Assembly (NCBI RefSeq): GCF_900070205.1
Contig: NZ_FAOO01000002.1
Location: 1-64,000, forward strand
Length of the DNA stretch: 64,000 nt
DNA from: Candidatus Thermokryptus mobilis
GTDB taxonomy: Bacteria > Bacteroidota > Ignavibacteria > Kryptoniales > Kryptoniaceae
Reading direction: 5' to 3'
The notes under the pieces: model-generated
Databases searched by the model: none
Told to the model about the DNA's origin: nothing
What the model saw: the letters and a program-made list of their open reading frames with translations, nothing else
Part shown: piece after piece, positions 1-64,000 of the stretch
Layout of the letters: every line of letters starts with the position of its first letter
Numbering within the stretch: position 1 is the first letter of the stretch
Position numbers and translations under genes: made by a program

Positions 1-918
1 ATCATCGGTTTTATTTTCCTTTTCTTTAATTTTCCATTTTTCAAACCATTCTTTAAACTTTGGTTCATCCAAATTTTCAAAAGAAGAATTCTTAGAAATT
101 TCAAGGTAAAGCCATCTATCAACAAGTGGCTGTCTCAAAAGATTTGGAAATATAATAACATCAGGTCCAAGTTCTTCAACGAGCGGTTTCATACTATGCC
201 AAATAAGATATGAAAGCATATAACTTCCTGCCCATAAATCAGATGTCTTTCTTGCTTTTGAAATAAAACTTTGAACAGGTCCAATAGTGAAGAGCAAAAA
301 GGCAGGTTTTGGCAGAGCGGAAACAATAGCGGATGTTTGAACCAAATGATCGTAAATTGAATGATTAGGAGCTCTTGAATCAGCAGGGTGTTTATTTATT
401 TCAGGGAAAATTTCCGGATAAAAACGCCATAAGAATAAAAAAATAAATTTTGCTCTTTCATCCTGTTTTGAAAAATTTAGTTTTCCAAGTTGCTCAAATA
501 ATTTTTGAACTTTCTCTGGATCTGGTGTTTGAATGTCCTCTTTATTTTCAGAAAAAATATCCATAAACTTACATTCAATGTAATCTACTTTTGACTTATC
601 TTCAAATTCCTTTTCTTTTTGCTTATCTTGAAGTTGCGGTTTTACAACTATTCTACTCTGAGCTGATGCCAACGAATCAGCATTTTCAACTTCATCACTT
701 TTCACACATTCGCCATCAAGAATGTAATTTAAAAGCTCTTCTGCCCAAATTTCGTGAAGCTCGTGACGATTAGGGTCTCCTTTCGGCTTAGTATTATATC
801 CTATATGAGGTGCCTTTTGAAGATTTATTTTTTGAGTTATTTGTCTTGGTCCCCCAAAAGCCAGGATTTTATACGGCGGGTCGTGAAGTAAAGCTTTTAA
901 TTTAAGTTTCCAGTCCAT
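1..918 (-). CDS. cmr2: Cmr2/Cas10, type III-B CRISPR effector large subunit (3' part beyond window)
   Basis: This is the first 306 codons of an open frame that runs off the left edge without a stop. The N-terminus carries KALLHDPPYK, where His12-Asp13 is the HD-type pair typical of Cmr2. Further on come SIYDHLVQTSAI and GPVQSFISKARKTSDLW, both hallmarks of the Cmr2 N-terminal region. In the family, Cas10/Cmr2 is the large subunit of the RNA-guided Cmr complex and carries the Palm domains that make cyclic oligoadenylate. Those Palm domains and the GGDD motif would lie outside the window, so signalling activity cannot be judged here. The ATG at 918 overlaps the end of cas6 by 17 nt, indicating translational coupling in one operon. 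Confidence 0.93.
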   Translation of the reverse strand, partial: MDWKLKLKALLHDPPYKILAFGGPRQITQKINLQKAPHIGYNTKPKGDPNRHELHEIWAEELLNYILDGECVKSDEVENADSLASAQSRIVVKPQLQDKQKEKEFEDKSKVDYIECKFMDIFSENKEDIQTPDPEKVQKLFEQLGKLNFSKQDERAKFIFLFLWRFYPEIFPEINKHPADSRAPNHSIYDHLVQTSAIVSALPKPAFLLFTIGPVQSFISKARKTSDLWAGSYMLSYLIWHSMKPLVEELGPDVIIFPNLLRQPLVDRWLYLEISKNSSFENLDEPKFKEWFEKWKIKEKENKTDD

Positions 919-1768
919 AGTTTAGCCCTTTGACTTTATTTCTTTTTAAATCCCACATTCCAAAACCCATTGAATTTTTTTCGCCAAGACCTATTTCCCA
1001 AGAAAACTTCACTAATCGGCGGGTTCCTCTTAATGTAAATGGTGCAAGCATTCCCTTCACTTTCGTCTCCTCAGGGGTGCCCTCTTTTATTGCTATCAAC
1101 TTCTGCCAGTCGTGCTTAATTAAATAATCCGTTGAAAAATTGAATTCAAAATAATCCTCCGGGATAAACTTGTAAAATGCATTAAATTTTTTGAAAAGGT
1201 TTTCCCTAACAAGATATTGAACCTCAGCGTCAAAACAGCCAAGATAAACTTTCCTCCCAAGCGAGTCAACTTTTGAAATAACAAGAGGCGATATAAAAAC
1301 CCCTTTAACCTCAATCTCCTCTAATGGATCGCCACCAAAAATTTCCGGTTCAAAAACAAGCTCAACTGATTTTAATTCAAACAAATTGGATTTCTTTCCA
1401 ATCCAAATCCTTGATGTTTTCGTCAAGCCAAGGGCAAAACTCTTAACAAATTCTTCATAAGGTGATGATACGAGAAAGGAAACCTCGCAATTTTGCGGAA
1501 GGATAAGATTACCGCCTTCAACATAAGCACCGTCAAAGTAGAAAATTTTTGAAAAAGTAAACGCCTTAAAAATCTTTCCATCGCTCTTGAAACCATCTCT
1601 GTGAAGTCTCATCGCAAATTTTCTTGAATGAGCCCCAACTATCCTGTATATCAAACTGGAAAGATAATAATTGTAATTCAAACTGATGCGATTGTCCCTT
1701 AAGGAATAAAGATTTACTTCAATCCTCATAAACGGATTTTTAAATGTTTTTATTTCGCCCTTCCCCAT
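902..1768 (-). CDS. cas6: Cas6 CRISPR pre-crRNA endoribonuclease
   Basis: The protein has 288 residues from the ATG at 1768. A second ATG at 1729 would begin MRIEVNLYSL, the usual Cas6 start at beta-strand 1, and is a good alternative. The C-terminus has the glycine-rich loop GLGEKNSMGFGMW, which closely matches archaeal Cas6. A likely catalytic His lies in RLHRDGFK (residue 43 counted from the second ATG), with Tyr and Lys candidates nearby. Cas6 cuts CRISPR repeat RNA to give crRNAs for the type III complex. It is the first gene of the cas operon and is followed directly by cmr2. No CRISPR repeats are present in the window. Confidence 0.92.
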   Translation of the reverse strand: MGKGEIKTFKNPFMRIEVNLYSLRDNRISLNYNYYLSSLIYRIVGAHSRKFAMRLHRDGFKSDGKIFKAFTFSKIFYFDGAYVEGGNLILPQNCEVSFLVSSPYEEFVKSFALGLTKTSRIWIGKKSNLFELKSVELVFEPEIFGGDPLEEIEVKGVFISPLVISKVDSLGRKVYLGCFDAEVQYLVRENLFKKFNAFYKFIPEDYFEFNFSTDYLIKHDWQKLIAIKEGTPEETKVKGMLAPFTLRGTRRLVKFSWEIGLGEKNSMGFGMWDLKRNKVKGLNYGLET

Positions 1769-1922
1769 CTAATTAAGAAATGCACTGTCAAATCCCTCGC
1801 AAAAGCACCTTCGCTCTTTTGAAAGCAATTTTATCTTGCCACACCCAAAAATAAAAAATCAAATTAAAAAATTCAAGAGCAAATCCTGAAAAAACATCAT
1901 CGCAAAACTATATAGTCGGTGG

Positions 1923-1951
1923 TTGAATTTATCTTAACGCTGAATTATATT
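1923..1951 (+). promoter_or_regulatory. Sigma-70-type promoter for the amidohydrolase-heme operon
   Basis: TTGAAT at 1923-1928 and TATATT at 1946-1951 are separated by exactly 17 nt, about 37 nt before the ATG at 1988. This is the only strong promoter-like pair in the 219-nt gap between the divergent cas6 and amidohydrolase genes. The rest of the gap is AT-rich with no other recognisable element. Confidence 0.6.
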
Positions 1952-1987
1952 TATCTGTGAAATTTAAAACTAAAAAACCAAGTCGCC

Positions 1988-3256
1988 ATGAAAAGAATTT
2001 TGCTTTCCTTGCTAATCCTTGCAACTTCCCTCGGCATCTCCCAAGAGAAGATCAAAGTCATTAAATGTGGTTCATTAATTGATGTAAAAAATGAGCAGGT
2101 AAGGAAGAATGTATTAATTTTAATCAAGGAGAACAAAATTGAGAGGGTTGGGACATTTGAAATCCCACCGGAAGCCGAGGTAATTGATCTATCTGATATG
2201 ACTGTTTTACCTGGTTTGATTGATTCCCATGTCCATCTGTTTTTACACGAGGGAAGCTATGACGAACAACTTTTGAAAGAATCAACACCGTATAGGACGA
2301 TAAGAGCTGTTGTCCATGCAAAGCAGACACTTGAAGCAGGTTTTACGACCATACGAGATCTTGAAACTGAGGGCGCTGGATATGCTGATGTTGATTTAAA
2401 AACGGCAATAAACCAAGGGATCATCCCTGGTCCTCGGATGCAAGTTGCAACAAGGGCGCTATCCACAACGGGTGGTTATGCCTTAATGGGCTACTCTTGG
2501 GAAATACAAGTCCCAACCGGAGCCCAACTTGTTGATGGGGTTGATGAGGTTAGAAAGGCGGTTAGGGAACAGATAAAATATGGGGCTGATTGGATAAAAA
2601 TTTACGCTGATTCAAGGAGGAGAAGAAACGAGGTTGCAGATTCACTGACATGGTATCTCACATTTTCAGATGATGAATTGAAAGCAATAGTTGAAGAGGC
2701 ACAAAAGATGAATATTAAAGTTGCTGCTCATTGCTACTCATCAATTGCTGCACAAAGGGCGATAAATGCTGGCGTTGCATCCATTGAACATGGCTTGTAT
2801 CTTGATGAAGCAACCCTCAAATTGATGAAAGAAAAAGGCGTTTATTACTGTCCAACGCTTGTGGCTTATTATCGCTGGTCAAAGAGAGAAGGTCTTTCTC
2901 CGGAGATGATAAAAATGATTGAAAACACGGTTAAACTTCACTCTGAGACATTTAAAAGGGCGCTTAAAGTTGGGGTTAAAATTGCCTTCGGTAGCGACTT
3001 AACAGAATCACATGGAACTAACGCTGAGGAATTTGAACTGATGGTCAAGTATGGAATGAAACCATTTGATGCAATAAAATCCGCCACTATAATATCAGCT
3101 GAACTTCTCGGCTGGCAAGACAAAATTGGAAGCATTGAACCGGGGAAACTTGCTGACATAATCGCAGTTAAAGGCGACCCGCTAAATGATATAAAAGTCC
3201 TTCGTGATGTCAAATTCGTCATGAAGGATGGTGAGATATACAAGTTCGCTAAGTAA
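1988..3256 (+). CDS. Secreted metal-dependent amidohydrolase (imidazolonepropionase-like)
   Basis: The 422-residue protein starts with a signal peptide (MKRILLSLLILATSLGISQ), so it probably acts outside the cytoplasm. Metal ligands of the amidohydrolase TIM barrel are present: HVH at 81-83, a candidate carboxylated Lys204 in DWIKIYAD, His248, His268 and Asp337 in FGSD. The flanking beta-sandwich is recognisable from the N-terminal strand and the C-terminal LADIIAVKGDPL. Relatives include exported Xaa-Pro or Xaa-Arg dipeptidases and imidazolonepropionase-like enzymes; the substrate cannot be told from sequence. It is the first gene of the run leading into hemH, with only 13 nt between them. 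Confidence 0.85.
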   Translation: MKRILLSLLILATSLGISQEKIKVIKCGSLIDVKNEQVRKNVLILIKENKIERVGTFEIPPEAEVIDLSDMTVLPGLIDSHVHLFLHEGSYDEQLLKESTPYRTIRAVVHAKQTLEAGFTTIRDLETEGAGYADVDLKTAINQGIIPGPRMQVATRALSTTGGYALMGYSWEIQVPTGAQLVDGVDEVRKAVREQIKYGADWIKIYADSRRRRNEVADSLTWYLTFSDDELKAIVEEAQKMNIKVAAHCYSSIAAQRAINAGVASIEHGLYLDEATLKLMKEKGVYYCPTLVAYYRWSKREGLSPEMIKMIENTVKLHSETFKRALKVGVKIAFGSDLTESHGTNAEEFELMVKYGMKPFDAIKSATIISAELLGWQDKIGSIEPGKLADIIAVKGDPLNDIKVLRDVKFVMKDGEIYKFAK

Positions 3257-3269
3257 AAAGGATTCAAAA

Positions 3270-4277
3270 ATGCCAGAATATGGAATTATACTACTAAACC
3301 TCGGCGGACCTGATTCAATTAAAAATGTTCAAAAATTTCTTTACAACCTTTTTTCCGATCCTGACATCTTTAAGTTTCCCCTTTCATCAATTACACAAAA
3401 ACCATTAGCATATCTTATCTCAAAAATAAGAGCCAAAAGAAGCAAGAAATATTATCTTAAAATCGGTGGTCGCTCCCCAATTTTAAGTTACACGCTTGTC
3501 CAAGCAAAGGGTCTTGAGAAGAAACTTTTAGACCACCTTGACTGTAAAGTTTACATCGGAATGAGATATTTTCACCCAATGATTGATGAAGCGGTTGAAG
3601 GAGCTTTGAAAGATGATGTTAAAACATTCATTTTGCTCCCGCTTTACCCTCAGTATTCAACGACAACGACTGGCTCAAGTTTTAATGAATTCTATCGCAT
3701 CTTGAAAAAGCTAAACATCACCGATAGAAAAATAGTTGAAATCAAAAGTTATCCCGAGGACGAGCTTTATATAAAATCCGTTGCAGAAAGAATTGAAGAA
3801 GCGATGATTAATTTTAACGAAGATGAGATGGAAAATTTTGCAATCGTTTTCAGCGCTCACAGTTTGCCTTTAAAACTCGTTAAAAAGGGTGATCCTTATC
3901 CAATTGAAGTGAAAAAGTCCGTTGATGCGGTGCTTAAATATCTCAAAAATAACTCACCAAAGAGTGAATTTTACAAAAATGCCCGTGTTGAAATTTGTTT
4001 TCAAAGTAGAGTCGGACCTGTAAGATGGCTTGAACCGACGACAACCGATTTAGTCAAGAAATTAGCCAGAGAGGGAATGAAAAATCTTCTTGTTGTTCCG
4101 ATAAGTTTTGTTTCGGATAATGTTGAAACACTCTACGAACTTGGTATATTTTTAAAAGAAATAGCAACTCAAAACGGTATAAGTAAATTTGTCGTTGCTG
4201 AGCCACCAAACGATTCAGATACTTTTATTGAAGCTTTAAAAAACATAGTTCTGGAGGCGGTCAAAAATGAAAGGTAA
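3270..4277 (+). CDS. hemH: Ferrochelatase
   Basis: From the ATG at 3270 the protein has 335 residues. This start gives the family N-terminus YGIILLNLGGPDS, whereas an upstream start would run into the previous gene. Family motifs are LPLYPQYSTTTTGSSF, FSAHSLP (catalytic His197), CFQSRVGPVRWLEP and DNVETLYELG (Glu286). It inserts ferrous iron into a porphyrin at the end of heme synthesis. Whether it acts on protoporphyrin or coproporphyrin cannot be decided here. It overlaps the next gene, the porphyrinogen oxidase, by 11 nt, so the two enzymes are made together. Confidence 0.95.
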   Translation: MPEYGIILLNLGGPDSIKNVQKFLYNLFSDPDIFKFPLSSITQKPLAYLISKIRAKRSKKYYLKIGGRSPILSYTLVQAKGLEKKLLDHLDCKVYIGMRYFHPMIDEAVEGALKDDVKTFILLPLYPQYSTTTTGSSFNEFYRILKKLNITDRKIVEIKSYPEDELYIKSVAERIEEAMINFNEDEMENFAIVFSAHSLPLKLVKKGDPYPIEVKKSVDAVLKYLKNNSPKSEFYKNARVEICFQSRVGPVRWLEPTTTDLVKKLAREGMKNLLVVPISFVSDNVETLYELGIFLKEIATQNGISKFVVAEPPNDSDTFIEALKNIVLEAVKNER

Positions 4278-5628
4278 AGCAATCGTCATAGGCGCTGGCA
4301 TCTCAGGTTTAACCACTGCCTATCTTTTAAAAAAGAACGGACTTGATGTAACTGTGCTTGAAGCTGAAAGTGAGGTTGGCGGAACTATGAAAAGCAAAAG
4401 GATAGATGAATATCTTGTTGAATATGGACCAAACAGTGCGCTTGAAACAACACCACTTTTCAAAGTTATAATTGAAGACCTTGGTCTTTTAAGCCAGATG
4501 GTTTATGCGAACGAGTCATCAAATAAACGCTACATTTTAAGGGATGGAAAACTTCATTTAATTCCGATGAAGCCACAGGAATTTTTCAAAAGTCGCTTAT
4601 GGAGTTGGCGTGGGAAGTTAAGAGTTCTCCTTGAGCCATTTCACGGAAGAGCGAAGGAAGAAGAAACGCTTGCTCAATTCGTAAGGAGACGACTTGGCAA
4701 AGAATTTCTTGATTACACTATAAATCCATTTGTCGCCGGGGTTTATGCAGGTGACCCTGAAAAATTAAGCGTTCGCTCGGCTTTCCCACGACTTTATGCG
4801 CTTGAAGAAAAATACGGTGGGCTTATAATTGGAACAATTAGAGGAGCGAAAGAGAGAAAAAAGAGGGCTGAACAATCAAAGGTTTCAGCGAGGATGTTTT
4901 CCTTCACAGATGGTATGGGGACATTACCGAAAGCACTGGCTCAATTTCTGGGTGAGAGCGTCATTTTGAATGCAAGGGTTAAAAACATAAAAAAGGGTGA
5001 AAAATTCATCGTTGAATTTGAAAGTGAAGATAAAACTGAAAAGATTGAATCTGAAATCGTCGTCGTCTCAACGCCAGCATATGCAGCATCAAAACTCGTC
5101 AGCGAGCTTTCGGGAAGTTTATCAAACGAACTTCAAAAGATTCATTATCCGCCGGTCGCAGAGATCGTCTTCGGCTACAAAAAAGAGCAAGTTGGGATTG
5201 AACCCGATGGCTTTGGTTTTTTGATACCAGAAAAAGAGAATAGAAAAATTCTTGGCACGCTTTGGAACTCAAGCATATTTCCAAAAAGAGCGCCCGATGG
5301 CTTCGTTGAATTTACAACCTTCGTCGGAGGCACAAGACAACCCGAGATGGCGTTGAAAAGCAACGATGAACTTATAAGAATTGTCAGCAATGAACTTAAA
5401 GACATAATGAAAGTTAAAGGTGAACCGGAATTTGTTTGGATTTCCAGATGGGAAAAAGCAATACCGCAATATAACATCGGCCATTCAAAAATTATGGAGG
5501 CAATTGAAAAATTTGAAAATGAAAATCCCGGGATATACTTCTGTGCGAATTATCGCGGTGGTATTGCGGTGGGAGATTGTCTTATGAGTGCAGAAAAAAT
5601 CGCAAATAAAATTTTAAGCAAAATATGA
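4267..5628 (+). CDS. hemG: Oxygen-dependent (copro)protoporphyrinogen oxidase, HemY/HemG type
   Basis: This 453-residue flavoprotein opens with the dinucleotide-binding motif VIGAGISGLTTAYLLK, followed by the acidic strand end VLEAESEVGGTM. PNSALETTP and the C-terminal FAD-contact region YFCANYRGGIAVGDC fit the protoporphyrinogen oxidase family. It oxidises the porphyrinogen to the porphyrin that the neighbouring ferrochelatase uses. The HemY-like class uses O2, consistent with an organism that respires oxygen at least sometimes. The product may be protoporphyrin or coproporphyrin. The gene overlaps hemH by 11 nt and the next gene by 4 nt (ATGA). Confidence 0.93.
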   Translation: MKGKAIVIGAGISGLTTAYLLKKNGLDVTVLEAESEVGGTMKSKRIDEYLVEYGPNSALETTPLFKVIIEDLGLLSQMVYANESSNKRYILRDGKLHLIPMKPQEFFKSRLWSWRGKLRVLLEPFHGRAKEEETLAQFVRRRLGKEFLDYTINPFVAGVYAGDPEKLSVRSAFPRLYALEEKYGGLIIGTIRGAKERKKRAEQSKVSARMFSFTDGMGTLPKALAQFLGESVILNARVKNIKKGEKFIVEFESEDKTEKIESEIVVVSTPAYAASKLVSELSGSLSNELQKIHYPPVAEIVFGYKKEQVGIEPDGFGFLIPEKENRKILGTLWNSSIFPKRAPDGFVEFTTFVGGTRQPEMALKSNDELIRIVSNELKDIMKVKGEPEFVWISRWEKAIPQYNIGHSKIMEAIEKFENENPGIYFCANYRGGIAVGDCLMSAEKIANKILSKI

Positions 5629-6530
5629 TTAAAAACTTTTCCGAGCTACTTGAAAAAGTTAAAGGTTCAATGAAAAAAATAGTCGTTGTTTCAGCACATC
5701 AAGAAACAGCACTTTCAGCCGCTGTTGAAGCAAGGAAAAAAGAAATTGCGGAGTCAATTTTAATCGGAGATTCAAAAGCCATCTCTCAGATAATTGATGA
5801 ACTTGGCGATGACCCAACAAAATTTGAAATAATTGATGAAAAAGATATTTCTAAGGCGATTTCAATCGCTGCATCTCTTATCAGGGATGGAGAAGCACAT
5901 GTAATTTTAAAGGGGAAAGTTGACACGACAACGCTTATGAGGGGAATTTTGAGCAAAGAAGCCGGTTTGAGGACCGGCAGGTTGTTAAGCGATGTGTTTG
6001 TCTTTGAATATCCCGAAAAGAAAAGCGAATCAAAGTTTATATTGATGTCGGATGGTGGGGTTGTTTTAAATCCGACGCTTGAGCAAAAGGTTGAAATAAT
6101 CAGAAACGCCGTTGAAGTTGCAAAAAAACTCGGTATTGAAGTTCCGAAAGTTGCTTTGCTTTCAGCAACTGAGATTGTAATTGATGAGCTTAAATCAACT
6201 ACCGACGCAGTTAAAATAAAACAAATGAACCAATCGGGGGAAATAACCGGGTGCGTAATTGATGGACCTCTTGCGCTTGACCTTGCAATTTCTGAAGAGT
6301 CAGCAATTGAGAAGGGAGTAAAATCCGATGTCGCTGGAAAAGCAGATATATTAATAGTCCCTAACATAGAAAGCGGAAATATACTTGGGAAGAGTTTGAC
6401 ATATTTCGCAGGTTATAAAATTGGTCATGTGATAATCGGAGCTAAAACGCCCATTTTGATTCCGTCAAGGTCGGATAAGATGGAAGCGAAATTAAATTCA
6501 ATTGCGCTTGGTGTTTTGATGGTGATGTGA
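5625..6530 (+). CDS. ptb: Phosphate acetyl/butyryltransferase family enzyme
   Basis: The 301-residue protein matches the short Pta/Ptb family in length and motifs: ILKGKVDTTTLMRGIL in the middle and SGNILGKSLTYFAG near the C-terminus. These enzymes convert acyl-CoA and phosphate into acyl-phosphate and CoA. The butyryl-type assignment rests on size and overall likeness, so acetyl or branched acyl substrates remain possible. No acyl kinase lies beside it, which is unusual because ptb and buk are often paired. The start overlaps the hemG stop (ATGA), and a strong terminator follows, so this is the last gene of the operon. Confidence 0.85.
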   Translation: MIKNFSELLEKVKGSMKKIVVVSAHQETALSAAVEARKKEIAESILIGDSKAISQIIDELGDDPTKFEIIDEKDISKAISIAASLIRDGEAHVILKGKVDTTTLMRGILSKEAGLRTGRLLSDVFVFEYPEKKSESKFILMSDGGVVLNPTLEQKVEIIRNAVEVAKKLGIEVPKVALLSATEIVIDELKSTTDAVKIKQMNQSGEITGCVIDGPLALDLAISEESAIEKGVKSDVAGKADILIVPNIESGNILGKSLTYFAGYKIGHVIIGAKTPILIPSRSDKMEAKLNSIALGVLMVM

Positions 6531-6532
6531 AG

Positions 6533-6562
6533 GGCGGGCTACAAAAGCCCGCCTTTTTATTT
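6533..6562 (+). terminator. Rho-independent terminator after ptb
   Basis: An 8-bp perfect stem GGCGGGCT/AGCCCGCC (6533-6540 and 6546-6553) with a 5-nt loop is followed by TTTTTATTTT. It begins 2 nt after the ptb stop and ends where the convergent fmdB gene stops. The T-run makes it directional for the plus strand. Confidence 0.92.
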
Positions 6563-6810
6563 TAATCTTTTTCCGATTTTGTTGTCTCTGAGCTTTTCTC
6601 CGGCTTTGTCCCATTCCCCGAGGAATTTGAACGCTTGTAATCAGTGATGTAAAATCCAGAACCTTTGAAGATTAGCCCAACGCCAGCACTTATCTTTTTG
6701 CTGACATTTCCCCCGCACTTGGGGCAAATTTTTATCGGCTCGTCGCTTATTTTTTGAAATTCCTCAAAAACATAACCGCAATTATTGCATACATATTCAT
6801 AAGTTGGCAT
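6562..6810 (-). CDS. FmdB-family zinc ribbon protein
   Basis: This 82-residue protein begins MPTYEYVCNNCG and has two CxxC pairs (Cys8/Cys11 and Cys29/Cys32) that form the FmdB/CxxC_CxxC_SSSS zinc ribbon. The C-terminal 25 residues are a charged, Ser/Lys-rich tail likely to be disordered. The family is widespread and linked by name to formamidase regulation, but its biochemical role is not established. A GGAGG site lies about 13 nt before the ATG. It is the last gene of the long minus-strand run, 71 nt after aspC. Confidence 0.88.
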   Translation of the reverse strand: MPTYEYVCNNCGYVFEEFQKISDEPIKICPKCGGNVSKKISAGVGLIFKGSGFYITDYKRSNSSGNGTKPEKSSETTKSEKD

Positions 6811-6881
6811 AGTTTCTCACTCCACCTCCTTTTGTTTTTGTTCTTCATTTTATTTAAACCGCAAAATCAAACAAACAAGTT

Positions 6882-8075
6882 TCAATCACCTAGTTTCTCA
6901 ATTGCTTTTCTAAATCTCTCCACACCTTTCATAAGTTCTTCCATTGAAGCAGCATACGAAATTCTGACGCACTCATCCATTCCAAAGGCATCACCAGGGA
7001 CAATAGCAAGTTTTTCCTCTTTCAAAAGAAACTCACAAAAATCGTTTGAATTTCTTATCTCAACACCCTTATATCTTCGTCCATAATAAGCAGATACCCT
7101 TGGGAAGACATAAAATGCACCAGATGGGACAAATACATCCACGCCTGGTATCTGCTTAAGTTCCGAGCACAAGAAATCCCGCCTTATTTTAAATTCGTTT
7201 ACCATTTTTTTCACCGGTTCTTGCGGACCCGTTAAAGCCGCAAGCGCTGCTTTTTGAGAGATTGAGCTTGCATTTGAAGTAACCTGTCCTTGAACTTTAT
7301 TCGCAAGTTTTATTATATCCTCCCTCGCTCCCATATAACCAATCCTCCAGCCGGTCATCGCATACGCCTTTGAAACCCCGTTTACGGTTATCACTAAATC
7401 TTTCAACTCGGGTATTGAAGCTATGCTGAAATGCTTTTCATCGTAAATTATTTTCTCATAAATCTCGTCCGATATGACAAATATATTTTTTTCGTAAACA
7501 ACCTCTGCGATTTTTTTTATCTCGTCCTCTGTGTAAACTGCGCCGGTTGGATTTGAAGGTGTGTTAAAAATCAACGCTTTGGTTTTGCTCGTTATAGCCT
7601 CTTTAAGTTGCTCGGGCGTTATCTTAAAATTCGTCGCTATATCCGTTTTCAAGATTATGGGTTTGGCATCAACAAGAGCAACCATTGCGGGATAGCTTAC
7701 CCAATAAGGTGCTGGTATTATAACTTCATCCCCGGGGTTACAAATCGCCTGTAAAGCATTAAAAATTGAATGTTTGGCACCGCTTGAAACAAGTATTTGA
7801 CTTGGTCTATACTCAATGTTGTTATCACGCTTGAACTTTTCAACAACCGCATTTATAAGTTCAGGTATCCCCTGATTTTGAGTATACTTTGTGAAATCTT
7901 CCTTTATCGCTTGTATAGCTGCTTCTTTTATGTGATCAGGGGTTGGGAAATCTGGTTCACCGGCACTTAAAGAAACAACATCAATACCCTGTGCCTTCAT
8001 CGTTTTGGCGATGGCAGATATACGCAATGTCTCTGACTCTGGAAGATTCATTATCTTTTCCGATAACCCTGGCAT
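6882..8075 (-). CDS. aspC: Aspartate aminotransferase, class I/II PLP enzyme
   Basis: The 397-residue protein has the class I aminotransferase layout. SLSAGEPDFPTPDHI lies at the N-terminus, NTPSNPTGAVY in the middle, and the PLP Schiff-base Lys236 sits in NGVSKAYAMTGWRIGY. It transfers an amino group between aspartate and 2-oxoglutarate. Close relatives can also use aromatic amino acids or prephenate, so substrate range is uncertain. Its start codon shares one base with the coaD stop (TAATG), indicating translational coupling. An AGGAAGG site precedes the ATG. Confidence 0.92.
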   Translation of the reverse strand: MPGLSEKIMNLPESETLRISAIAKTMKAQGIDVVSLSAGEPDFPTPDHIKEAAIQAIKEDFTKYTQNQGIPELINAVVEKFKRDNNIEYRPSQILVSSGAKHSIFNALQAICNPGDEVIIPAPYWVSYPAMVALVDAKPIILKTDIATNFKITPEQLKEAITSKTKALIFNTPSNPTGAVYTEDEIKKIAEVVYEKNIFVISDEIYEKIIYDEKHFSIASIPELKDLVITVNGVSKAYAMTGWRIGYMGAREDIIKLANKVQGQVTSNASSISQKAALAALTGPQEPVKKMVNEFKIRRDFLCSELKQIPGVDVFVPSGAFYVFPRVSAYYGRRYKGVEIRNSNDFCEFLLKEEKLAIVPGDAFGMDECVRISYAASMEELMKGVERFRKAIEKLGD

Positions 8076-8578
8076 TATACCTTCCTTCTTAAATTTTGCG
8101 TGCTTTTAAATTTTTCTTTCAACATTTTTTCAACTATCTTTGGAACGAAATTACTCACATCCCCACCGAAGGAGGCAATCTCACGGACAATCGTTGAGTT
8201 CAAATAAGTATACTTCTCATGTGGGACGAGAAAAACTGTTGTTATGTCACATATTTTGCGATTCATTAATGCCATTTGAAATTCATATTCAAAGTCAGAC
8301 ACAGCTCTCAAACCCCTTATTATAGCAACTGCACCCTTCATCCGAGCATAATCCACAAGAAGCCCATCAAAGCTATCAACTTCAACATTCTCAAATTTTT
8401 TAACAACCTCTTTTATCATCTTGACCCTTTCCTCAACCGTGAAAAGTGGAGTTTTAGCGACATTTTTTGCAACTGTAACTATAACCTTGTCAAACAACCT
8501 TGATGCCCGCTCTATAACATCAATATGTCCATTCGTTATCGGATCAAATGTCCCCGGATAAATTGCAATCCTTTTCAT
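8075..8578 (-). CDS. coaD: Phosphopantetheine adenylyltransferase
   Basis: The 167-residue length is typical for CoaD. The nucleotidyltransferase signature is seen as YPGTFDPITNGH (residues 7-18, HxGH-like NGHI), and YLNSTIVREIA near the C-terminus supplies the second ATP-binding motif. It catalyses the fourth step of coenzyme A synthesis, joining ATP and 4'-phosphopantetheine to form dephospho-CoA. It sits 6 nt downstream of rsmD, a neighbourhood common in many bacteria. Confidence 0.96.
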   Translation of the reverse strand: MKRIAIYPGTFDPITNGHIDVIERASRLFDKVIVTVAKNVAKTPLFTVEERVKMIKEVVKKFENVEVDSFDGLLVDYARMKGAVAIIRGLRAVSDFEYEFQMALMNRKICDITTVFLVPHEKYTYLNSTIVREIASFGGDVSNFVPKIVEKMLKEKFKSTQNLRRKV

Positions 8579-8584
8579 GGCGGG

Positions 8585-9139
8585 TCACCTTTTATGTTTA
8601 AAAATTGTAATAGCCGTTTTTCCAAAATCACGCCTTGTTTCAATTGCAAAATTGATCATATCCTCAACAAAAACAATCCCCGAATCGTGTTCAAGGACGA
8701 AAAAACCAATTTTACTTAACAATTTCCTCTCCCAAATTTTATTCACAAGTTTATCAACATGTGGATACATATATGGCGGGTCAGCGAAAATCAAATCAAA
8801 CTCAATATCTGCATAATCAATAAAATTCAAAGCGTCGTCTTTAATTAAAACAACTTTGTCAACACAGCCGAGATTCTGTGCATTTATCCTTATTATCTCC
8901 ACCGCTCTATGATTATTATCAACGAAATAAACCCTTTCAGCTCCTCTGCTTATCGCTTCAAACCCAAGAGCTCCCGTGCCAGCGAATAGATCAAGGACGA
9001 TGAAACTTTCAAATTCCACTCTGCTTGAAAGTATATTAAAAATCGTCTCCTTAACTCTATCAGCCGTTGGTCTTATATTTTCTCCCCTCGGTAACTTTAT
9101 CAAACGCCCCTTATATTTTCCCGAAATTATCCTGACCAC
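8585..9139 (-). CDS. rsmD: 16S rRNA (guanine-966-N2)-methyltransferase
   Basis: The 184-residue protein shows the SAM-binding strand VLDLFAGTGALGFEAISRGA and the catalytic motif FADPPYMYP (DPPY) of N2-guanine methyltransferases. The opening VRIISGKYKGRLIKLP is the family's usual start. It modifies G966 of 16S rRNA during 30S assembly. The start codon is GTG at 9139 and lies 13 nt inside the end of the PilM-like gene. It is followed by coaD, its usual partner. Confidence 0.94.
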   Translation of the reverse strand: MVRIISGKYKGRLIKLPRGENIRPTADRVKETIFNILSSRVEFESFIVLDLFAGTGALGFEAISRGAERVYFVDNNHRAVEIIRINAQNLGCVDKVVLIKDDALNFIDYADIEFDLIFADPPYMYPHVDKLVNKIWERKLLSKIGFFVLEHDSGIVFVEDMINFAIETRRDFGKTAITIFKHKR

Positions 9140-10005
9140 AGCATCCTCAACATAAGTCCTATATTAGGTGCAAACGCTGGAACGAGCCTGGGCTCAACCT
9201 TCACATCAAGAAATAAACCAGTGTCAATTGGATTTAAGACCGAAAATTTCTCCCCAAGCAAACTGCGGATGAAATTAAGAAAGTTCAAATCAAACTTTCC
9301 GTAAAAAACAAATTTCTCAAAGCCAGCGGATATATTATCGTTTATCAACTTCACCACAAAATACATCAGGTCTGATTCGCCTCCGATGATAAAGTAAAAA
9401 TAATTGCGAAACTCATAATTCTTAAAAACGCTCACATCAATTCTCGTCGGTTTGACACCTATCAATATGAAATCACGATAAAAATACCTTGACCTTATCG
9501 GGCTAATCCTTTCTCTGAGGCAATTTTCACTTGCAAAGTGATCAATATCAATTATGCTGATTTTCAATTTTAATCTCTCAGCTATCGCTTTTATGAAAGA
9601 AATCATCTCCTTTCTAACTCCAACAAGCAACGCTTTACTTAGATTACCCTCGCCAAATTTATACCCTCTCACTGTAAACTTGTGTCCTGACTCGCCCGGG
9701 AAATATTGAGACACCTCCCAAAATAAATGCTCGCTTAATTCTTGATCGGAGAGATTCGCATCTACGGGTATAACATTTAAAAAAGCGAAATTTGAATCAA
9801 TGCAAAAAGAAATTCTCGTGAGCTTTTCATTGATGCGAATTGAAGACGAAATAAAAGAAACTACCGAATCAATTTCCTCGTGCGAAAGCGGGTTGATGTT
9901 TAAATCTGCGCTGAAAAAATTTTTTAAAATTAACTTTTTTGAAAGTTCCTCTGCCTCTGCTACATCAACTTTATCCTTATTTAATCTAACGGAGATAAAA
10001 ATCAT
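9127..10005 (-). CDS. PilM-like actin-fold protein of a type IV pilus/competence cluster
   Basis: This 292-residue protein has no signal peptide or membrane segment. Two stretches resemble PilM/GspL-type actin-fold proteins: HLFWEVSQYFPGE near residue 95 and the C-terminal PAFAPNIGLMLR. PilM proteins sit on the cytoplasmic face of the membrane and dock the PilN/PilO complex of type IV pili. The protein is shorter than a typical PilM (about 350 residues). Its neighbours, a prepilin-like protein and ComEA, support a role in a pilus or DNA-uptake machine. I call it from pattern likeness, not from a conserved catalytic motif. Confidence 0.65.
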   Translation of the reverse strand: MIFISVRLNKDKVDVAEAEELSKKLILKNFFSADLNINPLSHEEIDSVVSFISSSIRINEKLTRISFCIDSNFAFLNVIPVDANLSDQELSEHLFWEVSQYFPGESGHKFTVRGYKFGEGNLSKALLVGVRKEMISFIKAIAERLKLKISIIDIDHFASENCLRERISPIRSRYFYRDFILIGVKPTRIDVSVFKNYEFRNYFYFIIGGESDLMYFVVKLINDNISAGFEKFVFYGKFDLNFLNFIRSLLGEKFSVLNPIDTGLFLDVKVEPRLVPAFAPNIGLMLRMLWSG

Positions 10006-10446
10006 TTACTCCCAAGACACTTTATTCACATCCTCTGGTTTATCTTTTGAACCGATGAATCCGTGACCAACTGGGCACTCAAGCCAATAGTATTTCCCTG
10101 CTGAGTCGGCACCAAAAATATAAAATGTTTGTGCCTTTGGACAACGGCGCAATGAATCAGGATTAAATTTTTCGGAAACTGTTGAAAAGAAAAGCGAATC
10201 GGGAAGATTTTTTGCCTTGATGAACGCAATTAACGAATCAATATTGCCTGTGTACTTGCCGTATTCGTCAAAATATTTGAGCTCCGCCTGTCTTATGTTT
10301 TTCATTCTGAAACGGCAAATCTTTTTTAGTTCCTCTTCGGCTCTTATCTTCATCGCCGGGTCATAAATCGTATAAACGAGGACAACCGTTAAAACAACGA
10401 TTAAAATCTCAAGCAAGATTGAGCCCTTCGCTTTTACCTGCGCCAT
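10006..10446 (-). CDS. Type IV prepilin-like protein (pseudopilin)
   Basis: The 146-residue protein has the prepilin peptidase site KAKG/SILLE followed by a hydrophobic helix ILIVVLTVVLVYTI. Cleavage after Gly would leave Ser at +1 and Glu at +5. The rest is a small soluble domain ending with two cysteine motifs, RRCPKA and ECPVGHGF. These could form a disulfide or a metal site. A strong site (AAGGAGG) precedes the ATG by only a few bases. The PilM-like gene begins at the very next base after its stop. It is probably a minor pilin or pseudopilin of a DNA-uptake or secretion machine. Confidence 0.75.
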   Translation of the reverse strand: MAQVKAKGSILLEILIVVLTVVLVYTIYDPAMKIRAEEELKKICRFRMKNIRQAELKYFDEYGKYTGNIDSLIAFIKAKNLPDSLFFSTVSEKFNPDSLRRCPKAQTFYIFGADSAGKYYWLECPVGHGFIGSKDKPEDVNKVSWE

Positions 10447-10462
10447 TTAACCTCCTTAATTT

Positions 10463-10912
10463 TTAGTTTGTTTTTAAATATCTTTTTATTTTTTCAAACT
10501 TCTTTTGCCCTATACCTTTAACATTCATTATGTCCTCAATCCTCTTGAAATCACCATAAAGTTTCCTATGCTGTATTATCCTCTCTGCCGTCTGCTCGCC
10601 AATGCCTGGGAGCTTCATCAATTCCTCTTTTGTCGCGGTATTTATATTAACTTTAAAAGTTGAAGCATCAGTTACGCTATCAACATCTTTTGAAACCTTA
10701 ACATACTTTTCAATCTCCGCTGACCTTTTTTCAAACTCGGAGTCAAAAACAGAGTAATCAAACTTATTAGATGTTGCCTCGTTAACGACATCTCCACGCA
10801 AAAATTTGATCAACAACCCGAATACAAAAGCGATTATCAGAAACCAAAAAACAACGCTCTCCGATTTCGTCAAACCAATCACATCGTTTATCTTCTTTAA
10901 AAAAGATTTCAT
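10463..10912 (-). CDS. comEA: ComEA-like helix-hairpin-helix DNA-binding protein
   Basis: This 149-residue protein has one N-terminal membrane segment (FWFLIIAFVFGLLIKFL), a linker, and a C-terminal tandem helix-hairpin-helix domain with VNINTATKEELMKLPGIGE and IMNVKGIGQKKFEKI. ComEA is a membrane-anchored receptor that binds incoming double-stranded DNA during natural transformation. The pseudopilin and PilM-like genes follow 16 nt downstream, which supports a competence role. dnaJ ends 50 nt upstream on the same strand, with no clear terminator between. Confidence 0.85.
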   Translation of the reverse strand: MKSFLKKINDVIGLTKSESVVFWFLIIAFVFGLLIKFLRGDVVNEATSNKFDYSVFDSEFEKRSAEIEKYVKVSKDVDSVTDASTFKVNINTATKEELMKLPGIGEQTAERIIQHRKLYGDFKRIEDIMNVKGIGQKKFEKIKRYLKTN

Positions 10913-10962
10913 TTCAATTTCATTTTAACTTTTCACAAATTTAAAAAACGGATGCAATTAAA

Positions 10963-12099
10963 TCAACCTGAAAGCCCGCGCTTTTTTAACTCTCCAGCGT
11001 CAGGTTTTATGTTCTTTCCTTCTTTAAGAAGTTTCTGGAGCAATTCTCTTTCAAAAGCGTTAACCTTATCGGGAACCCAAATATCAACTCTCACTATAAA
11101 ATCACCTCTTGTGTTTTTATCAACGGATGGCAATCCCTTTCCCTTAAATCTTATCTCTTTTCCGGGTTGTGTCCCTGGTTCAACTTTAACTTTAATTTTT
11201 CCATAAAGGGATGGTACTTCAACTTCCGTTCCAAGCACAGCTTCTGGATAACTGATCAAAAGCGTGTAATAGACATCGTTTCCCTTTCTTTCAAAAAATG
11301 GATGCGCCTCCTCTTCAATCACAACGATCAAATCCCCAGGAGCTCCCCCCCTTATTCCAGCATCACCATAACCTCTGACGGTTAAATAATTCCCTTCCCT
11401 TACACCAGCTGGAATATCAACTTCAATGACGTTTTCACCATAAATCCTTCCTTCGCCACCGCAGACATTACATGGCTCTTTTATAACTTTCCCCTCACCG
11501 CCACAATTTGGACAAGTTGTGATGGTGACCATTTGACCGAAGAAAGATTTACGAACTTGTCTAATCTCACCAATGCCATTGCAAACACTACAGGTTGAAT
11601 ATCCACCTTTTGATCTTGCTCCCGTCCCACCACATTCAGGACAAGTCTTAAAATGCTTTATCTTCAACTTTTTTCTAACCCCGGTTGCGATTTCCTCAAG
11701 CGTAAGCTTGAGTTTCAATTTTCTATCTGAACCAGGTATGCCCCTTTGAGTTTTTCTCGTTTGTGTTCTCGTTCCAAAGAAATCATCAAAAAATCCCCCA
11801 CCAAAAGAATCAAATATATCTCTGAACACATCAAATATATCGCGAACATCAGTGAAATGAATATAATCGCTTTCGCTTATCCCGGAGTGTCCATACATGT
11901 CATACCTTCTTCGTTTCTCAGGGTCGCTTAAAATCTGATATGCTTCGGTGATTTCCTTAAACTTTTCCTCGGCTTCCTTGTTCCCGGGGTTTCTATCGGG
12001 GTGGTATTCCATGGCGAGTTTTCTATACGCCCTCTTTATCTCATCAAGTGTTGCATCTCGCGAAACGCCAAGTATCTCATAATAATCCTTCTTAGCCAT
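10963..12099 (-). CDS. dnaJ: Chaperone DnaJ
   Basis: The 378-residue protein (ATG at 12099; a GTG one codon earlier is possible) has every DnaJ module. The J domain carries YHPDRNPGN, followed by a Gly/Phe-rich linker with [11 protein letters not shown]. Four zinc-binding repeats follow: [24 protein letters not shown] and [10 protein letters not shown]-terminal substrate-binding domain completes it. It stimulates DnaK's ATPase and delivers unfolded proteins. It is the third gene of hrcA-grpE-dnaJ. DnaK is not in the window. A hairpin lies between grpE and dnaJ. Confidence 0.97.
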
Positions 12100-12120
12100 C
12101 ACAATGAAATTTTAATTTCA

Positions 12121-12160
12121 AAAAGATAAAACCCCAGGGAGGCATGTTTTTAAGCCTCCC
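12121..12160 (-). terminator. Hairpin with T-rich tail between grpE and dnaJ
   Basis: Read on the minus strand, GGGAGGC (12160-12154) pairs with GCCTCCC (12143-12137) around a 10-nt loop, followed by TGGGGTTTTATCTTTT. The upstream arm is inside the end of grpE, and its stop codon is in the loop. It looks like a partial terminator or mRNA-processing hairpin that could lower dnaJ relative to grpE. Confidence 0.6.
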
Positions 12161-12770
12161 CCCGGTGGTCATCGCTGAAGTTAGTTTTTAAATCGTCCTT
12201 CTTATCCTCTGTAACCTGTTTCTCAACAGGACTTGAAACAATTACCTTTGCATGGCGCAATACTTTATCGTAATACATATATCCACGCTCAACTTCATCA
12301 ATTACCGTATCAGGCGGGACATCATCTCTTGGGATTCTAAGCAACGCCTCGTGATAGTAAAAATCAAACGGTTTTCCAACGGATTCAAACGGTTTTACAT
12401 TGTGAGATTCAAGAACTTTCATCAATTTTGAATATATCATCTTAACACCTTGATAAAACGAATCAAAGTCGGGTTTCTCCTTTCCGCTTGCAAGCGAGCG
12501 TTCAAGGTCATCAACTATCGGCAAAATTTCAAGGAAAAGTTTTTCATTGGCATATTTAACTGCATTTGAAAAGTCCGCCTCAAGACGCTTTTTGTAATTT
12601 TCAAATTCAGCAACTTTCCTCAACAATTTATCTTTATACTCTTCAACCTCTTTGCGCAAATTTTCAATCTCCGCTTTAAGAGCATCTATCTCCGACTGCG
12701 TCGTCCCCTCAACTTTTTCATTTACCTTTTCTTCGTTAGCCATCGCCTTTTCGTTTTCATCCTTTAACAT
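12150..12770 (-). CDS. grpE: Nucleotide exchange factor GrpE
   Basis: From the ATG at 12770 the protein has 206 residues. A TTG at 12800 overlapping hrcA and an ATG at 12743 preceded by AAAGGCG are alternatives. A long coiled coil (about residues 25-75) is followed by the GrpE core FENYKKRLEADF, then LPIVDDLERSLAS and the beta-domain with GYMYYDKVLRHAKVIVS. GrpE dimers release ADP from DnaK and act as a thermosensor. It lies directly after the heat-shock repressor gene hrcA. Confidence 0.94.
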   Translation of the reverse strand: MLKDENEKAMANEEKVNEKVEGTTQSEIDALKAEIENLRKEVEEYKDKLLRKVAEFENYKKRLEADFSNAVKYANEKLFLEILPIVDDLERSLASGKEKPDFDSFYQGVKMIYSKLMKVLESHNVKPFESVGKPFDFYYHEALLRIPRDDVPPDTVIDEVERGYMYYDKVLRHAKVIVSSPVEKQVTEDKKDDLKTNFSDDHRGEA

Positions 12771-12792
12771 TTTAATGTCTGAAATTTTGTTT

Positions 12793-13857
12793 TTAATCAA
12801 TTCCCGTCAAAGATGAATCGGTGGTGCCTGAAAGAGCTTTGCATGTGTAATTAATGATAGAAATCACTCGGCTGTAATTCATCCTCTTCGGACCTATAAC
12901 ACCTATCACCCCAGAAACACCACCAATTCTATACTCCGAAGCAACCAAACTATAATTTTTAAACTTATCTTCTGGATTTTCCTCACCTATTGAAACAATC
13001 ACCTTGTCTGACTCCATTGCTGATGTCCTTAACATTTGAAAAACTTTTATTATCTCATCCTCATTTTCAACAAGTTCCATTATATCGCGAATCTTTTCCG
13101 GACTTTTGAACTCCGGATGGTCCAAAACCTCTGGAACTCCACCGATATGAAGGCGATCAACAACATCATAAAAATCATAAAACAATTTATCAGCTGAACG
13201 GATGAAAACATTGATTATTCCACCGAGTTCGCTTTCAACATCGCGAATTCTCTCAATAAATGTCTCTTTTATCTGCCTGAGCGTTAAGCAAGAAAGGCGC
13301 TCATTTAAAACAGCCCGGACAAAATCAAGTTTATCCCTTGAAATTTCACTTGATACCTCAAGCACGATCGTTCTTACAAGCCCGGACTTCAAACTTATCA
13401 CCACCAAAAGTTTCGTATCAGAAATGCTGATTATGTCAAGTTTCGTCAGAATTGCATCGTTAATTTGAGGGGTTGAAGCTATACTTAACTGTTTGGATAT
13501 CTTCCCGATAAGCTTTGATATGTCCTTCAAAATTTCTTCAAGCTCCTCTTTGCCTTGGACGACGCTATTTATAGCTTCTTTTTCAGCTGGCGAAAGGTCT
13601 TTTATTTCAAGAAGATTATCAACATAAAACCGATATCCTTTGTCCGTGGGTATTCTTCCAGCCGATGTATGCGGATGCCATAGATAACCCATATCCTCAA
13701 GGTCTGCCATCACATTCCTTACCGTGGCAGGACTAAGCCCGAGATTGTATTTTTTGACAAGATATCTTGAGCCAACTGGTATAGCTGTCGTTATAAATTC
13801 CTGCACTATATATCCAAGGATCATTTTTTCCCGAGGTGTAAGCTCACGCTCCATCAT
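12793..13857 (-). CDS. hrcA: Heat-inducible transcription repressor HrcA
   Basis: The 354-residue protein begins with a winged helix (LTPREKMILGYIVQEFI, then PVGSRYLVKKYNLGLSPATVRN). GYLWHPHTSAGRIPTDKGYR follows, the signature of HrcA. Family members repress groE and dnaK operons by binding the CIRCE inverted repeat. The ATG pair at 13857/13854 is preceded by a strong GGAGG 10 nt away. No CIRCE-like repeat (TTAGCACTC-N9-GAGTGCTAA) is visible in its own upstream region. Autoregulation would therefore need a diverged operator, or may be lost. Confidence 0.96.
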   Translation of the reverse strand: MMERELTPREKMILGYIVQEFITTAIPVGSRYLVKKYNLGLSPATVRNVMADLEDMGYLWHPHTSAGRIPTDKGYRFYVDNLLEIKDLSPAEKEAINSVVQGKEELEEILKDISKLIGKISKQLSIASTPQINDAILTKLDIISISDTKLLVVISLKSGLVRTIVLEVSSEISRDKLDFVRAVLNERLSCLTLRQIKETFIERIRDVESELGGIINVFIRSADKLFYDFYDVVDRLHIGGVPEVLDHPEFKSPEKIRDIMELVENEDEIIKVFQMLRTSAMESDKVIVSIGEENPEDKFKNYSLVASEYRIGGVSGVIGVIGPKRMNYSRVISIINYTCKALSGTTDSSLTGID

Positions 13858-13909
13858 CGCTACTTCACCTCCAATCGGTTAAAGTTAAAAATGTGCTTTT
13901 TGCATTACA

Positions 13910-13938
13910 AAAATACGAAAAATTAAGGAGTTTTTCAA
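13910..13938 (-). promoter_or_regulatory. Promoter of the hrcA-grpE-dnaJ operon
   Basis: On the minus strand, TTGAAA (13938-13933) and TATTTT (13915-13910) are 17 nt apart, about 52 nt before the hrcA start. A short imperfect inverted repeat, TGC-AAAAA-GCA flanked by AA and CATT (about 13891-13907), sits at the expected transcription start. It does not match CIRCE. Confidence 0.5.
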
Positions 13939-13979
13939 GCCATTAAACTTGAGATTTTTTCAATTGCCCCGAAGAAACT

Positions 13980-14008
13980 TTGAAAATGCAAATGAAAATT
14001 CTTACATT
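13980..14008 (+). promoter_or_regulatory. Promoter of lemA
   Basis: TTGAAA (13980-13985) and TACATT (14003-14008) are separated by 17 nt, about 35 nt before the lemA ATG. Together with the opposite-strand pair at 13910-13938 it fills the 186-nt divergent gap between hrcA and lemA. Confidence 0.55.
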
Positions 14009-14043
14009 TTACACGAGTGAAAACAAAAACGAGATGAACTTTT

Positions 14044-14649
14044 ATGTCAAAAACTTTAATAGCAATACTCGGAACTTTAGGCGTTTTACTTGTCGTAGCC
14101 CTTTTGATAATCGGCTGGGTAAGTTCAACTTACAATAAGCTTGTTCAACTTGATGAGCAAATAAATCAAGCGTGGGCACAAGTTGAAAATCAATATCAAA
14201 GAAGATACGACCTGATACCAAACCTTGTTGAAACCGTCAAGGGCTACGCAAAACATGAAAGGGAGGTCTTCACGCAGGTTACAGAAGCGAGAGCGAAAGT
14301 TGGGCAACTGAACATAAACCCAGAGGTCTTAAAAGACCCACAGGCATTTGCAAGGTTTCAACAAGCGCAAGATGCATTAAGTTCAGCGCTGTCAAGATTA
14401 CTTGCCGTTGCGGAAAATTACCCGCAACTTAAAGCAAATGAAAATTTCTTACAACTTCAAGCCCAACTTGAAGGGACCGAAAATAGAATCTCTGTGGAAA
14501 GGAGAAGATACAACGAGATTGTCCAGCAGTATAACATATATGTTAGAAGATTCCCGACGAATATAATTGCCGGGATGTTTGGCTTTAGAGAAAGACCATA
14601 CTTTAGAGCCATTGAAGGAGCTCAACAAGCGCCAAAAGTTCAATTTTAA
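14044..14649 (+). CDS. lemA: LemA family membrane protein
   Basis: The 201-residue protein has one N-terminal membrane helix (about residues 4-27, LIAILGTLGVLLVVALLIIGW). A long helical domain follows with the family signature AQVENQYQRRYDLIPNLVETVKGYAKHE. Length and layout match LemA. Its molecular role is unknown. In many bacteria it sits beside TPM-domain proteins, but here a TolB-like propeller gene follows instead. It is the first gene of a three-gene plus-strand group. Confidence 0.93.
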   Translation: MSKTLIAILGTLGVLLVVALLIIGWVSSTYNKLVQLDEQINQAWAQVENQYQRRYDLIPNLVETVKGYAKHEREVFTQVTEARAKVGQLNINPEVLKDPQAFARFQQAQDALSSALSRLLAVAENYPQLKANENFLQLQAQLEGTENRISVERRRYNEIVQQYNIYVRRFPTNIIAGMFGFRERPYFRAIEGAQQAPKVQF

Positions 14650-14669
14650 AAACAAAAAATTTGAACGAG

Positions 14670-15707
14670 ATGAAACGCACTTTATTCTTAATTGCCATTT
14701 CATTTTTATTCTTCTCATTTGTCAATCGCCAAGATGAGCCACTTAGACATCCACTTGAAAAACACTTGAAGAATATCAAGCAATTGACATTCGGAGGCGA
14801 AAATGCCGAAGCATATTTTTCATTTGACGAGACAAAGTTAATTTTTCAATCAACGCGCGATAGTTTTGAATGCGATCAAATCTATATAATGAACATTGAC
14901 GGGAGCAATTTAAAACTTGTCAGCACGGGCAAAGGGAAAACAACTTGTGCGTATTTCCTTCCAGGGGATACTGAAATAATTTACTCATCAACTCATCATA
15001 TAAGTCCAAAATGTCCACCAAAACCAGATTATTCAAAAGGATATGTTTGGGGCTTGGATAACTATGATATTTTCAAAGCAAAGGCAGATGGTAGCAATTT
15101 AAGACAGTTGACAAATACCCCTGGATATGATGCTGAGGCGACCGTTTCTCCGAAGGGCGATAAAATCGTTTTCACATCAATTCGCGACGGAGATCTTGAA
15201 ATTTACACGATGGACCTTAATGGCAAAAATGTTAAGCGACTGACATTTGAAAAAGGATATGACGGTGGTGCTTTCTTCTCGTGGGACGGGGAAAAAATTT
15301 GCTACAGAGCCTATCATCCGAAGGACTCATCTGAAATCGCCGAATATGATCAACTCTTGAAAGATGGTTACATAAAGCCGATGAAATTGCAAATTTTCGT
15401 CATGGATGCGGATGGCAAAAATAAAAGGCAGATAACAAATAACAACGCTGCTAACTTCGCACCATTTTTCCATCCCGATGGAAAAAGAATCATTTTCTCA
15501 TCAAATATGCACGATCCAAAAGGGCGTGATTTTGACCTTTACATCGTAAACATTGAAACAGGTGAAATTGAAAGGGTGACTTATACACCAGATTTTGACG
15601 GCTTCCCGATGTTTACACACGATGGGAAAAAGCTCGTCTGGGCTTCAAACAGAAACAGCAAAAAAAGAGGTGAAACAAATATATTTATAGCCGACTGGGT
15701 TGATTGA
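14670..15707 (+). CDS. TolB-like WD40 beta-propeller, exported
   Basis: Counting from the ATG at 14670 the protein has 345 residues and begins with a signal peptide ending near FFSFVNRQ. At least five TolB-type blades are visible, with phrases such as YIMNIDGSNLK, IFKAKADGSNLRQLT, IYTMDLNGKNVKRLT and IFVMDADGKNKRQIT. This is the PD40 repeat family, but the protein lacks the N-terminal domain of true TolB. It could be a periplasmic or cell-surface binding or scaffolding protein. It lies 20 nt after lemA and overlaps the next gene by 8 nt. Confidence 0.85.
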   Translation: MKRTLFLIAISFLFFSFVNRQDEPLRHPLEKHLKNIKQLTFGGENAEAYFSFDETKLIFQSTRDSFECDQIYIMNIDGSNLKLVSTGKGKTTCAYFLPGDTEIIYSSTHHISPKCPPKPDYSKGYVWGLDNYDIFKAKADGSNLRQLTNTPGYDAEATVSPKGDKIVFTSIRDGDLEIYTMDLNGKNVKRLTFEKGYDGGAFFSWDGEKICYRAYHPKDSSEIAEYDQLLKDGYIKPMKLQIFVMDADGKNKRQITNNNAANFAPFFHPDGKRIIFSSNMHDPKGRDFDLYIVNIETGEIERVTYTPDFDGFPMFTHDGKKLVWASNRNSKKRGETNIFIADWVD

Positions 15708-16104
15708 TTCAAACGAGATTAAAAAAATAGAAGAAACGCTTGAAGATGTAATCTTGGGCAAATTTAATGTCCCGAAGATTGAACTTCTATACGAGGGTAA
15801 AGATTTAGTGGAAATTTTCGTTCAAAAACTTATTAATTTGAACTTTCAGCCGAAGAAAGTAAACGAAGTTAATGTTGAAATTGGATTTCGCGTTCCTGCT
15901 TTCTACATCAAGGACAAAACTGCATATTTCGGGTGGGTCTTTTGGGAAATCTTCACTGAGACAAAAAAGAGGAAACTTTTTGGGTCAGCAATAAAAAATC
16001 AACGCGGTGATTGGGAAATTGAGATAACCGATAAAAGCGATGAGGTGATCTTCGTCAACGAATCAAAGAGCATTGAAATAGACCTATCAACAATGGCTTG
16101 GTGA
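15700..16104 (+). CDS. Hypothetical protein, 134 residues
   Basis: I do not recognise this protein. It has no signal peptide or membrane segment. It is acidic, with aromatic-rich strands (AFYIKDKTAYFGWVFWEIF) that suggest a small mixed alpha/beta fold. The best start is a TTG at 15700 that overlaps the preceding propeller gene by 8 nt, suggesting translational coupling. Its stop lies only 4 nt from the convergent atpG stop. Codon use resembles its neighbours, so I accept it as a real gene. Confidence 0.65.
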   Translation: MIDSNEIKKIEETLEDVILGKFNVPKIELLYEGKDLVEIFVQKLINLNFQPKKVNEVNVEIGFRVPAFYIKDKTAYFGWVFWEIFTETKKRKLFGSAIKNQRGDWEIEITDKSDEVIFVNESKSIEIDLSTMAW

Positions 16105-16108
16105 AATT

Positions 16109-17023
16109 TTATGAAGCACCTGCTTTTCTCAATGCCTCAGCTCCACCTGCGATTTCAAGCATCTCTTTCGTGATCAAAGCTTGGCGCGTCTTGTTGAAAA
16201 GAAGTTGTAAATCGCGCAGTAATTCATTCGCATTCTCAGTTGCGTTATCCATAGCTGTCATCCTCGCAGCTTGCTCAGCTGCGTTTGACTCAAGAAGGAC
16301 TCTTAAAATATGTGTCTCCAGATACTTGGGGAGTAAACTGTTAAGTATTTCAATCGGGGCAGGTTCGTAAATGTATTCAACTAACGGAACTTTAACTCCC
16401 TTTGATGGTTTTACAGCTTCAAACTTCGGAACTATCGGAAGGAAATCCTCAATTACGATTCTCTGCTGAACTATTGACTTAAACTCATTGTAAACTATTT
16501 CAACCTTATCAAATTCCCCACTCAAAAAACCACCAACGACTTTGGACATTATCTCTCTAACATCGGATATTTCAATCGTCCTTTTGAAGACACCCGGATA
16601 ACCAGCGAATATCTCAATCCCCTTTCTATGTCTGCTAAAATAATCATAACCTTTCTTACCGACGCAAATAAGTTTTATTTTCCCATCCGGTGGTAATTCT
16701 TTTTTTCTTTTTTCTATCAAATTCAAAACCGCCCGGATAATATTTGTGTTAAACGAACCACATAACCCTCTATCTGCCGTGACTACAACAATGCCGATGT
16801 TTTTAACCTCCCTCTTTTTGAGCAATGGATTTTGTGAGGTTTCAAAAACTGAAACAAACCTTTGTATAATTTCTTCAATTCTTTTCGCATAAGGTCTTGC
16901 TGAAATTATTCTCTCCTGTGCTCTCCTCAAACGAGCAGCCGCAACCATCTTCATCGCCTTGGTGATCTTCTGGATACTTCTGACTGCATTTATCCGTCGT
17001 CTTATATCTCTAAGAGCTGGCAT
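16109..17023 (-). CDS. atpG: ATP synthase F1 gamma subunit
   Basis: The 304-residue protein has the N-terminal coiled-coil helix with RDIRRRINAVRSIQKITKAMKM. The C-terminal helix contains ARMTAMDNATENANELLRDL. These two helices form the rotating shaft within the alpha3beta3 ring. It is the last gene of the atp run here, and atpD and atpC do not follow. A terminator-like hairpin separates it from atpA. Its stop is 4 nt from the stop of the convergent hypothetical gene. Confidence 0.97.
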   Translation of the reverse strand: MPALRDIRRRINAVRSIQKITKAMKMVAAARLRRAQERIISARPYAKRIEEIIQRFVSVFETSQNPLLKKREVKNIGIVVVTADRGLCGSFNTNIIRAVLNLIEKRKKELPPDGKIKLICVGKKGYDYFSRHRKGIEIFAGYPGVFKRTIEISDVREIMSKVVGGFLSGEFDKVEIVYNEFKSIVQQRIVIEDFLPIVPKFEAVKPSKGVKVPLVEYIYEPAPIEILNSLLPKYLETHILRVLLESNAAEQAARMTAMDNATENANELLRDLQLLFNKTRQALITKEMLEIAGGAEALRKAGAS

Positions 17024-17040
17024 TTGTCAAACAATTTATT

Positions 17041-17070
17041 TTTTATAAAAAGCGGGGGAATTGCCCCCGC
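17041..17070 (-). terminator. Terminator-like hairpin between atpA and atpG
   Basis: On the minus strand, GCGGGGG (17070-17064) pairs perfectly with CCCCCGC (17058-17052) around a 5-nt loop, followed by TTTTTATAAAA. It starts 7 nt after the atpA stop and ends about 18 nt before the atpG start, with all the parts of an intrinsic terminator. Confidence 0.85.
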
Positions 17071-17076
17071 GGAAAA

Positions 17077-18636
17077 TTACTGCAAGCTCGCTTTAAAAGC
17101 CGAGATGAACTCTTTTAAAATTCCGTGAAGTTTTTGCGTTGTTTCATCATCAAGGTCTCTCGTCTCTATAATTCTATCAAGTATGTCCTTATGTTTTGCC
17201 CTCATCAATGCAAGGAACTCCGTCTCAAATCTTCTCACAGCTTCAACTGGAAGCTCATCAAGATAACCTTGTGTCCCGGCGAAGATCAAAACAACTTGCT
17301 CTTCAACTGGCATCGGTTGATATTGATCTTGCTTTAAAAGCTCAACCAAGCGCTGACCTCGCCTCAACTGTGCCTGCGTCGCTTTGTCCAAATCGGAAGC
17401 AAATTTCGCAAACGCTTCAAGCTCCCTATATTGAGCAAGTTCAAGGCGCAATCTACCAGCGACTTTTTTCATCGCTTTGATTTGTGCGTTTCCACCAACT
17501 CGTGATACGGATATCCCGACATTTATTGCGGGTCTTACACCAGCGTTAAAAAGCCCTGGCTCAAGATAAATTTGTCCATCGGTGATGGAAATAACATTCG
17601 TCGGAATATACGCAGCAACATCACCCGCTTGTGTTTCAATTATAGGCAGAGCAGTTAAGCTTCCTCCACCGAGCTCATCGCTTAACTTTGAAGCCCTTTC
17701 AAGAAGTCGTGAATGAAGATAAAAAATATCTCCCGGATACGCTTCTCTCCCTGGTGGTCTTCTCAAAAGCAGGGACACCTGCCTGTATGCCCATGCGTGC
17801 TTACTCAAGTCATCATAAACTATCAAAGCATGCCTCCCCGAATCCCTGAAATACTCACCCATAGTGCAACCAGCGTAAGGAGCAATATACTGCAATGGCG
17901 CTGGATCACTTGCAGAAGCAACGACGATAATTGTGTAATCCATCGCCCCCTCCTCCTCAAGCTTGGCAACAACCTGAGCAACAGTTGACATCTTTTGACC
18001 TATCGCAACATAAATACAATAAACTGGCTTAATCCCTAACTGTTTTGCTCTTTCTGTGTGAGTAAATTTTTGATTTATTATCGTATCAATTGCTATTGCT
18101 GTTTTTCCCGTTTGCCTATCACCAATTATCAACTCCCTTTGCCCGCGACCTATCGGAATCATAGCATCAATTGCTTTTATCCCCGTTTGAAGCGGCTCTT
18201 TAACTGGCTGCCGATATATAACACCAAGCGCTTTCCTTTCAATTGGCATATACTTCTCAAATTCAACAGGTCCTTTACCATCAAGCGGTTGCCCAAGCGG
18301 ATTTATAACCCTACCGAGAAGCTTTTCACCAACTGGCACCGAAAGAACTCTGCCAGTCCTACGAACTATATCTCCCTCCTTTACAAGCGTATCCTCACCG
18401 AAGAGAATGCATCCAACATTGTCCTCTTCAAGATTCATCGCAACTCCCATAACACCGTTTGGAAATTCAAGCAATTCACTCATCATAACTTTTGAAAGCC
18501 CATAAACACGCGCAATTCCATCCCCAACTTGCAAAACCGTTCCAACATCATAAATGTCAACTTCTTTTTCAAATCCAGTTAATTGCTTTCTCAAAATTGC
18601 GGATATTTCATCCGGTCTTATTTCAACTGTCGCCAT
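17077..18636 (-). CDS. atpA: ATP synthase F1 alpha subunit
   Basis: From the ATG at 18636 the protein has 519 residues. The P-loop [11 protein letters not shown] and the alpha signature [14 protein letters not shown] (with the arginine finger region) are present. Also typical are the early [12 protein letters not shown] and [11 protein letters not shown]. Alpha subunits bind nucleotide without catalysis and form the F1 hexamer with beta. The gene follows atpH by 23 nt in the usual order. The partner beta gene is absent from the window. Confidence 0.98.
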
Positions 18637-18659
18637 AGCCAACCCCTTTAATTTTCTTT

Positions 18660-19208
18660 TTAACTTCCGTAAATCAATTGCTCACGCAAAAGTTGAATTC
18701 TCCTTCTTATGCTCGCATCATAAACAGTATCTCCAACCCTTATAACAATACCACCAATTATTGAAGGGTCCACCCTATAACTTGCCTTCACCTTTTTAGC
18801 CCCAGTCAATTCAAGAATTTTCTGTTCAATTTTCTTTTTCAACCTTTCACCAACTTCAACAGCTGTTATAACCTCAGCGCTAACGATACCCATCTTCTCA
18901 TCGTAAATCTGCCGATAAACTTTAACTATGTCGTGCAAAATATCTTCCCTTTTCTTCTCAACAAGAAGCATTATAAATTTCAAAGTGACTGGGTCAACAC
19001 GGCTGTCAGAAAAAATCTCCTTGAGAACCTCTCTTTTCTTGTCCTCTTTTATAATCGGACTTTTAAGAAAAAGTTGTAATTCACGGGAACTTCTTATCAA
19101 CGAGTCAATGAAAACAACATCATTCGTGATCTTTTCAAGTTTTTTCATCTCCTCCGCGATTTCAAACAATGCCTTCGCATATCTTTTCGCTATTCTCAAA
19201 TTCGCCAT
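18660..19208 (-). CDS. atpH: ATP synthase F1 delta subunit
   Basis: From the ATG at 19208 the protein has 182 residues, typical for delta/OSCP. The start [18 protein letters not shown] is the family's N-terminal six-helix bundle. The C-terminal [28 protein letters not shown] is characteristic. It links the top of F1 to the b-subunit stalk. It sits between atpF and atpA with short gaps, as in most atp operons. Confidence 0.95.
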
Positions 19209-19229
19209 CTTCAAAATCCCGATTTTTTA

Positions 19230-19724
19230 CTAAGCTCTACCACTTGAAGAAATCCCTTGTAAATACTTTTCAACAAGTTCCTTATGCTTTTGCGTTGAGA
19301 GCGTTTCATCAATCAATTTTGAAGCCACCTGAAGCGCAAGTTCAGCAACCTGAGCCCTGAGCTGTAACATCGCCTGTTCTCTCTGTCTTTCTATTTCTTC
19401 CTTCGCTCTCTCAATCATCATATCCGCTTCTTTTCTCGCTTTCTCAAGTATCTCATTTCTTATCTTTTCAGCTGTCTCTCTCCCTTCACGGATAATCCTT
19501 TGCACCTCCTCCTCAGCCCTTGCGAGATTACGCTTGTTTTCCTCCATCAATCTCTCCGCTTCTTCCCTCGCCCTTTGTGCATCTTCAAGCGCCTTTCTGA
19601 TACTTTCCTCGCGTCTATTCAACGCCTCAGTTATCGGTCCCCAAGCGACTTTCTTCAAAACCGCAACAAGAATCAGAAATGTTACAATCGTCCATATCGC
19701 AACACCAGGATTTATCTCTAACAT
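19230..19724 (-). CDS. atpF: ATP synthase Fo b subunit
   Basis: The 164-residue protein has one N-terminal membrane helix (ATWTIVTFLILVAVLKKVAW type region, residues 6-26). A long, highly charged helix follows, rich in Arg, Glu and Lys (about residues 35-130), expected to form the dimeric peripheral stalk. PITEALNRREESIRKAL is typical of bacterial b subunits. It holds alpha3beta3 against rotation. It lies between atpE and atpH. Confidence 0.95.
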   Translation of the reverse strand: MLEINPGVAIWTIVTFLILVAVLKKVAWGPITEALNRREESIRKALEDAQRAREEAERLMEENKRNLARAEEEVQRIIREGRETAEKIRNEILEKARKEADMMIERAKEEIERQREQAMLQLRAQVAELALQVASKLIDETLSTQKHKELVEKYLQGISSSGRA

Positions 19725-19746
19725 CTTTCTTTGAAAATTTTTTATT

Positions 19747-19968
19747 TTACTTCAAAGCAAGTATTATACAAATTACCTCAGCAAACAATGTAACGCCTTC
19801 AATTAAAGCTGCTGATATTATCATTGATGTCCTAACTTCACCAGCGACTTCTGGCTGACGACCGCTTGCCTCCATTGTCGCTGCTGCTAACTTGCTTATA
19901 CCATAAGCTGCCCCTATAACCGATAATGCAGCACCGAAACCACCTGCGATGTGTGCTAATTCTGGCAT
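19747..19968 (-). CDS. atpE: ATP synthase Fo c subunit
   Basis: This 73-residue protein forms a two-helix hairpin with a polar loop (EASGRQPE). The ion-binding carboxylate is Glu57 in SAALIEG. The residues after it (GVT) do not resemble the EST-type sodium signature, so proton coupling is more likely. A second acidic residue, Glu64, lies two helical turns further in the same membrane helix, which is unusual. A strong GGAGG site precedes the ATG, as expected for the most abundant Fo subunit. Confidence 0.97.
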   Translation of the reverse strand: MPELAHIAGGFGAALSVIGAAYGISKLAAATMEASGRQPEVAGEVRTSMIISAALIEGVTLFAEVICIILALK

Positions 19969-19999
19969 GCTTTACCTCCTTTGTTTTTTATTTTTGTTT

Positions 20000-20860
20000 T
20001 TAATGTTGATGTATTGAAAGACCCACGAACAACGCCGTTAACATAGTGAAAATATATGCCTGGATGAACGCAACAAGTATTTCAAGAAGATTTATAAAAA
20101 TTGCAAATCCAATTGAGATTGGAGCAACGAGAACGCTTTTGAAGACGAAAATCAAACCTATAAGCGATAAAATAACAATATGCCCTGCGGTCATATTAGC
20201 GAACAAACGAACTGTCAAGGCAAATGCTTTTGCAAATAAACCGAGAAATTCAACTATGAACATAATTGGCGCAACAAAACCAGGGACACCGTGTGGGACA
20301 AGCCCTTTGTAATAACCGATCAAACCATGTTTTTTTATTCCCGCAAGCTGTATCAAAATAAACGAAAGAAACGCAAGCCCACCTGTGACGGCAAGATTTC
20401 CAGTTGCTGTTGCACCATATGGTATCAAACCGAAAAGATTACAAAGAAGAATGAAAAAGAAAAGCGTCAAAAAATAATGAAGATACTTCAAACCCTCTTT
20501 ACCAATGACCGACAAAACTATTTCATCCCTGATGAAAACGACAAAAACCTCAACTAAATTCGCCAAACCCCTCGGTACAACCTGCTTCCTATAACTTTTT
20601 GCAACAAGCGAAAGAACTACGACCAAAACAAGCGAGACAATCCACATAAAGAAAACATGTTTCGTAATTGAAAGGTCTATTTCAATTCCCCCGATGTGAA
20701 TTGGTGGAAACTGCGGAAGATTTATATGTCCAAATGGCTCAAGGTCAATTGTCCTTGAATCAGCTATGTGGTGAAGCATCCAGCTTGAGCTTTCACCGCC
20801 GTGTGCTTCTTCAGCGTGTTTGAGTGTATCACTTGCGAACGCCAGATTACTTAAAAACAC
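20000..20860 (-). CDS. atpB: ATP synthase Fo a subunit
   Basis: The 286-residue protein has several membrane helices. The essential arginine lies in FALTVRLFANMTAGHI, and the last helices contain LEILVAFIQAYIFTMLTALFVG. The N-terminal 60 residues are rich in His and Glu and precede the first helix, and the opening may act as a cleavable signal. The best start is GTG at 20860, preceded by ACGAG. The a subunit forms the proton half-channels against the c ring. Confidence 0.95.
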   Translation of the reverse strand: MFLSNLAFASDTLKHAEEAHGGESSSWMLHHIADSRTIDLEPFGHINLPQFPPIHIGGIEIDLSITKHVFFMWIVSLVLVVVLSLVAKSYRKQVVPRGLANLVEVFVVFIRDEIVLSVIGKEGLKYLHYFLTLFFFILLCNLFGLIPYGATATGNLAVTGGLAFLSFILIQLAGIKKHGLIGYYKGLVPHGVPGFVAPIMFIVEFLGLFAKAFALTVRLFANMTAGHIVILSLIGLIFVFKSVLVAPISIGFAIFINLLEILVAFIQAYIFTMLTALFVGLSIHQH

Positions 20861-20865
20861 CTCGT

Positions 20866-21255
20866 CTAAAATTCCCTTTTTGTTTTTAATTTCGCAAAAA
20901 AGACGATTTCAACCGCAAGGAAAAGGAAATAAAAGAGAAGCAAAGAAATTACAAGCCCGTAAATTTCAAAATTCAAAAACTTCAACAAAATTAAAATTAA
21001 ACCAGCTATCAAAAACAATCTCAAACCAATACTTCCTATCGTCAATTTAAAGAACTCTCTATCTGACTTCGCCATTCCGTGTTTTATCACAAGAAAACCA
21101 ACAATGGAGTTAATTAAGCTTATCAAAGAACCGACCGCAAAAGAGGTTATAAATCCATCGCTTCCAAATTTAAAAAGCGGATATAAAATCAAAGCCCATG
21201 TAACAAGTGCAACAACCGATATATATTTAACAAATTTCCAGATGTTAATTCCCAT
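20866..21255 (-). CDS. AtpI-like membrane protein of the ATP synthase operon
   Basis: This small protein (129 residues from the ATG at 21255; an in-frame start at 21285 would add 10 basic residues) has four predicted membrane segments. Helix-forming motifs such as SLISLINSIVGFLVIKHG fit the ATP synthase I family. Such proteins help assemble the c ring in some bacteria and, with AtpZ, have been proposed to carry Mg2+ or Ca2+. Its place between atpZ and atpB supports the call. It overlaps atpZ by 11 nt from the chosen start. Confidence 0.7.
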   Translation of the reverse strand: MGINIWKFVKYISVVALVTWALILYPLFKFGSDGFITSFAVGSLISLINSIVGFLVIKHGMAKSDREFFKLTIGSIGLRLFLIAGLILILLKFLNFEIYGLVISLLLFYFLFLAVEIVFFAKLKTKREF

Positions 21256-21511
21256 CCTTCTTTTCTTTTTTCTTCCCGAGTTCAATCACCGACTTTATAA
21301 AGTTATACATCCCAACCGCTATTCCAACCATCGCTCCAACGATCATCCATAGAGGTTGTGTCCCATAATGTTCATCAATCATCTTCCCTATGAACCAGAA
21401 CAAAACAACCGTAACCGCAAGCTGCAAACCAAGTCCACTATATGGAGCAATTTCTCTAACAGCTCGCCCTATGCTCTGAAGCGTCTTCTCCTTTTTCTCC
21501 TCATCTGACAT
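21245..21511 (-). CDS. atpZ: AtpZ family protein (F1Fo accessory, two membrane helices)
   Basis: The 88-residue protein has a charged N-terminus, two hydrophobic helices (GLQLAVTVVLFWFIGKMI and LWMIVGAMVGIAVGMYNFI) and a Lys-rich tail. PYSGLGLQ and the GKMIDEHYGTQPLW turn are typical of the AtpZ/F0F1-ATPase subunit family found at the head of atp operons. The exact role is uncertain. It begins immediately after bactofilin (one base between), which ties the cell-shape genes to the atp run. Confidence 0.8.
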   Translation of the reverse strand: MSDEEKKEKTLQSIGRAVREIAPYSGLGLQLAVTVVLFWFIGKMIDEHYGTQPLWMIVGAMVGIAVGMYNFIKSVIELGKKKEKKDGN

Positions 21512-21512
21512 C

Positions 21513-21893
21513 TTAAGTGGCTTTATTAACTGTTGAAGCGCTTGTCATCACACATTTACCATCAAATATCGCTCCTTCATCAACGACAAGTTTTGATGCT
21601 TTAACATCGCCTTTTATAACTGCTTTGCTTTCAAAAACGAGTTTCTCCGCCACGACAATTGTCCCGTTAACCTTCCCGCCTATGATGACATTCTTCGCCT
21701 CAATATCACCATTGACCTCCCCTGTTACCCCGATCGTCAAATTCCCGTTAACATGAACATTACCTATAACGCGACCATCAATCCTCATACTACCTTGACT
21801 TACAACCTTACCTTCAATCACTGTGCCGTTTGCGATAATGTTAATCTCTACGCTTGAACCCTTGCTTTCCTTGTTCCCTCCAAGCAAAGCCAT
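21513..21893 (-). CDS. Bactofilin
   Basis: The 126-residue protein is one bactofilin domain: a right-handed beta-helix with repeating GxVxG-type turns (IEGKVVSQGSMRIDGRVIGN, then IGGKVNGTIVVAEKL). Bactofilins polymerise without nucleotide into cytoskeletal filaments that guide cell-wall remodelling. The upstream gene encodes a membrane-anchored M23 peptidase, the known partner type in cell-shape modules. There are 15 nt between the two genes. Confidence 0.93.
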   Translation of the reverse strand: MALLGGNKESKGSSVEINIIANGTVIEGKVVSQGSMRIDGRVIGNVHVNGNLTIGVTGEVNGDIEAKNVIIGGKVNGTIVVAEKLVFESKAVIKGDVKASKLVVDEGAIFDGKCVMTSASTVNKAT

Positions 21894-21908
21894 CTTTAAT
21901 TGACCTGA

Positions 21909-22730
21909 TTAATTTGGGATGTAAAATTTCGGATTTAAAGGCTTTCCATCTCTCCAAAGCTCAAAATGAAGATGCGGCTCATTCCCCGTTTTACCAGTTC
22001 TCCCAACTAAAGCAATTGCGTCTCCTTGCCTGACAAAAACATTCCTTGCCTTTAAATTCATTTGAGCATGCTTATAAACGCTCATATATCCACCACTATG
22101 AACCATGATTACAACATAACCGTCATTATAAGTCCAATCTGAAAAAACAACATATCCATCATCAATTGCCCTTATCGGGTCCCCTTCCTTAGCTGCGATG
22201 TCAATTCCGTAATGTTGTTTTTCAGAATCGAAACCACGCGTCACAAAACCATTATAAACTGGAAAAATAAACTTCGGTCTGATCCTCTCGCTTTCAACAA
22301 CTTGAAGGACTTCAAACCCATCCTCTGAAATTTCCCTAGGTCTACGGGAAAATTCCTCAAGGCGTCTCAGGTTAACCTCAATACTATCACCTGTCTTCTC
22401 CCCAAGTGCCTGCCTCAAAAGATTGTTATAAAGTTTTACCTTTTCAAGTTCATAAGCGAACATCTCAAGTCGCTGTGAAAGCTCTTGTAACCTTTTAGCC
22501 CTTTCTCTGCTCTCAGCAAATGTCTCCGGGAAAACTATGTATTTTATCGGAGTGTTTATCACAATCACAAGGACAACAGCAGAGATAAAAAACACAATTA
22601 AAAAAACATATAAAATCAACGCCTCACGGCTTAATTTTATGCCCTTTGGCTTCTCGTCGCTATTAGAAAAAAATAAAATCGTATAAAGTTTTTGCCTTTT
22701 TCTCCCAAAACCAAACCTGAATAATCTCAT
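21909..22730 (-). CDS. Membrane-anchored M23 peptidoglycan endopeptidase
   Basis: From the ATG at 22730 the protein has 273 residues. A 31-residue upstream extension is open but looks non-coding. One membrane helix (about residues 38-60) is followed by a coiled coil. The M23/LytM domain follows with HYGIDIAAKEGDPI and the zinc motif HLHFELW. It probably cuts peptide cross-links in the periplasm. Pairing with bactofilin suggests a localised cell-shape function. A 17-nt-spaced promoter lies upstream. Confidence 0.9.
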   Translation of the reverse strand: MRLFRFGFGRKRQKLYTILFFSNSDEKPKGIKLSREALILYVFLIVFFISAVVLVIVINTPIKYIVFPETFAESRERAKRLQELSQRLEMFAYELEKVKLYNNLLRQALGEKTGDSIEVNLRRLEEFSRRPREISEDGFEVLQVVESERIRPKFIFPVYNGFVTRGFDSEKQHYGIDIAAKEGDPIRAIDDGYVVFSDWTYNDGYVVIMVHSGGYMSVYKHAQMNLKARNVFVRQGDAIALVGRTGKTGNEPHLHFELWRDGKPLNPKFYIPN

Positions 22731-22794
22731 AAAAATCTCGTTTAGGATTTGTAAAATGGGTCTTGGGCTATGTGCCAACTTAAAACTTGTTTTA

Positions 22795-22823
22795 AATATA
22801 ACCAAACAAGGCAAAAAAAACAA
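22795..22823 (-). promoter_or_regulatory. Promoter of the M23-bactofilin-atp run
   Basis: On the minus strand, TTGTTT (22823-22818) and TATATT (22800-22795) are 17 nt apart, about 65 nt before the M23 start. It is the only clear promoter seen upstream of the atp genes, so it may drive the whole run. Confidence 0.5.
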
Positions 22824-22902
22824 ATAGAGATGTTTTTATTTTTCGCTTCAATTTGTGTAAATTAGAAAAGAATTGGGCTGTAATTAAATTCAAGCTCATC
22901 GG

Positions 22903-23610
22903 ATGAGGATAGCTATAATATCGGATATACATTCCAATCTTGAGGCGCTGACAAAGGCGCTTGAAATAATTGATACGAAAAACATTGACGAGATCGTTTG
23001 CCTCGGGGATATCGTTGGATATGGAGCAAACCCAAACGAATGCGTTGAGATCATAAAAAAACGCGCAAAATATGTAGTGATGGGAAATCATGATTTCGCT
23101 GTGGCGGTTGACCCAACAGAACTCGCTTACTTTAACTCTTACGCCCGCGAAGCAAATCTATGGACGAGAAGTGTTTTGACAGAAGAAAATCTTGAGTTCT
23201 TACGTTCACTGCCTTTCACCATCTCACTTAAAAACTTGCTTTTCGTTCACTCTTCCCCAGCACAGCCAAGAGAATGGGAATACATCTTCACCGAAGCACA
23301 AGCGAAAGTTCAATTCAAATACTTTACGGAAAAAATTTGCTTTATCGGTCACTCACATCTTCCAGGAATTTTCCCCGAGACGGGCTTTTACAATGGAAAA
23401 ATTGACAAAAATAACAGATACATAATAAATGTCGGAAGCATTGGACAACCAAGGGATGGCGATTGGAGATTAAGCTTTGGGATTTTTGATACAGATACCT
23501 GGACATATGAAAATATCCGCTCTGAATACGAAGTTGATAAGGCATCTTTAAAAATCCTCCAAAACGGCTTACCCGATTTCCTCGCAAGAAGGATAATAAT
23601 CGGAAGATAA
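22903..23610 (+). CDS. Calcineurin-like metallophosphoesterase (YfcE/MJ0936-like class)
   Basis: The 235-residue protein shows the phosphoesterase metal motifs in order: SDIHSN near the start, CLGDIVGYG, MGNHD, FVHSSP and IGHSHLP. The last third contains NVGSIGQPRDGD, common in small bacterial homologues. The family hydrolyses phosphodiesters with two metal ions, but the natural substrate is not predictable. It stands alone on the plus strand between divergent M23 and convergent VWA genes, with 6 nt to the VWA stop. Confidence 0.88.
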   Translation: MRIAIISDIHSNLEALTKALEIIDTKNIDEIVCLGDIVGYGANPNECVEIIKKRAKYVVMGNHDFAVAVDPTELAYFNSYAREANLWTRSVLTEENLEFLRSLPFTISLKNLLFVHSSPAQPREWEYIFTEAQAKVQFKYFTEKICFIGHSHLPGIFPETGFYNGKIDKNNRYIINVGSIGQPRDGDWRLSFGIFDTDTWTYENIRSEYEVDKASLKILQNGLPDFLARRIIIGR

Positions 23611-23616
23611 AAAACA

Positions 23617-24723
23617 TCAAAGGTCATATTTCAGTCGCTTTCTTCTATTTCTTATATAATCAACAAACACAAACTCTCCAAGTTTATCAAGCGATGAATA
23701 ATATGCCCTCCCACGATTAGCTTTGGTAAGTTCTTCAACAAAATTTATCAGATATGGATCTTTTGCCACCATAAAAGTGCAAATCGTTATTTTCTCCCTC
23801 CTACAAGCAACAGCTTCATCAAGCGTCCTGTTAACTATTTTAGGATCAAGACCGAAGGAGTTTTTATACAATCTCCCATCCGGCTCAAAAATTGCCGACG
23901 GTTTCCCATCGGTTACAAGGAAAATCTGCTTGTTCACACTTCCCTCTTTTCTTAAAATGTGTCTTGCGAGCCGAAGCGCTGCTTTTGTGTTCGTATGATA
24001 CGGACCAACGCTTACAAAAGGAAGCTCTGACAAAGTTATCAACTTGGCATCGTCGCCAAATACAACTATGTAAAGCTTATCCTTTGGAAAACGCGTCGTT
24101 ATAAGTTCAGCCAAAGCAAGGGAAACTTGCTTAGCGGGAGTTATCCTGTCCTCACCATACAAAATCATGCTGTGGCTTATATCAAGCAAAATAACAGTTG
24201 CACATGAAGTCATAAATTCCGTCTCATAAACTTGCAAGTCCTCTTCCCTTATCGTGAAATCGTCAATCCCATCCCTTATCAAAGCATTCGTAACAGTTGA
24301 TGTCAAATCAATATTTGTAGGTTGATCACCAAATTGATACGGTCGCGTCTCGCTCAACCTGTCAATCCCCTCACCAGAGTGGGGCGTCTCGTGAAAACCT
24401 GAAAGCGGTCCCTTTTTCAAATTCGTGAAAATTTCATTCAATGCATCTTGCCTAATCCTTTGAACACCTTTCGTCGTCAAAATTAACATATCCTTCGCCT
24501 CATCTATATAACCGAGCTCCTTTAACTTCTGAACGAAATCCTCAAATGTAAATTTATCGTCAAAAAGTTCATTTTCTTCGCCTATTGCTCTCATCCACTC
24601 AAGCGCCTCACGAACATCACCGCTTGTCTTCAAAAGAAGATAACTGAAAAGGGATAACAATTGCTGTAACCTTTGTTCGTCAGTCATTGACTGTTCAGTC
24701 CATTTTGAATACCTTATGAACAT
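23617..24723 (-). CDS. VWA-domain protein partner of the MoxR-type ATPase
   Basis: From the ATG at 24723 the protein has 368 residues. The C-terminal half is a von Willebrand factor A domain with an intact metal-ion site (VILLDISHSMILYG, DxSxS) and FLVTDGKPSAIF. The N-terminal half is helical and charged. No signal peptide or membrane segment is present, so it should be cytoplasmic. It is the last gene of a four-gene run that starts with a MoxR-like AAA+ ATPase. That pairing is known to act as a chaperone-like or metal-insertion system. Confidence 0.85.
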   Translation of the reverse strand: MFIRYSKWTEQSMTDEQRLQQLLSLFSYLLLKTSGDVREALEWMRAIGEENELFDDKFTFEDFVQKLKELGYIDEAKDMLILTTKGVQRIRQDALNEIFTNLKKGPLSGFHETPHSGEGIDRLSETRPYQFGDQPTNIDLTSTVTNALIRDGIDDFTIREEDLQVYETEFMTSCATVILLDISHSMILYGEDRITPAKQVSLALAELITTRFPKDKLYIVVFGDDAKLITLSELPFVSVGPYHTNTKAALRLARHILRKEGSVNKQIFLVTDGKPSAIFEPDGRLYKNSFGLDPKIVNRTLDEAVACRREKITICTFMVAKDPYLINFVEELTKANRGRAYYSSLDKLGEFVFVDYIRNRRKRLKYDL

Positions 24724-24745
24724 CGCCAAGTTGAAAATTTAATTT

Positions 24746-25381
24746 TTAATCGCCAAGCCCATAAATTTGTTTGAATTCGCCATAACTCATTCGTTTCATC
24801 TCAAAAATGTTGTCAACCCTTGTGTAAAAATTTCCACCAAGTCGTCCTATAACTTTTAATTTCATCGGGTTCACAACTCCATCCTCAAAGACCTCATCTT
24901 TTATATGAAATAAAACGACTTCACCAAAAACAACGGAATTGGGCGAATCACCAAGTTCAACAATTTTTAAAACTTTACATTCAAGATTTATCGGCGATTC
25001 AGCGATTCTGGGGGATTTCACAATCTCAGATGCGACGGGCGTTAAGCCAGCAAACTCCGCTTCACTAACACCGAATGGAAAATCAACAGCACATATATTC
25101 ATCTTCTCCGCTATGTTCTCAGTTACAATGTTAACCACAAAATCACCACTATATTCAATGTTTTTCAATGTATCCTTTTTGTCCCCATCTCTTTTACGAT
25201 CAATTGAAATATAGATTATCGGTGGTTTTGAACTTATACCGCCAAAAAAACTAAAAGGAGCAACATTCACGAAACCATTCTCACCGATTGTTGAAACGAG
25301 TGCTATTGGTCTTGGAATAACCGCACTTATCAAAAGTTTATACACCTGCGACTTTGAAAGCGTCTTTGGATCAACTTTCAT
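24746..25381 (-). CDS. Flavin reductase-like FMN-binding protein
   Basis: The 211-residue protein has the flavin-reductase domain start with VSTIGENGFVNVAPFSFFGGISSKPPIIYIS, typical of DIM6/NTAB-type FMN-binding proteins. Such proteins reduce flavin for monooxygenases or bind FMN for unknown roles. No partner oxygenase is near. Its ATG overlaps the MBL-fold gene's stop (ATGA), so the two are coupled. It lies within the MoxR/VWA gene group. Confidence 0.85.
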   Translation of the reverse strand: MKVDPKTLSKSQVYKLLISAVIPRPIALVSTIGENGFVNVAPFSFFGGISSKPPIIYISIDRKRDGDKKDTLKNIEYSGDFVVNIVTENIAEKMNICAVDFPFGVSEAEFAGLTPVASEIVKSPRIAESPINLECKVLKIVELGDSPNSVVFGEVVLFHIKDEVFEDGVVNPMKLKVIGRLGGNFYTRVDNIFEMKRMSYGEFKQIYGLGD

Positions 25382-26037
25382 TTCCCCTCTTCCCCTTTGT
25401 TTATAACGATCTCATTAAAAAAGGGGTTATATCTTTTTTCCTTGCCGACAGTTGTTGATGGTCCATGTCCTGGGTAAACAACGACATCATCATCAAGGAC
25501 GAAAATTTTATCTTGAATTGATTTTATTATCTCCTCAAACGAACCACCTGGTAAATCAGTCCTGCCGATCGTCCCGGAAAACAAGGTGTCACCGCTAAAC
25601 AAGACTTTCTCCTTCTCCTCATATAGACAAATGCTCCCAAGCGTATGACCTGGCGTATGAATCACCTTTAAATTTAGGTTTCCAACCTCAATTATATCTC
25701 CATCATTTAAAATTATATCTGGCTTTATCCCTTCTATCCTGAAAGGAATTTCATAAACGACTGATTTAGGGTCTTCAAGAAGGCGAGCGTCTCTTTCATG
25801 GATTGCGACCTTGGCTGATGTCAAGCGGACAATTTCAGCGTCATCTGCGATGTGGTCCCAGTGCCCGTGTGTATTAATAAGGCAAAGTATTTCGCAATCA
25901 TATTTCTTCGCTTCTTCAACTATAACTGAAGCTGAATCTTTTGGCGCATCAATCACAACCGCATACCCGCTTTTCTCATCAATAACAAGGTAACCGATAG
26001 TTAAAAGAGGTCCTGATTCAAACGCTTTAATTATCAT
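25378..26037 (-). CDS. MBL-fold metallohydrolase (glyoxalase II-like)
   Basis: From the ATG at 26037 the protein has 219 residues; the longer open frame would overlap the upstream gene. The metal motif is NTHGHWDHIADD (HxHxDH), followed by HTPGHTLGSICLY, LFSGDTLFSGTIGRTDLPGG and YPGHGP. This matches hydroxyacylglutathione hydrolase-like and persulfide-dioxygenase-like proteins, binding one or two metals. In an organism with bacillithiol the thiol substrate might be a bacillithiol adduct, which is speculation. It is coupled to the flavin reductase gene. Confidence 0.88.
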   Translation of the reverse strand: MIIKAFESGPLLTIGYLVIDEKSGYAVVIDAPKDSASVIVEEAKKYDCEILCLINTHGHWDHIADDAEIVRLTSAKVAIHERDARLLEDPKSVVYEIPFRIEGIKPDIILNDGDIIEVGNLNLKVIHTPGHTLGSICLYEEKEKVLFSGDTLFSGTIGRTDLPGGSFEEIIKSIQDKIFVLDDDVVVYPGHGPSTTVGKEKRYNPFFNEIVINKGEEGK

Positions 26038-26059
26038 CCGACTTAAACCAAATTTATTT

Positions 26060-27571
26060 TTAAAATTCCTCCCTCGTCCTGCTTGAAAAAATGCTAACAA
26101 CCATATCTTTATAAGAGCTCACATTGTCAACCTCATCCTTCGCTATCCTTGAAAATTGATGCAATCCATCAAGAACAAATTCCATCGCCGTAGCCATCGC
26201 ATATTTATCGCTTTCATCAATTTTCAAATACTTCTTCACGACTTCCTTCAAACCCTTAACTTTGCAAAGTTCAGAATAAAAATCATCTATAGGCATCTCA
26301 TCTGAAATTTCAATTTTATTCCCATTTTCAAACCAAGCTATTATTTGAGCATACTCTTGATGGCTTGACTGCGTTTGCTGTTTTCCTTTTTCCTCATAGT
26401 GATACCTTGTCTTCGGCAGAGGGTCTGGGAAATATTTCCTGAAAACTTCCCGTATTGCCTTCCCTATCAACGCTTTACTCACCTTAACACTTCCCTCCTG
26501 CTCGCCCTCAAACACAAGCTCTATCTTCCCCGTTATCCCAGGTAAAACGAAATTCAAATCACAAATCCTCGGATAAACGATCTCCTCATCATACTTTATC
26601 GCTCTCCTTTCAGCGTTGCTAACAAGATTTTCCATGCACGAAATCGTTAATCTTGCGCTAACACCCGATTTTTGATCTACAAATTCACTCGTCCTGGCTT
26701 GAAAGGCGATCTGCTCTATTATCTCTTTGAAATAATGTGGTATCACAACTTTCTTACCCGAATCCCTATTTATCCATGCCTCCTGCTCAGTTATCTTGAT
26801 CCCATCTTCAATTGTTCTTGGATAGTGAGTTAAAATTTGAGAGCCGATTCTGTCCTTCAGCGGAGTGATTATATTTCCACGGTTGGTGTAATCCTCTGGA
26901 TTTGCCGTAAAAATTATCATTATGTCAAGCGGTATCCTTATATTGAAACCTCTTATTTGAATATCGCGCTCCTGCATTATATTGAACAGACCAACCTGTA
27001 TCCTTGGTTGAAGATCAGGAAGTTCATTTATGACGAAAATCCCTCGGTTTGTCCTCGGAATTATACCCCAATGGATCACACCTTCATGAGAATAATAAAG
27101 TTTTTGCGTCGCTGCTTTTATAGGGTCAATGTCCCCAATCAGGTCAGCAATTGTCACATCGGGCGTCGCAAGTTTTTCACCATACCTTCTTTCCCTGGGA
27201 AGCCATTCAATTTCAACATCATCCCCGTATTCCTTTACAAGGTCAACACATCTTTTACAAAGCGGTTTGTAAGGATTATCGTTTATCTCACATCCTTTTA
27301 TTATCGGTATAACCTCATCAAGCAAATTGACAAACATCCTTGCTATTTTTGTTTTCGCTTGCCCACGCAAGCCAAGTAAAATGATATCATGTTTTGAAAG
27401 TATTGCATTTATTATAGCAGGAATGACCGTCTTTTCATACCCAACAATCCCCGGGAAAAGAACCTCGTTGTTCTTTATCTTTTGAATGACATTTTTCCTC
27501 AATTCCTCCTTCACGGGAAGAACTTTATATCCAGACCTTTTTAACTCGCCTATGGTTGATGGAAGTTTCAT
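26060..27571 (-). CDS. MoxR/magnesium-chelatase-type AAA+ ATPase
   Basis: The 503-residue protein has an AAA+ core. The Walker A region reads GLRGQAKTK, with Ala in place of the usual Gly before Lys. The pre-sensor region FVINELPDLQPRIQVGLFNIMQE and FTANPEDYTNRGNIITPLKDR match ChlI/MoxR ATPases. A long C-terminal helical domain follows. It likely works with the VWA protein encoded three genes downstream. Two conserved Cys pairs near residue 100 (GCEINDNPYKPLCKRC) may bind metal. Confidence 0.85.
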   Translation of the reverse strand: MKLPSTIGELKRSGYKVLPVKEELRKNVIQKIKNNEVLFPGIVGYEKTVIPAIINAILSKHDIILLGLRGQAKTKIARMFVNLLDEVIPIIKGCEINDNPYKPLCKRCVDLVKEYGDDVEIEWLPRERRYGEKLATPDVTIADLIGDIDPIKAATQKLYYSHEGVIHWGIIPRTNRGIFVINELPDLQPRIQVGLFNIMQERDIQIRGFNIRIPLDIMIIFTANPEDYTNRGNIITPLKDRIGSQILTHYPRTIEDGIKITEQEAWINRDSGKKVVIPHYFKEIIEQIAFQARTSEFVDQKSGVSARLTISCMENLVSNAERRAIKYDEEIVYPRICDLNFVLPGITGKIELVFEGEQEGSVKVSKALIGKAIREVFRKYFPDPLPKTRYHYEEKGKQQTQSSHQEYAQIIAWFENGNKIEISDEMPIDDFYSELCKVKGLKEVVKKYLKIDESDKYAMATAMEFVLDGLHQFSRIAKDEVDNVSSYKDMVVSIFSSRTREEF

Positions 27572-27633
27572 CTTTAACTTTTAAATTTGTTTTGTTGTAA
27601 ATTTTTTTAAACCAAAAAACGCTCAAAGTTGAA

Positions 27634-28665
27634 ATGGATAAAATTTTAATCATAAGGTTAAGCTCAATCGGTGACATCGTCCTATCAAGCACACTTATAA
27701 GATTACTTCGCAAAAAATTTCCAAACGCAAAAATTAATTTCGTAGTCAAAAAGGAATTTTCAGAACTCCTGAAATTTAACCCTTATTTGACGAATGTTAT
27801 TGAGTTTGATGCCAGCAAAGGTTTCAAAGAGCTGTTGAAATTAAAGAAGCAAATTTTAAAAGAAAGGTATGAGCTTATAATTGACATTCACAACAATTTA
27901 AGAAGCATTTTTCTTAGAACTTTTTCAGGTGCGAAGGTTGTGAAGATAAACAAGCGAATCTTCAAAAGATTTCTACTTGTAAAATTTAAAATCAATTTAT
28001 ACAAAAATGCAATTCCTGTCGTAGAAAGATACATTGAACCTGTCCAACAATTTTCTATCAAAAATGATAACCAAGGCGTTGAGCTTTTTGTTCCTAATGA
28101 TGCGATTGAATCAGCAAAATCTAAAACTGCTTTTTCAAACTCAAATATTTACATCGCTATTGCGCCCTCAGCTAAACATGAAACAAAAAGATGGCTTGCT
28201 GAAAGATTCGCAGAGCTCGGAGATAAGCTTACAGAAAAGTTTAACGCCAAAATAATTTTGCTTGGAGCTTCTGAAGATACTGAAAGATGCAACAAGGTTG
28301 AAAATATGATGAAACATAAACCAATAAATCTATGTGGCAAGACGACACTACTTGAATCAGCTGCAATACTATCGCTGTGCAAGCTACTCGTCACAAATGA
28401 TTCTGGGCTTATGCATATCGGTTCGGCCATGAAGACAAAAATAGTTGCAATCTTTGGTTCAACAGTCAAAGAATTTGGCTTCTTCCCGTATGGGACAGAA
28501 AGCATAGTTATTGAAAAACCCGTCAAATGCAGACCCTGCTCACATATTGGAAGGGATAAGTGTCCAAAGGGACACTTCAAGTGTATGATGGATATTGAAG
28601 TTGAAGAAGTATTTCAAGCGTGCGTGAAATTATTAAAGCCCGAGCTAGGGCAAAGCTCGGGCTAA
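27634..28665 (+). CDS. Glycosyltransferase family 9 (heptosyltransferase-like)
   Basis: The 343-residue protein begins ILIIRLSSIGDIVLSSTLIRLLRKKFP, the GT9 start. The C-terminal donor-site motifs are APSAKHETKRWLAERFAEL and CKLLVTNDSGLMHIGSAMKTKIVAIFGST. GT9 enzymes add ADP-heptose to the lipopolysaccharide inner core. The late cysteines (KCRPCSHIGRDKC) are typical of the WaaF group. It is a single-gene unit divergent from the MoxR gene. Its last 10 codons contain a hairpin. Confidence 0.88.
   Translation: MDKILIIRLSSIGDIVLSSTLIRLLRKKFPNAKINFVVKKEFSELLKFNPYLTNVIEFDASKGFKELLKLKKQILKERYELIIDIHNNLRSIFLRTFSGAKVVKINKRIFKRFLLVKFKINLYKNAIPVVERYIEPVQQFSIKNDNQGVELFVPNDAIESAKSKTAFSNSNIYIAIAPSAKHETKRWLAERFAELGDKLTEKFNAKIILLGASEDTERCNKVENMMKHKPINLCGKTTLLESAAILSLCKLLVTNDSGLMHIGSAMKTKIVAIFGSTVKEFGFFPYGTESIVIEKPVKCRPCSHIGRDKCPKGHFKCMMDIEVEEVFQACVKLLKPELGQSSG
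28637..28663. terminator. Hairpin between convergent GT9 and efflux adaptor genes
   Basis: A perfect 10-bp stem AGCCCGAGCT/AGCTCGGGCT (28637-28646 and 28654-28663) has a 7-nt loop and lies within the last codons of the GT9 gene. On the minus strand it is followed by TTTAATAATTTC, so it fits better as the terminator of the adaptor operon; on the plus strand no T-run follows. Confidence 0.65.
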
Positions 28666-28668
28666 ACT

Positions 28669-29961
28669 CTAAAACGGCGTTCTGCCTCTGAACTGGAAGG
28701 GTTGTTGTGTTCGAGATGGATTGTTTGATGCCGTCGGGAAAATATATCCAGTTATAATCTCATCACCCTCCTTTAAATTCCCACCGACGACCTCAGTATA
28801 ATTCCCATCCGTGATCCCAAGTCTAAGGAAAACGGGTTTGGGATTTTTATTTTCATCAATAACCCAAACAATGGCGCGACTGCCACCTAAAAATTGACCT
28901 TGTCTTTGAACATCTTGTCCACCAAATCCACCCTGTGGACCAAAAAACCCAGGGCTTCCACCTTCTTGTTGTCTTCTACGCATAAATTCCTCACGTCTCT
29001 TTTGCATTTCCTCCATCGCCTTTGCGAACCGCTTATCCTGTGGGTCTGGCTTAAATCTTAACGCAAGATTCGGTATCCGAAGAGCATTCTCACGCTTATC
29101 AATCAGTATTTTAACATTAGCTGTCATACCCGGCTTCAATTTTAACTCTTTATTCTCAACATCAATTATGACAGTGTAATTTATCACATTTTGAACGTTG
29201 ATCGGTTGAAGGCGAACTTGAGAAACCCTCCCAACGAATTGTTCATCTGGATAAGCATCAACAGTGAAGTAAACAGTTTGACCTGGTTTTACTTTCCCTA
29301 TATCTGCTTCATCAACATTTGCTTCAACCCTCATTTTCCTTAAGTCGTTTGCGATCGTGAAAAGGGTCGGCGCCTGTAAGCTTGCTGCAACAGTTTGACC
29401 GACATCAACATTCCTTGAAATAACTATACCATCTATAGGTGAATAAATCGTTGAATACTTCAGGTTAACGCGAGCCCTTTCAAGCTGAGCCTCAGCTGAT
29501 TTCAACTGCGCAAGCGCCGTTTCATAATTCGTCAACGCCTGGTCGTAATCTGCTTGTGAGACGAGATTTTTCGCGTAAAGCTCTTTTATTCTGTTTAATT
29601 CACGCTGTGCTTGATTGACCTGTGCCCTTGCTCTCTCAACTTGCGCCTCAGCATCCCTGACCTGAGCAGCAAGGAAAGTTGAATCAATTTGAGCCAAAAT
29701 CTGACCCTTTTTAACCGCATCATTAAAATCAACATAAATTTTAGCAATCGTCCCTGAAACCTGCGTCCCAACCTGAACAAGCGTAACAGGATTTAAAGTC
29801 CCTGTTGTCGTCACATAAACCTCAATATCTCCAACATCTACCTTTGCCGTCTTCAACGGATATTGCCCCGAGTTTCTATTATTCAAATAAAATGCAACTG
29901 CAAGCCCAGCTGCAACTAAAACCAAAACAAGTATCAAGACACGAATAATTTTTCTTTTCAT
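28669..29961 (-). CDS. MacA/HlyD-type efflux periplasmic adaptor
   Basis: From the ATG at 29961 (preceded by a perfect TAGGAGGT site) the protein has 430 residues. It has one N-terminal membrane helix, then barrel-sandwich hybrid strands (VYVTTTGTLNPVTLVQVGTQ and STIYSPIDGIVISRNVDVGQT). An alpha-helical hairpin and a C-terminal beta-barrel complete it. A Gln/Gly/Arg-rich insert near residues 320-360 is low in complexity. It would bridge an inner-membrane pump to an outer-membrane channel. No pump or channel gene is present here. It is the last gene of the ECF sigma operon. Confidence 0.9.
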   Translation of the reverse strand: MKRKIIRVLILVLVLVAAGLAVAFYLNNRNSGQYPLKTAKVDVGDIEVYVTTTGTLNPVTLVQVGTQVSGTIAKIYVDFNDAVKKGQILAQIDSTFLAAQVRDAEAQVERARAQVNQAQRELNRIKELYAKNLVSQADYDQALTNYETALAQLKSAEAQLERARVNLKYSTIYSPIDGIVISRNVDVGQTVAASLQAPTLFTIANDLRKMRVEANVDEADIGKVKPGQTVYFTVDAYPDEQFVGRVSQVRLQPINVQNVINYTVIIDVENKELKLKPGMTANVKILIDKRENALRIPNLALRFKPDPQDKRFAKAMEEMQKRREEFMRRRQQEGGSPGFFGPQGGFGGQDVQRQGQFLGGSRAIVWVIDENKNPKPVFLRLGITDGNYTEVVGGNLKEGDEIITGYIFPTASNNPSRTQQPFQFRGRTPF

Positions 29962-29965
29962 CGCC

Positions 29966-30331
29966 TTACCTCCTACCATTTTTTTCTGTTTCTTTGATCA
30001 TTTTTTCAAACTCATCTAACTGTTCCAGGGTCAAAATTGAACGAATTGAATCACGAACCACATTTCTTAAGGAATCAAACTTCGGCTTAAATTCCTTACT
30101 TAACTTTTTAAATTCCTTTTGCGACCACCCGAGTATCGTATCAAGCTGAACTTGTTGCTCTTTTGACAGGTTCAACCTCTTGATGAGTTCTCTTCTATAC
30201 TCCTTTAACCCATCTCTTTTCTCACCATGATATATTCCCTTCAAAGCAACCCTGTCAATCACAACTCCAAGGGCAAACCCAATCAAAACACACACAATTA
30301 TCAAAATTATAGCTTTCGTCTTATTGCTCAT
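29966..30331 (-). CDS. Membrane-anchored Spy/LTxxQ-like periplasmic protein
   Basis: The 121-residue protein has one N-terminal membrane helix (AIILIIVCVLIGFALGVVI) and a helical periplasmic domain. LNLSKEQQVQLDTIL and ILTLEQLDEFEKM resemble the Spy/CpxP and metal-resistance sensor family. Those proteins act as periplasmic chaperones or as sensors of envelope or metal stress. Its place between an anti-sigma factor and an efflux adaptor fits stress sensing. It overlaps the anti-sigma gene by 4 nt. Confidence 0.72.
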   Translation of the reverse strand: MSNKTKAIILIIVCVLIGFALGVVIDRVALKGIYHGEKRDGLKEYRRELIKRLNLSKEQQVQLDTILGWSQKEFKKLSKEFKPKFDSLRNVVRDSIRSILTLEQLDEFEKMIKETEKNGRR

Positions 30332-30786
30332 TTTTTCCTATCCCCGTTTATTGTCAATGTCAGCTCAAGTACTTCATCTTTTGTCAATTCCCCACCCGAG
30401 CTCATAACTTTCTGAATTGACGGTGTATCGCCCAAAACCGCTTCCTCAATTCTAACCCGAGTCCCTCTTGATATAAGCTCAAATCCAAGCAAAAGCAAGA
30501 AGATGAAAACCAAAGCGATCGCAATCTCACGAGCAAATCCAATTACATAATCCCAAACACCTTGCTTCAGTTTTCGTTCGCGAATCCTCGCCAGAACCTT
30601 TGTGAAAATATAAGGAGAAACCTCAACTATACCCTCACTCATAACCTCACGGACAAGATTATGAAGCTCAACCAATTGAGAACACTCATCACAAGATTTA
30701 AGATGCTCCTCAACAAGTTCAATATTCTTTTTCAATTCACCATCAATATACTCAGAGACCAACTTTTTAATTTTCTCGTGCTTCAT
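30328..30786 (-). CDS. Zinc-finger anti-sigma factor (zf-HC2)
   Basis: The 152-residue protein starts with a zinc-binding anti-sigma domain: HLKSCDEC gives the HxxxCxxC motif at about residues 27-34. One membrane helix follows (EIAIALVFIFLLLLGFELI) and then a short periplasmic tail. Such proteins hold the ECF sigma factor inactive at the membrane until a signal triggers release. Its ATG overlaps the sigma gene's stop by 4 nt, so the two are made in balance. Confidence 0.9.
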   Translation of the reverse strand: MKHEKIKKLVSEYIDGELKKNIELVEEHLKSCDECSQLVELHNLVREVMSEGIVEVSPYIFTKVLARIRERKLKQGVWDYVIGFAREIAIALVFIFLLLLGFELISRGTRVRIEEAVLGDTPSIQKVMSSGGELTKDEVLELTLTINGDRKK

Positions 30787-31367
30787 TTCAAAATTTCCCT
30801 GTATTCTTTTAAATGTTCAGCCAAAAGTTTTCTTGCCCTGAAAATTCTTGATTTAACGGTTCCAACGCTGACCTTAAGTATTTTTGCGATCTCTTCATAT
30901 TGAAGGTCTTCAAACTCACGAAGTATCAACGCAGTTTTGTATTCAATTGGAAGTTTTGAAACCGCCTTCTCAATTATTTCCCTTAACTCTCTTCTTTCCG
31001 CCGATTTCTCAACCGGAGAATAAGAAGGTTCAGCCTTCGGGTTTTGACTTACAACTTCAGAGAGTGACAAAGTCCTGTGTCGTTGTCTTCGTCTTATCTC
31101 GTCAATGCAAACATTAACTGTTATCCTGTAAATCCAAGTGTAAACGGCAGAACCGAATCTATAATCTTTCAGTGACTCAAAAACTTTTAAGAAAACCTCC
31201 TGGGTCAAATCATCAACAACGCTTGAATCTCCGACGATTTTAAAAATCAAATTTCCAACTTTGTTTTGGTATTTTTTAACTATAAACTCAAACGCTTTTT
31301 CGTCTCCTTCAATCGCCTTTTTTACGATTTCAACTTCATCAATTCCTTTAAATTCTTTCAATGTCAT
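30783..31367 (-). CDS. ECF-family RNA polymerase sigma factor
   Basis: The 194-residue protein has sigma region 2 (FIVKKYQNKVGNLIFKIVGD, then DLTQEVFLKVFESLKDY) and region 4 (LPIEYKTALILREFEDLQYEEIAKIL, then VGTVKSRIFRARKLL). Regions 1.1 and 3 are missing, as usual for ECF factors. A GGAACTT-N15-GTCAAA promoter lies directly upstream, indicating that it drives its own operon. The operon holds its anti-sigma factor, a Spy-like protein and an efflux adaptor, so the regulon is probably envelope or toxic-compound stress. Confidence 0.94.
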   Translation of the reverse strand: MTLKEFKGIDEVEIVKKAIEGDEKAFEFIVKKYQNKVGNLIFKIVGDSSVVDDLTQEVFLKVFESLKDYRFGSAVYTWIYRITVNVCIDEIRRRQRHRTLSLSEVVSQNPKAEPSYSPVEKSAERRELREIIEKAVSKLPIEYKTALILREFEDLQYEEIAKILKVSVGTVKSRIFRARKLLAEHLKEYREILK

Positions 31368-31371
31368 AGAT

Positions 31372-31399
31372 TTTGACGCCTCAGTTTTATCAAAGTTCC
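31372..31399 (-). promoter_or_regulatory. ECF sigma-E-type autoregulatory promoter
   Basis: On the minus strand, GGAACTT (31399-31393) and GTCAAA (31377-31372) are separated by 15 nt, close to the classical sigma-E pattern GGAACTT-N15-GTCTAA. The -35 begins at the first base after the murA stop. The -10 ends 4 nt before the sigma ATG, so the transcript would be leaderless or nearly so. Confidence 0.7.
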
Positions 31400-32662
31400 T
31401 TAGTACTCATCTGTTTTCTCACGCCAAATTTGCGCCCCGAGGCGTTGCAATTTTTCCTCAATCCTTTCATATCCACGGTCAATGTGATAAATTCTCAAAA
31501 CCTCGGTTTTCCCCTCTGCAACAAGTCCTGCGAGTATCAACGAGGCGCTCGCCCTTAGATCTGTTGACATAACCTTTGCGCCTTTAAGCTTTCGCACTCC
31601 GCGAACTATCGCCACATTTTCATTTACTTCTATATCCGCACCAAGTCGCACAAGCTCTGGTACATGCTTGAACCTGTCATAAAAAATCGTCTCCGTTACA
31701 ACCGATGTCCCATTTGCAATTGACATAAGCGCAATCCATTGTGCCTGCATATCCGTTGGAAAACCAGGATAAACCGCGGTTGTGACATCAACCGGCTTTA
31801 TCTCGTCGGGCGCTTCTATCTCAACAAAATCATCTCCAACATTTAGATAACATCCAGCATCTTCAAGTTTAAGGAGCACTGCCTCAAAATGTTTGGGGTT
31901 ACATTTTTTAATTTTAACTTTACCTCCCGTTATCGCTCCGGCGATAAGAAAAGTCCCCGCTTCAATCCTGTCTGGAATTGTCGTGACATCCGCTGGCTTA
32001 AGTTCATCAACCCCTTCAATCTCAATTGTATCCGTCCCAAGCCCGGTAATTTTAGCTCCCATTGAAATCAGAAACTCGCCAAGTTGAACTATTTCCGGTT
32101 CTTTCGCCGCGTTCTCAATCAATGTAATCCCTTTAGCAAGGACAGATGCCATCATAACATTTCCCGTCGCTCCAACGCTTGGCTTATCAAAATGAATTTT
32201 AGCACCATGAAGTTTTTTCGCCCTCGCAACTATGTAACCGGAATCAAGTTCAACTTCAGCTCCGAGTTTCTTTATCCCCTCAATATGAAGGTCAACAGGC
32301 CTTGGTCCCCAAGCACAACCCCCGGGCAAGGAAACCTTCGCATAACCAAATCTACCTACCAAAGGTCCAAGGACATAAATTGATGCTCGCATCTTTTTGA
32401 CAAGCTCATAAGGAGCTTCATACTTTGAAACATTTTCGGTATTGATCGTCAAGATGTGATTTTCAAAATTAACATTAACCCCAATTTCAATTAAAACTTG
32501 CGACATCGTCTTGACATCTCTTAGATCAGGGGTATTGTAAATTTTATAAGTTCCACTTGCGAGCAAAGTTGCAGGCATCAAAGCCAGAACTGAATTTTTT
32601 GCACCGCTTATCTCAACCTCTCCACTGAGTTTTTTCCCTCCGATGATGACAAATTTCTCCAT
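31400..32662 (-). CDS. murA: UDP-N-acetylglucosamine 1-carboxyvinyltransferase
   Basis: From the ATG at 32662 the protein has 420 residues, matching MurA. SGAKNSVLALMPATLL near the start and the catalytic loop SLPGGCAWGPRPVDLH with Cys116 are present. Cys at this position usually means sensitivity to fosfomycin, whereas Asp gives resistance. MurA performs the first committed step of peptidoglycan synthesis, adding enolpyruvate from PEP to UDP-GlcNAc. The ECF sigma gene follows 32 nt downstream on the same strand. Confidence 0.96.
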   Translation of the reverse strand: MEKFVIIGGKKLSGEVEISGAKNSVLALMPATLLASGTYKIYNTPDLRDVKTMSQVLIEIGVNVNFENHILTINTENVSKYEAPYELVKKMRASIYVLGPLVGRFGYAKVSLPGGCAWGPRPVDLHIEGIKKLGAEVELDSGYIVARAKKLHGAKIHFDKPSVGATGNVMMASVLAKGITLIENAAKEPEIVQLGEFLISMGAKITGLGTDTIEIEGVDELKPADVTTIPDRIEAGTFLIAGAITGGKVKIKKCNPKHFEAVLLKLEDAGCYLNVGDDFVEIEAPDEIKPVDVTTAVYPGFPTDMQAQWIALMSIANGTSVVTETIFYDRFKHVPELVRLGADIEVNENVAIVRGVRKLKGAKVMSTDLRASASLILAGLVAEGKTEVLRIYHIDRGYERIEEKLQRLGAQIWREKTDEY

Positions 32663-32796
32663 CGCCTGTCGGTTTTTAATTTTTAGGGTCAATCAAATTT
32701 TCTAAAATAAAACCAAAAAACAAAAAATTTTACGCAACTCAATCTTGCAAAATTGAACCGACATTTTTAACTTCTACAAAAAATACGAGAATGGAA

Positions 32797-33921
32797 ATGC
32801 GAAAACTTGTCTTGTTCCTCTTTCTAATCTCAATGACACTCAAAGCTCAATCCCAATACGATCAAATCATCTCCGAAATTTCAAACAAGTACATACCCGA
32901 CAAGAGAACGGGGGTATTTGAAATTTTCATCCAAGAGGTTGACGGGAAAATCGTTGTAAAAGGCGAAACCACGAACATATCGGCGAAGGAATCATTGATA
33001 AACGCTTTGGTAAAATTTGAAAAGCAAATAATTGACAGCGTCCTGATTTTGCCTTCACCAGATCTAAAAGGTAAAATTTTCGGCATCATTTCAGTTAGTG
33101 TTGCTAATATGAGGGCGAAACCCTCTCATCAATCTGAACTTGTAAATCAAGTTCTTTTAGGTAGCACTGTCAAAATTTTAAAACGCAGTGGCTATTGGTA
33201 TCTCGTTCAAACTGAACCACCCGAAAATTACATCGGCTGGATTGAAGAGGGCGGTTTAGCAATCAAAGATAAAACTGAATTTGAAAGTTGGCAAAGTAAA
33301 AAGAAGATAATTTTCACGGACTATTTCGGATTCGTCTACTCGCAAAAGGATAAAAACTCAACACCAGTGAGTGACCTCGCTCTTGGGAATCTACTCACAG
33401 TTGAAAACGAGGACAAAAATTGGTTTTTCGTCACACTGCCAGACGGAAGAAAAGGATATGTTGAGAAATCCAAAGCGATGAACTATGATGAATGGAAAAG
33501 AAGAGTTAATTTCAATGAGGTCAATTTAATTAACACAGCAAAAAAATTTGTCGGTTTCCCTTATCTTTGGGGTGGAACAAGTGTAAGAGGTTTTGATTGT
33601 TCAGGGTTCACAAAAATCGTCTTCAAATTGAATGGATTTGAACTTCCAAGGGATGCTGATCAACAAGCACAACTTGGAGTTGAAGTTAACCCCGGGGAAA
33701 ATTTTGAAAATTTAAAACCCGGCGATCTTCTCTTCTTCGGGCAAAAAGCTGAGGATGGCAAACCAGAGAAGATAACCCATGTAGGGATTTACATCGGGAA
33801 TAAAGAGTTCATCCATTGCTCTGGGAAGGTGAGCATTGATAGTTTTGACCCGAAGGCGCCAAATTTCAACGAATATAGATTTAAAACTTTCGTCAAGGCG
33901 AAACGACTTGTAAAAAATTAA
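32797..33921 (+). CDS. Secreted NlpC/P60 peptidoglycan hydrolase with SH3-type domains
   Basis: The protein has 374 residues from the ATG at 32797 (an ATG two codons earlier is possible). It has a signal peptide (MRKLVLFLFLISMTLKAQS) and two bacterial SH3-like regions (about residues 90-150 and 165-225). The C-terminal NlpC/P60 domain has the catalytic Cys268 in GFDCSGFT and His in THVGIYIG. It likely cuts peptide stems in the cell wall. It is divergent from murA and lies 14 nt before the DUF819 gene. Confidence 0.9.
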   Translation: MRKLVLFLFLISMTLKAQSQYDQIISEISNKYIPDKRTGVFEIFIQEVDGKIVVKGETTNISAKESLINALVKFEKQIIDSVLILPSPDLKGKIFGIISVSVANMRAKPSHQSELVNQVLLGSTVKILKRSGYWYLVQTEPPENYIGWIEEGGLAIKDKTEFESWQSKKKIIFTDYFGFVYSQKDKNSTPVSDLALGNLLTVENEDKNWFFVTLPDGRKGYVEKSKAMNYDEWKRRVNFNEVNLINTAKKFVGFPYLWGGTSVRGFDCSGFTKIVFKLNGFELPRDADQQAQLGVEVNPGENFENLKPGDLLFFGQKAEDGKPEKITHVGIYIGNKEFIHCSGKVSIDSFDPKAPNFNEYRFKTFVKAKRLVKN

Positions 33922-33935
33922 TTTCAAGCTAACAC

Positions 33936-35108
33936 TTGATAACAAACCCAACGGAAATTTTTAGTTATTTCGCATTTATAATCTTTTTCATCTACAGGGT
34001 CTCACAAATCAAATTGTTTCAAAAATTCTTCAGGTATCTCCCGCCTGTTATTTGGATTTATTTCCTGCCAATGTTATCATCAGCCATTGGAATTATACCA
34101 AGGGAGTCAGAACTTTACGAATGGACAAAACTTTACATCTTGCCATCTGCTCTCGTTCTACTGTTACTTTCAGCAAACATTCCCGTGATAATGAAGCTTG
34201 GTTTTAAAGCGATAATTATGTTTCTAACGGGTTCTTTCGGCATAATAATTGGTGGTCCCATTGTTTTACTTGTCTTTAAACATTGGTTGCCCCCAGACGC
34301 ATGGAAAGGCATTGCTGCTTTGTCTGGCAGTTGGATGGGTGGAAGCGCAACGATGCTCGCCATTGCACAAAGTATAAAAACACCCGAATCTTTACTTGCA
34401 CCATTGATCGTTGTTGACACCGTCGTTGGCTACGGCTGGATGGGTGTCGTTATATTCCTATCCGCATTCCAAGATAAAGTTGATGAATTCAACCGAGTTG
34501 ATAAAACAATTCTGATTGAACTGAACAAAAAAATGCAAAAACTGACTGAATCAAGAAAAAGATTTTTAAACTTCATTGATTTTGCAACAATGATATTTGT
34601 CGCGTTCGGTGTTGGAACCCTATCACTAAAACTCGGGAAACTACTTCCAGAGATTGGCGTAATCATCACGAATTACACTTGGGGTATTATAATCGCTACA
34701 ACCATTGGCGTAGCTTTATCCTTCACAAAATTATCCGAGCTTGAATACTCTGGCTCAAGTCATGTTGGGAATTTTTTGCTTTATCTTCTCCTGGCTTCGG
34801 TCGGGGCAAGGGCAAACATATACGGTATATTTGAAACGCCAATCTTTATGTTGATGGGCGCTGTATGGATCTTAATCCATGCCAGTTGCTTATTCGTAGT
34901 CGGAAAGTTGATAAAAGCTCCAATGTTTCTGATGGCAACAAGCAGTCAAGCAAACATAGGTGGTCCGGTCACAGCTCCAATTGTCGCCTCTGTTTATCAG
35001 AGCGCACTTGCCCCAGTAGGACTTCTCATGGCTGTAGCCGGAAATATAATTGGAATCTATGGCGGATTGCTTTGCTCCCAACTTTGTTATCTTGTATCAA
35101 AATTATAG
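33936..35108 (+). CDS. DUF819 family integral membrane protein
   Basis: The 390-residue protein begins at a TTG and has about ten predicted membrane helices. The conserved stretches ALSGSWMGGSATMLAIAQ and ATSSQANIGGPVTAPIVAS identify the DUF819 (YjcL-like) family. The second half repeats the glycine-rich theme of the first, which suggests an inverted-repeat transporter fold. The substrate is unknown. Its stop lies 2 nt from the convergent NusG-like gene. Confidence 0.85.
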   Translation: MITNPTEIFSYFAFIIFFIYRVSQIKLFQKFFRYLPPVIWIYFLPMLSSAIGIIPRESELYEWTKLYILPSALVLLLLSANIPVIMKLGFKAIIMFLTGSFGIIIGGPIVLLVFKHWLPPDAWKGIAALSGSWMGGSATMLAIAQSIKTPESLLAPLIVVDTVVGYGWMGVVIFLSAFQDKVDEFNRVDKTILIELNKKMQKLTESRKRFLNFIDFATMIFVAFGVGTLSLKLGKLLPEIGVIITNYTWGIIIATTIGVALSFTKLSELEYSGSSHVGNFLLYLLLASVGARANIYGIFETPIFMLMGAVWILIHASCLFVVGKLIKAPMFLMATSSQANIGGPVTAPIVASVYQSALAPVGLLMAVAGNIIGIYGGLLCSQLCYLVSKL

Positions 35109-35110
35109 AG

Positions 35111-35635
35111 CTACTCTAAAACATCGGGTTCTATTTTTTTGAGAAGAAAATTATGAACTTCTGCCTTGACTTGATAATCCATTGAAATGAGAATGACGAT
35201 TGATTTCAAACTATTGACTTTATCAACAATCCCAATGAAACCCTTCAAAGGTCCATCAACGACAAGGACATAATCGCCGGGTTTAACTGCAACGCTATCA
35301 AAATAGCTTTCAGACATATAAATATGTGCATCCCCATTTAACCTTTCCCTTATTGTTTCAATGATTGATTCCTTTATCGGCTTTGGTCTCCCATTTATAC
35401 CGAGAATTTTTCTAACCCCCCTCGTGTAAACTACAATATCAAATAAACCCGGGTGTAACTTTGCAAACACATAGCACGGGAAAAGTGGAACAGCGATTTT
35501 TTTCTTCTTTCCATTAATTAACCGAACCTCTTGAATCTTAGGGTTAAAAACTTCAATCTTTGCAAAATTTAACCAAGCTTCAACACGATCTTCTTGCTTC
35601 GGCTTGGTTTGAAGGACATACCAATTTAAATCCAT
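35111..35635 (-). CDS. NusG paralogue of the UpxY/RfaH type
   Basis: From the ATG at 35635 the protein has 174 residues. It has a NusG N-terminal domain (WYVLQTKPKQEDRVEAWL, PLFPCYVFAKL) and a C-terminal KOW domain (VKPGDYVLVVDGPLKGFIGIVDKV). Specialised NusG proteins of this kind let RNA polymerase read through long surface-polysaccharide operons. It follows a Wzc-type kinase gene, which supports that role. Upstream, the 155-nt gap holds a GGGAGG site and AT-rich sequence. True nusG would be in a ribosomal locus elsewhere. Confidence 0.85.
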   Translation of the reverse strand: MDLNWYVLQTKPKQEDRVEAWLNFAKIEVFNPKIQEVRLINGKKKKIAVPLFPCYVFAKLHPGLFDIVVYTRGVRKILGINGRPKPIKESIIETIRERLNGDAHIYMSESYFDSVAVKPGDYVLVVDGPLKGFIGIVDKVNSLKSIVILISMDYQVKAEVHNFLLKKIEPDVLE

Positions 35636-35790
35636 CTTTAAAGACAGCACCTCCCTGATGATTTTGTTTTATATTCCTTTTTAAAAGTTAAAAGCCACCC
35701 ACCTTTAAAAAATCAAATGATTAAATCCCACCGCCGTAATAAATCACAACAAAATTTTAATGCAAGGTGCTCAAGAATCAAAACTATTTT

Positions 35791-38115
35791 TCATCCCCTA
35801 CTTTTATCTCTATCCGCCCCGTAATAGTCATAATAACGATAGTAGCGATAGTATCTGTAATAGGTGCCGTATGTTGCGCTTGCGTCAAAGTTATTTAAAA
35901 GAACGCCTATAACATTACCACCGACGCGTTGGACCATTTCTCTAGCTTTTTCAAGGACATCAATTTCTGTTTTTCCAGCCGAGGCGACAAGTAAGACACT
36001 ATCAACTTGGCTTGCAAGTATTAGCGCATCGGTGACAGCAACAAGCGGTGGCGTATCAAAGACGACAAAGTCATAATTTAACTTCAGATATTCAACGAAT
36101 TCCTTCATCTTCTCGGAGCCAAGAAGTTCAGCTGGATTTGGTGGGACAACACCACAAGGGACAAGGTAAAGATTTTCAACTTCCGTTTGTTTGAAAATTT
36201 CTTGAACATCAGCTCTGTCAAAAAGATAATCTGTCAAGCCTGGTTCCCTTGGAACATTGAAGACACGATGCAAAACAGGTCTTCTAAGGTCAGTATCAAC
36301 AAGTACTGTTTTTAATCCAGCTGTAGCCATCGTGATGGCAAGGTTTGATGCCGTGGTTGATTTCCCTTCCTTAGGAGCGCTACTTGCAACGACTATTGAC
36401 TTAATTTTTTTATCAAGCTTCGCAAACTGAATTCCGGTTCGCATAACTCTGTATGCCTCAGCTACAGGTGACTTTGGGCTAAGGTGGGTGATTAGATGTG
36501 CTGCGATATTTCTTCCTTCATCTTTTCTAAGTTGTTTGCCGTCAAGTTTTGCTTCAATTTCAATGACAGGTATTGCGGACAGGACAGTGAAACCTCGCTT
36601 TTCAAGTTGCTCTGGGGTTTTAACACTTCTATCAAAGTATTCCTTCACGAAAACGATTCCAACACCAAGCCCAAGTCCTATGATTATGCTTAGGATAAGG
36701 TTCAAATGAACTTTCGGACTGACCGGTCTTACACCTGGCGTTGCATAGTCAATTATCTGAACATATCCAAACTGCGACTGCTCGGCTATCATCGCCTCTT
36801 GATATTTTTCCTCAATTAGAAGATAAAGTTTTTCAGCGCTCATCCTCGCCCTTTCAAGTCGTGCGTAATCAATCAATTTCGCTGGGATCGTCTCAAACTT
36901 CCTATTTAACTGCTCAATCAGTTTTTCAATTTCCTTTTTTCTCGCCTCGTAAGCGGAAAGCTCAATCTCCGTCAATAAAATTTTTTGCTTTAACTCTTTT
37001 ACAAATCCAGTTGGGTCATATGTTTGAGTTCCCGGGCTACCCGAACTTGCAAAGCCTGTTTTCAAAAACTCTGCTATTTTTTCCTGAAGTTTTTTCCTAA
37101 GTGAAGCAAGTTGTTCATCTATTTCCCTCAAGCTTTTGTTCAAAACCTCTTGGCTCCCAACCTTCGGATTTTGAGCTATGATTTGATCGCGAGTGACCTC
37201 AAGCTTTGCAATTTCCTCTTGAAGATATTTTATATACGGGTCAAGAGCTTCGGTTGCAACTTTGACAAATTCCGGCTCAATTTGCTTTATTTGCTCAAGG
37301 TATGAGTCAAGTTTTTTCTTTGCCGCTGAGATATCAACAATTGCTTCACCTCTGGCTGATTCAAGATTTGAGAGCTGCTCTATAAGTTTTTTTGATTCCT
37401 CATCAAGGGCGACAACACCGGCTGATTTCATATAACTTTCAAGTTGATTCTCCGCCTGGTCAAGTTGCTTTCTTTTATCGGCGAGTTGTTCCTCAAGAAA
37501 TTTTCTCACACTTCTTGATTCATTCCTGCTCATCATAAGGTTTCTTTCATAATAAGCATCCGCGAATGTATTCGCAATAAGAGCCGCCTCTTTGGGATTT
37601 TTGCTCCTCGCTGTAATTTTTATGATGTCCGCATCGCGTGGGGACTCAATTTTCACATTCTTTTCAAACCTCTCAATTATCGTTTCAATCTTCGCAAACG
37701 GCTTTATCCCCTCTTTTAATTCCTTTCTTGACGGGAGGATGACAAGTATCGTATCACTTTTTTTCTCAGGTTCAACATAAACCCTTTCAATTAATTTCTT
37801 TGCCACAGCTTCGGCAAGCGAACGGCTCTTGAGTATTTCTATCTCATTTTTTATGTTCCTCTGTTCAGAAAATCCTGTTATATCAAACGCTTGCGCTAAA
37901 CCAAGCCCCTTTTTCCCCTTCTCTATCAAAATGACAGCGGTTGACTCATAAATTGGATCTTGCATAAATGTGAAAATTGCCGTCGCAAGCACAACAAGAA
38001 TAAAAATAAGTATGATAAGCCATTTCCCTCTGTAAAGAACTTGAATTACCTCATATAAATTAATTGTTTCCTCTTCTTGAAAAAAAGTTTGTCCGTTTGT
38101 ACCTATTTTCTCCAT
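35791..38115 (-). CDS. Wzc-type polysaccharide co-polymerase and tyrosine autokinase
   Basis: The 774-residue protein has an N-terminal membrane helix (KWLIILIFILVVLATAIF). A large periplasmic Wzz-like coiled-coil domain follows, then a second helix (LNLILSIIIGLGLGVGIVFV) and a cytoplasmic BY-kinase domain. Walker A reads ASSAPKEGKSTTASNLA (near residue 575), and A' and B motifs are VLVDTDLRRP and FVVFDTPP. The tail has 11 tyrosines within about 20 residues, built on RYY repeats. It controls length and export of a capsule or exopolysaccharide. No polysaccharide synthesis genes are next to it. Confidence 0.93.
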   Translation of the reverse strand: MEKIGTNGQTFFQEEETINLYEVIQVLYRGKWLIILIFILVVLATAIFTFMQDPIYESTAVILIEKGKKGLGLAQAFDITGFSEQRNIKNEIEILKSRSLAEAVAKKLIERVYVEPEKKSDTILVILPSRKELKEGIKPFAKIETIIERFEKNVKIESPRDADIIKITARSKNPKEAALIANTFADAYYERNLMMSRNESRSVRKFLEEQLADKRKQLDQAENQLESYMKSAGVVALDEESKKLIEQLSNLESARGEAIVDISAAKKKLDSYLEQIKQIEPEFVKVATEALDPYIKYLQEEIAKLEVTRDQIIAQNPKVGSQEVLNKSLREIDEQLASLRKKLQEKIAEFLKTGFASSGSPGTQTYDPTGFVKELKQKILLTEIELSAYEARKKEIEKLIEQLNRKFETIPAKLIDYARLERARMSAEKLYLLIEEKYQEAMIAEQSQFGYVQIIDYATPGVRPVSPKVHLNLILSIIIGLGLGVGIVFVKEYFDRSVKTPEQLEKRGFTVLSAIPVIEIEAKLDGKQLRKDEGRNIAAHLITHLSPKSPVAEAYRVMRTGIQFAKLDKKIKSIVVASSAPKEGKSTTASNLAITMATAGLKTVLVDTDLRRPVLHRVFNVPREPGLTDYLFDRADVQEIFKQTEVENLYLVPCGVVPPNPAELLGSEKMKEFVEYLKLNYDFVVFDTPPLVAVTDALILASQVDSVLLVASAGKTEIDVLEKAREMVQRVGGNVIGVLLNNFDASATYGTYYRYYRYYRYYDYYGADRDKSRG

Positions 38116-38158
38116 AGCTTTAAGAACTCAAAATTTATTTTCCCAAAGTTTGCAATTC

Positions 38159-38187
38159 AATATAAAAATTCCACAAATAAAAGTCAA
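38159..38187 (-). promoter_or_regulatory. Promoter of the Wzc-type kinase gene
   Basis: On the minus strand, TTGACT (38187-38182) and TATATT (38164-38159) are exactly 17 nt apart, giving a leader of about 37 nt before the ATG at 38115. This is the best sigma-70 match in the window. Confidence 0.65.
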
Positions 38188-38315
38188 GCATCACGCTGTG
38201 ACCTATATTACAAATGTCCAATAATCCTCACCATTTGCTCAATATCAGCCATGCCTTTTATTATTTGACCAACCGAGAACGGGGTTACGGTTTAAAATTT
38301 TCAACTTCTCTTTTA

Positions 38316-38330
38316 TGGCACAAGCTTTGA
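38316..38330 (+). promoter_or_regulatory. Sigma-54-like -24/-12 promoter before the flagellar operon
   Basis: TGGCAC at 38316-38321 is followed, with the exact sigma-54 spacing, by TTGA at 38327-38330 (consensus TGGCAC-N5-TTGC). Transcription would begin near 38341, about 33 nt before the flhF ATG. The -12 element has A where C is expected. An AACCG/CGGTT pair (38267-38292) lies just upstream. Confidence 0.5.
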
Positions 38331-38373
38331 AACAAGTTTGTATTGAGAGAAAACAAAACGAGGAACGAATTAG

Positions 38374-39558
38374 ATGAAATTTAAAAAGTTTGTCGCCCCA
38401 ACCCTGAAAGAGGCAACTGAAATGATGAAAAAAGAGCTTGGGGGAAACGCAATCATCATTGGAACAAGAAGGATAAGGCAACCGGGTTTATTTGGATTTT
38501 TCAAGCCAGAGCTGATAGAAATCGTCGGAGCTGTAGAGGAAGAAATACCGCAGGAAAGGTCAAAAGTTAATAGCACGGTTGAGCTTTTGAAAAAGATGAC
38601 GCAGGAAATTGAAACGCGGAGAAAATTAACGGGTGATGAGATTCCTAACTTTGACAGAACGATTGAAAGGTATGACTATAGCCAAATAAAAAACGAACTT
38701 GAGGAGGTAAAACAAGCTTTAAATGAAATAACGGAGCATTTGAAATATAAAGGAGCAAATCAATTCCCGTCAAACTTGAGAAAAGTTTTTATGAATTTGA
38801 TTGAAAAGGAAGTTGAAGAGGAACTTGCAAATAAAATTGTTAGGTCTGTGCTTTTAAAATTAAGCGGGGATGAATTAAGAGATGAGAAAAGGGTTGAAGG
38901 TGAAGTTATAAATATCATCTCAGAGATTGTTAAATTTTCAAAGCCGATAAAACCATTGAGGAAAAAAACTTTTACACTTGCCTTTGTAGGTCCAACAGGG
39001 GTTGGTAAGACGACAACTGTAGCAAAGCTCGCGGCAATTTACAAGATATTTGAAAATGCAAGGGTTGCGTTGATCTCTGCCGATACTTATAGAATTGCTG
39101 GAATTGAACAGCTTCAGACATTTGCGAACATAGCTGGAATCCCAATGGATGTTGCATATACACCCGAGGATATGGCGCGACTTGTGAGAAAACATCAAGA
39201 TAAGGATTTAATTTTGATCGACACGGTTGGGAGAAATCAAAAACAGGGGGAGCAAATTTCAGAGCTTGCAAAATTTATAAAAGGTGCGGACCCAGACGAG
39301 GTTCATCTTGTTTTGAGCGCAACATCAAGTTATAAAAATATGATTGATGTTTACAACAGGTTCAAAGTGCTTTTGCCGAACAGATTGATATTTTCAAAGG
39401 TTGACGAAGCAGTTTCACTTGGTCACATACTTAACATCGCTTATCGGACGAAGATCCCGCTTTCCTATATAACGACTGGTCAAACAGTCCCAGATGATAT
39501 AGCTGTTGCTGAGCCAAAAGTTATAGCAAACTTAATTTACAAGGAAGTTCTCATATGA
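38374..39558 (+). CDS. flhF: Flagellar SRP-family GTPase FlhF
   Basis: The 394-residue protein starts MKFKKFVAPTLKEATEMMKKELG, the FlhF B-domain start. A linker follows, then the NG domain with LAFVGPTGVGKTTTVAKLAA (G1) and DLILIDTVGRNQKQG (G3). FlhF helps set flagellar position and number, working with FlhG. It is the first gene of the flagellar operon. The start overlaps no other gene and lies downstream of the sigma-54-like element. Confidence 0.94.
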   Translation: MKFKKFVAPTLKEATEMMKKELGGNAIIIGTRRIRQPGLFGFFKPELIEIVGAVEEEIPQERSKVNSTVELLKKMTQEIETRRKLTGDEIPNFDRTIERYDYSQIKNELEEVKQALNEITEHLKYKGANQFPSNLRKVFMNLIEKEVEEELANKIVRSVLLKLSGDELRDEKRVEGEVINIISEIVKFSKPIKPLRKKTFTLAFVGPTGVGKTTTVAKLAAIYKIFENARVALISADTYRIAGIEQLQTFANIAGIPMDVAYTPEDMARLVRKHQDKDLILIDTVGRNQKQGEQISELAKFIKGADPDEVHLVLSATSSYKNMIDVYNRFKVLLPNRLIFSKVDEAVSLGHILNIAYRTKIPLSYITTGQTVPDDIAVAEPKVIANLIYKEVLI

Positions 39559-40412
39559 TTGATCAAGCAGAAAGCTTAAGGAAAATAGTTAGCGAGAGAA
39601 TAAAAGAGAAAAGAGCAAAAGCACATGTGATAGCGATAGGAAGTGGCAAGGGTGGATGTGGCAAGACAAATCTCACTTTAAATCTTGGTTTACTTCTCAG
39701 CAAGAACGGGAAAAGAACACTTATATTTGATGCTGATTTAAACCTTGCAAATGTTGACATCCTTTTGGGGATAACGCCGAAGTATAGATTCCTCAACTTT
39801 ATCAACGGCGATGTTGATTTAAAAGATGTGATTGTAAAGGTAAGAGAGAAATTGGAACTTATACCTGCTAACTCAGGCATAGTTGATTTCCCAAAGGTTA
39901 GTGGTGAGAGGATTTTTCAAGTGATTGATGATGTTTTAAACCTTGAAGATAATTTTGATTTCATCTTGATTGATACTCCAGCGGGGATTTCGGAAGAGGT
40001 CGTTAAAGTGCTCGGTTACGCAGATGACTACATACTTGTTGTGACGCCAGAACCGACTTCAATAATAGATGCCTACGCAGTGATTAAAATTGTCTATTAC
40101 CGAACCGGAAAACAAAGCGTAAAACTTGTTGTAAACAATGTCAATAGTCAAACCAACCCAAGTGAAATCGCCGAAAGATTATCAATCGCAGCTGATAAAT
40201 TTCTGGGTGTTAAGGTAAATCACATTGGCTCAATCCCATATGATCCCGCTGTGCCAAAGTCGGTGATGATGCAAAAACCTTTTGTTGAATCATTTCCAAG
40301 GTCTAACGCTTCAATTGCCTTGATGAAAATAGCCGAAAATTTGCTTTCCCTTGATAAAGTAAAAAAACAAAATTCATTCTTCTGGAGGTTGACGCAAACA
40401 TGCGGTCTTTAA
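39555..40412 (+). CDS. flhG: FlhG/FleN MinD-like ATPase
   Basis: The 285-residue protein has the deviant Walker A VIAIGSGKGGCGKTNLTLNL near residue 30, LIFDADLNLANVDILLG, and FDFILIDTPAGISEEV. It lacks a FleQ-type domain. FlhG limits flagellar number and stimulates FlhF's GTPase through an N-terminal segment (MIDQAESLRKIV resembles this). The ATG overlaps the flhF stop by 4 nt. Confidence 0.93.
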   Translation: MIDQAESLRKIVSERIKEKRAKAHVIAIGSGKGGCGKTNLTLNLGLLLSKNGKRTLIFDADLNLANVDILLGITPKYRFLNFINGDVDLKDVIVKVREKLELIPANSGIVDFPKVSGERIFQVIDDVLNLEDNFDFILIDTPAGISEEVVKVLGYADDYILVVTPEPTSIIDAYAVIKIVYYRTGKQSVKLVVNNVNSQTNPSEIAERLSIAADKFLGVKVNHIGSIPYDPAVPKSVMMQKPFVESFPRSNASIALMKIAENLLSLDKVKKQNSFFWRLTQTCGL

Positions 40413-40603
40413 TTTTTCAAATAGGACTACTTCTGTTCTTCGTTTCAATAATATCGCTCTGGCTACAGGGGATGGATATTATAATCGCTGTTGTAAAGTC
40501 ATTTATACTTTTCATCGCATCAACTTTCCTTATGTTTCTCATTGCGTATCTTTTCATCTATTTGAAAAAGGAAGGAAGCGGAAATAGTGGACAAGGAGTT
40601 TAA
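40400..40603 (+). CDS. Small two-helix membrane protein in the flagellar operon
   Basis: I do not recognise this 67-residue protein. It has two strongly hydrophobic helices (about residues 5-22 and 32-55) and a short Gly/Ser tail (KKEGSGNSGQGV). The ATG overlaps the end of flhG by 13 nt, and fliA follows 26 nt downstream. That position argues for a real gene coupled to flagellar assembly. Some bacteria have small unannotated membrane genes at the same flhG-fliA junction, but no function is known. Confidence 0.7.
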   Translation: MRSLIFQIGLLLFFVSIISLWLQGMDIIIAVVKSFILFIASTFLMFLIAYLFIYLKKEGSGNSGQGV

Positions 40604-40629
40604 AAAATTCATAACGGAGGGATTTTAAT

Positions 40630-41388
40630 ATGTCAGTTGAAGTGAGCCAAACGGAAAAACTTTTCAACCTTTATAAGAGGACACATGACCCAAAGATAAA
40701 AGAAAAGTTGATGCTCTTCTACATTGATTTCGTCCGCGGGATCGTTAGAAAGATGAACCTCGCTTACTCTGGTGCGCTATTAAGCGAGGACGACCTTGTT
40801 GACATTGGGATGATCGGTTTAAGCGACGCAATTGAAAAATTTGACCCAAAGGTTGGAGTTAAGTTTGAGACATACGCATACACAAGGATAAGGGGATGCA
40901 TAATTGATGAGATACGAAAACTTGATAACCTTCCAAGATCAGCCAGAAATAAAATAGGACTACTTGATAGAGCAAGGTCAAGGATTGAAAACGAGATCGG
41001 TGATAAAGTCCAGAGCTGGAAAATCGCTGATGAAGTTGGAATTTCAGCTGAAGAATACGAAAGGATTCTAAAACTTGAGAAGGAGAGCAAGACGATCTCG
41101 TTTAATTTAAATGTCGGGGAAAACATTGAACTTGGTGAACTGATAAAAAGTGAAGATAAAAACCCTGAGGAGACGCTTTTTGAAAACGAGATAAAGCAAG
41201 CGATCGCTGAAGAGTTGAAAAAGTTATCCGAAAGAGAACGGCTCGTTATAGTTCTCTATTATTACGAGGAATTGACATTCAAGGAGATAGCAGGGATTTT
41301 GAAACTAAGTGAATCAAGGGTCTCGCAAATCCACTCCGAGGCGGTGAGCAAAATCCGCAATTCATTGAAAAGCAAATTATCATTTTAA
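40630..41388 (+). CDS. fliA: Flagellar sigma factor 28 (FliA/WhiG family)
   Basis: The 252-residue protein has sigma regions 2, 3 and 4. Region 2 contains DLVDIGMIGLSDAIEKFDP and FETYAYTRIRGCIIDEIRKLDNLPRSAR, a FliA/SigD hallmark. Region 4 contains LSERERLVIVLYYYEELTFKEIAGIL. It directs late flagellar and motility promoters. A GGAGG site sits 9 nt before the ATG. The matching anti-sigma factor FlgM is not seen in this window. Confidence 0.95.
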   Translation: MSVEVSQTEKLFNLYKRTHDPKIKEKLMLFYIDFVRGIVRKMNLAYSGALLSEDDLVDIGMIGLSDAIEKFDPKVGVKFETYAYTRIRGCIIDEIRKLDNLPRSARNKIGLLDRARSRIENEIGDKVQSWKIADEVGISAEEYERILKLEKESKTISFNLNVGENIELGELIKSEDKNPEETLFENEIKQAIAEELKKLSERERLVIVLYYYEELTFKEIAGILKLSESRVSQIHSEAVSKIRNSLKSKLSF

Positions 41389-41390
41389 AA

Positions 41391-42266
41391 ATGCCAGGGA
41401 TAAAGCAAAGGATTCAGAACATACTTCAACTTGTTCCATTTCCAGCGGTTGCGATGGAAGTAGTTCAACTCGTTGACAACCCTAAAACAAGCGCAGCAAA
41501 GCTTGGGGAAGTTATATCAAAGGACCAAGCCCTTGCAGCTAAAGTTTTAAAAGTAGCCAACTCCCCATTTTACGGTTTCCCAAAGCAGATATCAACGATC
41601 AATTTCGCGATAGTTGTTCTCGGTTTTGAGACATTAAAGGAGATAGTTCTTAGCGTTTCACTTGCAAGTTCGCTTGCGAATAAACTTGACAAAGAATTTG
41701 ACCTTGAAAAGTTTTGGAAACATTCACTTTTAACGGGTATAATTGCGAAACATCTTGCTAAGGATTTCGGCTACAGGGTCACTGGTGAAGCTTTTACGGC
41801 TGGCTTACTTCACGATGTTGGACTTCTTGTGATAGCGCAGTATTTCAAAAAGGAATTTCAAAGCATAGTTCAAATTGGGAAGAGGGAGGAGTTTCAGTTT
41901 GAGCAAATTGAGAGAAGATTCCTTGAAAATTCAACTCATTTTGAGATCGGGGCATGGCTTGCTGAAAAATGGAACTTCCCGGATCAACTGGTTGAAGCGA
42001 TATCGTTTCACCACCAACCTCATCTTGCTCCGAGAAACCCGCAACTGCCAGCACTTGTTTTTCTTGCAGAATTAATTTGCCATAAACTCGGAATTGAAAA
42101 CATTGAATATGCAGACCACGATAGAACGTTTACAGAAAATCTGAAAGATGTTTTAAACATCTTAAAACTTGACGAGAGTTTTCTCAACGATGGCTTCATT
42201 GAAACATACAAAGCAAGAATCCAAGCAGACATAGTTAAGAATCAAATCTATCTCAGCCAAACATGA
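41391..42266 (+). CDS. HDOD-domain signalling protein
   Basis: The 291-residue protein is an HDOD domain. LVPFPAVAMEVVQLVDNPKTSAAKLGEVISKDQALAAKV and VANSPFYGFPKQISTINFAI are typical of the family. FTAGLLHDVGLLVIAQYF keeps an HD-like pair, but the family is not known to be catalytic. HDOD proteins act in signalling, motility and stress. Here it lies between fliA and the histidine kinase gene and overlaps the kinase gene by 4 nt, so the two products probably act together. Confidence 0.9.
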   Translation: MPGIKQRIQNILQLVPFPAVAMEVVQLVDNPKTSAAKLGEVISKDQALAAKVLKVANSPFYGFPKQISTINFAIVVLGFETLKEIVLSVSLASSLANKLDKEFDLEKFWKHSLLTGIIAKHLAKDFGYRVTGEAFTAGLLHDVGLLVIAQYFKKEFQSIVQIGKREEFQFEQIERRFLENSTHFEIGAWLAEKWNFPDQLVEAISFHHQPHLAPRNPQLPALVFLAELICHKLGIENIEYADHDRTFTENLKDVLNILKLDESFLNDGFIETYKARIQADIVKNQIYLSQT

Positions 42267-43615
42267 TGCAGAAGTTAAACAGAAAGAACACAGAAATAGT
42301 TGAAGAACTTTTACCTCAAATTGAAAAGTTCATTGAGTCGAGAGAGACATATATAAAAGCGCTTGAAAAAACGATTGAACTTCTAAAGAGAGAGATTGAA
42401 TTTAAAAGCAAAACAACAACTGACTTCAAGGACTCAATTGATGAGATCCTTTTAATTCAAAGGTTGGCAACAAAGATAAGCACATCTTTGAATTATGAGG
42501 ATATAGTCACCGAGCTAATTGAATTGACGCGCCAAATCATACCTGTGATTGATTGCAATGTTTACATCTATGACGATGAGAAGAGGAAGTTTACAAAGCT
42601 TTCAAGTCGTGGTTCAGAGTATCTTGATGAAGTTATGGAGACATACATTGAAGATGGTATAATTGATTATGTCTTGAGGGAGAAGAGGAGCATAGTTTTG
42701 CCAGATATAAATAGTTTTGAAGAAAGGAATTTTATCGTTGTTCCATTGATTTTAAGGAACGAGGGGATCGGTGTTTATCTGGTTCACACAAGTAAAAAAC
42801 AGATGGAGTTTACAAATCAAATTTTGCTTTTGCTTTCAATTCTTGCAAATCAAACCGCTGTAGCGGTTGAAAATTCAAGAAATTACAACGCCCTTTTAAA
42901 GACGACGGAGGAATTGAAGCTAACGCAGGCGCAGATGATACAAGCGGCAAAACTTGCAGCCGTTGGGGAGCTTGCCGGCGGGATAGCGCACGAGATCAAT
43001 AACCCACTACAAATTTTGCTTGGTCATATACAACTTATTCAACTTGGGCGCGATTTACCGAAGAGAATTGAGATAGTGAAAGAGCAAGTTGAAAAAATCA
43101 GTCAGATAGTAAGGCGTCTTCTCAATTTCTCAAGGAAAGTCCCGGAGGATTTCAAGCTTGAGCCAGTGAACATAAATTTTGCAATCCAGGAGATGATAAC
43201 TTTTATGAGCTATCAATTCAAATACAACGATATAGAACTCACCTTAAAGCTTGACCCAGCGCTTCCGTTAGTTTATGGGAATAAAATCTATTTACAGCAG
43301 GTGTTCTTAAACTTAATGATAAATGCCAAGGATGCAATGCCAGAGGGCGGGAAACTTGTGATTGAAACAAAACTTGAAAATGGAAATGTCATAATAAAAT
43401 TTTCTGACACAGGTGTTGGGATACCTGATGATATAAAGGATAAAATTTTTGAGCCCTTCTTCACAACAAAAGGTGCAAAAGGCACTGGGCTTGGTCTTTC
43501 AATAAGCAGATGGATAGTTCGCAAGCACAACGGAGAAATTAAAGTTGAAAGTCAACAGGATAAGGGTTCAACATTTATAATTATACTGCCGTTAAATCCA
43601 GAACAACAAATTTGA
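42263..43615 (+). CDS. Soluble GAF-domain sensor histidine kinase
   Basis: The 450-residue protein has no membrane segment. An N-terminal coiled coil (to about residue 60) precedes a GAF domain (about 60-215). The HisKA helix follows with the phosphorylated His243 in GGIAHEINNPLQIL. The HATPase domain has FLNLMINAKDAMPEGG, FSDTGVGIPDDI and GTGLGLSISRWI. No response regulator lies next to it. Its place inside the flagellar operon suggests a flagellar regulator, possibly of a sigma-54 activator. Confidence 0.92.
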   Translation: MMQKLNRKNTEIVEELLPQIEKFIESRETYIKALEKTIELLKREIEFKSKTTTDFKDSIDEILLIQRLATKISTSLNYEDIVTELIELTRQIIPVIDCNVYIYDDEKRKFTKLSSRGSEYLDEVMETYIEDGIIDYVLREKRSIVLPDINSFEERNFIVVPLILRNEGIGVYLVHTSKKQMEFTNQILLLLSILANQTAVAVENSRNYNALLKTTEELKLTQAQMIQAAKLAAVGELAGGIAHEINNPLQILLGHIQLIQLGRDLPKRIEIVKEQVEKISQIVRRLLNFSRKVPEDFKLEPVNINFAIQEMITFMSYQFKYNDIELTLKLDPALPLVYGNKIYLQQVFLNLMINAKDAMPEGGKLVIETKLENGNVIIKFSDTGVGIPDDIKDKIFEPFFTTKGAKGTGLGLSISRWIVRKHNGEIKVESQQDKGSTFIIILPLNPEQQI

Positions 43616-43624
43616 GACGAGAAA

Positions 43625-44092
43625 ATGGCAAACCCGATTTATATAATGATTTTAATTACGATTTCAATCACGCTTTTATTTCTGCTAGGTTTTAGATTCG
43701 CTTTGAAATTTCTAAACAGGCATGCCGAAGTAAAGGAAGCAGTTAAAGAAAATTTAATTTATGCCGATAAAAGTTTTGAAGAACAATTAAACGAGGAAAT
43801 GTTAACCGAAAGCGTTAAAGATGAAAACCTTAACGAAGAATTTAACGAAAATGAGCTTATAAAACTTGCAAAAAGATATAATATCGGTCAGGGTGAAGTT
43901 GAACTTCTATTGAATTTGAGAGCCAAGGAAGTGGAAAGATTGAAAGGATATGAAAAGATAATTGATGAAATTGAGAAGGGCTCGGAAATGAAAAAAGTCG
44001 CTAAAAAATACAAAGTTGGCTATGGTGAAATTGAACTTCTTATGAATTTAAAAAACTTTGGTCGGAACAATTTAATTAAGAAATGGAAATAA
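43625..44092 (+). CDS. SwrB-like single-helix membrane protein with two repeated helical motifs
   Basis: The 155-residue protein has one N-terminal membrane helix (residues 6-24), a Glu-rich acidic linker, and two copies of a motif. These are AKRYNIGQGEVELLLNL (about 82-98) and AKKYKVGYGEIELLMNL (about 126-142), with 11 of 17 positions identical. The motif resembles the C-terminal segment of DUF6115/SwrB-like proteins of Firmicutes, where swrB follows the flagellar sigma gene and promotes flagellar export. Similar topology and position support the comparison, but homology is not proven. Confidence 0.6.
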   Translation: MANPIYIMILITISITLLFLLGFRFALKFLNRHAEVKEAVKENLIYADKSFEEQLNEEMLTESVKDENLNEEFNENELIKLAKRYNIGQGEVELLLNLRAKEVERLKGYEKIIDEIEKGSEMKKVAKKYKVGYGEIELLMNLKNFGRNNLIKKWK

Positions 44093-44098
44093 AAAGTC

Positions 44099-44842
44099 AT
44101 GATAAAAGGGATTTACACATCAGCTGTTGGTATGATGCCAAACAAGCTTAAAATTGATGTCATTGCGAACAATCTCGCAAACATTGATACAACGGGATTT
44201 AAAAAAGACAACATATTCGTCAGGATACTTCATAGTGCGGTGCTTGACATAAACAGAAACGGCGGAAATGAACTGAGCGGTCTTTACATAACTGAATACA
44301 CAAGTTTTGACCAGGGAAATTTAAAGCAAACTGGCAATCCTTTTGACATAGCGATAAATGGCATGGGATTTTTTGTCATTCAAACAAAAAGTGGTCCAAG
44401 ATATACGAGGAATGGGAATTTCACGATCACATCAGATGGTAAAATCGTAAATGCAAATGGAGATGCTTTGGTTGGAAACGGTGGGGAAATAAAATTACCC
44501 GATGTTGATAAGCTCAAAGATGCCGACATAAAGATAACTCAAAAAGGCGAACTTTACATCAAAGATAAGTTGATTGACAAGATCAAAATCGTTTGGTTTA
44601 ACGATTTAAGCAAGCTTAGAAAAGAATCGGGGACATATTTCAGGGCGGATGATGAAGCTGGGGAAGTTGAAATCTCAGAGGGATTTGAAATTTACCAGGG
44701 CTTTCTTGAGGAGTCAAATGTCAATGCAATAGAGGAAATGGTGAGGATGATAGAAGCGAACAGAAGTTATGAATCAAGTTACAAGGCGGTTCAGCATCAG
44801 GAGGAAACACTGACAAAGGCAAATGAACTTGGAAAGTTATAA
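44099..44842 (+). CDS. flgF: Flagellar proximal rod protein, FlgF class
   Basis: The 247-residue protein belongs to the flagellar basal-body rod/hook family. It starts IKGIYTSAVGMMPNKLKIDVIANNLANIDTTGFK and ends with EEMVRMIEANRSYESSYKAVQHQEETL, the D0 coiled-coil segments. Middle phrases such as FDIAINGMGFFVIQTKSGPRYTRNG are typical. It is shorter than FlgG and sits before it, which argues for FlgF. It forms part of the rod in the periplasm. Confidence 0.88.
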   Translation: MIKGIYTSAVGMMPNKLKIDVIANNLANIDTTGFKKDNIFVRILHSAVLDINRNGGNELSGLYITEYTSFDQGNLKQTGNPFDIAINGMGFFVIQTKSGPRYTRNGNFTITSDGKIVNANGDALVGNGGEIKLPDVDKLKDADIKITQKGELYIKDKLIDKIKIVWFNDLSKLRKESGTYFRADDEAGEVEISEGFEIYQGFLEESNVNAIEEMVRMIEANRSYESSYKAVQHQEETLTKANELGKL

Positions 44843-44844
44843 AA

Positions 44845-45036
44845 ATGATTTACTTAACGAGTTACAAAGAGGGAGAGAGGATATTTTGCTGTGTCAAGTT
44901 TCAGAGCGAGGATTTTGAGGTTGAAGGTTACGGCTCAAGTTTTTGGCGGACGCTTTTGTTCTGTTTATTCAAGGGTTTTCTTTTAAAGATCAAATTGAAA
45001 ACAAAAAAATTGATAACGCAATGGAAAGGGCATTAA
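44845..45036 (+). CDS. Possible small protein between flgF and flgG (63 residues)
   Basis: This frame starts 2 nt after the flgF stop and overlaps the start of flgG by 16 nt. It fills a 178-nt gap that otherwise has no gene. The first half looks protein-like (MIYLTSYKEGERIFCCVKF) and the second is basic (KIKLKTKKLITQWKGH). In the second half the other frame, which is in frame with FlgG, also looks coding (LADAFVLFIQGFSFKDQIEN). A one-base change in the T-run at 44940-44944 would join both halves. I am unsure whether this is a real gene. Confidence 0.35.
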   Translation: MIYLTSYKEGERIFCCVKFQSEDFEVEGYGSSFWRTLLFCLFKGFLLKIKLKTKKLITQWKGH

Positions 45037-45812
45037 GGACAGCAGCTTCTGGGATGTTCGCACAACAATTGAACATTGATGTCATAGCTCATAATCTTGC
45101 TAATGTGAACACGACATCGTTTAAAAGGAGCAGAGCCGAGTTTCAAGATTTGATGTATCAAATTTTAAAGGCTCCCGTTTCTGCCAATCAAAACGAGAAC
45201 ACACAAAGCCCCGGGGAAATTCAAATTGGGACAGGCGTACAAGTGGTGGCAACATTGAGGGATTTCAAGCAAGGGGACCTTCAGCCGACGGACAATCCAC
45301 TTGATGTTGCGATAAATGGCGACGGTTTCTTCCAAGTCAGAAAGCCCGACGGGACAATTGCCTACACAAGGGATGGCTCTTTTAAACTCTCACGCGACGG
45401 ACGACTTGTTAACTCCACAGGTTATATTCTTGAGCCAGAAATTATCATACCTGAGACAGCCGTCGCAATAAGCATAAGCAGAGATGGAATAGTTGAAATT
45501 TTAAATTCGGGAGAAACTGAACCTGTTGAGATAGGAAGAATTGAACTCGTCAAGTTTGTAAACCCAGCTGGTTTGAGAAGCATTGGCAATAACCTTTATG
45601 TTGAAACGCAGGCATCGGGTCAACCGATATTCGGAACCCCAGGAAGTGAAGGGTTTGGCGAGTTGATGCAAGGATATCTTGAAACTTCAAATGTTGACAT
45701 CGTTGAGGAAATGGTCAATATGATAATCGCCCAGCGTGCTTACGAAATTAACTCAAAGACGATAAAGACAGTTGAAGAAATGCTTCAAATGGCAAACAAT
45801 TTGAAACGATGA
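45021..45812 (+). CDS. flgG: Flagellar distal rod protein FlgG
   Basis: From the ATG at 45021 the protein has 263 residues. It starts ERALRTAASGMFAQQLNIDVIAHNLANVNTTSFKR, then GEIQIGTGVQV and LDVAINGDGFFQVRKPDGTIAYTRDG. It ends with LETSNVDIVEEMVNMIIAQRAYEINSKTIKT. These match FlgG in order and length (usual 260-265). The upstream in-frame codons (TTG at 44943) would add 26 residues not seen in the family. FlgG forms the distal rod that passes through the P and L rings. Confidence 0.95.
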   Translation: MERALRTAASGMFAQQLNIDVIAHNLANVNTTSFKRSRAEFQDLMYQILKAPVSANQNENTQSPGEIQIGTGVQVVATLRDFKQGDLQPTDNPLDVAINGDGFFQVRKPDGTIAYTRDGSFKLSRDGRLVNSTGYILEPEIIIPETAVAISISRDGIVEILNSGETEPVEIGRIELVKFVNPAGLRSIGNNLYVETQASGQPIFGTPGSEGFGELMQGYLETSNVDIVEEMVNMIIAQRAYEINSKTIKTVEEMLQMANNLKR

Positions 45813-45815
45813 AAG

Positions 45816-46502
45816 ATGATCTATTTTCTTTTTCAAATAGCTTTGCTACAAGCGGTATTGACAAGATGTGATGTTGAAGCCCTGAAAAGTGAAATTGTTA
45901 AGTTTCTGAACCAAAGGTTTGCTTACGATAAGATTGAATTCGTTGTTGAGATAAAAAGCGATGTTAGAAGATTTCTCAAATGCGACAGCTGTAGATTTGA
46001 AATCGTGCAAAAAAACATAATTAAACCACGCCTTTATCAAACTTTTAAAGTGAGGTCTTACACCAAAGACAGCTTGTGCGAGGATTTCACGGTTCAAACC
46101 TTTATCAGAACATTTGAGGATGTCCTGATAGCCAAAAGGGACTTGAAAAGGGGTGAGATTGTTGATGAAAATATGTTTACAGTTGAAAGGGTTGAAACAA
46201 CTTTTTTAAGGGGTGACCTCATAAAGGACAAAAGAGATGTCTTGGGTAAAAGATTGAAAAAATTTTTAAGGGAAGGTGAGATAGCCTTTGAAAGCTACTT
46301 TGAGGATTTGCCAATTGTCGTTTCCGGTGAAAAAGTAAAAATCCTTGCAATAGTTGGGAATGTAAAAGTTGAAACCGAGGGTATAGCAAAGGGAAGCGGA
46401 AGATTAAATGATAACGTCAGGGTTTTAAACATTAGCTCTGGGAAATTGATTTTTGGAAGGGTCATTGGTAGAGGAGTCGTTGCGGTTGAGATTGAAAATT
46501 AA
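45816..46502 (+). CDS. flgA: P-ring assembly chaperone FlgA
   Basis: The 228-residue protein starts with a short hydrophobic signal-like segment (MIYFLFQIALLQAVL). The C-terminal half is a SAF domain: VLIAKRDLKRGEIVDENMFTVERVE, then VLGKRLKKFLREGE and VKILAIVGNVKVETEGIA. FlgA assists FlgI to build the P ring in the periplasm. The flgA-flgH-flgI order is common. It is 3 nt after flgG. Confidence 0.9.
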   Translation: MIYFLFQIALLQAVLTRCDVEALKSEIVKFLNQRFAYDKIEFVVEIKSDVRRFLKCDSCRFEIVQKNIIKPRLYQTFKVRSYTKDSLCEDFTVQTFIRTFEDVLIAKRDLKRGEIVDENMFTVERVETTFLRGDLIKDKRDVLGKRLKKFLREGEIAFESYFEDLPIVVSGEKVKILAIVGNVKVETEGIAKGSGRLNDNVRVLNISSGKLIFGRVIGRGVVAVEIEN

Positions 46503-46518
46503 AAAAATAGGTTTAAAC

Positions 46519-47085
46519 ATGGTGAAGAAAATTCTCGCTTTGTTTTTCGCATTTGCTTCGCTTAATCTAAAATCACAAGAGGTAATTCAGAGGTCAATTT
46601 TTTCCGATCATAAAGCCTTTAAAGTCGGTGATGTCATAACGATAATTGTGATAGAGGTTTCATCCGCTGAGAACAACATCAAGAGAAGTACTTCAAGGTC
46701 AGGAAATATAAATGGTTCTGTTTCTGGTAGCGGGGCTTTGAGCTTCATACCTGAATCAGGTTTTTCAATTGGGACCGAGAATGAATTCAAAGGTCAAGGT
46801 TCAACTTCATCACGCGGGGCTGTCAAGGCAAAGATAAGTGCTAAAGTCGTCGGAATTGATTCGGCTGGAAATTTGGTGATTGAGGGGAAGAGAAAAGTTA
46901 GTATAAATGGTGATGCTCAAATCATAAGGATAAAAGGTGTTGTGCGACCAAGCGATGTGAATTGGGACAACAGTGTTTTCTCTTATAACATTGCAAACGC
47001 TGAGATTGAATTTTCTGGCAAGGGGATGACTTACAGAAATCAGAGCCCAAGTTGGATAACGAGATTATTGCACTGGCTATTTTAA
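46519..47085 (+). CDS. flgH: Flagellar L-ring protein FlgH
   Basis: From the ATG at 46519 the protein has 188 residues, after a signal peptide (MVKKILALFFAFASLNLKS). FKVGDVITIIVIEVSSAEN, INGDAQIIRIKGVVRPSDV and the final IANAEIEFSGKGM are typical FlgH. A lipobox Cys, usual for FlgH, is not seen, so it may not be a lipoprotein. FlgH forms the outer-membrane L ring, which implies a diderm cell. Confidence 0.92.
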   Translation: MVKKILALFFAFASLNLKSQEVIQRSIFSDHKAFKVGDVITIIVIEVSSAENNIKRSTSRSGNINGSVSGSGALSFIPESGFSIGTENEFKGQGSTSSRGAVKAKISAKVVGIDSAGNLVIEGKRKVSINGDAQIIRIKGVVRPSDVNWDNSVFSYNIANAEIEFSGKGMTYRNQSPSWITRLLHWLF

Positions 47086-47103
47086 ATAAAATTTTTAACC
47101 GAG

Positions 47104-48195
47104 ATGCGTAGGTTAATTTTTCTAATTTTACTTTGTCAAAGTTTATCTTTCAGCACGAGGATAAAAGACATCGCTTATATTAAAGGTACAGCTGGCTATC
47201 AAGTTATAGGTTATGGTCTCGTTGTCGGTCTTAACGGGACTGGGGATACAAGGAGGGCAAGTTTTACTGTTCAATCTGTTGTAAGTATGTTGAAAAGGTT
47301 TGGGATAACTGTGACGGACGAAAATCTCAGGACGAGAAATGTCGCAGCTGTGATGGTCATAGCGACGATCCCACCATTTGCAAAGGAAGGTTCGTCTGTT
47401 GATGTAATCGTTTCATCAATTGGGGACGCGACGAGTTTACACGGTGGGAGTTTGCTTATGACCCCACTTGCTGGAGCCGACGGCACGGTTTATGCAGTAG
47501 CTCAAGGTCCAATATCAATTGGTGGATTTGGCATCATCACAGCAACGGGAACCGAATACAGAAGAAATGTAACTACAACTGGACGAATTCCAAACGGAGC
47601 TATAATTGAGAAGCCAATACCTGTTAATCTCTTTAACGACGATAAGATTGAGCTTGTCCTAAGACAGGCGGATTTCACAACTGCCAAGAGAATTGCCGAT
47701 TCAATTAACTCAAAATTTAATTTAAACATCGCTTATGCAATTGATGCTTCATCCATTTTTATAAAAGTGCCTGAAAATTTCAAAAGTAATGATAAAATTG
47801 TTGACTTCATATCTCAAATTGAATCAATTGATGTTCAACCTGATGCTGTTGCGAAGGTTGTGATAAACGAGAGGACGGGGACAATTGTCGTAGGCGAAAA
47901 TGTCACAATTTCCCCAGTTGCGATCTCTCACGGTGGGATACATATTGAAATACAAGCTGTTCCTGTGATCTCACAGCCAGCTCCTTTCTCATTGGGACGA
48001 ACCGTTGTAACGCAACTTACAACAGTAAATGTTTATCAAGACACTACAATTGTCAGCGCGATTGAGGGTGTTGCAACCGTTCAAGACATAGCAAGAGCTT
48101 TGAACGCCTTAAAAGTTTTGCCAAGGGATATAATTGCGATTTTCCAAGCGCTTAAAGAAGCTGGTGCATTGAAGGCAGAACTAATCATAATGTGA
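47104..48195 (+). CDS. flgI: Flagellar P-ring protein FlgI
   Basis: The 363-residue protein has a signal peptide (RRLIFLILLCQSLSFS) and the FlgI core. GYQVIGYGLVVGLNGTGDTRR, LLMTPLAGADGTVYAVAQGP and IVVGENVTISPVAISHGG are typical. VATVQDIARALNALKVLPRDIIAIFQALKEAGAL forms the C-terminus. It polymerises around the rod in the peptidoglycan layer. Length matches the family's usual 345-370 residues. Confidence 0.96.
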   Translation: MRRLIFLILLCQSLSFSTRIKDIAYIKGTAGYQVIGYGLVVGLNGTGDTRRASFTVQSVVSMLKRFGITVTDENLRTRNVAAVMVIATIPPFAKEGSSVDVIVSSIGDATSLHGGSLLMTPLAGADGTVYAVAQGPISIGGFGIITATGTEYRRNVTTTGRIPNGAIIEKPIPVNLFNDDKIELVLRQADFTTAKRIADSINSKFNLNIAYAIDASSIFIKVPENFKSNDKIVDFISQIESIDVQPDAVAKVVINERTGTIVVGENVTISPVAISHGGIHIEIQAVPVISQPAPFSLGRTVVTQLTTVNVYQDTTIVSAIEGVATVQDIARALNALKVLPRDIIAIFQALKEAGALKAELIIM

Positions 48196-48198
48196 AGA

Positions 48199-49020
48199 AT
48201 GAAAATTTACACAGGTGAACTAAATAAAGTCATTCAAAGCGAAAAAATTCAAGACCAAGGCGGAAAACTTCGCCTCAAGGAAACAGCGGAGAATTTTGAA
48301 GCGATATTTTTAAACTTTATGCTCAAGTCAATGATGAAACTCGGCGACGATAAAAATTCAATCTTCGGCGGTGACGATTTCGGCTCCGATGTCTTGGATA
48401 GCATATTTTACATTGAGATGTCAAAACATTTAGCCAAAAATGGGAAATTTGGTATAGCTGAACTTATCTACAAAGAGCTTGAAAAACGAGACGCGAAAAT
48501 CACCGCCGATAACCCACAGCAAACTGAAAAAGACGAGATGAAAAAACCCACAAATCTACAAAAGCAAAAAAGCAAATCAATCAATTATGGCGAACCGTTG
48601 ATTAAAAAAATCAATCGCTTTGACGAAATAATCAAAAGGGCTTCGTCGGAGTTTAACATTCCAGCTGAGATTATTAAAGCGATAATCGCGGTTGAATCGT
48701 CCGGGGATCTCTTTGCAATCTCACCGAAGGGCGCAAAGGGTTTAATGCAACTTATTGATTCAACTGCCCAACTCGTCGGTGTAAAGAATATATGGCATCC
48801 TGCCGAAAATATATACGGTGGCGTTAAATATCTTCGCTACCTGCTTGACAGATTTAACGGCGATATAAAACTTGCGATAGCAGGTTACAATGCCGGACCT
48901 GAAAATGTGGAAAAATTTGGTGGTATTCCACCTTTCCCAGAGACGATAGAGTATGTCGGGAAAGTTATGAGGTATTTAAAATTTTTTGAACAAACCAGAG
49001 ATAAGAATGAAGGGCAATGA
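48199..49020 (+). CDS. flgJ: FlgJ-like rod-binding protein fused to a soluble lytic transglycosylase domain
   Basis: The 273-residue protein has an N-terminal rod-binding domain (about residues 20-95; AENFEAIFLNFMLKSMMK and FYIEMSKHLAKNGKFGIA). A Lys-rich linker follows, then an SLT domain from about 145. The SLT motifs are AIIAVESSGDLFAISPKGAKGLMQ with the catalytic Glu, YGGVKYLRYLL and AIAGYNAGP. E. coli FlgJ has a glucosaminidase domain instead. It likely clears peptidoglycan so that the rod can pass. Confidence 0.92.
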   Translation: MKIYTGELNKVIQSEKIQDQGGKLRLKETAENFEAIFLNFMLKSMMKLGDDKNSIFGGDDFGSDVLDSIFYIEMSKHLAKNGKFGIAELIYKELEKRDAKITADNPQQTEKDEMKKPTNLQKQKSKSINYGEPLIKKINRFDEIIKRASSEFNIPAEIIKAIIAVESSGDLFAISPKGAKGLMQLIDSTAQLVGVKNIWHPAENIYGGVKYLRYLLDRFNGDIKLAIAGYNAGPENVEKFGGIPPFPETIEYVGKVMRYLKFFEQTRDKNEGQ

Positions 49021-49348
49021 GAAGCCGACAGAGATTTTGACCAAATTGAAATGGAAATTGAAAGCATTGAAGGAAACGCTTGAGGAAAAACAAAAGGCGA
49101 TCGTATCATTAAACTACGATGAGATTGAAAAAAGAACAAGAGAAGCTGAAGCGATTGTTTCTGAGATATCTTTTAATGTGGACATGATCAAAGGGTTAGG
49201 AAATGAAAAGGATGAGTTGATTTCACTTTTAAGCGATATAAAGCGAATAAACTTTGAGAATAGATATTTGATTTCACACTCACTTGCGTTCACTAAAAAG
49301 CTACTTGAATTTTTTGATGAGGCAAACAAAGTAAATAAAAAGGTTTAA
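49007..49348 (+). CDS. flgN: FlgN-like flagellar export chaperone
   Basis: From the ATG at 49007 the protein has 113 residues and overlaps flgJ by 14 nt. It is almost entirely helical and charged (KWKLKALKETLEEKQKAI, then LNYDEIEKRTREAEAIV), as expected for FlgN. FlgN binds the hook-associated proteins FlgK and FlgL before export. flgK follows 5 nt later and flgL after that, which supports the call more than sequence alone. Confidence 0.75.
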   Translation: MKGNEKPTEILTKLKWKLKALKETLEEKQKAIVSLNYDEIEKRTREAEAIVSEISFNVDMIKGLGNEKDELISLLSDIKRINFENRYLISHSLAFTKKLLEFFDEANKVNKKV

Positions 49349-49353
49349 TTCTT

Positions 49354-50697
49354 ATGGCTGGATTGTTCAGTATAATTGAGAGTGCAAAGAAAGGGATTCA
49401 TTCGTCAAGAATTGGGCTTGAGGTTACAAGCCACAATGTTTCAAATGCAAACACACCAGGTTACACAAGGCAAAGGGTTGAATTAAGCAGTAGCGATGTT
49501 TTGTCATCAAAGCTCGGAATGATAAACCCGGGCGTAAAAGTCGTCGGCATAAAACAAATCCGAGACATCTTCATTGAAGGTGAGATAAGAAAAACTCTAA
49601 ACTCACTTGGGAATCATTCCGTTGAGCGTGAAATTTTCTCAAGGATTGAAACTATAATAAATGAACCCAGCGAGGTTGGGCTTGGGCGGTTAATTGAAAA
49701 ATTTTTCAACGCTTTTGATGATTTAGCCAAAAATCCCGAGGACAGGGCTTTACGTGTCACCGTCGTTCAAAGCGCGAAGGCACTTTCACAAAGGTTTAAC
49801 GACATTTTCAACTCTATGCTTGGGATGAAAAAAGACATATTGTCCGAAATGGATGCGAAGGTTAAAAATCTGAACGAAATCATCGCTGAAATTGGCAAAT
49901 TAAACCGAGAAGCTGTGAATCTTTACAACTCTGGTGCTGAAACGAACGATATAAAGGACAAGATAAATCAAAAATTAAATGAACTTTCAAAACTTGTGGA
50001 TTTCGTTGCATCATTTGACGAAAGCGGTGCCGTAAAAATTAACGCCGGTGGCGTCACCATTGTGAATAGGGAACAGGTTAAAAAGATTGAGATGAAATTC
50101 TTTGACGGTAAAGTTAAATTAATCTCAACCGACGATGGGATAGAAGCGAAGCTTAATTCTGGGGAGATTTTCATGCTTCAGAATTCGTTCAATGACCTGA
50201 TCCCGGATGTGATTGAGGGATTTGATCGTCTCGCTTTGAACTTGATAAAAAAGATTAACGATATACATCGGCTTGGATATGGCATTAACGGGGCTACGGG
50301 TCTTGATTTCTTTGTCGGGACTGGTTCGGGAAGCATTCAAGTTAACAAAGCAATCCTTGAAAATCCGAATAAAATTGCAACTTCAATTGATGGAAACCCC
50401 GGTGATAATCAGGTGGCGCTCGCAATCGCAGGACTGAGAAAGGATGAAAACATAACCAACTTTTATAATTCAATTGTAAGCGATATCGGCTTAAGGTCAA
50501 AAATAAGCTCGGATAATGAGAACTTACAAAAGATGATTTTAAATCAACTTGAATCACAGCGAGATTCCGCTTCTGGTGTTTCAATTGATGAAGAGATGTT
50601 GAATATGATAAAGTTTCAAAAAATGTTTGAAGCCTCAGCAAGGGTGATACAAAGCGTAAATGAAATGATTGACACTATACTTTCAATGGTTAGATAA
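49354..50697 (+). CDS. flgK: Hook-associated protein 1, FlgK
   Basis: The 447-residue protein starts GLFSIIESAKKGIHSSRIGLEVTSHNVSNANTPGYTRQRVE, the FlgK D0 segment. It ends with the partner coiled coil SIDEEMLNMIKFQKMFEASARVIQSVNEMIDTIL. FlgK joins the hook to the filament. It is shorter than enterobacterial FlgK (about 550 residues), lacking much of the variable middle domain. It is preceded by its chaperone gene flgN. Confidence 0.94.
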   Translation: MAGLFSIIESAKKGIHSSRIGLEVTSHNVSNANTPGYTRQRVELSSSDVLSSKLGMINPGVKVVGIKQIRDIFIEGEIRKTLNSLGNHSVEREIFSRIETIINEPSEVGLGRLIEKFFNAFDDLAKNPEDRALRVTVVQSAKALSQRFNDIFNSMLGMKKDILSEMDAKVKNLNEIIAEIGKLNREAVNLYNSGAETNDIKDKINQKLNELSKLVDFVASFDESGAVKINAGGVTIVNREQVKKIEMKFFDGKVKLISTDDGIEAKLNSGEIFMLQNSFNDLIPDVIEGFDRLALNLIKKINDIHRLGYGINGATGLDFFVGTGSGSIQVNKAILENPNKIATSIDGNPGDNQVALAIAGLRKDENITNFYNSIVSDIGLRSKISSDNENLQKMILNQLESQRDSASGVSIDEEMLNMIKFQKMFEASARVIQSVNEMIDTILSMVR

Positions 50698-50716
50698 AAC
50701 AAAATTGATCTCGGAT

Positions 50717-51598
50717 ATGCGAATCACCGAATTAACAGTGATAAAAAATTTGATCGACAACATAGACAAGACGAGAGAAAAGATAAATCAAGTTCAGCTT
50801 AAAATTGCAACTGGCAAAGAAATCAACACCGTATCAGACAACCCTTATATCGCAAATTCAATAATGAATTTGAAAGCGATGATAAACAGAAATGAACAAT
50901 TTCAAAAAAACATTGACGACGCCATTGACTTCTTAACCGCAACTGGTGATGCACTTGACAATTTCATCAACACTTTGATTGATATAAAATCCCTACTCGT
51001 TGAGATCTCAAACTCAGCAAGGGAGCCAGATTACGAAACTTATGCGAACAGGTTGGGAGAACTTTTCAAGCAGTTGCTTGATTCTGCGAATACAAATTTC
51101 AAGGGGAAATATATTTTCAACGGGACGAATACAAAGGTCAAACCATTTTCATACGATGAAAAAAACGACCTATTGATTTCGGACTTGTCAAACGGTGAGA
51201 TAAAGTTTGAGGTCAACGATGGCGTGTATGAGAAAGTAAATTTCACAGTTGAGGAGATCTTCGGTGGGAGGGAGATTTTTGACCTCGTGCATCAAATCAA
51301 AAATTCTTTGAAAAACAAAATCAAACCTGACATCTCCCTATTGCAAAGGTTTGAGCAACTCTTTGAAAACATTGTGAGCAATTCATCTGAGGTCGGGGCT
51401 TTGGTGAATAGATTTAATCTTTTGAGAAAGCAAATTGAAAAACAAAACCTTATTCTCACAGAACTTCTATCAATAAGGCAAGATACCGACATAGCACAAC
51501 AAGCTATAAATTTACAAAAGGGTCAATTAATACTTGAATCAGCATATATGCTCGCTGGGAAAATAATTCAAAAGTCAATAATTGATTATCTGCGATGA
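50717..51598 (+). CDS. flgL: Hook-associated protein 3, FlgL
   Basis: From the ATG at 50717 the protein has 293 residues. The N-terminus has INQVQLKIATGKEINTVSDNPYIANSIMNLKAMI, a flagellin-like D0/D1 helix. The C-terminal helix ends AINLQKGQLILESAYMLAGKIIQKS. FYIFNGTNTKVKP-like text (KYIFNGTNT) in the middle is typical of FlgL. It forms the second junction layer between hook and filament. Its stop overlaps the motA start (ATGA). Confidence 0.92.
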   Translation: MRITELTVIKNLIDNIDKTREKINQVQLKIATGKEINTVSDNPYIANSIMNLKAMINRNEQFQKNIDDAIDFLTATGDALDNFINTLIDIKSLLVEISNSAREPDYETYANRLGELFKQLLDSANTNFKGKYIFNGTNTKVKPFSYDEKNDLLISDLSNGEIKFEVNDGVYEKVNFTVEEIFGGREIFDLVHQIKNSLKNKIKPDISLLQRFEQLFENIVSNSSEVGALVNRFNLLRKQIEKQNLILTELLSIRQDTDIAQQAINLQKGQLILESAYMLAGKIIQKSIIDYLR

Positions 51599-52380
51599 AG
51601 AACAACTCTACATTTGAATTCGGAACGATTGCTGGTTTAATACTTGGGGTGTTGTCAATTTTCGGTTCGTTTCTTCTTGAAGGTGGAACGCTTGGGGCTC
51701 TGATTTTGATCCCTGCGATGTTGATCGTCTTTGGTGGGACAATCGCAACAGCTATGATCGGCTCACCTGCGAAGATATTTTTTAAGATACCCAGCTTTAT
51801 AAAACTTGCGCTTATACCACCTAAATTCAATGTAGTTGAGACAATAGAGACGATAGTAAATTATGCAATCATAGCTAGGAAAGATGGGATACTTGCACTT
51901 GAAAAGGAAGTAAACAATGTGTCTCATCCTTTTTTAAAAAAGATGTTGCGACTTGCCATAGATGGAACTGACCCGGAGACAATCCGTGAAATAGCAGATG
52001 TTGAGATAAACTACATAACCGAGCGACACATGGCGAATGCAACTGTATTTCAAAAGATGGGTGGATACGCCCCAACAATGGGAATAATTGGAACTGTTAT
52101 GGGATTAATTTCAACACTTGCGAATGCTGGAGGCGATCCAAATGAACTAATACGTCATATAGCGAGTGCTTTCATAGCGACGCTTTGGGGTGTCTTTAGT
52201 GCAAATATAATTTGGCTTCCGATAGCTGATAGATTAAAAGCGATTCACGCCGAAGAAAAAATCCTGTTAGAAATAATCGTTGAGGGTGTCTTAGCAATTC
52301 AAGCAGGTGAGGTCCCAACAATCATCAAGACGAAACTTTACTCAATGTTTCCGATAAGCGAGCAAAAAATAGAGGACTGA
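51595..52380 (+). CDS. motA: Flagellar motor stator protein MotA
   Basis: The 261-residue protein has four membrane helices. FGTIAGLILGVLSIFGSFLL and ILIPAMLIVFGGTIATAMIG form the first pair. The second pair is YAPTMGIIGTVMGLISTLANAG and HIASAFIATLWGVFSANIIWLPIADRL. The cytoplasmic loop carries the charged torque residues. It matches the PomA/MotA class seen with MotB proteins of this length. Whether protons or sodium drive it is not clear. Confidence 0.95.
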   Translation: MKNNSTFEFGTIAGLILGVLSIFGSFLLEGGTLGALILIPAMLIVFGGTIATAMIGSPAKIFFKIPSFIKLALIPPKFNVVETIETIVNYAIIARKDGILALEKEVNNVSHPFLKKMLRLAIDGTDPETIREIADVEINYITERHMANATVFQKMGGYAPTMGIIGTVMGLISTLANAGGDPNELIRHIASAFIATLWGVFSANIIWLPIADRLKAIHAEEKILLEIIVEGVLAIQAGEVPTIIKTKLYSMFPISEQKIED

Positions 52381-52382
52381 AA

Positions 52383-53132
52383 ATGTCAAGGAAGAAGAAA
52401 GGACATCACGAGGAACATGAAAACCTTGAACGATGGCTCATAACTTATGCTGACTTGATCACGCTTTTGCTTGGTCTTTTCGTTGTGCTTTATTCAATGT
52501 CACAAATAGATCTGAACAAGTATCAGCAATGGATTTCCGCATTTAGCCAGTTGTTCGGTGGTGGCGGGGTTCTCTCCGGTGGTAAGGGTCTTCTCGTCAC
52601 ACCCGCTCCACAGCGGTCGGGCTCAGAGGCACAAGCAAGCACCTATCAAACAAGTTCAACCCAGCAAAAGCTTGAAGTTCAAATCAATGCAATTTTAAGC
52701 ACAAACATTCAATCAAGGAAAATCATAGTTACAACATCCCCAGAGGGATTGACAATACATTTGCTTGAGCGATTGCTCTTTGAGTCAGGCAGTGCAGAAC
52801 TCAAACCGGAGGCAAAGGCGGTCCTTGATACAATAGCTGAAATACTAAAACTTTTGCCAAATAAAATAAAAATTGAAGGGCACACGGACGATAGACCTAT
52901 AAGAAGTGCAAGGTTTCCGTCAAACTGGCATCTTTCCGTAGCAAGAGCATTAAACACAGCATATTATCTTATGAGCAAAGGTGTAAACCCCGAGAAAATT
53001 TCAATCGCTGGATACTCAGAATATAGACCTATAGCTCCAAACAATTCGGAGGAAAACAGAGCAAAAAATAGAAGGGTTGACATCGTCATAGTTTCAACAC
53101 AAAGTGGGATTTTAAGCAAAATCTCAAATTAA
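52383..53132 (+). CDS. motB: Flagellar motor stator protein MotB
   Basis: The 249-residue protein has one membrane helix with the ion-carrying Asp in RWLITYADLITLLLGLFVVL. A Gly/Ser-rich linker (GGGGVLSGGKG) follows. The C-terminal OmpA-like peptidoglycan-binding domain contains KIEGHTDDRPIRSARFPSNWHLSVARAL and NRRVDIVI. It anchors the stator to the cell wall. It starts 2 nt after motA. Confidence 0.95.
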   Translation: MSRKKKGHHEEHENLERWLITYADLITLLLGLFVVLYSMSQIDLNKYQQWISAFSQLFGGGGVLSGGKGLLVTPAPQRSGSEAQASTYQTSSTQQKLEVQINAILSTNIQSRKIIVTTSPEGLTIHLLERLLFESGSAELKPEAKAVLDTIAEILKLLPNKIKIEGHTDDRPIRSARFPSNWHLSVARALNTAYYLMSKGVNPEKISIAGYSEYRPIAPNNSEENRAKNRRVDIVIVSTQSGILSKISN

Positions 53133-53147
53133 ATCGTTCAAATTAAG

Positions 53148-53543
53148 ATGAAGATAAAAAATTCACAGTTTGGTGAAATTGAATTTGACGATGAAATGAT
53201 ACTCTCATTCCCAAACGGGATTATTGGGTTTGAGGAGTTAAAAAAATTTATCATAGTTGAAGATGAAGAATGCAAACCATTCCGCTGGTTGTTCTCCATT
53301 GATGAGCCAGAAATCGGCTTTGCGGTACTTGAGCCAACGTTCGTGATTGAAAATTATTATCAAAGAATCGGATTTGATCCACAAATTTTTGCCCTCTTCA
53401 CAATAGTGACACTGAACAGGGATATTTTAAAGATCAGTGTGAATTTGAAAGCTCCTATTGTGATTGACAAGTTAAAAAAACTTGGAAAACAGATAATACT
53501 TGATGACCCCGAACTTGAGGTAACGCACCAACTATTCACATAG
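53148..53543 (+). CDS. fliW: Flagellar assembly factor FliW
   Basis: The 131-residue protein has the family core FPNGIIGFEELKKFIIVEDEE and FRWLFSIDEPEIGFAVLEP. FliW binds flagellin and, when free, binds CsrA at an allosteric site to relieve repression of flagellin translation. csrA follows 20 nt downstream, the same pairing as in Bacillus and Campylobacter relatives. The flagellin gene is not in the window. Confidence 0.94.
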   Translation: MKIKNSQFGEIEFDDEMILSFPNGIIGFEELKKFIIVEDEECKPFRWLFSIDEPEIGFAVLEPTFVIENYYQRIGFDPQIFALFTIVTLNRDILKISVNLKAPIVIDKLKKLGKQIILDDPELEVTHQLFT

Positions 53544-53563
53544 AAAACTTAATGAGTTTTAAA

Positions 53564-53791
53564 ATGCTTGTGCTTTCAAGGAAACCCGGAGAGTCAGTGA
53601 TAATTCAAAACAACATAAAAATAACCGTGCTTGAAATCTCGGGCAATCAAATCAAACTTGGATTTGAAGCACCAGAGGATATCTTGATATATCGTCAGGA
53701 AGTTTATGAGCAAATAATTAGTGAAAACAAATCAGCGGTTAAAGTTGATCGCAACTTGCTGAAAAAATTTGCAATCGGATTCAAAAGATAA
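53564..53791 (+). CDS. csrA: Carbon storage regulator CsrA
   Basis: From the ATG at 53564 the protein has 75 residues and starts with the canonical MLVLSRKPGESVIIQNNIKI. An ATG at 53552 would add four residues. IKLGFEAPEDILIYRQEVYEQI is the rest of the RNA-binding core. The tail (SAVKVDRNLLKKFAIGFKR) is longer and more basic than E. coli CsrA. It represses translation by binding GGA-containing RNA leaders and is antagonised by FliW. It is the last flagellar operon gene, 6 nt from the convergent cupin gene. Confidence 0.95.
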   Translation: MLVLSRKPGESVIIQNNIKITVLEISGNQIKLGFEAPEDILIYRQEVYEQIISENKSAVKVDRNLLKKFAIGFKR

Positions 53792-53797
53792 GGTCTT

Positions 53798-54097
53798 TTA
53801 CTTTGAAGCGCAAAGATAAACTACCGGCTCATTCCCCTCAACCTTAGCCCAATGAACTGTTCCAGCTGGAAGATCAAGCCGATCGCCCGGACCGAGGACG
53901 AATTCCTCTTCACCAACGCCATATCTCATCCTGCCACTTACAACCCATCTGATTTCATTAAATGCGTGAGAGTGATTCCCGTAATAAGTCCCGGGTTCAT
54001 CAATCCAGACAAATGGATATGTCCCCTCTTGATAGAGGATATTTTTGAGTTCTTCAATGTCGGGTTTATACGGTTTGTCCCAGCGTGTGATTTTCAT
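53798..54097 (-). CDS. Small cupin-domain protein
   Basis: From the ATG at 54097 the protein has 99 residues and is one cupin barrel. Metal-binding motifs are YYGNHSHAFNEIRWVVSGRMRY and the second motif GPGDRLDLPAGTVHWAKV. The first motif keeps His-x-His and Glu. The substrate is unknown. The gene starts 8 nt after bshA ends, so it may be co-transcribed with bacillithiol synthesis. Confidence 0.85.
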   Translation of the reverse strand: MKITRWDKPYKPDIEELKNILYQEGTYPFVWIDEPGTYYGNHSHAFNEIRWVVSGRMRYGVGEEEFVLGPGDRLDLPAGTVHWAKVEGNEPVVYLCASK

Positions 54098-54105
54098 TTT
54101 GACAT

Positions 54106-55227
54106 TCAATTTTGGTTTAAAATTTTTTCATAAAACTGTTCATATTTCGGGACGATGAGGTTTTTGTCAAAGTATTTTTCGGCTCTTTCTCTTGCTTTTT
54201 CGGAAAATTCACGGTATCTGTTTCTATCTTCAAGGAGTTCAACAATATATGAAGCCATCCTATTGATGTTTCCTACCTCTGTGAGATAACCCGTCTCACC
54301 ATGCAAGACAACCTCTGGCAAACCACCGACATTTGTAGCTACCACTGGCAGTCCACAGCTCATCGCTTCAAGCGCCGAAAGCCCAAAACTTTCCATCTGA
54401 CTTGGGAGAATGAAAATATCAGCCGAGCACAAAATTTCATTCAATGCCTCTTGCTTCCCAAGGAAAATGACATCGTCACATAAATTTAGCGTTCGGCAAA
54501 GGTTCTCAACATCGCCTCTTTCTGGACCATCACCTACAAAGACAAGCTTACAAGGTAATTTAGTTCTTACAATTTCAAAAACTCTAACGACATCCTGAAC
54601 CCTTTTAACCTTTCTAAAATTTGAGACATGTATTAAAACCTTTTCTCCATTTGGAGCTATTTTCTTTCGCAAGGGCGCATCTTTAATTGGCTTAAAAAGT
54701 TCAGTATCAACGAAGTTCGGTATGACCTCTATTTCGCGGGAGATGTTATAAGTTGAGATTGTCACCTCCCGAAGATACCTTGACACAGCTGTAACACCAT
54801 CGCTTGATTCAATCCCAAATCTTACGACAGGTGTAAAACTCGGTTCAAGCCCCACAAGAGTGATGTCAGTCCCGTGAAGCGTAGTTATAACCTTGATCTT
54901 ATCCCCAAGTATCATCTTTGCCAAGATAGCGCTTGTTGCGTGAGGGATAGCATAATGAACATGGATTATGTCTATTTTATTGAATCTCGCAACATCAATA
55001 ATTCTGCTTGCGAGCGCATCGGTATAAATCGGAAATTCAAAAAGTGGATATTGATAAAGTTCAACCTCGTGAAAATAAATGTTGTCAAGGAATTTGTTAA
55101 GTTTTATCGGGACGGCATAACAAATGAAATGGATTTCGTGACCTCGTGCTGCAAGTGCCTTCCCAAGTTCAGTTGCTACGACACCGCTACCTCCATAAGT
55201 CGGATAACAAGTTATCCCGATTTTCAT
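54106..55227 (-). CDS. bshA: N-acetyl-alpha-D-glucosaminyl L-malate synthase
   Basis: The 373-residue GT4 enzyme starts MKIGITCYPTYGGSGVVATE, which is nearly diagnostic of BshA. VHYAIPHATSAILAKMIL, TTLHGTDITLVG and the donor-site ILPSQMESFGLSALEAMSCGLPVVATNVGGLPEVV complete the pattern. It makes GlcNAc-malate, the first step of bacillithiol synthesis. BshB and BshC are not in the window. The ATG overlaps the nitrilase-family gene's stop by 4 nt. Confidence 0.94.
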   Translation of the reverse strand: MKIGITCYPTYGGSGVVATELGKALAARGHEIHFICYAVPIKLNKFLDNIYFHEVELYQYPLFEFPIYTDALASRIIDVARFNKIDIIHVHYAIPHATSAILAKMILGDKIKVITTLHGTDITLVGLEPSFTPVVRFGIESSDGVTAVSRYLREVTISTYNISREIEVIPNFVDTELFKPIKDAPLRKKIAPNGEKVLIHVSNFRKVKRVQDVVRVFEIVRTKLPCKLVFVGDGPERGDVENLCRTLNLCDDVIFLGKQEALNEILCSADIFILPSQMESFGLSALEAMSCGLPVVATNVGGLPEVVLHGETGYLTEVGNINRMASYIVELLEDRNRYREFSEKARERAEKYFDKNLIVPKYEQFYEKILNQN

Positions 55228-56072
55228 TTTGATCCTAAAATTCTCTTAAGTTCCCTTTCAAAAAGATAGGGGTCTTCATCAATAAAGTGTCTTGAAAACT
55301 GCCTTGACCTTTTTATCGTGTTATAGTCAATTTCGGCAAAGATCAAATCCTCGTCAAAAAGTTTTGCAACAGCGATGACTTCCCCGTCCGAGTTCACAAC
55401 CTCCGATCCGCCCCAGAAATTGACCCCGTCTTCGTATCCAACGCGATTGCTGAAAAGAAGATAAACACTCAAAAGTCGTGCGTATGTTTTATGATGTTCG
55501 GAGTTTATCTTATAATTCGTCAGCTCCTCCGAGGCACCAGAAATTCTTGTTGGGCTTGCTGCAAGACCAGCTATCACCATCGCTCCGTCAACAGCAAGAA
55601 TGTAAGGCAAGGAAATATGCCATAGATCCTCACAGATCAAAACACCAATACGCCCAATTTTCGTATCAAACGCTCTAACCCTATCTCCCCTTGAAAAATA
55701 TCTCAACTCCTCAAACATCCCGTATGTCGGCGGATAAATCTTTCTATGAACATATTTTATCTGACCGTCCTCAAACACAAAAGCCGAATTATAAATCCCA
55801 AAACTTTCCCCCTCTTCAACCCCACCTGCAATTATAATTATCTCCCGGCTCAATTTTTTGAGATCATCAAAAACATTTGACTTGAAAGGATTTACAGCAA
55901 TATCAATGTTTATGTCCCTGAGGGTATAGCCGGTTAAACTTAACTCAGGGAAAAGTATAAGCTTAGCACCCTCTTTAATAGCAAGTTCAATGTAATGGAT
56001 ATGTTTCTCAATGTTTCGCCTCAAATCCCCAAGGACACAATCAATTTGTGCAACTGCAACGAGATGTTTCAT
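55224..56072 (-). CDS. Carbon-nitrogen hydrolase (nitrilase family, NadE-amidase-like)
   Basis: The 282-residue protein has the catalytic triad of the nitrilase superfamily: Glu in ILFPELSLTGYTLRD, Lys in YVHRKIYPPTYGMFEE, and Cys in IGVLICEDLWH. The PPTYGMFEE and LICEDLW stretches resemble the glutaminase domain of NAD synthetase, but no synthetase domain follows. It may be a free-standing amidase. It is translationally coupled to bshA. Confidence 0.88.
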   Translation of the reverse strand: MKHLVAVAQIDCVLGDLRRNIEKHIHYIELAIKEGAKLILFPELSLTGYTLRDINIDIAVNPFKSNVFDDLKKLSREIIIIAGGVEEGESFGIYNSAFVFEDGQIKYVHRKIYPPTYGMFEELRYFSRGDRVRAFDTKIGRIGVLICEDLWHISLPYILAVDGAMVIAGLAASPTRISGASEELTNYKINSEHHKTYARLLSVYLLFSNRVGYEDGVNFWGGSEVVNSDGEVIAVAKLFDEDLIFAEIDYNTIKRSRQFSRHFIDEDPYLFERELKRILGSK

Positions 56073-56092
56073 TGAATTTGATTTTTAATTTT

Positions 56093-56821
56093 CTAAACCG
56101 CTTTTATGACTCCATCGGAATAAATCGGCAAAACTGGGATTGAATCAACCTCTGCGCAAACCTTTAAATCATCTTCAAAACCAAGTTCTGTGAGAAATCT
56201 GCCATGCTCACTTTCTTGAAGCATCTTCAAAAGATTTCTACCATAGAACTTGTAAAGTTTAATAGCTGCTGTTACTGAATCACTTAATTTCAACTTTTTC
56301 TTCGGTTTTCCTTTCGTCAACATAAAAGCAATCATCCCAGCGCAAACAGCATCTTCAAGGCAGAAACGATTGAATTTTCCCGAACATAAGATCAAAATAT
56401 CATCGCTATTTTCCTTGGCAAACTTCACTACCGTTGAAACATTCACAAAGCTCCCTATGATTGAATACCTCGCATACTTCGTCTTAGTTATAGCCACGGA
56501 ACCGTTCGTGCTTGCATAGATCAATGTTTTTCCCTTAACTTTCTCCTCGGTATATTCAAGTGGAGAATTACCGAGATCAAATCCATCAATTATCTTTCCA
56601 CCTCTTTCACCACACAGAAGGAAAGACCCAGGTTCAAGCGTTGACGCATACTTAACTGCGTTTTCAACAGATGCAGTTGGAATTATAACCCTCGCACCAT
56701 TTTTAAGAGCGGTTGATATGGTTGTTGACGCTCTCAAAACATCAACAACAATGACAGTTTTATCTTTCAAGCTTAATTCATCCTGAATTTGCAAAGGCGT
56801 GAAATATAAATCTAACTCCAT
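56093..56821 (-). CDS. comB: 2-phosphosulfolactate phosphatase (ComB family)
   Basis: The 242-residue protein has TVIVVDVLRASTTISTALKNGA and LLCGERGGKIIDGFDLGNSPLEY, the ComB signature. ASTNGSVAIT and LILCSGKFNRFCLEDAVCAGMI follow. The archaeal enzyme makes sulfolactate for coenzyme M. Many bacteria carry comB without that pathway, and no other such gene is here, so the true substrate may differ. Confidence 0.88.
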   Translation of the reverse strand: MELDLYFTPLQIQDELSLKDKTVIVVDVLRASTTISTALKNGARVIIPTASVENAVKYASTLEPGSFLLCGERGGKIIDGFDLGNSPLEYTEEKVKGKTLIYASTNGSVAITKTKYARYSIIGSFVNVSTVVKFAKENSDDILILCSGKFNRFCLEDAVCAGMIAFMLTKGKPKKKLKLSDSVTAAIKLYKFYGRNLLKMLQESEHGRFLTELGFEDDLKVCAEVDSIPVLPIYSDGVIKAV

Positions 56822-56841
56822 TTCCCCCGCTATATTTTGTT

Positions 56842-57399
56842 TTACCTTGCTCTGTTTGGAACAAAGGGGAGGGAAACAACCTTTGCCGGAAGTTCTCTGC
56901 CTCTTGCGTTTATCGTTATTTCCTCGCCCAGATTTGAAAACTTCACATCAACATAACCAAGCCCAATCCCCTTTTCAAGTATAGGTGAAAATGTCCCACT
57001 GGTCACATAACCAATCTTATTCCCTCCCTTCAAAATTTCATATCCATGCCTTGGTGGTACTTTATCCTCAAGGACAAACCCAACAAGTTTTCTTTTCAGC
57101 CCTTCACTTTTCACCTTAAGCAAACTTTCCTTCCCGATGAAATCACCTTTATCAAACTTGACGATCCAATCAAGCCCTGCTTCAAGTGGATTTGTCGTTT
57201 GATCAATGTCATTTCCATAGAGCATATATCCCATTTCAGTTCTCAATGTATCCCTTGCTCCAAGACCAACCGGACCAATGTTAAATTCTCTGCCTGCTTC
57301 CATAACAGCATTCCAAACCTTTCTACAAAGATCAGGCTTGGCATCAAAATAAAGTTCAAAACCAAGCTCGCCCGTGTAACCTGTGCGCGAAATAATCAT
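56842..57399 (-). pseudogene. gcvT: gcvT, C-terminal part (after frameshift)
   Basis: This 185-residue frame holds the second half of the glycine cleavage T protein: IISRTGYTGELGFELYF, GLGARDTLRTEMGYMLYGNDI and the C-terminal GYVTSGTFSPILEKGIGLGYV. It starts at an ATG that overlaps the stop of the N-terminal part in the pattern ATGA. Adding one G to the GGG run (plus strand 57405-57407) would join the two parts into a normal protein reading KLAGVDMIISRTG. It could be translated as a separate fragment, but it is more likely a mutation or assembly error. Confidence 0.85.
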
Positions 57400-57932
57400 A
57401 TCAACCCAGCGAGCTTCCCCCTGACGAAACTATAATACCTTATCTGGGTCAAATCAACATCTGTAAGCTTCTGCAAAGTCGCCAAAGAATTCGGTCCTTG
57501 AACGGCAAGAAGAGCGACATCATCACTTATGTTTTCAAGATTAACATCACCTTCAAGATGCTTTTTCATCCACTCAAAATCCTTTTCAATGTTAGCTGCA
57601 TTCACAACAACCATGTAATAATCACCAAGGTTATAAATCAAAAGGTCATCAACTATTCCCCCATTTTCATAACACATCGCTGAATATTGAGCTCTTCCAG
57701 GTGAAATTTTTGAGACATCATTGACGGTGAGCTTTTGAAGAAACCTCATTGCATCCTTACCACTAACTTTAAACTCACCCATATGCGAGACATCAAAAAC
57801 GCCAACGGACTCACGAACACGCTTGTGCTCTGAGATTATCCCCTCGTATTGAATCGGCATTTCATAACCGGCAAAAGGTGCTATTTTAGCTCCAAGTTCA
57901 AGATGAATCTCGTAAAAAGGTGTTCTTTTCAT
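57396..57932 (-). pseudogene. gcvT: gcvT, N-terminal part (ends at frameshift)
   Basis: This 178-residue frame holds the first half of aminomethyltransferase: TPFYEIHLELGAKIAPFAGYEMPIQY, GVFDVSHMGEF and RAQYSAMCYENGGIVDDLLIY. It ends early with KLAGLI and a stop, just where the family continues into the folate-binding half. The intact protein transfers the aminomethyl group's one carbon to tetrahydrofolate in glycine cleavage. No gcvP or gcvH is nearby. Confidence 0.85.
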
Positions 57933-57966
57933 AAAGGATTCTTCTTATTAATTTTTAAGGAAGTGT

Positions 57967-58635
57967 TCAACTTACTTTTTCAAGTTTGAGTTCCGCTTGG
58001 GCTTTTTTCCAATCCTGTAAAAATCTCTCAAGTCCTATATCCGTCAATGGATGCTTTATCAATTGCTCAAGGACCTTAAAAGGCATAGTTACAACATCAG
58101 CTCCTATTAACCCGGCTTCAACAACATGCATTGGATGCCTTACGCTTGCCACAAGTACTTTGGTCTCAAAGTTATAATTTTTGTAAATCTGAACGATTTG
58201 CCTTATCAAACTCATCCCATCACTTGATATATCATCAAGCCGTCCAACAAACGGACTTATATAGTAAGCACCAGCCTTAGCTGCAAGGATTGCTTGTGTG
58301 GGCGAAAAACAAAGTGTGACATTAGCCCTTATCCCTTCGGACTTGAGAAACTTCACCGCTTTTAAACCATCTTTAATTAGCGGTATCTTAACGATGATGT
58401 TATCCGAAATTTTAACAAGTTCCCTAGCTTCTTTAACCATTCCTTCAAAATCCGTTGAAATCACCTCCGCACTTACATCACCATCAACAATTGAACATAT
58501 TTCCTGGAGCAGTTCTTTAAAATCCCTTTTCTCTTTGGCAACCAAACTTGGATTTGTCGTAACCCCATCAAGTATGCCCCAGCTTACAGCCTCCTTTATC
58601 TCGTCAATGTTTGCTGTGTCAAGAAAAATTTTCAT
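57967..58635 (-). CDS. tal: Transaldolase, small TalC/FSA family
   Basis: The 222-residue protein starts [31 protein letters not shown] and has the Schiff-base Lys in [12 protein letters not shown]. The stretch [14 protein letters not shown] has Phe where fructose-6-phosphate aldolases have Tyr, which favours transaldolase activity. It would link glycolysis and the pentose phosphate pathway. The gene overlaps rng by 17 nt. Confidence 0.9.
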
Positions 58636-60289
58636 TTTTTTGCTCCTGTTTGTTTGGATTAAATTGAAACGGTTGAACTTGTGAAGTTTCAGTTAATTCT
58701 TTCCCAGTTTTAGCTGAAACGACCCTGAACTCCTCAACTGAAAGGGTTGGGTCTGGTTCAACCTTAAGCTTGATGAAGTATCTCAACATAAGTTTTATAG
58801 TTTTAATCCTTCCTGCTAAACTCGTTTTCATAAATTTGGCAAGCGTTGGGTGAAGTTTAAAAATCAAATTTCTCTCTGAAGATATCGCTTTGAACTTTGT
58901 CAGCCATCTTTCAATTTTCCTAAAAATTAAATCCCTCAAGAAGATAACACCTGTTCCAGCGCAAGTTGGGCACGGTTCGCTAAATTTTTCAAAAACGCTC
59001 GGCCTGACCCTCTGCCTTGTAATCTGAACGAGACCAAATTCAGACATCGGCAAAACGGTAACCTTAGCTCTATCCTTCTTGAACTCCTTTAAAAGCTCAT
59101 CCAAAAGGCGCTTTTTACTTTTCTCATCTTCAAGGTCAATGAAGTCAACAACTATCAAACCGCCAATATCCCTTAACCTAAGTTGTCTAACTATTTCCCT
59201 TGCAGCGTCAAGATTTATCCTAAGTGAGACCTGTTCCTGGTCCTTCCGAGGGGCGTATTTCCCAGTGTTAACATCTATCACCGTCATCGTTTCCGTTTGC
59301 TCTATCAATATATATGAGCCACCGCGCAAATAAACTTTCCTTCCAAGCGAATTTTCAATCTCCCTGTTTATACCATACTTTTCAAAAATATCCTCCGTTT
59401 CATCAAGCTCAATCTTATCAACTATGTCTGGAGCAGCCCATCTTGCATAAGCAACGATCTCACGATAGAGCGACTTTGAATCAACGACAACCCTTTCAAC
59501 ATCTTTCGTCAAAAGGTCTCGCATAACACTTGAAGTCACGCCAAGGTCTTTATAAAGTAAAGCTGGGGGCTTTTCAACGGCAAGCATCTTTTCTATTTTC
59601 TCCCAAGTCGTTATAAGTTGCTCAAGTTCCCCACGGATTGTCTTTGTATCCTTCCCTTCAGCAGCAGTTCTAACTATAACACCGTATCCATCCGGAAGCA
59701 AAGCCCTTATGATATTCCTCAATCGCCTTCTTTCCTTTTGGTTTGATATTTTACGCGATATTCCGATTTTATTCTCCATAAATGGCATCAAAACAAGAAA
59801 TCTCCCAGGCAAAGTTATCCTTGTCGTAACGCGAGCGCCCTTTCTACCAAGCGGTTCTTTTATGACTTGAACGAGGATTGGTTGTCCCTTCTTTAAAAGA
59901 TGCGATTTCCTGGGTGTGTAAGCTTCGGTTACCCCCTGACCAGTCGCGGATGTCTCTATCGGTTGTAATCTGGCTTCAACAGGCTCGCTCTTCGCTTCAA
60001 CCTCTGACATCTCATCTATACTCGTATCGTCCCCAAGCAAATCCGAAAACTCATCAATTGATGCCTTATCAATATCGGCGAAATGCAAAAAAGCATCCTG
60101 CTTATGCCCAATGTTAATAAAAGCAGCCTTTATCCCGGGCAAAACCCTTGCAACTTTACCAAGGTAAATATCCCCAACCATCCTCTCTTGTTCCGGGTTC
60201 TCAAAGAACAACTCAACAAGTTGCCCATCTTCAAGTACTGCTATACGTGTTTCCTTCTTCTTGGTGCTGATGTAAATCTCCTTCCTCAT
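58619..60289 (-). CDS. rng: Ribonuclease G/E family endoribonuclease
   Basis: The 556-residue protein begins [21 protein letters not shown] and has an S1 RNA-binding domain ([35 protein letters not shown]). An insert rich in Glu and Ser lies near residues 75-120. The catalytic core has [10 protein letters not shown] and [22 protein letters not shown], and the Zn-link is [10 protein letters not shown]. It processes rRNA and decays mRNA. The first 59 nt overlap the end of the upstream radical SAM gene. Confidence 0.95.
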
Positions 60290-62942
60290 AAGAAACCCTT
60301 GATTTGTTTATCACATTATATTCAATTGGATCAATTAAGAAACCATCAACCAAAATAAATTGACCAGTTCTTACAACTTTAATTTTCTTAACTTGAATTT
60401 CATCTAAACCCAAAATCTTACCAATCACTAAATCAACTTTCGGAACTTCCCCCATACTACCACGCTCCAACCTGACGACAAAACCATCATCCTCAATGAA
60501 AATATCCCGAACGAACTCGCGAATGTTTATCAATTTGACATCGCCATTTTTAGAACGCTCAACGAGAATTTCCCGCTTTGAAAGAAACTTAGAAATCAAA
60601 TCAGAAAGATTTCCCCCATTGAAATAAACCTTATATTCAAAGACATTTATCTGGCTGTCAAGCGATTTCTTGCTTTTTTCAATCCTTCGCACATCAAGTA
60701 TGCTCATACCATCTGGTAGATTTTGAATCAGGCGCATTTTGATTTCAAGTGGTTCAATCTCCTCCTCAAGTTCAAAATCAAGGTATTCACACTTGCTCTC
60801 ATATCCAAGCGGAAGAGGAGGCGAAAAAGAAAACTTAGGATGCGGATGAAACCCTTTTGTATAAGCAACCTTTATCCCTGACTTTCTGAAAATGCGATTG
60901 AAAAGCCGAATCAAATCAAGATGTGAAATGTATCTTAAATAACCCTCTTTCGCATATTTCATCCTGTATGAAAAAGTCGTTGATGGATTCGCTGTATTAA
61001 TCTCTGTTTTGTCAATCCAAATCACATCCTCACCGAGCGCGATGGATTCGCCTTTCAAATCTGAGCTTGAATTTTTATCAACTTGACTTCTTATCAACAT
61101 TTTTATGGTTTTGAAATCACAGGCTCCGCAAGCGTGGCATATGTCCTCGGGTCTACAGTCAGGTATCATTGCTTCTTGATACGCCTTTTGTCTATCGCGC
61201 CAGAGAAATTTCTTCAAAACTCCCATAAATATGTGATCCCACGGGAAGACCTCATCCTTTTCAAACTCACGGGTGTAATCTTCAATTTTTAACCCATTTT
61301 CTTCCATTGCTTTCACCCAAATATCAAAATTCATCTTATCAGTCCAAGCGTCAAACTTCGCCCCATTTTTCCAAGCCGAGTATATCACCCTTGAAATTCT
61401 TCTATCGCCACGCCCAAGGATTGTCTCAAGCGTCGTAACCCTGGGGTCCCGGATATCAAGTTTTATGTTCCTGCATCTATTCTTTGATTTGAGATAGCGC
61501 GTTTTATCAATGAGCTCTTCAATTGAATTCTGCCTCTCCCATTGAAATGGTGTGTGCGCCTTCGGAGAAAATGGTGAAACAGAAACATGAACTTCCATAT
61601 TATAAACCTTTTTCCTGCGTGCGATTTCAATAACATTGTTCGCTATACGCAAAATCCCATCAAGGTCTTCATATGTCTCAGTTGGTAAACCCATCATAAA
61701 ATAAAGTTTAACAAGTCGCCATCCATAATCAATGGCTATTTCAACAGCACGATAAAAATCATCTTCAGAGCTTTGTTTATTTATCACCCTGCGCAATCTC
61801 TCAGTTCCAGCCTCGGGTGCGAAAGTTAAACCGCTTGCTCCACCCTCTCGTGTAAACTTCGCAATTCCAACGGTATATGTCTGTGGTCTAAGCGAAGGGA
61901 AACTCGGTGAAACTTTTTTCTCCTTAACAATTTCATAATTCCTGCCCATAAGCTCGGGGAGAAGAGAATAATCCGAAGTGGAAAGCGAAACAAACGACAT
62001 CTCCTCGTAACCGGTATTTTCAATAACCCGTCTCGTCTCATTTATCAAATCATCAACCGCTCTCTCACGAACAGGTCTATAAATCATCCCGGCGTTACAA
62101 AATCTACAGCCCTGGGTGCATCCGCGCATGATCTCAAGTTGAAATCTATCGTGTACAACTTCAATTAACGGGACAATGGGTCTGTCGGGATAATGCTCGG
62201 GCTTTAACTCAGGTATGACATTTCTCTTCACAGGCAACGGAAGCTCATCAAATAACTTCCTAATCCCTTTATATTTCCCTTCTTCATAAATTGGCTCGTA
62301 AAATTTCGGGACATATACACCTTGCAATTTCTTCCCCGCTGTCAGTAGAATCTCATCTCTGCTCGCTCCATTTTTCCTCATCTCACGGTAAAGTTCAAGA
62401 AACTGGGGTAACAAATTCTCCCCGTCCCCAAGAAGGAAAGCATCTATAAAAGCCGACATCGGCTCTGGATTACAAGCAACAGGACCACCAGCTATAACGA
62501 TCGGATCACTTTCACCCCTATCGCTTGAAAAAATAGGTATCTGACCAAGTTCAAGCATATTTAAAATGTTGCTATAGTGAAGCTCATACTGCAATGTAAA
62601 GCCAACGATATCAAAATCCCTTAATGGTCTTTTCGTCTCAAGTGAAAAAAGAGGTATCCCCTCTCTTCTCATAAGTTCCTCAGCATCGGTCCAAGGAGCA
62701 TAAACCCTTTCAGCACATGCCCATTCAATTTTATTGACGATGTTATAAAGAATTTTAAAACCAATGTAAGACATCCCTATCTCATAAACATCCGGAAAAC
62801 AAAGAGCAATCTTAACTTCAGCGTCTTCCTTAACGAGGATATTGAACTCATTACCGATATATCTACCTGGTTTACTAACAAATGGCAAAACTTTTTCCTC
62901 AAACTCCTTCCACATATTAGCAAATCTATCCTCAAGGGGCAT
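60231..62942 (-). CDS. Radical SAM protein, TIGR03960 type, with C-terminal DUF2344 domain
   Basis: From the ATG at 62942 the protein has 903 residues (a GTG at 62954 is possible). The radical SAM cluster motif is RGCTQGCRFCNAG (CxxxCxxC) near residue 280, preceded by a B12-binding-like domain. A DUF2344 domain follows from about residue 640 (YAKEGYLRYISHLDLIRLFNRIFRKSGI). TIGR03960 and TIGR03936 are often separate genes, but here they are one. The function is unknown; the family sits next to rng in many bacteria, as here. Confidence 0.92.
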   Translation of the reverse strand: MPLEDRFANMWKEFEEKVLPFVSKPGRYIGNEFNILVKEDAEVKIALCFPDVYEIGMSYIGFKILYNIVNKIEWACAERVYAPWTDAEELMRREGIPLFSLETKRPLRDFDIVGFTLQYELHYSNILNMLELGQIPIFSSDRGESDPIVIAGGPVACNPEPMSAFIDAFLLGDGENLLPQFLELYREMRKNGASRDEILLTAGKKLQGVYVPKFYEPIYEEGKYKGIRKLFDELPLPVKRNVIPELKPEHYPDRPIVPLIEVVHDRFQLEIMRGCTQGCRFCNAGMIYRPVRERAVDDLINETRRVIENTGYEEMSFVSLSTSDYSLLPELMGRNYEIVKEKKVSPSFPSLRPQTYTVGIAKFTREGGASGLTFAPEAGTERLRRVINKQSSEDDFYRAVEIAIDYGWRLVKLYFMMGLPTETYEDLDGILRIANNVIEIARRKKVYNMEVHVSVSPFSPKAHTPFQWERQNSIEELIDKTRYLKSKNRCRNIKLDIRDPRVTTLETILGRGDRRISRVIYSAWKNGAKFDAWTDKMNFDIWVKAMEENGLKIEDYTREFEKDEVFPWDHIFMGVLKKFLWRDRQKAYQEAMIPDCRPEDICHACGACDFKTIKMLIRSQVDKNSSSDLKGESIALGEDVIWIDKTEINTANPSTTFSYRMKYAKEGYLRYISHLDLIRLFNRIFRKSGIKVAYTKGFHPHPKFSFSPPLPLGYESKCEYLDFELEEEIEPLEIKMRLIQNLPDGMSILDVRRIEKSKKSLDSQINVFEYKVYFNGGNLSDLISKFLSKREILVERSKNGDVKLINIREFVRDIFIEDDGFVVRLERGSMGEVPKVDLVIGKILGLDEIQVKKIKVVRTGQFILVDGFLIDPIEYNVINKSRVSYEEGDLHQHQEEGNTYSST

Positions 62943-62970
62943 TTTTGACAACACTTATTTTATTATTGAA

Positions 62971-63036
62971 AAAACCGAAACAGGCGACCAAACTTTAAAA
63001 ATCTTCAAATCTTACCCTCCGACCTGTTCCGGTTTC
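62971..63036 (-). repeat. Long imperfect inverted repeat between surE and the radical SAM gene
   Basis: On the minus-strand RNA, GAAACCGGAACAGG (63036-63023) can pair with CCTGTTTCGGTTTT (62984-62971), giving 14 pairs including two G-U. The loop is 38 nt and a T-run follows. The G-U pairs make it stable only on the minus strand, the direction of transcription. It could be a weak terminator or a leader structure for the radical SAM gene. Confidence 0.5.
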
Positions 63037-63076
63037 GGTTTCAAAATTACGAAAAAAAAGCAAGTATTCCAAAGTT

Positions 63077-63865
63077 TTAATCAAATTTGAAAATCTCCTC
63101 AAGCCCACTTTTTTTCAATTTGCCAATCGCTTCATAATCAGTAAGGTCAAAGTGAATCGGTGTGATTGAAATATAATTGTTTTGAACTGCCGTGTGATCA
63201 GAATTTATATCTTCATGCTCATAATTCACAAATTTTCCAGTCAACCAATAATATTCCCTGCCGTTGGGGTCTTTACGCAGGTCAAACCAATCATCCCAAA
63301 ACGCCTTGCCCTGCCTTGTAATCAAAACCCCCTTTATTTCACTCTCTGGAACCGGGGGAACATTGACATTTAAAAGCGTCCCACTTGGAATTCCATTTCT
63401 AAATATAAACTGCGCCAACTTAGCTGCAAACTTTGCCGCAAATGAGAAATCGGGATTCGGTTCATAAGTTGCAAGCGAGATTGCAAACGATGGTATTCCT
63501 AAAATAGTCCCCTCCGTTGCAGCAGAGACAGTGCCAGAGTAAATTATATTAATTGAAGTGTTCATCCCGTGATTTATTCCCGAAATTAAGAGGTCAATTT
63601 TTTTATCCCTCAGAAGTGCCTTTACAGCAAGTTTGACAGCATCAGCTGGAGTTCCATCAACGGCATAACCGAAAAATTCACCGTTTTTATAAAACGGATT
63701 CACACGCAAAGGATACTGAACTGTTATAGCATGACCAACAGCACTCATCTGCTTTTCAGGTGCAACAACGGTCACATCAGCTATTTTTTTCAATTCCACC
63801 ACAAGCGCATAAATCCCCTCGGCATTTATGCCATCATCATTTGAAACAAGAATATGCTTTCTCAT
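63077..63865 (-). CDS. surE: 5'/3'-nucleotidase SurE
   Basis: The 262-residue protein starts HILVSNDDGINAEGIYALV, where the Asp pair is the metal site. VDGTPADAVKLAV, LLISGINHGMNTSINIIYSGTVSAATEG and TDYEAIGKLKKSGLE follow in family order. SurE dephosphorylates nucleoside monophosphates. The ATG overlaps the stop of an upstream TPR gene (ATGA). Confidence 0.96.
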   Translation of the reverse strand: MRKHILVSNDDGINAEGIYALVVELKKIADVTVVAPEKQMSAVGHAITVQYPLRVNPFYKNGEFFGYAVDGTPADAVKLAVKALLRDKKIDLLISGINHGMNTSINIIYSGTVSAATEGTILGIPSFAISLATYEPNPDFSFAAKFAAKLAQFIFRNGIPSGTLLNVNVPPVPESEIKGVLITRQGKAFWDDWFDLRKDPNGREYYWLTGKFVNYEHEDINSDHTAVQNNYISITPIHFDLTDYEAIGKLKKSGLEEIFKFD

Positions 63866-64000
63866 CTCTTCGGTTTTACCTCTTCTCTTTTTCCATTCTT
63901 AAGTTCTTTTAACTCTTGAATTCTCTTTAATTCTTCATACGCCTCCTTTCTATCCGGATTTATCTCGGCTGCTTTTTTCAATACACTTTCAGCTTCAGAA
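63862..64000 (-). CDS. C-terminal end of a TPR-repeat protein (5' part beyond window)
   Basis: The last 45 codons of a frame entering from the right edge read through ESVLKKAAEINPDRKEAYEE, a tetratricopeptide repeat helix pair, and end in a Lys/Glu-rich tail (NGKREEVKPKR). The stop overlaps the surE start in the pattern ATGA. The rest of the protein, including any other domain, is out of sight, so only the TPR content can be stated. Confidence 0.8.
   Translation of the reverse strand, partial: SEAESVLKKAAEINPDRKEAYEELKRIQELKELKNGKREEVKPKR

Follow-up and report, generated by a model that had tools for sequence, protein, structure and literature searches.

The open reading frame at 43625-44092 (+) of the window, that is the whole 64,000-nucleotide stretch of DNA analysed here, encodes a protein, P0001, which we propose to be a membrane anchor that docks FlhF while the basal body begins to assemble, and to represent a tandem form within a FipA/SwrB-like superfamily. 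We give this reading a probability of about 0.58. P0001 contains a conserved internal repeat, its second copy shares a G/E/L signature with FipA and SwrB, its sequence is similar to the profiles of both families, and its gene is linked to flhF and co-occurs with it. Beyond this, we infer FlhF binding, the role of each copy and any role in placement. In the following, gene X designates the P0001 gene and its same-slot counterparts in other genomes.

A membrane protein with two C-terminal hairpins

P0001 has a single membrane helix near the N-terminus and two copies of one motif, LAKRYNIGQGEVELLLNL (containing E91) and VAKKYKVGYGEIELLMNL (containing E135), which lie 44 residues apart; both features had been described in the initial annotation. 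The top internal repeat, with residue 75 set against residue 119, scored 76, compared to a mean of 23.8 (sd 5.6) and a maximum of 46 for 200 shuffled sequences, and is far above chance. The pair of hairpins is kept in 7/7 genomes of the genus (Candidatus Kryptonia). Among the seven Kryptonia orthologues, conservation of the majority residue reached 0.86 in hairpin 1 and 0.78 in hairpin 2, with 0.56-0.64 elsewhere, and the P0001 linker between membrane helix and hairpins is acidic and poorly conserved. Comparison of P0001 with its nearest orthologue gave a dN/dS of 0.125/1.027, and hairpin 1 alone a dN of 0.066 and a dS of 0.884.

The AlphaFold2 model of P0001 was modest (13 aligned sequences, mean pLDDT 70, pTM 0.32) and predicted helices at residues 4-62, 75-84, 89-117, 122-128 and 133-154. 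In each repeat, one predicted helix ends seven residues before the conserved glutamate and the next starts two residues before it. Identical boundaries were predicted around E465 of the homologue at locus L077 (helices 452-458 and 463-470), in a model with a mean pLDDT of 64 overall and of about 75-81 around the hairpin, and we count this agreement in favour of FlhF docking. P0001 would consist of a single N-terminal helix followed by cytoplasmic C-terminal hairpins, as in the topology of SwrB.

When the P0001 model was compared with solved structures, 0 of 113 Foldseek matches had E<=0.001, and many of the 50 weak matches listed were helix-turn-helix or DNA-binding HTH proteins. A phmmer search of PDB sequences gave nothing below E 0.27, a search for relatives with P0001 alone confirmed 0 of 211 pattern matches, and tblastn against plasmids gave no match. 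Three records filed as plasmids, NZ_AP026896.1 (4.9 Mb), NZ_CP154629.1 (2.6 Mb) and NZ_CP083716.1 (807 kb), look chromosomal, and the 807-kb one carries a fla/che operon, rpsB and tsf.

The gene belongs to a flagellar operon in which all names except flhF were given by sequence reading. The order is flhF-flhG-fliA-HDOD-histidine kinase-P0001 gene, followed by flgF-flgG-flgA-flgH-flgI-flgJ-flgN-flgK-flgL-motA-motB-fliW, with 9 nt between the kinase stop codon and the P0001 gene and 6 nt between the latter and flgF. The earlier statement that the gene lies downstream of fliA is true, but the two do not adjoin, the HDOD and histidine-kinase genes standing between them. Within the stretches fetched, the remaining six genomes of the genus have an identical gene order. 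The host genome is 97.5% complete, and its FlgG is 98% identical to that of Candidatus Thermokryptus, 92% to that of Kryptonium thompsonii and 89% to that of Chrysopegis kryptomonas (closest named), which makes it a Candidatus Kryptonia genome. An unlisted 63-aa ORF at 44845-45036 (+), beginning MIYLTSYKEGERIFCC..., lies between flgF and flgG and overlaps the flgG start; its frame is open and similar in 7/7 Kryptonia genomes. The operon of Chrysopegis kryptomonas contains a partial tandem duplication of flgN-flgK (L029:14558-17281, also in L040).

Table 1 Position of P0001, its parts and the neighbouring genes in the window.
Feature	Position	Strand	Basis
flhF	38374..39558	+	TIGR03499, 225.3 bits, above cut-off
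flhG (MinD/ParA-like)	39555..40412	+	name by sequence reading
fliA (sigma-28-like)	40630..41388	+	name by sequence reading
HDOD-domain protein, conserved between fliA and kinase	41391..42266	+	name by sequence reading
Histidine kinase, directly upstream of the P0001 gene	42263..43615	+	name by sequence reading
P0001, 155 aa, one membrane pass, two C-terminal hairpins	43625..44092	+	ORF, model, repeat analysis
Membrane helix, residues ~5-27 of P0001	43637..43705	+	Kyte-Doolittle windows; helix in model
Hairpin 1, residues 75-101 (E91, L94; E75 at FipA's Gly position)	43847..43927	+	
Hairpin 2, residues 119-146 (G119, E135, L138 = FipA G/E/L spacing)	43979..44062	+	
flgF-like rod gene, directly downstream of the P0001 gene	44099..44842	+	sequence reading
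flgG, survey bait	45021..45812	+	sequence reading

Relation to the FipA and SwrB families

In FipA from V. parahaemolyticus, G110, E126 and L129 are reported as invariant, and FlhF binding was abolished by G110A and L129A, not by E126A (PMC11620751). The residues given in the same paper for P. putida FipA (G104/L123) fit this spacing, and those printed for S. putrefaciens FipA (G106/L118) do not. The G-x15-E-x2-L spacing is common to FipA from Aeromonas caviae, SwrB from B. velezensis and hairpin 2 of P0001. Hairpin 2 of the seven Kryptonia proteins has the G in 7/7, the E in 7/7 and the L in 5/7 (F or V in the others), while hairpin 1 has the E and the L in 7/7 and the G in 1/7, P0001 itself having no G there.

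The two reference proteins were an unannotated A. caviae ORF from the flagellar region, taken as FipA (89.5 bits on DUF2802), and the B. velezensis ORF right after sigD, annotated hypothetical and taken as SwrB (35.0 bits on DUF6115); in the Pfam scan SwrB had no DUF2802 match and FipA no DUF6115 match. The top Pfam match of P0001 was DUF2802, the FipA domain (PF10975; 25.4 bits, 1.6e-5, below the 33.5 cut-off), and DUF6115, the SwrB profile (PF19610), was matched with 20.6 bits (6e-4, below the 27-bit cut-off). The remaining six Kryptonia orthologues include two above the DUF6115 cut-off (30.3 and 31.4 bits) and none above that of DUF2802 (17.9-23.4 bits). Both profiles were matched at E<=1 by 11/11 members of an alignment of seven Kryptonia and four sister-family proteins (A1). 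With hhalign, A1 aligned to A. caviae FipA with E 3.2e-4 (39%), G119/E135/L138 falling on the G/E/L of FipA, and to SwrB with E 1.4e-3 (17%). A second alignment (A5), made from six slot proteins that have a periplasmic part and of which two are titled KSB1, gave E 5.4e-6 (86%) against SwrB, E 0.061 (0.9%) against FipA and E 3e-7 (93%) against A1. The controls FliO (E 0.16) and FliL (E 0.088) aligned only within the membrane helix. When nine FCB hairpins, SwrB excluded, were used for an HMM, SwrB ranked first after P0001 among 1725 control ORFs, though at no better than E 0.063, and FipA was not found among them.

The profile matches, the A1-FipA alignment and the G/E/L spacing, together with the flhF co-occurrence and linkage described below, are counted for FlhF docking. 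Counted against it are the two missed Pfam cut-offs, the hhalign values of A1, low for FipA and lower for SwrB, the FipA missed by the FCB HMM, the A5-FipA result, the mutually unmatched Pfam families, the L138 position variable within the genus, the scarcity of the glycine among the named slot proteins with the motif, and the lack of cut-off matches among the Ignavibacteria-type ones scanned. The likeness to SwrB that had been suggested initially holds in part, for profile similarity, for topology and for the two orthologues above the DUF6115 cut-off; P0001 itself falls below that cut-off and matches DUF2802 better.

In wider searches, DUF6115 matched 11 of 148 phylum genomes, 0 above cut-off; the matches read (12 of 18 loci) proved to be LuxR-type or sigma-type proteins, HTH proteins of other kinds or unrelated ones, and these were dropped as candidates for X. 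DUF2802 matched 6 of 149 class genomes, each time below cut-off. Four of these matches fell on the sister-family gene in its slot, and those in G143 and G147 were unrelated ORFs, the 19.5-kb region around the G147 match giving no flagellar match. Among six Ignavibacteria-type slot proteins (L046, L053, L110, L047, L050, L062), 0/6 pass either cut-off, and position and motif are what suggests their relation to P0001. The glycine is present in 15/62 named slot proteins with the motif, and the G/L pair is not conserved in most Ignavibacteria slot proteins.

The likeness to FipA and SwrB might also be due to chance, with P0001 as a convergent helix-turn-helix protein, that is a flagellar membrane protein peculiar to its lineage and serving a different function, such as that of a membrane-bound DNA-binding regulator. 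The motif covers only about 30 residues, the weak DUF6115 matches in the phylum and many of the weak Foldseek matches were of the helix-turn-helix kind, and most Ignavibacteria slot proteins have no glycine. However, no Foldseek match reached E<=0.001, topology and operon neighbourhood are the same as those of SwrB and FipA, the slot proteins L066, L077 and L108, encoded in that operon block, score above the DUF6115 cut-off, and the second helix, with its hydrophobic LLLNL or LLMNL, does not in our judgement resemble a DNA-recognition helix. We consider such a convergence quite improbable.

Distribution of gene X and its link to flhF

With FlgG as bait, we surveyed 80 named loci, the best 80 of 498, from Kryptonia, Ignavibacteria, KSB1, Latescibacterota, Caldithrix-titled genomes and untitled MAGs. 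The strict motif was found within the last 75 residues of a slot ORF in 62/80 loci, many of them Ignavibacteria, so that the gene does occur in flagellar operons of relatives, as the initial annotation would lead one to expect; in shuffles of these 62 ORFs the motif occurred in a mean of 1.4 and a maximum of 5. Of the remaining 18 loci, L043 and L044 match a looser pattern, and a variant could be recognised by eye in L118. Ns interrupt L045, and some further slots run into a contig end or are occupied by different genes, such as the NtrC-type regulator of L099, L103 and L111. A conserved-looking ORF of ~380-396 aa follows X, before flgF, in eight Ignavibacteria/Melioribacteraceae-type loci (L071, L082, L083, L094, L105, L107, L113, L115); our guess is a hook-length protein.

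Two motifs per ORF were found in 18/133 slot ORFs, from 3 Kryptonia loci and 15 others, and in 0 of 300 shuffles, with a Glu-Glu distance of 39-55 residues (43-46 in 15/18). The tandem form is not specific to Kryptonia, nor is the duplication new to this lineage. In diderms, a SwrB-like name ('FlgW/SwrB', in Campylobacterota) is already in use. Repeat models built from the 15 non-Kryptonia tandem ORFs preferred Kryptonia hairpin 1 as 'first' repeat in 7/7 and hairpin 2 as 'second' in 5/7, P0001 hairpin 2 being one of the two that failed; hairpin 1 of the sister family is degenerate and scores ~0 with both. Since the Kryptonia hairpins sort with these models, the duplication is probably older than Kryptonia, as judged from short data. 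The duplication might be functionally neutral, hairpin 2 doing all the work and hairpin 1 being a decaying copy, as the E75 of P0001, the degenerate sister-family copy and the one motif in many Melioribacteraceae and Ignavibacteriaceae slot proteins could suggest. This appears unlikely to us, as it is hairpin 1 that the Kryptonia proteins conserve better of the two, with the dN and dS given above and with its E and L kept in 7/7.

Six slot proteins (L077 and L079, titled KSB1, and L066, L097, L108 and L118, from untitled bacteria) carry a large periplasmic part on the N-terminal side of their membrane helix, and one hairpin; 3/5 of those scanned pass the DUF6115 cut-off. L077 is laid out as signal helix, beta-sandwich, TPR helices, membrane helix and hairpin. 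The top solved match of its beta-sandwich was the amidase AmiC (E 2e-5), presumably through the AMIN domain of AmiC, and the second solved match, to the TPR helices, was a Campylobacter jejuni flagellar periplasmic scaffold chain (E 1.5e-4). FimV_core had no match in the genome of P0001, but the same model matched only 1/14 controls, 0/14 above cut-off, so that a HubP/FimV-type landmark may well be present there. Between X and flgF, loci L066, L077 and L079 contain small ORFs which by reading are FlhB-C-terminus-like (~95 aa), RsbW-like and STAS-like.

In an order-wide search, gene X was found in 7/7 genomes of the genus and 9/13 of the sister family, and FlhF (E<=1e-40) in the same seven and in 10/13, respectively. 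All 16 genomes with gene X contain FlhF (16/16), and the three sister-family genomes without FlhF are also without gene X; this count is limited to the order, the profile not reaching the rest of the class. In G019, the tenth sister-family genome with FlhF, flhF is ~5 kb from the contig end that it reads towards, too close for X to be seen. Twelve genomes in which the slot search had failed have FlhF in 12/12, and DUF6115 matched 7/12 of them, 3 above cut-off. Four of the five regions read show flhF-flhG-fliA-HDOD and then X (L163, L164, L166, L167), with hairpin residues G, E and L in L164, L166 and L167 and G, E and M in L163, and with a kinase-like match between HDOD and X in L166. The fifth, the G266 match (L165), is without the hairpin pattern and was not counted as X. 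Gene X was not found in three Latescibacterota-titled genomes with FlhF (G262, G263, G269). The conserved neighbours include fliA, so the linkage does not single out FlhF over FliA as partner.

An alternative function is that of a SwrB-like export activator, in which the hairpins would act on the basal body, on its FliG/FliP side, and switch on type III export, FlhF not being needed. The DUF6115 match of P0001 and the two orthologues above its cut-off are in line with this, as are the length (155 aa each) and topology similar to those of B. velezensis SwrB, the position of the P0001 gene directly before the rod genes flgF and flgG, and the SwrB suppressors, which lie in FliG and raise FliP (PMC4526659). 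Yet DUF2802 is the better match, and L163 and L164 have flgF and flgG on another contig, with the gene remaining next to flhF-flhG-fliA-HDOD. SwrB and FipA also have one G/E/L pattern, so both ideas may be one. Export activation through a separate route is rather unlikely in our estimation, and the DUF2802 top match with the flhF-flhG-fliA-HDOD company makes FlhF anchoring the better working model.

A model of FlhF docking and comparison with known systems

In the FlhF-docking model, the N-terminal helix would hold P0001 in the inner membrane and the variable acidic linker would present two cytoplasmic helix-turn-helix hairpins. Hairpin 2, with the full FipA signature, would dock FlhF, and P0001 would keep the FlhF-FliG-FliF nucleus attached to the membrane. 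Hairpin 1 would be a specialised copy, which may add avidity (e.g. for the halves of an FlhF dimer) or bind a second partner. In other bacteria, FlhF is a partner of FliG, to which it binds, and promotes the capture of FliF (PMC11620751, PMC11236974); a membrane hairpin holding FlhF-FliG would fit both these data and the SwrB suppressors. In B. subtilis, basal bodies of the swrB mutant are more mobile and those of the flhF mutant are not (PMC12153297), a difference that would not be expected if FlhF were the sole route of SwrB action.

A wider reading is that SwrB, FipA and the slot proteins of Kryptonia, Ignavibacteria, KSB1 and related MAGs form one family of FlhF-docking anchors. The tandem hairpins, assigned to Kryptonia and part of Ignavibacteria, would grip an FlhF dimer, and the periplasmic AMIN/TPR-like fusions would be one-piece landmarks from cell wall to FlhF. 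We regard this as possible, on balance doubtful. If it were true, the role of SwrB in Bacillus, whose mechanism is inferred from genetics, would run at least partly through FlhF-FliG. The recurrence of the signature in a third and distant group suggests a single ancient component, and the shared motif makes testable whether SwrB binds FlhF via its glycine and leucine and whether one partner serves all. P0001 and the other slot proteins are candidates for placing the flagellum in bacteria of the FCB group. The literature search, largely without subscription papers, covered Kryptonia flagella and Ignavibacteria FlhF and showed no paper on this; it found DUF2802 in two papers and DUF6115 in none, and novelty is provisional given that coverage. 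The FipA paper (PMC11620751) was the one paper of the search in which both SwrB and FipA occur, SwrB outside the main text, and the likeness of the two may already have been raised there.

Among known systems, the HubP/FimV landmarks are resembled by L077 in topology. The periplasmic slot proteins share with P0001 the flhF-fliA operon block and the C-terminal hairpin, and differ from it by the beta-sandwich and TPR part and by having a single hairpin. FlgW is a diderm flagellar protein which its authors equate with SwrB, writing 'FlgW/SwrB' for Campylobacterota, where its function is given as unknown (PMC9321776). FipA (DUF2802) is an FlhF-binding protein of gammaproteobacteria that promotes polar FlhF placement, and it reportedly does not occur in Bacillus or epsilon-proteobacteria (PMC11620751). 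It has like P0001 an N-terminal membrane helix, a cytoplasmic helical C-terminus and G-x15-E-x2-L. Its gene is likewise linked to flhF-flhG-fliA and co-occurs with FlhF, on the P0001 side within the order; in contrast, FipA is described with a single DUF2802 unit, and P0001 has two hairpins and lies below the DUF2802 cut-off. SwrB (DUF6115), from Bacillus, an activator of flagellar export described in 2015 as conserved only in that genus (PMC4526659), is like P0001 in its 155 aa, its single N-terminal helix and a C-terminal hairpin with the same signature, and its gene also comes shortly after the flagellar sigma factor. SwrB has one hairpin and its gene follows sigD immediately, whereas P0001 has two and its gene stands two genes after fliA in the same operon.
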